From NCBI GenBank assembly GCA_904398675.1, contig CAJFPI010000189.1, positions 1 through 40,133 on the forward strand: a DNA stretch of 40,133 bases. The letters are read 5' to 3'. The notes below the pieces were generated by a model that saw nothing but the letters and a program-made list of their open reading frames with translations, ran no database searches and was not told the DNA's origin. This DNA comes from an uncultured Oscillospiraceae bacterium. GTDB lineage: Bacteria; Bacillota; Clostridia; Oscillospirales; Oscillospiraceae. This document shows, piece by piece, positions 1-40,133 of this stretch. Made by a program: the position numbers and the translations under genes. The first letter of the stretch is position 1. The number at the start of each line of letters is the position of its first letter.

Positions 1-1
1 C

Positions 2-1798
2 ATCCTGCGGGTGGATCACCCGGACATCATGGAGTTCATCACCTGCAAGAACAACACCAAGGAGATCACCAACTTCAACATCTCCGTAGGGATCACGGAG
101 GCGTTTATGCAGGCCGTGGAGCGGGGCGCGGACTACGACCTCGTTGACCCGGCCACCAAGCGCGTCACCGGCCGGCTCAACGCCAAGGAGGTCTTTGACA
201 CCATCGTCACCTCCGCCTGGCAGACCGGGGAGCCGGGCATCATCTTCCTGGACCGGCTCAACCGGGACAATGTGGTGCCCCAGGTGGGGGAGATCGAGTC
301 CACCAACCCCTGCGGCGAGCAGCCGCTGCTGCCCTATGAGGCGTGCAACCTGGGGTCCATCAACCTGGTGCGCCACCTGAAAAAGACAGAGAGCGGCTAC
401 GCCATCGACTGGGAAAAGCTGGACGACACGGTGGACAAGGCGGTCCACTTCCTGGACAATGTCATCGAGGTCAACCAGTACCCCCTGCCGGAGATTGACC
501 GGATGACCCGGGCCACCCGGAAGATCGGCCTGGGCGTCATGGGCTTTGCGGACATGCTGCTCTACCTGGGCGTGCCCTATAACAGCGAAGAGGGCGTGGA
601 GCTGGGCCGCAGCCTGATGGAGCGGATCAATACCCGGGGGCACGAGGCCAGCCGGGCCCTTGCCAAAACCCGGGGAGCCTTCCCGCTCTTTGCTGAGAGC
701 ACTTTGAAGGACGAGGCTCCTCTGCGCAACGCCACAGTGACCACCATCGCCCCCACCGGCACCCTCTCCATCATTGCCGGGGTCTCCAGCGGTGTGGAGC
801 CGGTGTTTGCTTACGCCTATATCCGCAATGTTATGGACAACACCCACCTGGTGGAGACCAACCAGGTTTTGAGGGACAAGCTGGCCAGCTGCGGCCTCTA
901 CTCCGACGAGCTGATGCGCCAGGTAGCGGAGCACGGCACCCTGGCCCACATCGAGGGGATCCCCGAGGAGATCCGAAAAGTCTTTGTCTGCGCCCACGAC
1001 GTCTCGCCCATCTGGCATGTTCGCATGCAGGCCGCCTTCCAGGACTACACGGACAACGCTGTGAGCAAAACGGTGAACTTCCCCAACTGCGCCACGAAGG
1101 AGGATGTAGAGGAAGTCTACCGGTTGGCTTACTCTCTTGGTTGTAAAGGGACTACCATTTACAGAGATGGCAGCCGTGAGGAGCAGGTTCTGAACATCCG
1201 GGCGGTGAACGACGGGAAGGAAAAGACGGCAGAAAAGCCGGAATCCCACCAGACGGGCCACATCGAGGGGGACTATGGCCGACTCCTGCCCCGGCCCCGG
1301 CCGTCGGTAACCAGTGGGTTTACGGAAAAGGTCAAGATCGGCTGCGGCAACCTCTATATCACAGTAAACTCCGACGAGCAGGGGATCTGCGAGGTCTTTA
1401 CCAACACCGGACGGGCCGGCGGGTGCCCCAGCCAGAGCGAGGCTACAGCCCGGCTGGTCTCTGTGGCCATCCGCAGCGGCATGGATCCCAAGGAGATTAT
1501 CCAGCAGCTCAAGGGTATCCGCTGCCCCTCCTGCCTGCGGCAGCCGGGGGTCCCGGTAACCAGCTGCCCCGACGCCATTGCCAAGAGCCTGGAGAAGGTG
1601 ATCCGCGCCCAGAAGGGCGGGGCTGTTACGCCACCCGTCCCCCAGCAGCCCACGCCGATCCCCGGTCCCACCGCTAAGCGGGACTTCAGCCCGGCAGAGG
1701 CAAAGCTGGCCAAGTTCTGCCCGGAGTGCGGCAGCAAGCTGGAGCACGAGGGGGGCTGCGTCACCTGCCGGGACTGCGGCTACTCCAAGTGCGGCTGA
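2..1798 (+). CDS. nrdJ: Adenosylcobalamin-dependent (class II) ribonucleoside-diphosphate reductase, 5'-truncated, with C-terminal TSCPD domain and zinc ribbon
   Basis: Frame open from base 2 (ILRVDHPDIMEFITCK...); motifs NPCGEQPLLPYEACNLGSINL and ATVTTIAPTGTLSIIAGVSSGVEP; C-terminal SCPDAIAKSLEKV and CPECGSKLEHEGGCVTCRDCGYSKCG. Confidence 0.93.
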   Translation: MLRVDHPDIMEFITCKNNTKEITNFNISVGITEAFMQAVERGADYDLVDPATKRVTGRLNAKEVFDTIVTSAWQTGEPGIIFLDRLNRDNVVPQVGEIESTNPCGEQPLLPYEACNLGSINLVRHLKKTESGYAIDWEKLDDTVDKAVHFLDNVIEVNQYPLPEIDRMTRATRKIGLGVMGFADMLLYLGVPYNSEEGVELGRSLMERINTRGHEASRALAKTRGAFPLFAESTLKDEAPLRNATVTTIAPTGTLSIIAGVSSGVEPVFAYAYIRNVMDNTHLVETNQVLRDKLASCGLYSDELMRQVAEHGTLAHIEGIPEEIRKVFVCAHDVSPIWHVRMQAAFQDYTDNAVSKTVNFPNCATKEDVEEVYRLAYSLGCKGTTIYRDGSREEQVLNIRAVNDGKEKTAEKPESHQTGHIEGDYGRLLPRPRPSVTSGFTEKVKIGCGNLYITVNSDEQGICEVFTNTGRAGGCPSQSEATARLVSVAIRSGMDPKEIIQQLKGIRCPSCLRQPGVPVTSCPDAIAKSLEKVIRAQKGGAVTPPVPQQPTPIPGPTAKRDFSPAEAKLAKFCPECGSKLEHEGGCVTCRDCGYSKCG

Positions 1799-1848
1799 TG
1801 GAATGGAACAGGATGCTCCGAGACACGGTGCCGCTGCGGCGGAAATTC

Positions 1849-1882
1849 AGAGGACAGGGGAATCGAACCCCTGTCCTCTTTT
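1849..1882 (+). terminator. Intrinsic terminator, 12-bp perfect stem with tRNA T-loop-like loop
   Basis: AGAGGACAGGGG-AATCGAA-CCCCTGTCCTCT followed by TTTT, about 50 nt after the nrdJ stop. Confidence 0.75.
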
Positions 1883-1956
1883 CGCGGCTGCTTGTAAGCA
1901 GCGTGCAGCGCTTGTTTCCCGCAGGCGCAGGGGCGGGGCAAATCCCGCCATTTCCC

Positions 1957-1985
1957 TTGTAATTTCTGTGGGAGTCTGGTATAGT
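1957..1985 (+). promoter_or_regulatory. Putative sigma-A type promoter for the M50 protease/scpAB cluster
   Basis: TTGTAA - 17 nt - TATAGT. Confidence 0.55.
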
Positions 1986-2015
1986 ATATGGGTATGACTG
2001 GAGAGGAGCACGTAC

Positions 2016-2684
2016 ATGGAAAATTTCCAGGATCTTTGGAACAGCATCCAATGGGACCTGTTATCAGACCTTCTCAAGCGCCTTTTGGCAGTGCTCCTGT
2101 GCCTGAGCGTCCATGAGACCTGTCACGGCCTGGCAGCCTATGCCCTGGGGGATCCCACTGCCAAGCGCATGCACCGGCTGAGCCTCAATCCCCTGCAGCA
2201 TATCGACTGGTTTGGCCTTGCGGCCATGCTGATTGCGGGCTTTGGCTGGGCAAAGCCGGTGCCGGTTGATATGCGGTATTTCAAGAACCCCAAGCGGGGA
2301 ATGGCCCTGTGCGCCCTGGCTGGCCCGGTATCCAATTTCCTGCTGGCGGCTTTGTGCATGCCTTTGGCCTATGGAGCGCTGTATGCCGCTCTGAGTGGAA
2401 CTGCTGTGGGTGTCATGATCTGGCTCTTTGATTTTTTCATCCAGACAGCCCTTCTCAGCATCGGCCTGGGGGTGTTCAACCTGATCCCGATTCCGCCTCT
2501 GGACGGGTCAAAGGTTCTCTTTGCCTTCCTGCCGGACCGGATGTATGGAAGGCTGATGCAGTATGAGCGGTATGGGATGCTGCTGCTTTTTGTGCTGATT
2601 GCCGTCGGCGCCCTCAACGGTGTGGTGAATACCATGTACAACGCGGTGCTGCAGGTGTTTGGCGCGATATTTGGCTTGTGGTGA
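2016..2684 (+). CDS. Site-2 protease family (M50) membrane metalloprotease
   Basis: HETCHG (HExxH) near the N-terminus, several hydrophobic segments, NLIPIPPLDGSKVL motif typical of S2P-like proteins. Confidence 0.88.
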   Translation: MENFQDLWNSIQWDLLSDLLKRLLAVLLCLSVHETCHGLAAYALGDPTAKRMHRLSLNPLQHIDWFGLAAMLIAGFGWAKPVPVDMRYFKNPKRGMALCALAGPVSNFLLAALCMPLAYGALYAALSGTAVGVMIWLFDFFIQTALLSIGLGVFNLIPIPPLDGSKVLFAFLPDRMYGRLMQYERYGMLLLFVLIAVGALNGVVNTMYNAVLQVFGAIFGLW

Positions 2685-2685
2685 G

Positions 2686-3498
2686 GTGAATGATCTGGAC
2701 AGTCCCGTTTTTAAATTGGAGCATGTGGTGCGTCCCCGGCCCAGCACGGAGGAACTGGAGGACTTTGAGGGGCCGCTGGATCTGATTCTCTTCCTGCTGA
2801 GCAAAAATAAGATCGAGATCCAGGACATCCCCATTGCGCTGATCCTGGAGCAGTACCTTGCCTATCTGGAGCAGCGCAAGCAGCTGGACCTGGAGATTGC
2901 CAGCGAATTTATCACCATGGCCGCCCACCTTATGTATCTGAAGACCAGGATGCTTTTGTCCCTTGAGGATGAAGAGACCCAGAGTGAGATGGAGCTATTG
3001 ATCCGCTCCCTGGAGGAGCGGCGCAACGGCGACACCTATCAGCGGGTGCAGGCCGTTTTGGAGAAGATGGCAGCTTTGGGGGAGTTTGGCCGGGACATTC
3101 TGACGAAAAATCCCGAGCCGGTGGAGCGGGGAAGGGTGTATCTCTACCAGCACGAGCCGGAGGACCTGCTCTCTGCCTTCCGTTCTATTGCCGAGCGCAA
3201 TGAGCGCCTGGCGCCTCCGCCGGCCTCCGCCTTTCAGGAAATTGTGCGGAGGGAGCCGTATCCTGTGGCGGATAAGGCCGCGGAGATTCTCCGCCGCCTG
3301 AAGAGCGGCGGCATTACCCGTTTCCTGCTCCTGTTTCGCGGCAGCCGCAGCCGCAGTGAGCTGGTTGCGACGTTTTTGGCGGTACTGGAGATGTGCAAGG
3401 ACCATGTGCTGCGTCTGGCCGGCGGTGAGCGGGATTGCACAGTAGCGGCTGTGGAGCCTGCTGTGGAGGCAGGCTCTCCGGAGGGGACGAGGACATGA
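2686..3498 (+). CDS. scpA: Segregation and condensation protein A
   Basis: GTG start just after the upstream stop; FEGPLDLILFLLSKNKIEIQDIPIALILEQYLAYL is characteristic of ScpA; directly followed by scpB. Confidence 0.92.
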   Translation: MNDLDSPVFKLEHVVRPRPSTEELEDFEGPLDLILFLLSKNKIEIQDIPIALILEQYLAYLEQRKQLDLEIASEFITMAAHLMYLKTRMLLSLEDEETQSEMELLIRSLEERRNGDTYQRVQAVLEKMAALGEFGRDILTKNPEPVERGRVYLYQHEPEDLLSAFRSIAERNERLAPPPASAFQEIVRREPYPVADKAAEILRRLKSGGITRFLLLFRGSRSRSELVATFLAVLEMCKDHVLRLAGGERDCTVAAVEPAVEAGSPEGTRT

Positions 3499-4115
3499 CG
3501 CTGGAAATGAAAGAATTGGAATCGGCTGTAGAGGGTATTCTGTTTGCAGCGGGAGAGCCGGTGGAGATCAAGCGGCTGTGCCAGGCGCTGGAGACGGACC
3601 GGACCACGCTGGAGCAGATCTTGCAGCGCCTTGCCGACGCCTATGCCTTTGACCGGCGGGGCATCCGCCTGGTGCGGATGGAGGACAGCTGGCAGATGTG
3701 CTCGGCGCCGGAATACGGCGAGGTGATCCGCCGGGCCTTTGAGATCCGCCGCCCGGCCAAGCTCTCCCAGCCCGCGCTGGAGGCTCTGACCATCATCGCC
3801 TACTACCAGCCCACCACCAGGGCCTATGTGGAGCAGGTCCGCGGGGTGGACAGCTCCTATACCGTGGGGCTGCTGCTGGAGCGGGGGCTGATCGAGGAAT
3901 GCGGGCGGCTGCAGGTTCCGGGGCGGCCTATTTTGTACCGCACCACCAAAAAATTCCTCCGCTCCTTTCACTTAAGCTCCCTGGAGGAGCTGCCGGAGAT
4001 TCCCGGCCTGGAGGCGGAGGGGCAGCTGCGGCTGGGGGAGGACGGCAGTCTTCCCGGAACGGATGGACCCCAAAACGGGGATTCGGAGGAGCCGGCCGCC
4101 GCTGTGAAACCATAG
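3495..4115 (+). CDS. scpB: Segregation and condensation protein B
   Basis: ATG overlaps the scpA stop; LESAVEGILFAAGEPV..., ALEALTIIAYYQPTTRAYVEQVRGVDSSYTVGLLLERGLIEECGR. Confidence 0.93.
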   Translation: MTLEMKELESAVEGILFAAGEPVEIKRLCQALETDRTTLEQILQRLADAYAFDRRGIRLVRMEDSWQMCSAPEYGEVIRRAFEIRRPAKLSQPALEALTIIAYYQPTTRAYVEQVRGVDSSYTVGLLLERGLIEECGRLQVPGRPILYRTTKKFLRSFHLSSLEELPEIPGLEAEGQLRLGEDGSLPGTDGPQNGDSEEPAAAVKP

Positions 4116-4159
4116 CCGCCTGAGGCGGTCCACAGACTAAGGAAGGAGGCTTTCCGGAT

Positions 4160-4855
4160 ATGGCAGGATGGATCATCCTGGCTGTTGTTCTTCTGATCCT
4201 GGCTGCCCTGCTGGCGCTGCCGGTCAGCCTCCACGCCCTTTGGCAGGAAGGGCTGACGCTGCGCCTGGGGATCGGCCCTGTATCTATACCGCTGTATCCG
4301 CCTGAAACCGATGCAGGCGAACAAGCGGAAAACAAGGCGGAACAAAAGAAAGAGACGGACAAAACAGGATCCTCTGCCAAGGAGGAAGGAAAAGCCCAGC
4401 CAAAGGGGCAAAAAAAGGGGCTGGACTGCCGGCTCAGGCAGATCCAATACAGCCTGGAGACCCTGCCGCCGGTGCTGCGAAAGGCATTGAGGCGTGCCAG
4501 AAGAAAATTGGTAGTGGACAATCTCCGCCTGCAGCTCGTTTTCGGCGGGGAGGACCCGGCGGATTCCGCCATGGCCTATGGCCGGGCTCAGGCCGCTGCA
4601 AATGCACTGTTTCCGCTGGTTCAGGAGCTTTTGACCGTTCGAAAATCGGATATCCGCCTGTCTCTTGACTTTCAGCAGGAGCGGACGGTGGGGGAGGGGG
4701 AGCTGCTGCTCCACGCCCGCGTCGGCTCCCTGCTGTGGATCGGCCTTTGCGCCGCAGGCGGCCTTCTCCGCTGGTACACCGGATTTCGGAAGATTGGCGC
4801 GCCGGAGGAGAAGGAAGAACAAGTGAAAAAAACCAAGCAGGCCCATGCGGCCTGA
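4160..4855 (+). CDS. DUF2953 domain-containing membrane protein
   Basis: N-terminal TM segment; GGEDPADSAMAYGRAQAA... typical of DUF2953; located before gerW. Confidence 0.75.
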   Translation: MAGWIILAVVLLILAALLALPVSLHALWQEGLTLRLGIGPVSIPLYPPETDAGEQAENKAEQKKETDKTGSSAKEEGKAQPKGQKKGLDCRLRQIQYSLETLPPVLRKALRRARRKLVVDNLRLQLVFGGEDPADSAMAYGRAQAAANALFPLVQELLTVRKSDIRLSLDFQQERTVGEGELLLHARVGSLLWIGLCAAGGLLRWYTGFRKIGAPEEKEEQVKKTKQAHAA

Positions 4856-4870
4856 GAAAGGACGGAGGGC

Positions 4871-5275
4871 ATGGACAATAAAAGCAATCCCCTCAGCGGC
4901 ATGCTGCAGGAGGCAATGGGAAAGGTCCGGGAGATGGTGGACGCCAATACTATTGTAGGCCAGCCCATCCAGGCGGAGGGCATGACCCTGATCCCCATTT
5001 CCAAGGTCTCCTTCGGCTTTGGCGGCGGCGGCGCGGAATACGGCGGCCAATCCAAGCCGGCTGATGCCCGGCAAAACCTCGGCGGCGGCATCGGCAGCGG
5101 CGTAAAGATCACGCCGGTGGCCTTTTTGGTCCTCAAGGAGGGGACAGTGCGGGTGCTGCCGGTGGCGGTCCCGGCGGTTGGCACCATGGACCGCATTGTG
5201 GAGATGGTGCCGGACCTTGTGGACAAGGTTGCCAATATGCTGAAAAAAGAGGAGTCGCCCCAGGAGGAGTTTTAG
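4871..5275 (+). CDS. ytfJ: GerW family sporulation protein (YtfJ-like)
   Basis: VGQPIQAEGMTLIPISKVSFGFGGGGAEYGG and GVKITPVAFLVLKEG are characteristic. Confidence 0.9.
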   Translation: MDNKSNPLSGMLQEAMGKVREMVDANTIVGQPIQAEGMTLIPISKVSFGFGGGGAEYGGQSKPADARQNLGGGIGSGVKITPVAFLVLKEGTVRVLPVAVPAVGTMDRIVEMVPDLVDKVANMLKKEESPQEEF

Positions 5276-5378
5276 GGTAAAGGCGCCTGAATGCGTTTCG
5301 TCTGGGAAAAATATTACCAGTTTGACTTTTCTCTCCGGCGGGCAGGATAACCATGATCTTTGAAAACAGGTGATGGTT

Positions 5379-6434
5379 ATGAAACGAATGCTTTCTCTGC
5401 TGTGCGCCGCCGCTCTGGCCCTGGCCTTTTCCCCTGCGGCGGAGGCGGTGGGCACCTCGGCCCGGGCTGCCGTCTTGATGGATGGGGAGAGCGGCCGGAT
5501 CTTATATGCGCAAAATGCGGAGGAACCGATGCTGATTGCCAGCATCACGAAAATTATGACGGCCCTCGTGGCCATCGAGCGCTGCCCGCTTGACCGTGTC
5601 TATACCGTAACAGCGAAGGACATGGCGGAGGGCTCCTCCATGTATCTAGCGGCAGGGGAGCGTATCACGCTGGAGGAACTCCTTTATGGGCTCATGCTGT
5701 CCTCCGGCAACGACGCCGCTTTGGCTGTAGCACACTGCACGGCCGGGTCAGTGGAGACCTTTGTCCGGTGGATGAATGAGAAGGCCGCCGCTCTGGGCAT
5801 GGAGCAGACCTCCTTTGCCAATCCCAACGGCCTGGATCATGAAGAACACTACTCCACCGCCAGGGATATGGCGGTCCTGACCCGGGCGGCGCTCCAGAAC
5901 GAGACCTTTGCCCGGATTGTATCCACCCGCAGCATCACCATGGGTACCAGGACTTTGGTCAACCATAATAAACTTCTGTCAACTTACCCGGATTGTATCG
6001 GCGTCAAGACCGGCTATACCAAGGCGGCGGGTCGCACCCTGGTCTCCGCTGCCCGGCGGGACGGGCAGACATTGATCGCCGTCACTCTGGGGGACGGCAA
6101 TGACTGGGCAGATCATACCGCTCTGCTGGACTACGGTTTTTCCGCCTATCTGCGGACAGCGATGGTTACGGCTGGGGAACAGCTGGGAACCGTCGGCGTG
6201 AAACTGGGTATGCAGGAGGCGGTGCCGCTTTTGGCGGCGGAGACAGTGGCTTACCCCATCGGCGAGGCGGATCAGACTGCGGTCAGCTGGGATGTGCCGG
6301 AGCAGATCGCGGCGCCTGTGGCCGCCGGCGCCATTGTGGGGGAGGCAGTGGTCCTTGTCAACGGGGAGGAGATCGGGCGTACGCCCCTGCTCTGCGGACA
6401 GGGGACGGGGATCCGTATGGACCGGTCTGCATAG
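5379..6434 (+). CDS. D-alanyl-D-alanine carboxypeptidase (S11, DacF/PBP5-like)
   Basis: Signal peptide; S-I-T-K, SSGN and VKTGYTKAAG motifs; the ORF could start at 5370 or 5373. Confidence 0.92.
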   Translation: MKRMLSLLCAAALALAFSPAAEAVGTSARAAVLMDGESGRILYAQNAEEPMLIASITKIMTALVAIERCPLDRVYTVTAKDMAEGSSMYLAAGERITLEELLYGLMLSSGNDAALAVAHCTAGSVETFVRWMNEKAAALGMEQTSFANPNGLDHEEHYSTARDMAVLTRAALQNETFARIVSTRSITMGTRTLVNHNKLLSTYPDCIGVKTGYTKAAGRTLVSAARRDGQTLIAVTLGDGNDWADHTALLDYGFSAYLRTAMVTAGEQLGTVGVKLGMQEAVPLLAAETVAYPIGEADQTAVSWDVPEQIAAPVAAGAIVGEAVVLVNGEEIGRTPLLCGQGTGIRMDRSA

Positions 6435-6451
6435 CACAAGGAGGGGGTAAC

Positions 6452-7165
6452 GTGGAGGAGCGGCTGCAAAAATTGATTGCGGGAGCGGGCCTCTGCTCCC
6501 GCAGGACCGCGGAGGCATGGATTCAGGAGGGGGCTGTGACCGTCAACGGTGCGACGGCCCGCCTGGGGGACCGGGCTGACCCGGCGCGGGACCGGATCCT
6601 GGTCCGCGGAGAGCCGCTGCCCCTGGAACCGGAGAAGTGCTATCTGATGCTCAACAAGCCCCGGGGCTACACCTGCAGCCTTTCAGACCCCCACGCCGCC
6701 CATCTGGTGACGGAGCTGGTGGCGGATTGTGGCTGCCGTGTCTACCCTGTGGGACGGCTGGATGTGGATTCCCAGGGCCTCCTTTTTCTGACCAACGACG
6801 GGGCCTTTGCCCAGGCCCTTCTGCACCCCAGCCACGGGGCGGAAAAGCTCTACCGCGTCACCGTAACCGGACTGCGGACGGACTCTATCCGGCGGCTGTG
6901 CCGCCTGCGGGAGCTGGACGGTGAGGCCATCCGCCCCGCCCGGGTCAGCCTGATCGGGGAGGACAAGGCGGCTGCCACGCTGCTTTTCGCCATCCATGAG
7001 GGGAAAAAGCGGCAGATCCGCCGCATGTGTGCCAGAGTGGGTCTCTCCGTCCGGCAGCTGTGCCGGGTGTCGGAGGGCGGGATCCAGCTGGGAGACCTCC
7101 CCGAGGGGGCATGGCGCCCTCTCACCGCGGAGGAGATCCGCCCCATTTTAGACCAGCGGAGATAG
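6452..7165 (+). CDS. rluB: rRNA pseudouridine synthase (RsuA/RluB family)
   Basis: S4-like N-terminus (RLQKLIAGAGLCSRRTAEAWIQEGAVTVNG), catalytic GRLDVDSQGLLFLTNDG, EGKKRQIRRMC. Confidence 0.92.
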   Translation: MEERLQKLIAGAGLCSRRTAEAWIQEGAVTVNGATARLGDRADPARDRILVRGEPLPLEPEKCYLMLNKPRGYTCSLSDPHAAHLVTELVADCGCRVYPVGRLDVDSQGLLFLTNDGAFAQALLHPSHGAEKLYRVTVTGLRTDSIRRLCRLRELDGEAIRPARVSLIGEDKAAATLLFAIHEGKKRQIRRMCARVGLSVRQLCRVSEGGIQLGDLPEGAWRPLTAEEIRPILDQRR

Positions 7166-7171
7166 ACGGTT

Positions 7172-8038
7172 ATGCAGAAAAATGTACTGCACCTGATGAA
7201 AAGCCATCTGCCCCAGGCATCCAAGGGGCAGCGGCGGATCACGGCCTACATACTGGAAAACTATGACAAGGCGGCCTTTATGACTGCCAAAAAGCTGGGC
7301 GGCATCACAGGCGTCAGCGAGTCGACGGTGGTGCGCTTTGCCCTGCAGCTGGGATTTGAAGGCTATCCCGCCATGCAGAAGGCGCTGCAGGAGATGATCC
7401 ACAGCCGCCTGACCTCTCTGCAGCGGATCGAGGTGTCCAACGACCGTTTTTTCGGCTCTGACGTGGTCTCCTCGGTGCTGCAGGCGGATATGGAGAAAAT
7501 CCGCATGGCCATCGACGAGGTGGACCGGGGCGAATTTGAGGCGGCGGTGAACACGCTGATGGAAGCCCGGCATATCTACATTCTGGGCGTCCGTTCCAGT
7601 TCTTTCCTGGCGGGCTATCTGCACTTTTATTTCCATCTGATTTTTGAAAACGTAACGCTGGTGACGGAAAACAGCACCGGCGATATTCTGGAGAAGATTC
7701 TCAGGATCGGCCCGGAGGATGTGCTGGTGGGCATCACTTTTCCCCGATACTCCTCCGCCACCTCCATGGGGGTCCGCTTTGCCCATGACCGGGGGGCGCG
7801 GATCATTGCCGTCACTGACGGCCCGGCCTCCCCGCTCTACGATATGGCCATTGCCAACCTGACGGCCCGCAGCGAGATGATCTCCTTTGTGGATTCCCTC
7901 GTAGCGCCCTTCAGCCTGCTCAATGCGCTGATTGTTGCGGCGGGACACAGGAAAAACAGCGACATTTCCCAGATCTTCGGCAGCCTGGAGGGAATCTGGA
8001 AGGAATACGGGGTGTTTGGTAATTCCAATGAGGACTGA
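7172..8038 (+). CDS. MurR/RpiR family transcriptional regulator (HTH plus SIS domain)
   Basis: GGITGVSESTVVRFALQLGFEGYPAMQKAL HTH; SIS-like region IYILGVRSSSFLAGYL. Confidence 0.9.
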   Translation: MQKNVLHLMKSHLPQASKGQRRITAYILENYDKAAFMTAKKLGGITGVSESTVVRFALQLGFEGYPAMQKALQEMIHSRLTSLQRIEVSNDRFFGSDVVSSVLQADMEKIRMAIDEVDRGEFEAAVNTLMEARHIYILGVRSSSFLAGYLHFYFHLIFENVTLVTENSTGDILEKILRIGPEDVLVGITFPRYSSATSMGVRFAHDRGARIIAVTDGPASPLYDMAIANLTARSEMISFVDSLVAPFSLLNALIVAAGHRKNSDISQIFGSLEGIWKEYGVFGNSNED

Positions 8039-9281
8039 GTTTGACGTGCTGGTGGCCGGCGGCGGAGCTGCCGGCATGATGGCGGCCGCTGCCGCCGCGG
8101 AGCAGGGGGCTGCCGTGGCCCTGATAGAGCCCAACAGCCGCCTGGGGAAAAAGCTGAATATCACGGGGAAGGGCCGCTGCAACCTGACAAACAATTGTAC
8201 ACCCGCGGAGCTGCTGGCTCACATTCCCTGTAATGGGAAATTCCTGTACAGTGCTTTTTCCCAGCTGAATAGCCAGGATACCATGGCGCTGTTTGAGGAG
8301 ATGGGCGTGCCGCTGAAGACGGAGCGGGGCAATCGGGTCTTTCCCGTCAGCGACCGCTCCTTTGATGTCAGCGGCGCGCTGGAGAAGAGGCTGCGTCAGC
8401 TGGGCGTCTCCATTATTCGGGATCGGGTGAAACGCCTTTTGACAGACAATGGGCGGGTGACCGGCGCTGCCGGAGAGGCGGAGGACTACTTCGCCGGGGC
8501 GGTGATTCTGGCCACCGGCGGCGTCTCCTATCCCCTCACCGGAAGCACGGGGGATGGATACCGCCTGGCCAGCTCAGCAGGGCATACTATTGTAGAGCCC
8601 AGGGGTTCCCTGGTTCCCCTGGAGGAGGAGGGGAATCTCTGCGGGCAGCTCCAGGGGTTGAGTCTCCGTAACGTCTCCTTCTCTGTCTTTGAGGATGACA
8701 AGCGAATTTTTCAGGAGTTCGGGGAGCTGCTTTTCACCCATTTCGGCCTCAGCGGGCCGCTGGTGCTGTCCGCCTCGGCCCACATGCGCCAGTTTGGCCG
8801 GCGCCGGTACCGGGGGGAGATCGACCTCAAGCCGGCGCTGGATGAGGAAACCCTGGATAAACGGATTCTTCACGACTTTGGGGAGAAACAAAACTGCGAT
8901 TTCGGCAATGCCTTAGATGCGCTGCTGCCGAAAAAAATGATCCCCGTCTGTGTTTCCCTCTCCGGCATCCCGCCTCATGAGAAGGTCCACTCCATCACCC
9001 GGGAGCAGCGACGCGCCCTTCTGGATCTTCTGAAACATTTTTCCATCCCCATTCGCGGGCCGCGGCCAGTGGAGGAGGCGATCATCACCTCCGGCGGCGT
9101 GAAGGTGGGGGAGATCGTCCCCTCCACCATGGCCTCCAAAAGGGCGGAGGGGCTGTATATTGCCGGGGAGCTTTTAGATGTGGATGGCTACACCGGGGGC
9201 TTTAACCTGCAGATTGCCTGGTCAACAGGCTATGTGGCGGGGCAGAATGCCGCATGGCACGCTCTGTCAAACAAAACGTGA
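8028..9281 (+). CDS. NAD(P)/FAD-dependent oxidoreductase, HI0933/BaiN family
   Basis: VAGGGAAGMMAAAAAAEQGAAVALIEPNSRLGKKLNITGKGRCNLTNN; TSGGVKVGEIVPSTMASKRAEGLYIAGELLDVDGYTGGFNLQIAWSTG. Confidence 0.93.
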   Translation: MRTEFDVLVAGGGAAGMMAAAAAAEQGAAVALIEPNSRLGKKLNITGKGRCNLTNNCTPAELLAHIPCNGKFLYSAFSQLNSQDTMALFEEMGVPLKTERGNRVFPVSDRSFDVSGALEKRLRQLGVSIIRDRVKRLLTDNGRVTGAAGEAEDYFAGAVILATGGVSYPLTGSTGDGYRLASSAGHTIVEPRGSLVPLEEEGNLCGQLQGLSLRNVSFSVFEDDKRIFQEFGELLFTHFGLSGPLVLSASAHMRQFGRRRYRGEIDLKPALDEETLDKRILHDFGEKQNCDFGNALDALLPKKMIPVCVSLSGIPPHEKVHSITREQRRALLDLLKHFSIPIRGPRPVEEAIITSGGVKVGEIVPSTMASKRAEGLYIAGELLDVDGYTGGFNLQIAWSTGYVAGQNAAWHALSNKT

Positions 9282-9296
9282 GGGAGCGGAGAGATA

Positions 9297-9974
9297 ATGG
9301 GAGAAAAGACAAAAGCAATTGCCATCGACGGGCCGTCCGGCGCCGGGAAGAGCACCCTGGCCCGGGCCTTGGCCAAGGAGCTGGGGTTCCGCTATGTGGA
9401 CACCGGCGCCATCTACCGCACAGTGGGCTGCTACGCCCGCCGCAAAGGGGTGGACCCGGGGAACGCGGAGGCTGTGACGGCGCTGCTGCCGGAGATCCGG
9501 GTGGAGGTTTTGTATGACAGCGAGGGGCTGCAGCACATGGTCTTGAATGGGGAGGACGTGACGGCGGAGATCCGCCTGCCGGAGATCTCCATGTATGCCT
9601 CCAGGGTGTCCGCCATCCCGGCAGTCCGGGATTTTCTTATGGAGATGCAGCGGGATCTGGCCCGGCGGCACAATGTGATCATGGACGGGCGGGACATCGG
9701 TACGGTGGTGCTGCCACAGGCCGATATCAAGCTGTTTTTAAGCGCATCTCCGGAGGACCGGGCCATGCGCCGTTTTCTGGAGCTGGAGCAGCGGGGGACC
9801 CCCCAGGACTATGGGCCGCTGCTCTCAGAGATCAAGGAGCGGGACTATAATGACTCCCACCGCGCCGCCGCACCGCTGCGGCCGGCAGAGGATGCCATAT
9901 TGCTGGATACTACAGGAAATACATTTGACCAGAGCTTTCAACTGCTGCTGAAGACCATAAAGGAGAACCTATGA
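9297..9974 (+). CDS. cmk: Cytidylate kinase
   Basis: IAIDGPSGAGKSTLARALAKELGFRYVDTGAIYR; MDGRDIGTVVLPQADIKLFLSAS. Confidence 0.95.
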   Translation: MGEKTKAIAIDGPSGAGKSTLARALAKELGFRYVDTGAIYRTVGCYARRKGVDPGNAEAVTALLPEIRVEVLYDSEGLQHMVLNGEDVTAEIRLPEISMYASRVSAIPAVRDFLMEMQRDLARRHNVIMDGRDIGTVVLPQADIKLFLSASPEDRAMRRFLELEQRGTPQDYGPLLSEIKERDYNDSHRAAAPLRPAEDAILLDTTGNTFDQSFQLLLKTIKENL

Positions 9975-10567
9975 GCCGGCGTTTCTACCGTTTTGCCTAC
10001 ACGATTGTAAAGCCGATCTTCTGGCTGCTGTGTCCTTTCCGGGTGGAGGGGCTGGAGAATGTGCCGGAGGGCGGCGCCGTTCTCTGTGCCAACCACAACA
10101 ATGCGGTGGACCCGATCTTGATCGCGCTGTCCCTTCCCAGGAAGGCAGTCCTGCGCTTTATGGCGAAAATGGAGCTGTTTCAGCATCCGTTTCTCAGCCG
10201 GCTCTTCCGCGCGCTGGGGGCGTTCCCGGTGGACCGGGAGGGGAACGATATGAGCGCCATGAAGACAGCTATGAAATGCCTGCAGAGCGGGGAAAAGCTG
10301 GTGCTTTTTCCCGAGGGGACCCGGGTGGACAACGCCGGGGATACTGCAGCAAAGGGCGGCGCGGTGATGTTTGCCACCCGGACAGGCGTGCCGATGGTCC
10401 CCATCTACTGCGGCGGCAAGCACAAATTTTTTCGCCGCAGCCGTATCGTCTTCGGCCAGCCCTACATACCGGAGTTTGCAGGGCGGCGCCCGACGGCGGA
10501 GGAAAACCGCCAGTTTGCCGACGAGCTGCTCCGCCGGATCTACCATCTGGGGGAGGAGAAGGCATAG
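9971..10567 (+). CDS. plsC: 1-acyl-sn-glycerol-3-phosphate acyltransferase
   Basis: NHNNAVDP (HX4D variant, NHxxxxD) and FPEGTRV motifs; overlaps the cmk stop. Confidence 0.88.
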   Translation: MSRRFYRFAYTIVKPIFWLLCPFRVEGLENVPEGGAVLCANHNNAVDPILIALSLPRKAVLRFMAKMELFQHPFLSRLFRALGAFPVDREGNDMSAMKTAMKCLQSGEKLVLFPEGTRVDNAGDTAAKGGAVMFATRTGVPMVPIYCGGKHKFFRRSRIVFGQPYIPEFAGRRPTAEENRQFADELLRRIYHLGEEKA

Positions 10568-10603
10568 GGAGCGGAATATTTGCAGGGAAAGGAAGTTGCG
10601 GCT

Positions 10604-12553
10604 ATGCAGGTCATTGAGGCAAAGTCCGCGGGATTCTGCTATGGTGTCCGCCGGGCCGTGGAGCTGACGGAGCAGGCGCTGGATCAGGGAAAGCGCCCGG
10701 CCATGCTGGGGCCTGTGATTCATAACAGCGCCGTAATCCGCCAGCTGTGCAGCCGGGGGGCTCGCCTGATCCAAAGCCCCGGAGAGGCCCGGCCGGGGGA
10801 ACCGGTGGTGATCCGCGCCCATGGGGAGGGGGAGGAGACCTACCGGGTGCTGCGGGATATCGGCGCGGAGATTTTAGACGGCACCTGCCCCCACGTCCGC
10901 CGCATCCAGGAGATCGCCCGCCAGGCTGCCGCAGAAAACCGGCAGCTGATTTTGATTGGGAACCCGGATCATCCGGAAATTCGCGGCATTTGCGGCTGGG
11001 GGCGGAATGTCTTGGTATTTCCCACACCGGAAAGTGTCGGCGATTATCTGTCGGAGCACCCGGAAATGGCCGGAATACCAGTGACTGTAGCCGCGCAGAC
11101 CACCCAAATACAAGAAATTTGGGAAAGTTCACTGAAAATCATAAAAAAACAGTGTACAAATCTAAAAAAGTTTGATACAATATGTAGTGCTACGCATAAG
11201 CGTCAGTCTGAGGCGGCAGAGATTGCCGCACAGGTGGACGTGATGGTTGTGGTAGGAGACCGTCAAAGTGCCAACAGCAGACATCTGTTTCAGCTGTGTC
11301 AGGAGCAGTGCAGCCGCGTCTTTCTGGTTGAGGGGGCGGAGGAACTGACGCCGGACAAGCTGGCCGGCTGTCGCCTTGCCGGGCTGACGGCGGGGGCCTC
11401 TACGCCTGCGAGCATCATAAAGGAGGTCAACAAGACGATGAGCGAAGAAAAAATCATGAACGAGGGCACCGAAAATTTTGCCGAAATGTTTGAACAGTAT
11501 ACCAATACTTTGAATACAGGAGACAAAGTTACCGGTGTCGTCACCGCTATCACCCCTACCGAAGTTCATGTGGATCTCGGCTGCAAGCAGGCCGGTTATA
11601 TCCCCATGGATCAGCTGACGGACGATCCCGATGCCAAGCCCGAGGACATTGTGAAGATCGGCGACCAGGTGGAGCTGTATGTGATCCGGGTGAATGATGT
11701 GGAGGGGTATGCCACCCTCTCCAAAAAGCGCCTGGATGCCAACAAGATTTGGGATGTCCTGGAGCAGGCTGTTGAGGATAAGACGGTCATGGAGGGCGTC
11801 GTGTCCGAGGAGAACAAGGGTGGCATCGTCGTGTTCATCAAGGGTGTGCGCGTGTTTGTCCCCGCCTCTCAGTCCGGTCTGCCCCGCGGCGCAGATCTCA
11901 GCCAGCTGATCAAGCAGAAGGTGCAGCTGCGCATCACCGAGGTTAACCGTGCCCGCCGCCGTGTGGTCGGCTCCATCCGCGCCGTGGCTTACGAGGCCCG
12001 TCAGGCCGCTGCTGCCGCGCTGTGGGAGGGCATTGAGGTTGGTAAGCACTACACCGGCACGGTCAAGTCCATGACCAGCTACGGTGTGTTCGTGGATATC
12101 GGCGGAGTGGACGGGATGGTACATATCTCGGATCTCTCCTGGAGCCGGATCAAGCACCCCAGCGAGATTGTCAATGTAGGGGATACCCTGGATGTGTACG
12201 TCATCTCCTTTGACAAGGAGAAGAAGAAGATTTCCCTGGGCGTGAAGGACCGCTCCATCAATCCCTGGGATACCTTCATGTCCACCTATAAGGTCGGCGA
12301 CGTGGCCAACGTGAAGATCGTCAAGCTGATGACCTTCGGCGCCTTTGCCGAGGTTGTCCCCGGTGTGGATGGCCTGATCCACATCTCCCAGATCGCAGAC
12401 CGTCGGATCGAGAGCCCCGCCGAGTGCCTCAGCGAGGGCCAGATGGTGGACGCCAAGATCATTGAGGTGGACGAGGACAAGAAGAAGATCTCCCTGTCCA
12501 TCCGCGCCCTGCTCCACGCCCCTGCGGCGGAGGAGAGCGCCGACGAGGAGTAA
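10604..12553 (+). CDS. ispH: Fusion of 4-hydroxy-3-methylbut-2-enyl diphosphate reductase (IspH) and ribosomal protein S1-like four-S1-domain protein
   Basis: IspH Cys motifs GFCYGV, GTCPHV, ICSAT; four S1 repeats from about residue 295 on (e.g. GTVKSMTSYGVFVDIGGVDGMVHISDLSW); upstream AGGAAG before ATG 10604. Confidence 0.93.
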   Translation: MQVIEAKSAGFCYGVRRAVELTEQALDQGKRPAMLGPVIHNSAVIRQLCSRGARLIQSPGEARPGEPVVIRAHGEGEETYRVLRDIGAEILDGTCPHVRRIQEIARQAAAENRQLILIGNPDHPEIRGICGWGRNVLVFPTPESVGDYLSEHPEMAGIPVTVAAQTTQIQEIWESSLKIIKKQCTNLKKFDTICSATHKRQSEAAEIAAQVDVMVVVGDRQSANSRHLFQLCQEQCSRVFLVEGAEELTPDKLAGCRLAGLTAGASTPASIIKEVNKTMSEEKIMNEGTENFAEMFEQYTNTLNTGDKVTGVVTAITPTEVHVDLGCKQAGYIPMDQLTDDPDAKPEDIVKIGDQVELYVIRVNDVEGYATLSKKRLDANKIWDVLEQAVEDKTVMEGVVSEENKGGIVVFIKGVRVFVPASQSGLPRGADLSQLIKQKVQLRITEVNRARRRVVGSIRAVAYEARQAAAAALWEGIEVGKHYTGTVKSMTSYGVFVDIGGVDGMVHISDLSWSRIKHPSEIVNVGDTLDVYVISFDKEKKKISLGVKDRSINPWDTFMSTYKVGDVANVKIVKLMTFGAFAEVVPGVDGLIHISQIADRRIESPAECLSEGQMVDAKIIEVDEDKKKISLSIRALLHAPAAEESADEE

Positions 12554-12578
12554 TTTTCTCCAAATCTTTCAGCCATAT

Positions 12579-12619
12579 AAAAAAGCGGCTGGAGCAGTGT
12601 TGCTCCGGCCGCTTTTTTG
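12579..12619 (+). terminator. Intrinsic terminator after ispH::S1
   Basis: AAAAAAGCGGCTGGAGCAGTGTTGCTCCGGCCGCTTTTTTG. Confidence 0.88.
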
Positions 12620-12715
12620 TCGGCTGCCGGTGGGACCCAATGGAGATGTAAGAGGGAAAATGCTATAAAATTTTACTAAAACGGGGGAAAACAGGAAATA
12701 ATGGATAAGAAATCA

Positions 12716-12744
12716 TTGCATTATGGTAAAATGTGGAGTAAAAT
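12716..12744 (+). promoter_or_regulatory. Putative sigma-A type promoter of the carD-like gene
   Basis: TTGCAT - 17 nt - TAAAAT, 49 nt upstream of the ATG. Confidence 0.55.
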
Positions 12745-12793
12745 GAAATAAAGTCCCAATTCGAAAGTGTGTTAAGCGGCCAAAGGAGGGCGT

Positions 12794-13282
12794 ATGTTTC
12801 AGGTAGGGGACAAGGTCGTGCATCCGATGCACGGTGCCGGTGTGATTGATAGTATTGTAGACGAAAAGATCGGTGGAGCGGTACAGACGTATTATGTGTT
12901 TCGGATGTCTGCAGGCGGCCTTGTTCTGAAAATCCCTGTTGCCAACAGCCAGGTGATTGGTCTTCGCGCTGTGGTGGATGCGGCGGCTGCGGATGCGGTG
13001 ATCGCGGCTCTGGGCAGCCTGGAGATCGAGGTGACGGCCAATTGGAACAAGCGCTATCGCGAGAACCTGGAGCGGCTGAAAAGCGGGGATCTCTATGAGG
13101 TAGCCCGGGTGATCAAATGCCTGATGAGTCGGGACGCACAGCGGGGGCTCTCCAACGGCGAGCGCAAAATGCTGCACAGCGCAAAGCAGATTTTTATTTC
13201 CGAGATGGTGCTGGCCAAGGATGTCCCCTACAGCGATATCGAGGGACAGGTCAACGCCTGCCTGGTGGGTGAGGGTGCATAA
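12794..13282 (+). CDS. CarD family transcriptional regulator
   Basis: FQVGDKVVHPMHGAGVIDSIVDEKIGGAVQTYYVFRM; RERLKSGDLYEVARVIKCL-type core. Confidence 0.92.
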   Translation: MFQVGDKVVHPMHGAGVIDSIVDEKIGGAVQTYYVFRMSAGGLVLKIPVANSQVIGLRAVVDAAAADAVIAALGSLEIEVTANWNKRYRENLERLKSGDLYEVARVIKCLMSRDAQRGLSNGERKMLHSAKQIFISEMVLAKDVPYSDIEGQVNACLVGEGA

Positions 13283-13288
13283 GTAAGT

Positions 13289-14026
13289 ATGTTTGGATGG
13301 GTCAAAAGGCTTTTTTCAAAAGAGGACGCCGCGCCGTTTTTCTGCAGCGCCGTGATGCCTGCCGCCGGCTCCTCTTCGCGGATGGAGGGGCAGAATAAAC
13401 TCTTTGCCGCTGTGGGAGGAATCCCTGTTCTGGCCCGGAGCGTCCTGGCCTTGGGCCGGTCGGAGCTGGTGGATGAGATTGTTGTCGCCGTCCGGGAGCA
13501 GGATCTTCTGGCGGCGGCGGATCTTCTGCGGCCCTATGATCTGGGCAAGCCCTTAAAAATTGTGGTAGGCGGGAAAACAAGGGCGGAGTCCGTTATGGCT
13601 GCCCTGCGGGAGTGCAGCGATGCCGCTACATTGATTGCAGTTCATGACGCCGCCCGCCCCCTGGTCCCTCTTTCTGTGGTGGAGACGGCAATTGAGAAGG
13701 CGCGGGATGCCTTGGCTGCGGCGCCCGCCGTGCCGGTGAAGGACACCATCAAGGTGGCGGAGGGCGGCGTGGTCCAGCGGACGCCGGACCGTTCGACCCT
13801 GTTTGCTGTGCAGACGCCCCAGGTGTTTGACCGGGATCTGCTCACCGGTGCGCTGCAGGCTGCGCTGGATCAGCAGATACCGATCTCTGACGACTGCTCT
13901 GCTGTGGAGCGGCTGGGAAAAACGGTTTATTTGACGGCCGGCAGCTATGAGAACATCAAGATCACCACGCCGGAGGACCTTCTGCTGGCGGAGGCCATCT
14001 GTGAGAGCAGGGGGGAGAGCCTATGA
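13289..14026 (+). CDS. ispD: 2-C-methyl-D-erythritol 4-phosphate cytidylyltransferase
   Basis: [53 protein letters not shown]. Confidence 0.93.
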
Positions 14027-14523
14027 CGGGTTTTCGCGTAGGGCATGGATATGATGTCCACCGCCTGGTTGAAGGACGCGCGCTGATATTGGGCGGCGTA
14101 GAGATTCCGCATCCGCTGGGGCTGCTGGGCCATTCTGATGCGGACGTACTGCTGCATGCGGTAATGGATGCTCTTCTGGGCGCCGCCGGCCTTCCGGATA
14201 TCGGGCATCAGTTTCCGGATTCCGACGCAAGGTATGCAGGCGCAGACAGCCGTGTGCTGCTGCGGCGGGTGGGAGAGATGATCCGGGATGCGGGATATGA
14301 CGTGGAGAACATTGACGCAACCCTTATTGCCCAGGCACCGAAACTGGCCCCCTATCTGCCGCTGATGGTCCAGCGGATCGCGGAGGATCTGGCGATCTCT
14401 CCGCAGCAGGTGAATGTGAAGGCCACAACCGAGGAGCGGCTGGGGTTTACCGGCCGGGAGGAGGGGATTGCGGCCCACAGCGTTTGTCTGGTTGCAAAGA
14501 AAGAGCTATCTGTTGAACAGTAA
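14023..14523 (+). CDS. ispF: 2-C-methyl-D-erythritol 2,4-cyclodiphosphate synthase
   Basis: [64 protein letters not shown]. Confidence 0.96.
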
Positions 14524-14527
14524 AGGA

Positions 14528-14563
14528 CCCCGCCGCCGGGACTGACCGGCGGCGGGGCTTTTG
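14528..14563 (+). terminator. Intrinsic terminator after ispDF
   Basis: CCCCGCCGCCGG-GACTGA-CCGGCGGCGGGG then CTTTT. Confidence 0.85.
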
Positions 14564-14644
14564 CCTGTATGTGCAGCGGGATTTCCGCAGCTGCGCACCG
14601 TTTCCCCCAGCCCTCATAAGATGACATGGGAGGGGGAATCTATC

Positions 14645-14908
14645 TTGAACCATGTTCTCATTGTCTGCCGCTCCGTCACCCAGGCCCAGCGGGTGGGGAT
14701 GATCCTCACCTCCGCGGGGATTACCAACCGGGTCTTCCGCTCCCCCATGGGGCTGACGGAACGGGGCTGCAGCTATTCTGTCCGAATTGCACAGCAGCCG
14801 CTGCGCCAGGCGCTGCAGCTGCTGCATGACCACCATATCCAGCCTGTCAAGATCGTCTCGCAGGACGCATATGGTTATACTGAGGTGGGACAGCATGATC
14901 TACTTTGA
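14645..14908 (+). CDS. DUF3343 domain-containing protein (putative Se/S carrier-like)
   Basis: Short (~87 aa) protein LNHVLIVCRSVTQAQRVGMILTSAGITNRVFRSPMGLTERGCSYSVRI; GGGAGGGGG upstream of a TTG start; overlaps the following cysteine desulfurase-like gene. Confidence 0.75.
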   Translation: MNHVLIVCRSVTQAQRVGMILTSAGITNRVFRSPMGLTERGCSYSVRIAQQPLRQALQLLHDHHIQPVKIVSQDAYGYTEVGQHDLL

Positions 14909-16010
14909 CGCCGCCGCCACCTCCTTTCAAAAGCCAAAAGCTGTAGTACAGGCGGTGTCCTCCGCCATGAGCCGCTACAGCTCCCCCGGGCGGGGCGGAT
15001 ACCCCAGCGCCCAGCAGGCATCCAGGCTGCTGCTGCAATGCCGCATGGAGCTGGCGGAGCTGTTTGACGCGCGGGACCCGGAGCAGGTTGTTTTTACCAC
15101 CAATGCCACCCACGGCCTGAACATCGCCATCCGCTCCCTGGTCCGCCCGGGGGGGCGGGTTGTAATCTCCGGCTATGAGCACAACGCCGTGACGCGGCCG
15201 CTGCACAGCATCGAGCGGCTTTCCATCCACATGGTCAATACGCCGCTTTTCGATCAGGCTGCCATGCTGGAGGGGTTCCGCTCCCTGGTCACGCCCCAGA
15301 CGGACGTTGTGATCTGCACCCATGTCTCCAATGTGTTCGGCTATATCCTCCCCATTGAGGAGATCGCCCAGCTGTGCCGGGAGCGGAGCGTTCCGCTGGT
15401 GATTGATGCCTCACAGTCCGCCGGAACGCTGCCCATCCGCCAGTCCCAGCTGCAGGCGTCCTTTATCGCTATGCCCGGCCACAAGGGGCTGTACGGCCCC
15501 CAGGGGACCGGCGTGCTGCTGTGCGGTGCTGAGGGAACGCCGCTTTTGCTGGGCGGCACCGGAAGCAGCTCCAGGGACCAGGCGATGCCGGACTTCCTGC
15601 CGGACCGTCTGGAGGCAGGCACCCACAATGTGCCCGGCATCGCCGGGCTGCTGGCGGGGGTGCGCTTTGTTCGTTCCCTGGGGACAGAGCGGATCTGCCG
15701 CCATGGGCAGATATTGAAGGACCAGCTGGCTGACGCCCTGTCCGGGGATCCGCGTTATCGGGTCTTTCACACCGCTGACAGGAGCCTGCAGACCGGCGTG
15801 CTCTCCTTTTTGCCGCGGGACACCGACGGAGAGGTGCTGTGCGAGGCGCTGGGAGAGGCCGGCTTTTCTCTCCGCGCAGGGTATCACTGCGCACCGTTCG
15901 CACACCAGACCGCCGGAACCATCCAGACCGGAACCGTGCGTTTCTCCGTCTCCGCCTTCAACACCGGCGGGGAAGTGGAGGCCCTGTCCCGCTTTCTGCG
16001 CAAAAGGTGA
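14895..16010 (+). CDS. Aminotransferase class V, cysteine desulfurase family
   Basis: MIYFDAAATSFQKPKAV; PLP-lysine region MPGHKGLYGPQGTGVLL; RAGYHCAPFAHQ with candidate active Cys. Confidence 0.9.
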   Translation: MIYFDAAATSFQKPKAVVQAVSSAMSRYSSPGRGGYPSAQQASRLLLQCRMELAELFDARDPEQVVFTTNATHGLNIAIRSLVRPGGRVVISGYEHNAVTRPLHSIERLSIHMVNTPLFDQAAMLEGFRSLVTPQTDVVICTHVSNVFGYILPIEEIAQLCRERSVPLVIDASQSAGTLPIRQSQLQASFIAMPGHKGLYGPQGTGVLLCGAEGTPLLLGGTGSSSRDQAMPDFLPDRLEAGTHNVPGIAGLLAGVRFVRSLGTERICRHGQILKDQLADALSGDPRYRVFHTADRSLQTGVLSFLPRDTDGEVLCEALGEAGFSLRAGYHCAPFAHQTAGTIQTGTVRFSVSAFNTGGEVEALSRFLRKR

Positions 16011-16048
16011 AAATTTACAATTTGCTTAAATTTGAAGGCCCGAGTTCC

Positions 16049-16078
16049 TTGCTTTTTTCTGGCAAATATTATAAAATG
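16049..16078 (+). promoter_or_regulatory. Putative sigma-A type promoter of cdaA
   Basis: TTGCTT - 17 nt - TAAAAT in an AT-rich intergenic stretch. Confidence 0.45.
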
Positions 16079-16126
16079 AAAGTACTTTTGTAGCTTTCAT
16101 GAAATTGCAAAAATAAGGAGCATGCC

Positions 16127-17011
16127 ATGGATGCATTCATGTCAATCCTGGATACCTGCAGGCGGTATATCCAGCTGATTCAAATAACGGATATCCTGGA
16201 TATGGCGATTATCGCCTATCTGGTCTACCGGCTGCTGTCTCTGGTGAAAAGCACCAGCTCGGAAAAGCTTTTGAAGGGCGTTCTCTTCATCATCCTGGCT
16301 CTGCTGCTCTCCAGTGAGTTCCAGCTCAACAGCCTCAACTTTGTGCTCAACACCCTGGTGGAATGGGGCGTCCTCGCGCTGATTATTCTCTTTCAGCCGG
16401 AGATCCGCCGCATTCTGGAGCAGGTTGGCGGCAGCAGGTTTTCCTTTATGCGGGTGCTGGGCAAGGGACAGCAGACCAGCGCCATTGAGCGGGCCATCGA
16501 CGTAACGGCCTCCGCCTGTGCGGATATGAGCAAGTCCCGCACAGGGGCGCTGATTGTTTTCGAGCGGAAGATCCTGCTGGACGATGTGCTCCGCAGCGGT
16601 ACCCGCCTGGACGCCGAGCCCTCGTCAGAGCTCTTGAAAAACATTTTCTTTGTCAAGGCGCCTATGCATGACGGCGCCATGATCATGCGGGAGGGGCGCG
16701 TTCTGGGGGCCGGCTGCATGCTGCCGCTGAGCCGCAATGTCAACCTCAGCCGTGATCTTGGCATGCGCCACCGGGCCGGTATCGGCATGAGTGAAAACTC
16801 AGATGCGGTGGTGGTCCTGGTTTCGGAGGAGACCGGCTCTATCTCTGTGGCCGTTGGCGGCATGCTGAAACGGCATTTGACAGTAGAGACCCTGCAGCTG
16901 CTGCTGAAAAATGAACTTCTGCCCAAGGAGGACGAGGAGGAGGCTGGGAAGAAGAAATTCCAGCTCAAGGATCTTTTGAAACGGAAGAAGGATGGGGTCG
17001 GCCATGAGTGA
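16127..17011 (+). CDS. cdaA: Diadenylate cyclase (c-di-AMP synthase)
   Basis: Three TM segments then DAC domain with APMHDGAMIM and MRHRAGIGMSENSDAVVVLVSEETGSISVA. Confidence 0.96.
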   Translation: MDAFMSILDTCRRYIQLIQITDILDMAIIAYLVYRLLSLVKSTSSEKLLKGVLFIILALLLSSEFQLNSLNFVLNTLVEWGVLALIILFQPEIRRILEQVGGSRFSFMRVLGKGQQTSAIERAIDVTASACADMSKSRTGALIVFERKILLDDVLRSGTRLDAEPSSELLKNIFFVKAPMHDGAMIMREGRVLGAGCMLPLSRNVNLSRDLGMRHRAGIGMSENSDAVVVLVSEETGSISVAVGGMLKRHLTVETLQLLLKNELLPKEDEEEAGKKKFQLKDLLKRKKDGVGHE

Positions 17012-18236
17012 GTTTAAAAACAGCAAGACGTTTCGGATCATTATCTCCATCCTGGTGGCCGTGGTCATGTGGCTGTATGTAGACAATATTGACACCACAC
17101 CGGTGGAGCAGCGCGTCAACGATGTTCCCATCCGCTTTATCGGTGCGGAGGATGTTTTAATGGAGCGGGGACTGATGATGGCCAGCAGTTCTGTCACCTC
17201 TGTGGATCTGGTCCTCTCCGGCAGCCGAAACATCATGACCAAGCTGAATACCGAGGAAATTTATGTGTCGGTGGATCTTACCAGCATTACCGCGCCGGAG
17301 GAGTATTCCCTCACTTATGAGATTGTCTTTCCGGACACCTTTTCCCAAAACAATGGCATCGAACTGACCAGCGCCAGCACCTACCGGGTGACGGTGGAGA
17401 TCGTGGAGCTGTACAGCAAGTCTGTGATGGTCCGCGGCACAACCACCGGCTCGACGGCAGACGGCTATATGGTGGGGGAGATGAGCTTTGACACAGACAC
17501 GATCCTGGTCAGCGGCGAGCAGCTGGCTGTCAGCAACATCAGCCACGCACTGGTCACAGTGAATCTGGACGGTGCCACAGAGAATATCATCACCTCCGTC
17601 GACTTCCAGCTCATTGATTTCAATGGCAACGTGGTGGATAAGGAGCAGTTCCGGACGGATGTGGATACGGTCCGTGTCACTGTCCCCATTCTGCAGATCA
17701 AGGAGCTTCCGTTGGTGGTGGACTTTGTCCAGTCGCCCGGTTCCACCCTGGGAGATATTGTGCAGTACAGCATTAACCCATCCAGCGTCACTGTGGCCGG
17801 CTCTCAGAACAGCCTGGCCGGGCTGGAAGAAATCACCCTGGCCGAGATCGATCTCAGCGAGGTGACGGAGGACACCACCTTTACCGTTCCCATCCCGCTC
17901 CCCTCTGGGGCGCAGAATCTCAGCGGAGAGACAGAGGCGGAGATTACCATTACGTTCCAAAATGTGTCCACTCAGACCTATACTGTAGACGATATCAGTG
18001 TTATCAACGGGCCGGAAAACGTGCAGATTTTGACCAACGAGATGGAAATTACGCTGCGAGGCCCTGTGGACGTCTTGGCGGAGATATCTGCCTACCAGAT
18101 CCGGGTAGTGGGGGACATGTCGGGCATTGCCGGCGGAAGCGGCAGCTACGCTGTTCCTGCCACAGTCTATGTGGATGGGACGGAGGAGGCCGGCGCCATC
18201 GGGACGTATCAGATTACAGTGCAGATCACTTCGTAG
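17004..18236 (+). CDS. cdaR: YbbR-like domain protein (CdaR)
   Basis: Adjacent to cdaA; one N-terminal TM followed by repeated beta-rich YbbR domains. Confidence 0.88.
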   Translation: MSEFKNSKTFRIIISILVAVVMWLYVDNIDTTPVEQRVNDVPIRFIGAEDVLMERGLMMASSSVTSVDLVLSGSRNIMTKLNTEEIYVSVDLTSITAPEEYSLTYEIVFPDTFSQNNGIELTSASTYRVTVEIVELYSKSVMVRGTTTGSTADGYMVGEMSFDTDTILVSGEQLAVSNISHALVTVNLDGATENIITSVDFQLIDFNGNVVDKEQFRTDVDTVRVTVPILQIKELPLVVDFVQSPGSTLGDIVQYSINPSSVTVAGSQNSLAGLEEITLAEIDLSEVTEDTTFTVPIPLPSGAQNLSGETEAEITITFQNVSTQTYTVDDISVINGPENVQILTNEMEITLRGPVDVLAEISAYQIRVVGDMSGIAGGSGSYAVPATVYVDGTEEAGAIGTYQITVQITS

Positions 18237-18246
18237 GGGGATTGTC

Positions 18247-18675
18247 ATGACGCAGACGGCGACAGTCGAAAAGCTGCTGGGCGGCGGGGAGGTGCTCCTC
18301 TCCGTTGTCCGGCAGACCGCCTGCGGCCACAACTGTGAGCAGTGCGCCGGCTGCGGCGTGCAGGCCGGCGCGCTGCGGATCACTGCAGTAGACCGGGTCG
18401 GCGGACTGCATGTGGGAGAGAAGGTGGTAGTCAGCAGCGCTGACAAGCAGGTGCTGGGGATCGCCGCGCTGGTCTATCTTCTCCCTGTTGCCGCCTTTTT
18501 GGCGGGATATCTGGGAGGGGAGGCACTCTCCGCCCGGTTTGCATCCGGCGCAGCTGCTGTCCATGCCGCTGTGACTGCTATTGTAACGGCCCTGGGGTGC
18601 CTCCCGGCTTTTTTGCGGGAGAAACGGCTCCGGCGGCAGGGGCGGCTGTCATTTGAGATCATAAGAAGGCTGTAG
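18247..18675 (+). CDS. SoxR-reducing system protein RseC family
   Basis: ATVEKLLGGGEVLLSVVRQTACGHNCEQCAGCGV; GEKVVVSSADKQVLGIAALVYLLPVAAFLAGYL; two TM segments. Confidence 0.82.
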   Translation: MTQTATVEKLLGGGEVLLSVVRQTACGHNCEQCAGCGVQAGALRITAVDRVGGLHVGEKVVVSSADKQVLGIAALVYLLPVAAFLAGYLGGEALSARFASGAAAVHAAVTAIVTALGCLPAFLREKRLRRQGRLSFEIIRRL

Positions 18676-18682
18676 CGCGAAG

Positions 18683-19573
18683 ATGTTTGGATATGTGAGA
18701 CCTGCATCGGAAAAACTGACAGCGGAGCAGCGGCAGGCATACAGCGCCCTGTACTGCGGCCTGTGCCACACTCTGGGGGAGCAGTACGGACCGGCCAGCC
18801 GTTTGTTGCTGAATTTTGATTTCACCTTTCTTGCGGCTCTTCTCTCGACTGACGCGCCGATGCGGCAGCGCCGCTGTATGGCAAGCCCTGTCCGAAAGCG
18901 GCCCGCTGTGTGCTCCAGCGAGGCGCTGATCCTCTCAGCGGATCTGAGCGTTATCCTGAGCTGGCACAAGCTCCGGGACGGTGTTGCAGACAGCTCTTTT
19001 CCCAAGCGGGAGGGATATCGCGCTGCGGAGACAGTGTTAAGACGTGCTTATCGCCGCGCCAAGTCCCGCCGCCCAGCCTTCGCCTCCCATACGCAGGAAG
19101 AGATGGAGCGGCTGGCGTCTCTTGAGCGGTGCCGGTGCGCAAAGCTGGACGAGCCTGCGGATACCTTTGCCTCCCTTTTGGAGGGGATTGCGCTGGAGCT
19201 GCCGGATCCGCTGCAGCGGCGCATCTTTTCTCAGCTTTTTTACCACCTGGGCCGATGGATTTACCTGGTGGATGCCCTGGATGACTGTAAGGCGGATGCC
19301 GCTGCCGGACGTTATAATCCGGTGGTGCTGCGCTTTGGCCTGCAGGACGGCGTTTTGACAGAGGAAAGCAGGCAGACCATGGCCATGACGCTGGACGCGT
19401 CCATTCGTCAAATGGCTGCGGCCTATGAGTTGTGGGATTTCGGTGTGTGGAGCTCTCTCATCCAGGCCACGGTCTATGAGGGATTATACCGTGTGGGACA
19501 TGCGGTTTTAGAGGGAACATTTCATGCTGCGAAACAGCCCTTTTCGTCTCGCAGCAAGAAGGAGCAGATATGA
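18683..19573 (+). CDS. DUF5685 family protein, function unknown
   Basis: [56 protein letters not shown]-terminus; overlaps the downstream J-domain gene. Confidence 0.75.
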
Positions 19574-20205
19574 AGGACCCGTATCAGGTATTGAACATTC
19601 CCAGCACCGCCTCGGATGAGGAGGTCAAAAAGGCCTACCGTGAGCTGGCCAGAAAATATCACCCCGACAACTATCACGACAACCCCCTTGCGGATCTGGC
19701 CCAGGAAAAGATGAAGGAGATCAACGAGGCCTATGCCGAGATCCAGAAGATGCGCGGCAACCGCCGCAGCAGCGGGAACGGACAGAGTGCTGGCTACAGC
19801 CAGCAGAGCGCCGGCGGTAGATACACCTCTGCCAGCGGCGACCCCGTTTTTGTACGGGTGCGCATGGCGATCCAGCAGGGAGATCTGCAGGGCGCGGAGC
19901 GGCTGCTGGGGATGATTCCCACCCGGAACGGGGAATGGTATTTTTTAAAGGGCTCCATTTGTTACCGCAGAGGCTGGATGGACGAGGCACACAGCTGTTT
20001 TGAGACGGCCTGCAGCATGGCGCCGGACAACCTGGAGTATCGGCAGGCGCTGGAGCGGCTGGAGAACAGCGGACAAGCTTACCGCCCCCAGGGGTTTGAG
20101 GTGTTCACGACAGGCTGCGGCAGCTGGTATCCCTGCGCAGGTGCGGCCTGTGCTTGTTATATGTGCAATCTCTGCGGCGGCGGCATGCGCTATGGCATGT
20201 GGTAA
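19570..20205 (+). CDS. J-domain-containing protein with Cys-rich C-terminus
   Basis: [36 protein letters not shown] (HPD motif); tail [32 protein letters not shown]. Confidence 0.88.
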
Positions 20206-20235
20206 AAGGGGACGGTTTTGGATGGGAGGAAACAG

Positions 20236-21114
20236 ATGATCAAAAGCATGACAGGCTATGGCCGGGCGAGGGACAATGTTGGGGGGCGCGATATCACAGT
20301 GGAGGTCCGCAGCGTCAACAACCGCTATCTTGACTGCACTGTGAAAATGCCCCGGGCCTACATTTTTGCTGAGGATGCCATTAAGGCAGACGTTCAGAAG
20401 GCGGTTTCCCGGGGCAAGGTGGATGTTTTTATTACCATTGACGCTCTGGAGGCTGACGAGACCGTCGTCATGGTGAATAAGGCGCTGGCCAAAGGGTATT
20501 GCGATGCCATCCGCTCTATCAGCGAGGAACTGTCACTGGAGATGGATCTCTCCGCCCGTGAGCTGGCCAGATTTCCGGACGTGCTCTCTGTCACCAAGGC
20601 GGAGACGGATCTGGAGCAGGTCAGCGGTGAGATCCGCGCCGTTTTAGCGGATGCGCTGGCGGCATACAATGCAATGCGGGCAGTGGAAGGGGAGAAACTG
20701 GCCGACGATATCCGCAGCCGTCTGGACCGGATCGAGGCGCTGACAGCCGAGGTGGAGAGGCGCTCCCCGGAGACGGTGGCGGAATACCGTCAAAAGCTGC
20801 TGGAGCGGATGCGGGAGGTTTTGGAATCCACCACTATCGACGAGAGCCGCATTTTGACCGAGGCGGCCATCTTTGCCGACAAGGTGGCGGTGGACGAGGA
20901 GACCGTCCGGCTGCGCAGCCATCTGGGACAGCTGCGGGATATGCTGAAAAGCGATGTCCCCGTGGGCAGAAAGCTGGACTTCCTGATTCAGGAGGTCAAC
21001 CGGGAATCCAATACCATCGGCTCCAAGTGCAATGACATTGAAATTGCGCGCTGTGTGGTGGAGCTGAAGGCAGAGGTGGAGAAAATCCGGGAGCAGGTCC
21101 AGAATATAGAATAA
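20236..21114 (+). CDS. YicC/YloC family endoribonuclease-like protein
   Basis: MIKSMTGYGRARDNVGGRDITVEVRSVNNRYLDCTVKMPR; DFLIQEVNRESNTIGSKCND. Confidence 0.94.
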   Translation: MIKSMTGYGRARDNVGGRDITVEVRSVNNRYLDCTVKMPRAYIFAEDAIKADVQKAVSRGKVDVFITIDALEADETVVMVNKALAKGYCDAIRSISEELSLEMDLSARELARFPDVLSVTKAETDLEQVSGEIRAVLADALAAYNAMRAVEGEKLADDIRSRLDRIEALTAEVERRSPETVAEYRQKLLERMREVLESTTIDESRILTEAAIFADKVAVDEETVRLRSHLGQLRDMLKSDVPVGRKLDFLIQEVNRESNTIGSKCNDIEIARCVVELKAEVEKIREQVQNIE

Positions 21115-21138
21115 AGCCAGTGTGTCGGGAGGGACAAT

Positions 21139-21402
21139 ATGAAACTGGTGAATATCGGATATGGCAATCTTATTTCCGTCCAGCGTCTCATCGCTGTAGT
21201 CAGTCCGGATTCCGCGCCTATCAAGCGCATGATCTCCGAGGCGCGGGAGCGCAGTATGCTGATCGACGCCACCTTCGGGCGCAAGACAAAAACAGTTTTG
21301 ATCATGGACAGCGATCACATCGTTCTCTCCGGCCTGCCGTTGGAAAAGCTGGCGCCGCGGCTGGAGGTGGATCCGGCGGAACTGGAGGAGGATGAGGCAT
21401 GA
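21139..21402 (+). CDS. remA: RemA/DUF370 family regulatory protein
   Basis: [64 protein letters not shown]. Confidence 0.92.
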
Positions 21403-21995
21403 GAGGAAAGACATTTATTATCGCAGGCCCTTCCGGCGTAGGGAAGGGAACCATTACGAAGGAGCTTTTTGCCCGGCAGAGAAATCTCTATTTCTCCGTG
21501 TCGGCCACAACCAGGTCCCCGCGGCCTGGGGAGGTGGACGGCGTCCACTACCATTTTATTTCCCGGGAGGAGTTTGAGCAGTGGATTGAGCAGGATGCCT
21601 TTTTGGAGCATGCGGAGTATATCGGTAATTTTTATGGGACGCCCAAGCGCTTTGTAGACGAGGCCATGGAGCGCGGGGAGGACGTGATTTTGGATATCGA
21701 GGTGCAGGGAGCCGAGCAGGTTCATTGCAAGCGTCCGGAGGCTATCCGGATTTTTATCGCTCCGCCCAGCTGGGAGGAGTTGGAGCACCGGCTGGTCAGC
21801 CGGGGCACGGAGTCTGCGGAAAAGGTCCGCAGTCGGCTGGCACGGGCCAGAGAGGAGTTTGCCTTTGCCGCGGATTATGACTACATTGTGATCAACAACA
21901 CCTTGGAAAATGCGGTGGAAGAATTGCAGGCCATCATTTTGGCGGAGCACTGCCGCCCTGACGAGCGTGTGGATCTGATCAATGGAATTTCCTGA
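21399..21995 (+). CDS. gmk: Guanylate kinase
   Basis: [44 protein letters not shown]. Confidence 0.95.
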
Positions 21996-22037
21996 TGGAT
22001 TCGTTGAAAATCACCCTATTTTTTTCAATGGATTCTG

Positions 22038-22046
22038 TGATATACT
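22038..22046 (+). promoter_or_regulatory. Putative extended -10 promoter of rpoZ
   Basis: TGATATACT (TGn-TATACT) with poor -35, 34 nt upstream of rpoZ. Confidence 0.4.
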
Positions 22047-22079
22047 ATTAGAAAATTTGAAAAGAGGAATGATGCTGTT

Positions 22080-22301
22080 ATGATGTTATATCCCGCTATG
22101 AATCAGTTAACCGCCAATGTGCCCAACCGCTATCTTTTGGTGAATGTGGTGGCCCGCCGGGCGAGGCAGATTGCCCAGGCCGCCGAGGACATTGGGGAGA
22201 AACTGGAGGAGAAACCGGTAACGCTGGCGATCCAGGAGGTAGCAGACGCCAAGATTTCTGTGGCCGCTGCAGATGTGGTTATCAAGGATGTGGAGGCCTG
22301 A
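22080..22301 (+). CDS. rpoZ: DNA-directed RNA polymerase omega subunit
   Basis: YPAMNQLTANVPNRYLLVNVVARRARQIAQ; located between gmk and priA. Confidence 0.88.
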   Translation: MMLYPAMNQLTANVPNRYLLVNVVARRARQIAQAAEDIGEKLEEKPVTLAIQEVADAKISVAAADVVIKDVEA

Positions 22302-22337
22302 GTCAGAAAAAGTGATCGCACAGGGAGGCGTGGGGCA

Positions 22338-24803
22338 GTGCCGTTGGTAACAATTGCGCGGGTGGCGGTTGCCGCCGCCACTTATATGTTTGACAAGCCC
22401 TACGACTATGTCATCCCAAAGGCACTGGAGGGAAAGGTTGTTCCCGGCGTTCGTGTCACGGCGCCCTTCGGGCGGGGAAACCGCTGCTCAGAGGCGCTGG
22501 TGCTCAGCACTTACGAGGGGGAGCGGTCAGCGGATCTGAAAGTGATCGATGCGGTATTGGACGACGCTCCGGTTCTGGGTCAGGGAGAGATGCGCCTGGC
22601 CTTCTGGCTCAGGGAGCGGTATTTCTGCACGATCTATGACGCAGTGAAAACCATACTTCCCGCCGGTCTTTGGTACCGGGTGCGGGAGACCTACCATATT
22701 GTGGGGGGAATCCCGACGGACGAGGCAGAGGCCCTGCTGGGGAGAAAGCAGCGTGCCAGGGCCGCTTATGACGCCATCACAGCCGCCGGCGGGCAGGCGG
22801 AGCTGGAGCGGCTGAAGGAGAGCTGCGGCGAGGAGGTAACTGCTGCGCTCCACGAGCTGGTGCGGCTGGGCCTTGTCACATCAGAGACAACAGCCTTGCG
22901 GAAACTCAGCGATAAAACGGTGAAACGGGTGAGCCTGGCCGTTGCGCCGGAGGAGGCCATGGAGGTCGCCCAGGCAAAACAGCGCTCGGCGCCGCTGCGT
23001 AGCGAGGTGCTGCGGCTGCTGTGTGCTATCGGCTCCGGCCTCTCCTCGGATATCTGCTATTTTACCGGCGCCTCGGCGGCGACGCTGCGGGGGCTGTGTA
23101 AGGCGGGGCTCATTGAAATGGAGCCGGAGGAGCAGTACCGCGTGCCGAGGCGGGCCGCCTGCGAGGCGGCGGAGCCGATCCGGCTCAGTGAGGAACAGCA
23201 GGCGGCCTTTGACGGGATCCTTGCACTGACAGGGTCCGGTCGGCCCGCCTGCGCTCTTCTGTATGGCGTTACCGGAAGCGGCAAGACTCTGGTCTATATC
23301 CGCCTGCTGCAGGAGGTGGTGAAGGCGGGGAAGACCGGCATGATCCTGGTGCCGGAGATCGCCCTGACGCCCCAGATGATGGAAAAATTCACTGCCTATT
23401 TCGGTGACAAGGTGGCCATGCTCCACAGCTCCCTGCGCCTGACGGAACGGTATGACCAGTGGAAACGGATCCGCAGGGGGGAGGTGCAGGTGGTGCTGGG
23501 CACCCGCAGTGCCGTGTTTGCCCCGCTGCATGATCTGGGTATGATCATTCTGGACGAGGAGCAGGAGGGGAGCTACCAATCGGAGCAGATCCCCCGCTAC
23601 CATGCCAGGGACGTGGCCAAATACCGCTGCAGCGAGAGTAAGGCGGTGCTGCTGCTGGGGTCCGCCACCCCCACGGTGGAGACCGCATACTATGCCAAAA
23701 CGGGCCGCTATCACGCCTTTTCCCTCCGGCAGCGCTATAATGCCAGGCCGCTGCCTGAGGTGATCATTGCCGATCTGCGCCAGGAGCTCCGAAACGGAAA
23801 TGGGGGCGCCATCAGCGGTATTCTCTATGAGCACCTGCGGCAGAATATAGAGCGGGGGGAGCAGAGCATTCTGTTCCTTAACCGGCGGGGGAACAGCAGG
23901 ATGCTGCTGTGCGGGGAATGCGGCGCTGTGCCGGAATGTCCCCGCTGCAGCGTCCCCATGACCTACCACAGCGCCAACGGCCGCCTGATGTGCCACTACT
24001 GCGGCCATTCGGAGCGGGCGGAGGAGAGCTGTGATCTGTGCGGCGGGAAAATGAAACATGTGGGCGTGGGGACGCAGAAGGTGGAGGACGAGCTGCATGC
24101 CCTCTTTCCCGGTGTGGAGGTCCTGCGCATGGACGCGGACACCGCCGCCGGCGGACATGAAAAGCTGCTCTCCCGTTTTGTAAAGGAAAAGATTCCCATT
24201 CTCCTTGGCACGCAGATGGTGGCCAAGGGGCTGGATTTTGAAAATGTAACGCTGGTAGGGGTTCTTGCCGCGGACCTCTCCTTGTATCTGGACAGCTTTC
24301 GCGCGGCGGAGCGGACCTTCAGCCTGCTCACGCAAGTAGTGGGCCGGGCGGGGCGGGGCGAGAAGGCGGGGCGGGCTGTGATTCAGACCTACACCCCGGA
24401 CAACGAGGTGATTGTTGCTGCTGCCCGGCAGGATTACGGCGGCTTTTACCGCTCAGAGCTGCGCCTCCGCCAGCTGCGGCGGTATCCGCCCTTTGCCGAT
24501 GTCTTTACCCTGACAGTTTCGGGGGCGGAGGAGGGGGCGGTTCTGCGCGCTGCGGCCCACCTGCGGGACGGCATGAAAACGGGGCTTTCCTACCCCACGC
24601 TTTCCAATCTCAGCGTGGAGATCGTAGGCCCCGCGCCTGCGCCTGTCCTGAAGGTCAACAACCGCTACCGCTACCGTGTCCTGTGGATCGGGAAAAACGA
24701 CCACCAGACAAGAGAGATCCTGGCGCATTATTTAAAGGCGTTTTACAGTCAGAAGGAGAACCGTGGACTCAGCCTGTTTATCGACTGCAACGCCATGGAT
24801 TAG
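22338..24803 (+). CDS. priA: Primosomal protein N' (replication restart helicase)
   Basis: GVTGSGKTLVYIRLLQEV; LVPEIALTPQMMEKF; zinc-binding Cys cluster CGECGAVPECPRCSVPMTYH...CHYCGHSERAEESCDLCG; GTQMVAKGLDFENVTLVGVLAADLSL. Confidence 0.95.
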   Translation: MPLVTIARVAVAAATYMFDKPYDYVIPKALEGKVVPGVRVTAPFGRGNRCSEALVLSTYEGERSADLKVIDAVLDDAPVLGQGEMRLAFWLRERYFCTIYDAVKTILPAGLWYRVRETYHIVGGIPTDEAEALLGRKQRARAAYDAITAAGGQAELERLKESCGEEVTAALHELVRLGLVTSETTALRKLSDKTVKRVSLAVAPEEAMEVAQAKQRSAPLRSEVLRLLCAIGSGLSSDICYFTGASAATLRGLCKAGLIEMEPEEQYRVPRRAACEAAEPIRLSEEQQAAFDGILALTGSGRPACALLYGVTGSGKTLVYIRLLQEVVKAGKTGMILVPEIALTPQMMEKFTAYFGDKVAMLHSSLRLTERYDQWKRIRRGEVQVVLGTRSAVFAPLHDLGMIILDEEQEGSYQSEQIPRYHARDVAKYRCSESKAVLLLGSATPTVETAYYAKTGRYHAFSLRQRYNARPLPEVIIADLRQELRNGNGGAISGILYEHLRQNIERGEQSILFLNRRGNSRMLLCGECGAVPECPRCSVPMTYHSANGRLMCHYCGHSERAEESCDLCGGKMKHVGVGTQKVEDELHALFPGVEVLRMDADTAAGGHEKLLSRFVKEKIPILLGTQMVAKGLDFENVTLVGVLAADLSLYLDSFRAAERTFSLLTQVVGRAGRGEKAGRAVIQTYTPDNEVIVAAARQDYGGFYRSELRLRQLRRYPPFADVFTLTVSGAEEGAVLRAAAHLRDGMKTGLSYPTLSNLSVEIVGPAPAPVLKVNNRYRYRVLWIGKNDHQTREILAHYLKAFYSQKENRGLSLFIDCNAMD

Positions 24804-24815
24804 GAGGAATACAAC

Positions 24816-25331
24816 ATGGCTATCCGCAAAATTGTGCTGCAGGGGGATGAGATTCTCACCAAGGTCTGCAAGCCGGTGACAAAATTTGACCAAAAGCTCC
24901 ATGATCTGCTGGATGATATGAAGGACACCCTGGAGCAGGCCAACGGCGCAGGTCTCGCCGCGCCGCAGGTGGGGATCCTCCGCCGGGCAGTGGTGGTCCT
25001 GGATGACGACGAGGCGGTGCTGGAGCTGGTCAATCCCGAGATCGTTTTCACGGAAGGGGAGCAGTGCGGCCCGGAGGGCTGCCTCAGCGTGCCGGGGAAA
25101 TATGGCATGGTGACCCGCCCCAACCGCGTCCGCGTCCGGGCCCAGGACCGCTCAGGCCAGTGGTTTGAGGCAGAAGGGGTGGGCCTTACCGCCCGGGCCT
25201 TCTGCCACGAGCTGGAGCACCTGGACGGCCATCTCTATGTGGAACACATTGACCGGTTCCTCACGGAGGAGGAGCTGGTGGCATACTATCGGGAGCAGGG
25301 ATACGACATGGACGAGGAGGGGGAGGAATGA
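24816..25331 (+). CDS. def: Peptide deformylase
   Basis: GAGLAAPQVGILRR; EGCLSVPG; ARAFCHELEHLDGHLYVEH. Confidence 0.96.
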   Translation: MAIRKIVLQGDEILTKVCKPVTKFDQKLHDLLDDMKDTLEQANGAGLAAPQVGILRRAVVVLDDDEAVLELVNPEIVFTEGEQCGPEGCLSVPGKYGMVTRPNRVRVRAQDRSGQWFEAEGVGLTARAFCHELEHLDGHLYVEHIDRFLTEEELVAYYREQGYDMDEEGEE

Positions 25332-26242
25332 GGATCGTCTTCATGGGGACGCCGGAATTTGCCGTTCCCTCTCTGCGCCGTCTGGCGGAGGACGGACATG
25401 AGATCGCGGCGGTCTATACCCAGCCGGATAAACCGAAAAACCGGGGGATGAAGTTCATCCCCACGCCGGTGAAGGCGGAGGCGGAGCGCCTGGGCCTTCC
25501 CGTCCGCCAACCCTCTGGCGTCCGGGAGGAAACGGTCCTGGCAGAAATCCGATCTATGGCGCCCCAGCTTTTGGTGGTGGTGGCCTATGGCAAGATTCTG
25601 CCGCCGGAGCTGCTGGAGATCCCCACTGTGGCGGCCATCAACGTCCACTCCTCGCTGCTGCCCAAATACCGGGGCGCTGCCCCCATCAACTGGGCGATTT
25701 TGTGCGGCGAGACAGAGACAGGCGTCACTGTCCAGCACCTGGGGGAGGCCCTGGATGCGGGCGATATCATCACAGTGAAAAAAACGCCTATCGATCCTGA
25801 AGAGGATGCAGGTCAGCTTTATGACCGGCTGTCTCTTTTGGGAGCGGAGGCGCTTTCAGAGGCGGTGCGGGAGCTGGCGGCAGGCCAGGCGCCGCGGACC
25901 CCCCAGGGGGAGGCGGAGGGCCCCTATGCGGCCATGCTCTCCCGGGAGATGTCTCCCATTGATTGGAACAAATCCGCCCAAGCCATCGTCAATCAGATCA
26001 GAGGACTGATCCCCTGGCCCTGCGCCACCATGGCGCTGCAGGGGGAGACGGTGAAGGTCTACCGGGGGCGTGTGGGAGAGAAAACCTCTGCCGCACCGGA
26101 GACCGTAGTGGCTGCCGGAAAGGCGGGGATCTCCGTCGCGGCCGGCGACGGCATGACGGTTTCTGTCCTGGAGCTGCAGCGTCCGGGGGGGCGCCGTATG
26201 TCCGCTGCGGATTACCTGATGGGCCGTCCCATTGAACTGTAA
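25328..26242 (+). CDS. fmt: Methionyl-tRNA formyltransferase
   Basis: MRIVFMGTPEFAVPSLRRLAEDGHEIAAVYTQPDKPKNRG; INVHSSLLPKYRGAAPINWAIL. Confidence 0.96.
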   Translation: MRIVFMGTPEFAVPSLRRLAEDGHEIAAVYTQPDKPKNRGMKFIPTPVKAEAERLGLPVRQPSGVREETVLAEIRSMAPQLLVVVAYGKILPPELLEIPTVAAINVHSSLLPKYRGAAPINWAILCGETETGVTVQHLGEALDAGDIITVKKTPIDPEEDAGQLYDRLSLLGAEALSEAVRELAAGQAPRTPQGEAEGPYAAMLSREMSPIDWNKSAQAIVNQIRGLIPWPCATMALQGETVKVYRGRVGEKTSAAPETVVAAGKAGISVAAGDGMTVSVLELQRPGGRRMSAADYLMGRPIEL

Positions 26243-26257
26243 AGAGGAGTTGTTTCC

Positions 26258-26956
26258 ATGCTGTTTTATTATGATCCTACCTATTGGCTGATGCTGCTGC
26301 CGGTTTTGCTCATCACTATCTATGCCCAGGCCAAGGTCAGCTCCAACTTCAGCCGCTACTCCAAGGTGACCAACCGCCGCTATTTGACGGGCGCACAGGC
26401 GGCGGAGGCTGTGCTGCGCCAGCATGGCGTCTATGACGTCAGGATCGAGCGGGTCCGGGGAAACCTCACGGACCACTATGACCCCCGGACAAACGTGATC
26501 CGCCTCTCAGAGCAGGTTTATGATGCGCCCACTATCGCCGCCGTGGGAATCGCGGCCCATGAGGCCGGCCATGCGGTGCAGTATGCGGTGGGGTACAGCC
26601 CGATCCGGCTGCGCGCCGCGTTGATTCCGGTGACGCAGGTAGGATCCCAGTTCGGCATCGTTTTGCTGATTATCGGGATTTTGCTCACCTATGAGCCGTT
26701 GTTCCTGATTGGAATTATCCTTTTTTCCTTTACCACGCTTTTCCAGCTGGTGACGCTGCCGGTGGAGTATAATGCCTCCCACCGGGCTATGGAGACCATT
26801 CAGAGCGCCCAGCTTTTGGACGACGATGAGGCCAGAGGCGCCCGGAAGGTCCTCAGCGCTGCGGCGCTGACCTACGTGGCGGCGCTGCTGATGTCTGTGG
26901 TCCAGCTGCTGCGTTTTATCCTGATGTTTGCCGGCAGGCGGGGGAATGACAGATGA
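26258..26956 (+). CDS. Zinc metallopeptidase (YugP-like, neutral zinc metallopeptidase)
   Basis: TM segments plus IAAHEAGHAVQYA; LPVEYNASHRAM motif. Confidence 0.9.
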   Translation: MLFYYDPTYWLMLLPVLLITIYAQAKVSSNFSRYSKVTNRRYLTGAQAAEAVLRQHGVYDVRIERVRGNLTDHYDPRTNVIRLSEQVYDAPTIAAVGIAAHEAGHAVQYAVGYSPIRLRAALIPVTQVGSQFGIVLLIIGILLTYEPLFLIGIILFSFTTLFQLVTLPVEYNASHRAMETIQSAQLLDDDEARGARKVLSAAALTYVAALLMSVVQLLRFILMFAGRRGNDR

Positions 26957-28248
26957 TTCCGGACGCCAGGGAGACAGCTCTGGAGGTGTTGACCGCCTGC
27001 CGCAAGGCGGAGGCCTGGGCCGACGGAGCGCTGCGCTCCGCCATCCGCCGGAACGCTCTTTCGCCGCGTGATGCGGCGCTGGCCAGCCGCCTCACCTATG
27101 GTGTTTTGCAAAACCGCGCCTTTTTGGATTATTATCTGCAGCCCTTTCAAAAAGGAAAGGATTGGGAACCGGTCATTTGGGATATACTTCGGATTGGGGC
27201 GTATCAGATTTTGCTGATGGACCGCATCCCGCCCAGCGCCGCGGTCAACTGCGCGGTGGAGATGGCCAAGGGTCACCGCCGCGCCCGTGCCGCCGGGATG
27301 GTCAACGCCGTTCTCCGGGGGCTCGCCCGGGAGAAGGAGCAGCGGGAGCCGCCCCGGGATCTTTCCACCCGATACAGCCATCCCCAGTGGCTGGTGGACC
27401 GGTATGTATCGATTTTGGGAGCGGAGGAGGCGGAGGCGTGCCTTGCCGCAAACAATGCCCCGGCGCCCACTACGATCCAGCGCAACCCTCTGCAGATCAC
27501 CAGGGAGGCACTTTTGCAGGAGTTGGAACCCTTTTCTCCCCGGCCCCATCCCTGGATGGAGGACTGCTATGAGATCTCCGGCACCGGGAATCTGGAGGAG
27601 TTGGAGGCTTTCCGGCAGGGCCATTTTCAGATTCAGGATGCCGCGTCGGCCCTGGCGGCCAGAGCGGCGGGCTGCGGACCCGGGCAGACGGTCATCGATG
27701 TCTGTGCCGCCCCTGGAGGAAAATCCTTCAGCGCTGCCATGAGGATGGAAAATCAAGGGCGCATCCTGGCCTTTGATCTCCACGCCAATAAAATCCGGCA
27801 GATCCAGCAGGGGGCGGAGCGCCTGGGCATCACCTGTATCGAGGCCGCTCAGGCTGACGGCAGGATTCCTCTTTCCGCTTTGGCAGGGACGGGGGACGTG
27901 GTGCTCTGCGATGTACCCTGCTCCGGCCTTGGCATTATCCGGAAAAAGCCGGATATCCGCTACAAGGCCCCCCAGATGCTGCAGGGGCTGCCTGCGGTGC
28001 AGGAGGCGATTGTTACGAACGCTGCGGGCTATGTCCGCCCCGGCGGGGTGCTGCTCTACTCCACCTGTACGGTTTTGCCGGAGGAGAATGGAGAGGTAGT
28101 CCGGCGGTTTCTCCAGGCCAGGCCGGATTTCTCTATGGAGCCCTTTGCGCTGCCTTTTGGTGAGACGGTGGGGGAGATCACCCTGTGGCCCCACCGGCAC
28201 CAGTGCGACGGATTCTACTTATGTAAGCTGAGGAGACAAGATGATTGA
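26953..28248 (+). CDS. rsmB: 16S rRNA (cytosine(967)-C(5))-methyltransferase
   Basis: NusB-like N-terminus; VIDVCAAPGGKSF; CDVPCSGLGIIRKKPDIRYK; YSTCTVLPEEN. Confidence 0.94.
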   Translation: MIPDARETALEVLTACRKAEAWADGALRSAIRRNALSPRDAALASRLTYGVLQNRAFLDYYLQPFQKGKDWEPVIWDILRIGAYQILLMDRIPPSAAVNCAVEMAKGHRRARAAGMVNAVLRGLAREKEQREPPRDLSTRYSHPQWLVDRYVSILGAEEAEACLAANNAPAPTTIQRNPLQITREALLQELEPFSPRPHPWMEDCYEISGTGNLEELEAFRQGHFQIQDAASALAARAAGCGPGQTVIDVCAAPGGKSFSAAMRMENQGRILAFDLHANKIRQIQQGAERLGITCIEAAQADGRIPLSALAGTGDVVLCDVPCSGLGIIRKKPDIRYKAPQMLQGLPAVQEAIVTNAAGYVRPGGVLLYSTCTVLPEENGEVVRRFLQARPDFSMEPFALPFGETVGEITLWPHRHQCDGFYLCKLRRQDD

Positions 28249-29269
28249 CATAAAGTCCATGACGCTGGAGGAGATCTCCCAGTCCCTCAGGGACATGGGG
28301 GAGCCTGCCTTTCGGGGCAGGCAGGTGTTCTCCTGGCTCCACCGGGGGGCGGCATCCTTTTCTGAGATGAGCAACCTCTCCCGGCCGCTGCGGGAAAAGC
28401 TGGCTGCCGCCTGTGTGATAACGGTCCCTACTGTGGCCTGCAAGCAGGTTTCCCAACAGGATGGCACCATCAAATATCTCTGGCGGCTGCAGGACGGCAA
28501 CTGCATCGAAACGGTGCTCATGCGCTATCACCACGGCAATACCGTCTGCATCTCCTCCCAGGTGGGGTGCCGGATGGGCTGCGCCTTCTGCGCATCCACC
28601 ATTGGAGGAAAGGTGCGGGACCTGCAGCCCTCGGAGCTTTTGGACCAGGTGCTTTTCACCCAGCTGGACAGCGGCCTCCCCATCTCCAATATTGTCCTGA
28701 TGGGGATCGGGGAGCCGATGGATAATCTGGACAATGTGCTGCGTTTTCTGGAGCTGGTGAACCATCCGGAGGGAATGAACATCGGCATGCGGCATATCTC
28801 CTTGTCCACCTGCGGCGTGGTTCCAGGTATTCAGCGGCTGGGGCAGCTGCAGCTGCAGCTGACGCTGTCCGTCTCCCTCCATGCGCCGGACAATGAGACC
28901 AGGAACCGCATCATGCCGGTGAACCGGGCCTATGATGTGGATACGCTGTTTGATGCCTGCCACCAGTATTTTGCCAGGACCGGCCGGCGCATTTCCTTTG
29001 AATACGCCATGATCGACGGCGTCAACGACAGCGACGCGCAGGCAGATCTGATTGCCAGAAAGGTGCGCGGCATGCCGGCCCATGTGAATTTGATCCCCCT
29101 CAACGAGGTGCGGGAAAGCCCCTTCCATCCCAGCCGGCGGATCCGTGCTTTCCAAAAGCGGCTGGAGAGCCACGGGATTACCGTTACGGTCCGCCGCAGC
29201 CTCGGCGGAGATATCGACGCCTCCTGCGGTCAGCTGCGGCGGCGCGCCATGGCGGCGGAAGAAGGGTGA
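28241..29269 (+). CDS. rlmN: 23S rRNA (adenine(2503)-C(2))-methyltransferase, radical SAM
   Basis: CRMGCAFCAST CxxxCxxC; ISNIVLMGIGEPMDNLDNVLRFL; SLHAPDNETRNRIMPVNR. Confidence 0.96.
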   Translation: MIDIKSMTLEEISQSLRDMGEPAFRGRQVFSWLHRGAASFSEMSNLSRPLREKLAAACVITVPTVACKQVSQQDGTIKYLWRLQDGNCIETVLMRYHHGNTVCISSQVGCRMGCAFCASTIGGKVRDLQPSELLDQVLFTQLDSGLPISNIVLMGIGEPMDNLDNVLRFLELVNHPEGMNIGMRHISLSTCGVVPGIQRLGQLQLQLTLSVSLHAPDNETRNRIMPVNRAYDVDTLFDACHQYFARTGRRISFEYAMIDGVNDSDAQADLIARKVRGMPAHVNLIPLNEVRESPFHPSRRIRAFQKRLESHGITVTVRRSLGGDIDASCGQLRRRAMAAEEG

Positions 29270-29328
29270 AATGATAAGCAGAGAAAGAAATTCCCTCAGT
29301 TGTGCGGGAAACGCATTGGGAGGTTACG

Positions 29329-30069
29329 ATGATCCAAACATGGGCAATGACTGATATCGGCCTGGTGCGCCGGGACAATCAGGACGCATATGGCGTCAAC
29401 GTGGACCCCTCCACCCAGCAGGCCATCTGTGTGGTCTGCGACGGAATGGGGGGCGCGCAGGGCGGCGCGCTGGCCAGCCGCATCGCGGTAGATACATTCC
29501 TGCAGATCGTCAAGGAGACGCTGGCGCCAGAGATGGAGCCGGAGGAGATCAGAGACCTGTCCGCTGCGGCGGCCAAGGCGGCGAATGCGGCGATCCGTGA
29601 TGCAGTAGCCGACAATGCTACCTACCGGGGCATGGGAACCACGCTGGTAGCTGCCGTCAGCTATGAAGAGGGCGTGGTGGTCACCAATGTAGGGGACAGC
29701 CGGGCTTACCATATTACACCGGGGGGGATCCGCCGGATCAGCAAGGACCACTCCCTGGTGGAGACGCTGGTAGACCGGGGGGACATCACCGCCGAGGAGG
29801 CGCGGACGCATCCCAAGCGCAACTATATCACCCGGGCGCTGGGACCGGAGCCGGTGGCGCTGTGCGACGGCTATATCGTCCCCATGGCGCTGGGAGATTT
29901 CATTCTTCTCTGTACGGACGGCTTGGTTTCCACCGTAACAGATCAGGAAATGCATGAAGAAATCTATCGCAGCGAGGATCGGGAGCAGTGCCTGGAACGG
30001 CTGCTGGAGATCTCCAAGCAAAACGGTGCGGCGGACAATGTGACGGCTGTCCTGCTGCAAAAAAGATGA
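29329..30069 (+). CDS. prpC: Stp1/IreP family PP2C-type Ser/Thr phosphatase
   Basis: TDIGLVRRDNQDAYGV; CVVCDGMGGAQGG; GDSRAYHI; GGAGG before ATG. Confidence 0.94.
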   Translation: MIQTWAMTDIGLVRRDNQDAYGVNVDPSTQQAICVVCDGMGGAQGGALASRIAVDTFLQIVKETLAPEMEPEEIRDLSAAAAKAANAAIRDAVADNATYRGMGTTLVAAVSYEEGVVVTNVGDSRAYHITPGGIRRISKDHSLVETLVDRGDITAEEARTHPKRNYITRALGPEPVALCDGYIVPMALGDFILLCTDGLVSTVTDQEMHEEIYRSEDREQCLERLLEISKQNGAADNVTAVLLQKR

Positions 30070-30086
30070 GGGAAGGAGGCACTGTC

Positions 30087-31889
30087 ATGGAGCGATACAT
30101 AGGCAAAATGCTGGACAATCGCTACGAGATCCTGGAGATCATTGGACAGGGCGGCATGGCCGTTGTGTTCAAGGCCAGGTGCCACCGACTCAATCGCCTG
30201 GTAGCGATCAAGGTGCTGAAACCGGAGCTGGCGGACGATGCGGACTTCCGCCGCCGGTTCCACGACGAGTCCCAGGCTGTAGCCATGCTGTCCCACCCCA
30301 ATATCGTCTCGGTCTACGACGTGTCCAAGGGCGGAGACCTGGAGTATATTGTGATGGAGCTGATCGATGGGATCACCCTCAAGCAGTATATGGAGCGCCG
30401 GGGACAGCTGAACTGGCGGGAGTCCCTGCACTTTATCACCCAGATCATGAAGGGGCTCAGCCACGCCCACAGCCGCGGCATTATCCACCGTGACATCAAG
30501 CCCCACAACATCATGATCCTCCGGGACGGCAGCGTGAAGGTAGCCGATTTCGGCATCGCCTGCCTCTCTGCGCAAAACGGCCAGACCCTGGCCGGGCGGG
30601 AGGCGCTGGGATCCGTCCATTATATCTCCCCGGAACAGGCGAAGGGGGAGCGGGCGGACGCACGATCGGATATCTACTCTGCCGGTGTCGTCCTCTACGA
30701 GATGCTTACCAGCCGCCTGCCCTTTGAGGGGGACAGCCCGGTCTCCATCGCCATCCAGCACTTCAGCGCCGTGCCGCTGAATCCCCGGGAGATCAATCCG
30801 GATATCCCGCCCGCGCTGGAGAAGATCTGCCTGAAGGCCATGGCGCCCCAAATCAGCAACCGCTATGCAAGCGCCGACGAGATGGTGCATGACCTGGAGG
30901 AGTTCCGGAAGAACCCGGAGATCGATTTTGCCTATGATCTGGAGGATCTGCGGGGCGAGGCGGAGCTGGACGAACCCACCCAGTTTATCAATGCCAAGGA
31001 GATTCACAAGATGGCAAATCATGATGCCCGCGCCGGGCGGGACGCAATGCCGCCTTGGAAGAAAGCGGTGCTGATTGTCGCCGCCATCGCGGCCAGCGTC
31101 ATGATTATCTGGGGGCTGTACACAGTGATCCTCAACAGCTTTACAGGCAGTACGGTGACGGAGTATGAGGTGCCGAACCTGCTGGGGATGACAGTGGCTG
31201 AAGCTGAGGCAGATCCCCGTGTGGAGGGGATTTTTGAGATCCGGGTGGTGGCCACCCGCAACAGTGATGAATACGACGCCAACGAGATCATGGAGCAGGA
31301 TCCCGCCGGCGGGCGGATGAAGAAGACAGACCTTGTGATCGAGGTGACGGTGAGCGACGGGATCCCCAGCGATGAGATGCCGAATCTTGCAGGTTATGAG
31401 CGGGTTGCTGCCCGGCTGGTCCTGCAGCAGATGGATCTCAATTTGAATGTCACATATGCTGAGGACGTCTACTCCTCCACAGTTGCGTCCGGGATAGTGA
31501 TCTCCACTGATCCGGCGGTAGGGGAGACCATCTATGAGGGAGACACCATTACGCTCACCTGCAGCAAGGGGCCCCAGCCGGTCACCATGATCAACTTCCT
31601 TAACATGAGCCGGGAGGACGCTGAGAAAAATCTGGAGGAGCTGGGGCTGGTGGGAACCTTTATTGAAGTGGAGAGCGACACGGTTCAGGCCGGCTATATT
31701 GTGGATCAAAGCGTTCCGATTGGGACCAGCGTCACACCAGGCTCTTCCGTGACGCTTACAGTCAGCATCGGTCCGCCGGAGGAGGAGACGCCGGTGGAGC
31801 CGCCTGACGAGGAGACGCCGACCACCGGGGAAGGGGAGGACAGTAATCCCGTATCCCTGCCGGATGAGCCAGGTGAGCCGGATGTGTAA
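30087..31889 (+). CDS. pknB: Stk1 family PASTA-domain Ser/Thr protein kinase
   Basis: LDNRYEILEIIGQGGMAVVFKARCHRLNRLVAIKVLKPEL; IIHRDIKPHNIMILRDGSVKVADFGIA; TM segment; three PASTA-like repeats and an acidic/Pro-rich tail. Confidence 0.95.
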   Translation: MERYIGKMLDNRYEILEIIGQGGMAVVFKARCHRLNRLVAIKVLKPELADDADFRRRFHDESQAVAMLSHPNIVSVYDVSKGGDLEYIVMELIDGITLKQYMERRGQLNWRESLHFITQIMKGLSHAHSRGIIHRDIKPHNIMILRDGSVKVADFGIACLSAQNGQTLAGREALGSVHYISPEQAKGERADARSDIYSAGVVLYEMLTSRLPFEGDSPVSIAIQHFSAVPLNPREINPDIPPALEKICLKAMAPQISNRYASADEMVHDLEEFRKNPEIDFAYDLEDLRGEAELDEPTQFINAKEIHKMANHDARAGRDAMPPWKKAVLIVAAIAASVMIIWGLYTVILNSFTGSTVTEYEVPNLLGMTVAEAEADPRVEGIFEIRVVATRNSDEYDANEIMEQDPAGGRMKKTDLVIEVTVSDGIPSDEMPNLAGYERVAARLVLQQMDLNLNVTYAEDVYSSTVASGIVISTDPAVGETIYEGDTITLTCSKGPQPVTMINFLNMSREDAEKNLEELGLVGTFIEVESDTVQAGYIVDQSVPIGTSVTPGSSVTLTVSIGPPEEETPVEPPDEETPTTGEGEDSNPVSLPDEPGEPDV

Positions 31890-32775
31890 GGGACGAATTG
31901 TCAAGGCACTCAGCGGATTCTACTATGTTCAGATCGAGCAGGAGCAGATCCGCTGCCGGGCCAGAGGGAAATTCCGTAAGGACGGCCTCTCTCCGCTGGT
32001 GGGAGACTGGGCAGAGGTTCGAAAAACAGAGAACGGGGAGGGCATGGTCTGGGAGATTGAAGAGCGGAAGAACGCCTTCACCCGCCCGGCGGTGGCGAAT
32101 ATCGACCAGCTGGTCATCATCGCATCCCAGGCCATCCCTCAAACAGATCCTTTCCTGATTGACCGCATTTCCGCCATCGCCGCGCTGAAGGGGTGCGATA
32201 CGCTGCTGGTGATCAACAAGTGTGATCTGGACCCTGCTGAGTCCCTCCAGGCGATTTACCATCAGGCCGGAATGCGGACCATCTGCGTCAGTGCGGAGAC
32301 CGGAGAGGGGATAGAGGCGCTGCTGCCGCTGCTGTCCCATAAGCTGTCTGCCTTTACCGGGAACTCCGGCGTGGGCAAGTCCAGCATCATCAATATGCTG
32401 GAGCCGTCTATCTCCCTCTCGACCGGGGAGGTCAGCGAAAAGCTGGGACGGGGACGGCACACCACCCGCCATGTGGAGATCTTCCCCCTTGGCGGTGATG
32501 CCCTGGTAATCGATACGCCGGGATTCAGCTCCTTTGACACGGAGGAACTGAACCTGGAGCTGAAGGAGCATCTGCCTGAGACGTTCCCGGAGTTTCGCCC
32601 CTTTCTCGGCCAGTGCCGCTTTGTGGGCTGTACCCATACCAAGGAGAAGGGCTGTGCCGTCCGCCAGGCGGTGCGGGACGGGATTATTCCCGAGAGCCGC
32701 CATAAGAGTTACCTGCGGCTCTTTGAGGAGCTGAAAAGCGTGAAAGCCTGGGAGGAGCGGAAAGGCATCAAATGA
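31882..32775 (+). CDS. rsgA: Ribosome small subunit-dependent GTPase A
   Basis: NKCDLDP; GNSGVGKSSIINML; DTPGFSSF; C-terminal zinc-binding Cys/His cluster CRFVGCTHTKEKGCAV. Confidence 0.95.
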   Translation: MCKGRIVKALSGFYYVQIEQEQIRCRARGKFRKDGLSPLVGDWAEVRKTENGEGMVWEIEERKNAFTRPAVANIDQLVIIASQAIPQTDPFLIDRISAIAALKGCDTLLVINKCDLDPAESLQAIYHQAGMRTICVSAETGEGIEALLPLLSHKLSAFTGNSGVGKSSIINMLEPSISLSTGEVSEKLGRGRHTTRHVEIFPLGGDALVIDTPGFSSFDTEELNLELKEHLPETFPEFRPFLGQCRFVGCTHTKEKGCAVRQAVRDGIIPESRHKSYLRLFEELKSVKAWEERKGIK

Positions 32776-32809
32776 AAAAGCCCGGCAGGGACTGTCCCCG
32801 CCGGGCTTT
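32776..32809 (+). terminator. Intrinsic terminator after rsgA
   Basis: AAAAGCCCGGC...GCCGGGCTTT hairpin starting at the rsgA stop codon. Confidence 0.8.
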
Positions 32810-32855
32810 CCGCATACAGCATGCAATTTGAAAGATACATCCCCAAGCATCTGTC

Positions 32856-32893
32856 TTGTCCTCTCTTTTCCTGCGCAGAAAACGAGAGGACAA
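32856..32893. promoter_or_regulatory. 38-bp near-perfect palindrome upstream of the AraC-family gene (candidate operator)
   Basis: TTGTCCTCTCTTTTCCTGCGCAGAAAACGAGAGGACAA; only two mismatched position pairs against its own reverse complement. Confidence 0.6.
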
Positions 32894-32976
32894 ATGCCTC
32901 CCGACATAGTATCCTGTTATCAGAGCAGAAGTTTCTGTACAGCCGGGGCTGGCCCGGCAGAGAGGAGACAAGAAAC

Positions 32977-33825
32977 ATGGATTGGGTCGAACAGCTCAAT
33001 ACGGCAATGGACTATATCGAGGCGCATCTCTGTGAGGCTGTGCGGTATGAGGACGCTGCCAGAATGGCAGGCTGCTCCACTTGTCATTTTCAGCGGATGT
33101 TTACCTATCTTGCAGGTATCCCGCTGTCTGAGTATATCCGCAGGCGGCGGATGAGCCTGGCTGCGGAGGACCTTTCCCAGGGGGAGAAGATCCTGAATGT
33201 GGCCCTGCGCTATGGCTATGGCTCGCCCACTGCCTTCAACCGTGCCTTTCAGGCCTTTCACGGGCTCCCGCCCTCCCGCGCCCGGGCTGGAGGAGAGTCT
33301 CTGCGAGCTTATCCGCCGATTCGATTCCACGTGACGCTCTCCGGCGGAACAGACCTGTCTTACCGCCTCCAACAGCTGCCCGCATTCCGAGTGCTGGGCT
33401 TTGGCGCATGGCTGGGGCAGGGGATCGAGGAGAATTTCCAAATCGCCCCAAGGCTCTGGGAGAAAGCGGCGCAGCGGCTGCCTCAGCTGCTGGAACTGAT
33501 GGATGGAAAGCCCAAAGGAGTGCTGGGCATCAGTGCTTGTGAGGAGGGGGAACAGTGGCGCTACTATATCGCCGTGTTCAGCAGTCAGGCGGCCGGGAAG
33601 GAACTGGAGGAGGTCTGGATCCCCGCCTGCACCTGGGCGGTTTTCTCCGGCTCGGGTCCATGCCCGCAGGCGATCCAGCAGCTGGAGCGACGAGTGGTGA
33701 CAGAATGGCTCCCGGGGTCTGGCTATGAATATGCCGACGCACCGGATATTGAGGTTTACTACCGCCCGGATCCCGCCGACGCCGTCTTTGAGGTATGGTT
33801 CCCTGTGGTAAAGCGGGATTTGTAG
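32977..33825 (+). CDS. AraC family transcriptional regulator with GyrI-like effector-binding domain
   Basis: MDWVEQLNTAMDYIEAHLCEAVRYEDAARMAGCSTCHFQRMFTYLAGIPLSEYIRRRRMSLAAEDL; C-terminal half resembles the GyrI-like fold region. Confidence 0.9.
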   Translation: MDWVEQLNTAMDYIEAHLCEAVRYEDAARMAGCSTCHFQRMFTYLAGIPLSEYIRRRRMSLAAEDLSQGEKILNVALRYGYGSPTAFNRAFQAFHGLPPSRARAGGESLRAYPPIRFHVTLSGGTDLSYRLQQLPAFRVLGFGAWLGQGIEENFQIAPRLWEKAAQRLPQLLELMDGKPKGVLGISACEEGEQWRYYIAVFSSQAAGKELEEVWIPACTWAVFSGSGPCPQAIQQLERRVVTEWLPGSGYEYADAPDIEVYYRPDPADAVFEVWFPVVKRDL

Positions 33826-33830
33826 TATTA

Positions 33831-33866
33831 AAAGAGGGAGAATGCATTTCCTGCATTCTCCCTCTT
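33831..33866. terminator. Bidirectional terminator between convergent araC-like and pepD genes
   Basis: AAAGAGGGAGAATGCA-TTTCC-TGCATTCTCCCTCTT with A-rich and T-rich flanks. Confidence 0.85.
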
Positions 33867-33895
33867 GTTTTGCTTGCGGGACAGTTTCTTTCTCT

Positions 33896-35347
33896 TTACA
33901 AGCGGCGGAGAATCTCCAGAAGGTATCGCCAGGTCCGCTCAACTGAGGCGATAGAGAGACGCTCCTGTGGGGTGTGGACTGCGAAGAGGTCCGGCCCAAA
34001 GGAGACACAGTCCAGCCCCGGCAGCTTGTCGCTGAAAATACCGCACTCCAGTCCGCCATGGGTCATAGCAATAGAAGGCTGTTTCCCATACAGCTCCTGA
34101 TAAACTTCAGCCATCAGCGGGCGCAGGATGGATTCCTTCCTGTATTCCCATGCGGGATAGTCGCCATAGGCATAAAATTCAGCGCCGTACTGAGACGCGA
34201 GAGCATGCAGTTCTTCCATCTGCTCCTTCCAGACATGGTTGAGGCTGCTGCGCACGGAAACAGTCACGCGAAATTCGCTGCCGGAGAGCTTTAAAATCCC
34301 CAGATTGGAGGAGGTCTCCACCAGCTCCGGCATGTCTTTTGACATGGCGCGGACACCGTTGGGGATTTTAGTGATCCACTCGGCCATCCGGCGGGTATCC
34401 TCAGGTGTCAGCGCGCTGCCGCACAGCTCCCCGCCCGGCGCTGCTGTCAGAGTGCCGTTGGCGTCGCTCTGCGCATAGTGTACGCTTGTCTCTTGCCACC
34501 ATTTTTCCGCCCGCGCTTTCACTGCCTCTACACTGCCGGCATCCACCAAAAGGGTGGCCGTGGTGTGGTTGGGGATGGCATTGTCAAATTTTCCGCCGGA
34601 GAGCTGCATGAGCTGGACAGGAAATTCCTCCGCCAGGCACAGCAGGAGCTCGCCCATCAGCTTATTGGTGTTGGCCCGTCCCTTGTCGATTTCAATGCCG
34701 GAGTGGCCGCCGGCAAATCCGGAAAGCTCCAATGTGCATACAGCGCCGCAGCCGTGCCCGCCGGCCAGCTGAGCCGTCATATCACAGCGGGAACCGCCGG
34801 CACAGCCCACTGTCAAATGCCCCTCCTCCTCAGAGTCAATGTTCAGCAGCATCCGCCCCTGCAGATCAGAGCAGTCCAGGGCAGAGGCCCCCAGAAGGCC
34901 GATCTCTTCATCGGAAGTGAACACAGCCTCCAGCGGGGGGTGGGGGATGGTGTCGTCGTCCAGAATCGCCAGAGCCATGGCAACGGCAATGCCGTCGTCT
35001 CCTCCCAGCGTGGTCCCTTTGGCGGAGACAAAACCGTCCTGCACCACAAGGGAGAGCCCCTCCGTCTCCATATCGATGGGGCAGTCCTTCTCCTTGGCAC
35101 AGACCATATCCAGATGGCCCTGTACAATGACGGCCGGGTGATTTTCATAGCCGGCAGATCCTGCCTTCCAGATAATTACGTTGTCCTTATCATCCTGCCT
35201 GGCACGCAGCCCCCTGCGCTCGGCAAATGCCATGCAGTAATCACTGATTGCCTTGGTATTGCCGGATCCGTGGGGAATGGCGCACATCTCCTCAAAAAAG
35301 GAAAAGACCTTCTTTGGCTCTAAATTCCCCAATCTCTTCTGTTCCAT
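33896..35347 (-). CDS. pepD: Aminoacyl-histidine dipeptidase (M20 family)
   Basis: FFEEMCAIPHGSGNTKAISDYCMAFA; VIVQGHLDMVCAKEKDCPIDMETEGL; TLGGDDGIAVAMALAILDD; THGGLECGIFSDKLPGLDCVSFGPDL. Confidence 0.95.
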   Translation of the reverse strand: MEQKRLGNLEPKKVFSFFEEMCAIPHGSGNTKAISDYCMAFAERRGLRARQDDKDNVIIWKAGSAGYENHPAVIVQGHLDMVCAKEKDCPIDMETEGLSLVVQDGFVSAKGTTLGGDDGIAVAMALAILDDDTIPHPPLEAVFTSDEEIGLLGASALDCSDLQGRMLLNIDSEEEGHLTVGCAGGSRCDMTAQLAGGHGCGAVCTLELSGFAGGHSGIEIDKGRANTNKLMGELLLCLAEEFPVQLMQLSGGKFDNAIPNHTTATLLVDAGSVEAVKARAEKWWQETSVHYAQSDANGTLTAAPGGELCGSALTPEDTRRMAEWITKIPNGVRAMSKDMPELVETSSNLGILKLSGSEFRVTVSVRSSLNHVWKEQMEELHALASQYGAEFYAYGDYPAWEYRKESILRPLMAEVYQELYGKQPSIAMTHGGLECGIFSDKLPGLDCVSFGPDLFAVHTPQERLSIASVERTWRYLLEILRRL

Positions 35348-35403
35348 GATTGCTACAACCTCCCGTTCCTCCGCAGATGGATCAATTCCCTGCGGGCCTT
35401 ATA

Positions 35404-36414
35404 TTACAGGATATGGATCCCTGCAGCTTTGCAGGCATCCAGTGTTTCCTGATCCCAAAGGCTGACCTGGACCTCGCCGATGTGGGCTGCGCCGATCATC
35501 AGCATGCAGAGGCGGCTCTGACCGATGCCGCCGCCCATGGTCAATGGCAGCTCATTGTTCAGCAGCATCTTATGGAAGGGGAGATTCCGCCGCTCGTCTT
35601 TTCCGGCCAGGCGCAGCTGACGGTCCAGAGCCTCTGCATCCACACGGATACCCATGGAGGAGATCTCAAAAGCGCGGCCCAGCACATCGTTCCACATGAG
35701 GATGTCTCCGTTCAGTGTCCAGTCGTCATAATCCGGTGCGCGGCCGTCGTGGGGCTTGCCGCTTTTCAGTTTGCCGCCGATCTGCATTAAAAAGACCGTT
35801 TTATGGTTTTTCAGAAATTCCGTCTCCCGCTGAGAGGGAGTGAGATCGGGGTACATATCCTCCAGCTCCTGGGTGGTCAGGAAGGTGACATCACGCTCCA
35901 GCTTGATATGGAGCTGGGGAAATGCCCGGCGGAGAGCGTCGCAGGTGTCGCAGACAGCGCCAACAATAGAGCGGACCGTCTGCTTGAGATACTCCACATT
36001 CCGATCCTCACGGGTAATGACCTTTTCCCAGTCCCACTGATCCACATAGACAGAATGGATATTGTCCAGAGCCTCATCCCGTCGGATGGCGTTCATGTCG
36101 GTATAGAGTCCATTGCCGGGGAAAAACTCATACTGCTTGAGAGCCAGACGTTTCCATTTGGCCAGAGAGTGGACCACTACACCGATGCATCCATCTGCGC
36201 CGGGAATATCAAAGGAGACCGCCCTCTCCACCCCATTGAGGTCATCATTCAATCCGGTATCCTGCCGAACGAAGAGGGGAGCGGATACGCGGCGGAGATT
36301 CAGCGCTCGTTTCAGATTGTCTTGGAAATTCCCCTTGATAAACTCAATGGCACACTGCATATCGTAGACATTGAGAGGGGAGCGGTAACCCTCTGGAATA
36401 TAAGTTTTACTCAT
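35404..36414 (-). CDS. asnA: Aspartate--ammonia ligase
   Basis: YIPEGYRSPLNVYDMQCAIEFIKGNFQDNLKRALNLRRVSAPLFV; SVYVDQWDWEKVI; GGGIGQSRLCMLMIGAAHIGEVQVSLWD. Confidence 0.96.
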   Translation of the reverse strand: MSKTYIPEGYRSPLNVYDMQCAIEFIKGNFQDNLKRALNLRRVSAPLFVRQDTGLNDDLNGVERAVSFDIPGADGCIGVVVHSLAKWKRLALKQYEFFPGNGLYTDMNAIRRDEALDNIHSVYVDQWDWEKVITREDRNVEYLKQTVRSIVGAVCDTCDALRRAFPQLHIKLERDVTFLTTQELEDMYPDLTPSQRETEFLKNHKTVFLMQIGGKLKSGKPHDGRAPDYDDWTLNGDILMWNDVLGRAFEISSMGIRVDAEALDRQLRLAGKDERRNLPFHKMLLNNELPLTMGGGIGQSRLCMLMIGAAHIGEVQVSLWDQETLDACKAAGIHIL

Positions 36415-36489
36415 AAATACCTCCATTATACGGCTGTTTTCCGGCCGTCGGCGGCGGGCCGGAACCTTCCGCCGCAGCATAACGAAATT

Positions 36490-36518
36490 ATTATACAACA
36501 TCTTCCCATTAATTGCAC
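36490..36518 (-). promoter_or_regulatory. Putative asnA promoter
   Basis: Minus strand GTGCAA - 17 nt - TATAAT. Confidence 0.5.
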
Positions 36519-36530
36519 TATCAGAAAGCG

Positions 36531-36564
36531 AAAAAGTATCGGCGATTTTTCGCCGATACTTTTT
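36531..36564 (-). terminator. Intrinsic terminator after the siroheme/4Fe-4S gene
   Basis: 15-bp perfect stem AAAAAGTATCGGCGA-TTTT-TCGCCGATACTTTTT. Confidence 0.88.
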
Positions 36565-36587
36565 CATATGCAGTCGGAATCAAGGGC

Positions 36588-37523
36588 TTATGCCTCTGCA
36601 GTGTGCAGTGCTGCATCCAAAATGGCCTGCTTTCTGGAAAGAATGTCATCAGACAGCAACGCCTGGATCACAGCCGCCTCTCCAAGCCGGTCAATCATAT
36701 CGCCAAAGCGCTCGCCGACAAAGCCCTGCTCCCGGTAGAAGAGAATCGCCTTCTCGATCATGGAGAAGACCTCCTCCTTGGAGAAAATACCGGGTACCAG
36801 TGTGCCCGCCCGGGAAGATTTGCCCCATTTCCCGCCGATATAAACATGGAATCCGCTGGCTTTTTCTGTAATGCAGCCGAAATTACACGCGCCGATGCAT
36901 TTACCGCAGTTGACGCAGCGCGCCTCGTCCAGAATCACGCTGTCTCCCTCCCGGTGCATGGCTTTTACCGGGCAGACGTTCTGGGGAGGGCATTTGCCAC
37001 AGCCCTTGCAGCCGTCGGCGTCAAAGAGGGGAACACGCTGGCCCACAATCCCAAAGTCGTTCAGGCTGGGCTTGACGCAATTGTTGGGGCAGCCGCCTAC
37101 GGCGATCTTGAATTTATGGGGGAGTTTCACGTCATACCAGCCCACATAGTAGGCGTCATGGATCTCCTCGGCAAACGCCTGGGTGTCGTACAGGCCGTGG
37201 ACGCAGACTGTCCCCTTGCAGGCTACCACCGGGCGGACTCGGGGGCCTGTCCCGCCGGGTGTCATGCCCTCCTTGCCGATAAAATCACAGAACGCTTCTA
37301 TTTTTTCGTAGGGGATCCCTGTCAGTTCTACCGTCAACCGGGTTGTCAATGCAAGTTTCCCATCACCAAACTGTTCGGCCGCCTGGGCCAGTACAGCCGC
37401 CTGCCGGGTAGTCAAAACGCCGTTTTTTGTAATAATTCTTGCGGAAAAACAGTCCGTCCCCTTGTTCCGCAGGAATCCTCTGCCCTTCAGGGCTTTCACT
37501 TCTTCTGCCGTCAAGTTTGTCAT
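36588..37523 (-). CDS. Nitrite/sulfite reductase-like siroheme plus 4Fe-4S ferredoxin-domain protein
   Basis: Ferredoxin-like half-domain (DGKLALTTRLTVELTGIPYEKIEAF), siroheme-region Cys VVACKGTVC...GGCPNNC, then two ferredoxin clusters CKGCGKCPPQNVCP and CVNCGKCIGACNFGC. Confidence 0.88.
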   Translation of the reverse strand: MTNLTAEEVKALKGRGFLRNKGTDCFSARIITKNGVLTTRQAAVLAQAAEQFGDGKLALTTRLTVELTGIPYEKIEAFCDFIGKEGMTPGGTGPRVRPVVACKGTVCVHGLYDTQAFAEEIHDAYYVGWYDVKLPHKFKIAVGGCPNNCVKPSLNDFGIVGQRVPLFDADGCKGCGKCPPQNVCPVKAMHREGDSVILDEARCVNCGKCIGACNFGCITEKASGFHVYIGGKWGKSSRAGTLVPGIFSKEEVFSMIEKAILFYREQGFVGERFGDMIDRLGEAAVIQALLSDDILSRKQAILDAALHTAEA

Positions 37524-37591
37524 TTTTCAATACCTCCTGCTGCATTCTCCATACATCCATAGCATACAACGCTGGTTCGCTTGTACTGATG

Positions 37592-37620
37592 ATTGTAACA
37601 CTTGCTTTTCTATTTGTAAA
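37592..37620 (-). promoter_or_regulatory. Putative promoter of the siroheme/4Fe-4S gene
   Basis: Minus strand TTTACA - 17 nt - TACAAT. Confidence 0.6.
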
Positions 37621-37621
37621 A

Positions 37622-37660
37622 TATTAGAATAATCATAGATTTGATAAGTTAATCCTAATA
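37622..37660. promoter_or_regulatory. Candidate LysR-type operator (imperfect inverted repeat) in a divergent promoter region
   Basis: TATTAGAATAA ... TTAATCCTAATA, immediately upstream of the -35 of the divergent gene. Confidence 0.5.
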
Positions 37661-37680
37661 GATAGGGAGGAGGTACCCCT

Positions 37681-38637
37681 TTGACCATCCGGGAGCTTGA
37701 GATCTTTGTGGCTACAGCCAAGTGCGGCAAAATGAGCCAGGCGGCAAAGGAACTCTATATCACCCAGTCCTCTGTCAGCCAGGTTATCGCAGAGCTGGAG
37801 CGATCCCACGGCGTCACGCTCTTTGACCGGCTTGGACGCTCTCTCTACCTGACGCCGACGGGGGAGGCCCTGCTGACATATGCAGAGGGGCTTTTGTCGC
37901 AGTATCGGGCCATAGAGGTCTTCCTGCGTGAGGCGTCCCAGAAAAAAAGCCTGCGGATCGGCGCCACACTGACCATTGGCGGGAGCATCATGAGCCGGCT
38001 GCTTTTAGGGCTGGAGAGACGCTGTCCGCACCTACAGTCGGAAATTACCATCGCAAATACCCGGGAGCTGGAGTCACTGCTGCTAAAAAATGAACTGGAC
38101 ATCGCCATAGTAGAAGGAGAGGTGACATCGCCGGAACTGGTTGTACAGCCTGCTGTATCCGACCAGCTGGTGCTGGCCTTTGGCCGGGGGCACCCGCTGC
38201 AGGGCCGCGGCAGCGTACCGTTGCAGGAGCTGCAGAAGTATCCCCTGATCCTGCGGGAAAAGGGGAGCGGCACACGGGAGCAGCTGGAGCATGCGCTCAT
38301 TGAACAAAAGATTCCCTATACCGTGCATTGGACCAGCTGCTCCACTGAGGCCATAAAGCTCGCGGTGATCGACGGACATGGTGTCACCGTGATCGGAAGG
38401 CGGCTGATAACAAGGGAGCTGGAGAGCGGAGCGCTGTCGGCATGTACTATCGGCGGCTTTCACAGTGAACGCACCTTTGATTTGGTGTACCATCGAAAAA
38501 AATACCTCTCATCCGCACTGCAGACTTTTATGGAGCTCACGCTCAACTTTGGAGAGGTGGATCGGATCAGATCCCCATATAGTACCAGCGCAGAAGCCGG
38601 AGGAACAGACGGTCCCCCATTAAAAAACGGCTTTTGA
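37681..38637 (+). CDS. LysR family transcriptional regulator
   Basis: TTG start after GGAGGAGGT; TIRELEIFVATAKCGKMSQAAKELYITQSSVSQVIAELERSHGVTLFDRLGRSLYLTPTGEALL. Confidence 0.93.
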   Translation: MTIRELEIFVATAKCGKMSQAAKELYITQSSVSQVIAELERSHGVTLFDRLGRSLYLTPTGEALLTYAEGLLSQYRAIEVFLREASQKKSLRIGATLTIGGSIMSRLLLGLERRCPHLQSEITIANTRELESLLLKNELDIAIVEGEVTSPELVVQPAVSDQLVLAFGRGHPLQGRGSVPLQELQKYPLILREKGSGTREQLEHALIEQKIPYTVHWTSCSTEAIKLAVIDGHGVTVIGRRLITRELESGALSACTIGGFHSERTFDLVYHRKKYLSSALQTFMELTLNFGEVDRIRSPYSTSAEAGGTDGPPLKNGF

Positions 38638-39406
38638 TCAGCAGGCGCTGGCTCAGCTCTCCGGCGCCGTACCGCGCCTTAAGCCGGCGGCGGGACACGA
38701 GGCTGCACAGCAGCTTTGCCAGCACCTCCGGCGATTTTCCGGAGGATTCGTCCTTCTCGATCCGCTGCAGCGCCCGCTGTCCGTATACCGCGTAGGGAGA
38801 ATCGGCACCTACGATCTGCCGGCTGGATGTGAACTTCGTCTGGAAATCTCCGGGCTCCACAAGCGCAACAGAAATTCCAAAGGGAAGGACCTCGCTGCGC
38901 AGCGCCTCGCTGTAACCCTCCACCGCATATTTGGAGGCGCTGTAAGCCCCTTGAAAGGGGAGACCTGCCAGCCCGCCGAGGGAACTGATATTGATGATCT
39001 TTCCGGATCCCCGCTGCCGCATAGACGGCAGCACCGCCCGGCACATCCGCGTCATGGCAAAGAAATTCAGCTCCATCAGCTGACGGAGCGCCTCATCGTC
39101 CGTATCCTCCAGGGCGCCGCCGATTCCTGTGCCTGCGTCGTTGATCAGGACGTCCACCCGGCCCTCACAGGATAAAACGGTCTGCACAGCCTGCCGGGCC
39201 GTCTCCTTATTGCAAAGGTCACCTCTGATATAGCCCGCCAGCGCACGCTCCAAAGCGCTGTCTGCCAATGTCCGGCGGCTCACACCGTAGACCCGATGGC
39301 CGTCTGCAGCCAGCGCCAGCGCGGCAGCCCGTCCAAAACCGGAGGATACACCTGTGAGCAAAATAATTTGGCCGCCTGCCATGACGGTGTTCGATGTGGA
39401 TCCCAT
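38567..39406 (-). CDS. SDR family NAD(P)-dependent oxidoreductase
   Basis: IILLTGVSSGFGRAAALALAADGHRVYGVSRR (TGxxxGxG); INDAGTGIGG; INISSLGGLAGLPFQGAYSASKYAVEGYSEALR (S...YxxxK); AAAGGAG before ATG. Confidence 0.94.
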   Translation of the reverse strand: MGSTSNTVMAGGQIILLTGVSSGFGRAAALALAADGHRVYGVSRRTLADSALERALAGYIRGDLCNKETARQAVQTVLSCEGRVDVLINDAGTGIGGALEDTDDEALRQLMELNFFAMTRMCRAVLPSMRQRGSGKIINISSLGGLAGLPFQGAYSASKYAVEGYSEALRSEVLPFGISVALVEPGDFQTKFTSSRQIVGADSPYAVYGQRALQRIEKDESSGKSPEVLAKLLCSLVSRRRLKARYGAGELSQRLLIKSRFLMGDRLFLRLLRWYYMGI

Positions 39407-39529
39407 GACAAATTTCTCCTTTCGCCAGTCCCGCTCAGGGCATCAAAGACGCGAAAGGGGAGGGGACAGCTCCGATTTTCTCTCTGACCAAACAGGACCT
39501 GCTTTCATCAGGCCCCATCCTTTTCCTAC

Positions 39530-39558
39530 AGTATAGCGCGAAAAGGGCAGGAACACAA
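39530..39558 (-). promoter_or_regulatory. Putative promoter of the SDR gene
   Basis: Minus strand TTGTGT - 17 nt - TATACT. Confidence 0.5.
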
Positions 39559-39611
39559 GCGCCGTTTCCCTGCATACCATGATATATAGCGAAACGAGCG
39601 GAGGTTTTTCC

Positions 39612-40124
39612 ATGCCCATTATGTTAAAGCCCTATATGCGCCAGGCGGCGGTGGACTACGCCCACCGCTGGGCCTACAGCCGCAACCCCATTTTTTATGA
39701 CTACGAGGACATTGGGGGAGACTGCACCAACTTTGCCTCCCAGTGCCTGTATGCCGGCAGCGGCGTGATGAATTTTACGCCGGATTTTGGATGGTACTAT
39801 ATTAATGCCAACAACAAAGCGCCCGCCTGGACAGGGGTGGAGTATCTCTATAATTTTTTGACACGGCAGGGGACGTCGGTGGGGCCGGCGGCAGTAGACG
39901 CCCGGATTATGGATATGATGCCTGGGGATCTGGTGCAGCTGTCCTTTGATGGTGTGACTTTCAGCCACACTCCGGTGGTTGTTGCGGCTGACCGCCCCCG
40001 TTCGCCGTCTGAAATTTTAGTGGCTGCTCACAGCTATGACAGTGACAACCGCCCCCTGAGCACATATACTTTCCAAAAGATCCGTTATCTTCATATCGTC
40101 GGCGTTCACAAACCGGTCCGATAG
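39612..40124 (+). CDS. Putative amidase domain-containing protein
   Basis: YMRQAAVDYAHRWAYSRNPIFYDYEDIGGDCTNFASQCLYAGSGVMN; PGDLVQLSFDGVTFSHTPVVV; GGAGG 7 nt before ATG 39612. Confidence 0.88.
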   Translation: MPIMLKPYMRQAAVDYAHRWAYSRNPIFYDYEDIGGDCTNFASQCLYAGSGVMNFTPDFGWYYINANNKAPAWTGVEYLYNFLTRQGTSVGPAAVDARIMDMMPGDLVQLSFDGVTFSHTPVVVAADRPRSPSEILVAAHSYDSDNRPLSTYTFQKIRYLHIVGVHKPVR

Positions 40125-40133
40125 CTTTATAAG

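Follow-up and report, generated by a model that had tools for sequence, protein, structure and literature searches.

A probable nested rpsA gene with its own candidate promoter and start site inside the ispH-rpsA fusion of an uncultured Oscillospiraceae bacterium

The fusion gene and its genomic context

The window analyzed here is a stretch of 40,133 nucleotides from an uncultured Oscillospiraceae bacterium. On its forward strand an open frame at 10580-12553, with ATG 10604 as the likely start, encodes a LYTB domain followed in the same frame by four S1 domains. This corresponds to the known IspH/S1 bifunctional fusion NF000907, which is matched over its full length with 693 bits (curated cut-off 624). 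The IspH (LytB) half extends over 10604..11437 (+) (PF02401, E=2.7e-83; TIGR00216) and is followed by the S1 half at 11438..12553 (+) (PF00575 x4), which as a free protein would comprise 371 aa. The NF000907 definition calls for no second ispH or rpsA in the genome, and a single IspH (LYTB match) and a single multi-S1 ORF were found in the assembly, which is 76% complete. The predicted masses are 71.0 kDa for the fusion and 40.8 kDa for a free S1, in agreement with the ~71 and ~40 kDa given in an earlier note on this DNA; that note also described IspH/S1 fusions as known in clostridia, which is borne out by the assignment to NF000907 and by the literature (PMC4746011). The gene order at 9297-14026 of the window is cmk, acyltransferase, ispH-rpsA, CarD-like and ispD, and the CarD-like gene also carries AAAGGAGG ahead of its own ATG (12782-12796).

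An internal Shine-Dalgarno and start codon conserved beyond the protein

The fusion frame contains a Shine-Dalgarno (SD) sequence, AAAGGAGG, at 11419..11426 (+) (codons ATA AAG GAG GTC), placed 11 nt before an in-frame ATG at 11438..11440 (+), and the product starting at this ATG begins MSEEKIMNEGTENFAEMFEQYTNTLNTGDKVTG. A gap of 11 nt is somewhat above the usual optimum. Within the window AAAGGAGG occurs 5 times against 1.6 expected, which alone is not clearly beyond chance; as the promoter motif described below is likewise near chance when taken alone, the significance of both signals rests on their conservation.

This was evaluated in an alignment of 175 distinct fusions, in which the junction reads IIKEVxxxM. 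Within the internal AAGGAGG, Glu was encoded by GAG in 175/175, where the codon usage of the individual genes predicts 98.5, with no change on the tree, and the preceding codon (K/E/Q) ended in G in 171/171 (106.7 expected). Among the AT-rich fusions (GC3<0.5), GAG was present in 51 of 51 vs 17.5 expected (z 10.2), the best of 19 other Glu columns used as control reaching z 2.8. An in-frame start was kept in all 175 sequences, as ATG in 172, as GTG in 1 and as an ATG one codon upstream in 2. The same pattern was observed in 17 further distant fusions, with GAG in 17/17 (6.1 expected), Met in 17/17 and a preceding xxG codon in 15/15. In a FastTree phylogeny only 3/334 columns were free of third-base changes, and these correspond to 11153 (TGT of the -35 element described below) and to 11420 and 11423 in the SD. 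Related fusions are not independent, a kinship that the Glu control columns and the tree counts address but do not remove. The two properties taken to define an in-frame internal start, an SD with a start codon in frame and conservation beyond protein constraint, are both found. The earlier note had given the position of the SD and ATG, the 11-nt gap and the reading frame exactly, and the check it put forward, conservation of these elements beyond the demands of the protein, gave a positive result in the 175 fusions, in the 17 further ones and on the tree.

The mRNA around the start is weakly structured, with -9.4 kcal/mol compared to -12.0 for shuffled sequences and -18.8 elsewhere in the gene. 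In the Val codon that follows the SD (11426-11428), GTG was used 0 times in the order vs 51.5 expected.

A candidate internal promoter in the IspH coding sequence

Upstream of the SD, the GC content is down to 0.28 over 11110-11199, compared with about 60% in the surrounding region, confirming the AT-rich patch with an extended -10-like promoter (11153-11181) reported in the earlier note at exactly these coordinates. The patch consists of an A-tract at 11143..11149 (+), possibly UP-element-like and located directly 5' of a -35 element TGTACA (11153..11158, +), followed after 17 nt by TACAAT (11176-11181), which is preceded by TG and forms the extended -10 element TGATACAAT (11173..11181, +). 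From the spacing, transcription would be predicted to start at 11187..11190 (+), and the codons downstream of it, GCT (68/106) and ACG (73/106), are favoured in GC3-rich relatives. The hexamers match the consensus at 9/12 positions, plus the TG (the -35 alone at 4/6), and TGTACA-17-TACAAT is the sole sigma-70-like match on the + strand of 9000-13500. For the window as a whole, 2 promoter-like matches were observed vs 1.9 expected, a number that alone is not clearly beyond chance.

Conservation of the patch was evident at the level of codons. Of 106 GC3-rich relatives, AAA was used at 11144 in 99 and at 11147 in 86, and the codons that follow through the promoter were TGT in 89, ACA in 93, TTT in 95, GAT in 101, ACA in 101 and ATA in 99. 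On the tree the TGT of the -35 showed 0 third-base changes in 118 sequences and ACA 3 changes in 140. Synonymous sites were shifted to A/T over 11105-11209 in the genus, family and order groups, more strongly than at the real start of the ORF. A strict promoter, defined as TNTACA-14-TGATACAAT (that is, a -35/-10 spacing of 17 nt), was present with identical spacing in 133/149 order-level fusions and arose in 26/2980 (0.9%) within-gene synonymous shuffles. Hexamers, a spacing within 16-18 nt and evolutionary conservation, the features expected of a sigma-70-type promoter, are found together. In some sequences the Cys at the -35 is swapped for Tyr (TAT) or Phe (TTT), which indicates that the DNA pattern is retained rather than the residue. 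The strict promoter was missing in 16/149 order-level fusions, some of which hold the -10 with an altered -35, and was absent altogether from L222, L223 and L226; in outgroup fusions it was found in 0/26. Judged from these distributions, the promoter would be nearly order-wide, not universal, and the start site phylum-wide, so that the promoter appears to be order-specific and the start site older.

The pattern TGTACA-17-TANAAT has three copies in the genome, one of them ahead of an hpf-like gene, and the reversed control none. A promoter of the same type, TGTACA-17-TGGTACAAT, was observed at L276 1501-1529, ahead of a gene similar to hpf, which encodes a ribosome hibernation factor, and shared regulation of ribosome genes via this type of promoter is possible. 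A further synonymously constrained patch, ACTTTRAATACAGGAGAYAARG-like, was detected by the conservation scans and the tree at 11504..11527 (+), where the first S1 domain begins, its distance from the ATG being variable. It is not notably structured, and elsewhere in the genome it has only 2-mismatch matches and no close copy; its consideration as a genome-wide motif was therefore rejected.

It could be argued that the internal start is active through translational coupling on the full-length mRNA only, the AT-rich patch being some other DNA or RNA element, since the SD is conserved phylum-wide, also in fusions without the promoter motif of the order. However, what is constrained is a -35/-10 pair at a fixed spacing of 17 nt, together with an extended TG and an A-tract and directed at S1, and RNA structure as the basis of leader conservation was unsupported: no conserved fold was found in the leader, nor any Rfam family, the only matches being sub-threshold ones near the terminator hairpin (~12570-12630). 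On this balance coupling alone is an improbable explanation.

Codon usage of the two halves

The halves of the fusion were compared using a codon score, the logarithm of the ratio between ribosomal-protein and background usage, for which 42 ribosomal proteins of genus mates served as reference because L2 is missing from the incomplete assembly of the organism itself. The IspH half scored -0.26, close to the mean of 30 other genes in the window (-0.23, sd 0.07), and the S1 half +0.12, the ribosomal proteins scoring +0.18. The jump between IspH and S1 (0.35) exceeds the largest half-to-half difference among the 30 genes (0.18) and has the same direction in 13 relatives, and synonymous constraint is raised across the whole S1 half (~0.12 vs 0.02). 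Such a split would be expected if the two halves were translated at different rates.

Unfused relatives and the origin of the fusion

In other Bacillota (L315, L328 and the family of L320/L322-L324) ispH is followed by an overlapping rpsA that lies out of frame, hence no fusion protein is encoded, unlike in the gene described here. These pairs carry the same SD string ahead of the rpsA start and, at the homologous place, GTG TCA GAA or ATG TCA GAA (MSE), features shared with the fusion, whose inner start is accordingly the homologue of a true rpsA start. The fused gene resembles an overlapping ispH/rpsA pair whose two frames have become one. Unfused IspH proteins never have Met at the start position (0/24), the residue being L, C, I or V, and among those with an identical K-E-V and no S1 gene next to them in the fetched sequence the SD was found in 0/8 and GAG in 1/8.

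These data bear on the idea that IIKEVxxxM and FDTIC happen to encode AAGGAGGT...ATG and TACAAT by virtue of protein constraint, with the full-length fusion alone being made. Both motifs do lie within conserved IspH residues and neither is clearly above chance in the window alone, but the synonymous sites are frozen, unfused IspH proteins with the same KEV lack the SD and the Met, and codon usage jumps at the junction, and this coincidence is regarded as very unlikely. Equally hard to credit is a proteolytic release of free S1 from the fusion. The linker that follows the Met is variable in both length and sequence, as could be expected of a region that is cleaved, but proteolysis there leaves the nucleotide-level constraint and the codon-usage split unexplained and the exceptional sequences retain a start codon (GTG or a shifted ATG) rather than a peptide motif.

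In an Oscillospiraceae MAG (Cc175_bin42; L136 2540-4674) ispH and rpsA are split into adjacent genes and the promoter motif is absent. The two genes are also adjacent yet separate in MAGs of Myxococcales and Campylobacterota (L091, L115, L141 and L143), suggesting that the ispH-rpsA linkage is old.

A nested rpsA as the proposed source of free S1

Altogether, it is very likely that the gene annotated as a bifunctional ispH-rpsA contains a nested rpsA with its own promoter, SD and start, and free S1 is very probably an additional and abundant product in this gut bacterium and in those related to it. This reading is based on the conservation of promoter, SD and start, on homology and on the codon split, from which transcription, initiation and the ratio of the products are inferred. 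In the model proposed, a long upstream transcript would give rise to the 71 kDa IspH-S1 fusion and through it to all of the cell's IspH, and a sigma-70-type promoter (11153-11181) that is embedded in the codons for the FDTIC region of IspH would produce a shorter mRNA from ~11188 with a leader of ~250 nt. Ribosomes would bind AAAGGAGG on either mRNA and initiate at ATG 11438 to yield free S1 of 41 kDa, S1 thereby reaching the level of a ribosomal protein and IspH being held at that of a metabolic enzyme. The earlier note had suggested that S1 is made free and in abundance, with the fusion in smaller amount, and this view gains support from the conservation of the SD/ATG and promoter, the codon split and the starts of the unfused relatives. 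A broader proposal, which we hold to be rather probable, is that the main ribosomal S1 across fusion-bearing clostridia is the unannotated nested product and that the promoter of the order fixes the local sequence of the enzyme (KKxCTN...FDTI), a ribosomal promoter dictating part of an isoprenoid enzyme.

Some elements of this arrangement have precedents. In-frame internal initiation yields two proteins from one ORF in infB (the IF2 forms), cheA and mrcB, where, as proposed here, one frame has two starts and the C-terminal product is made separately; unlike in those cases, the inner product would be an entire ribosomal protein, expressed from a promoter of its own and nested in a fusion with an unrelated enzyme. 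In Escherichia coli, promoters of rpsA lie within the upstream cmk gene, and an S1 promoter in the preceding coding sequence is also proposed here, but cmk and rpsA are separate genes, whereas in the fusion the putative promoter and ribosome binding site are inside one continuous frame, constraining the codons of the enzyme. 'Rosetta stone' IspH-RPS1 fusions from hosts without other ispH or rps1 genes, sharing domain order and clostridial hosts with the present one, were previously reported (PMC4746011). That study treated the full-length protein alone, with truncations made, and did not describe a nested promoter or start or a free S1; its main text has no mention of an internal start, promoter, start codon, Shine-Dalgarno or stoichiometry. 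A TSS/Ribo-seq study of C. ljungdahlii reported internal TSSs, its main text being without IspH (PMC6203783). The fusion is therefore already known, and for the putative nested promoter and start no report was found in the literature searched, which covered few subscription papers.

A nested rpsA would explain how a low-abundance Fe-S enzyme can be fused to an abundant translation factor, as one-to-one production would not be needed. If this is true, the annotation of many clostridia gives one protein where two exist, and the ribosome-loading form may have escaped biochemical studies of the 'bifunctional' protein. The locus would also represent a clear case of overlapping genes turned into a fusion with separate expression kept, and of regulatory DNA that constrains the codons of an enzyme and probably its residues too. 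With regard to these codons, the changes AAGGAGG to AAAGAAG and GATACAATA to GACACCATC are synonymous recodings that leave the protein unchanged.
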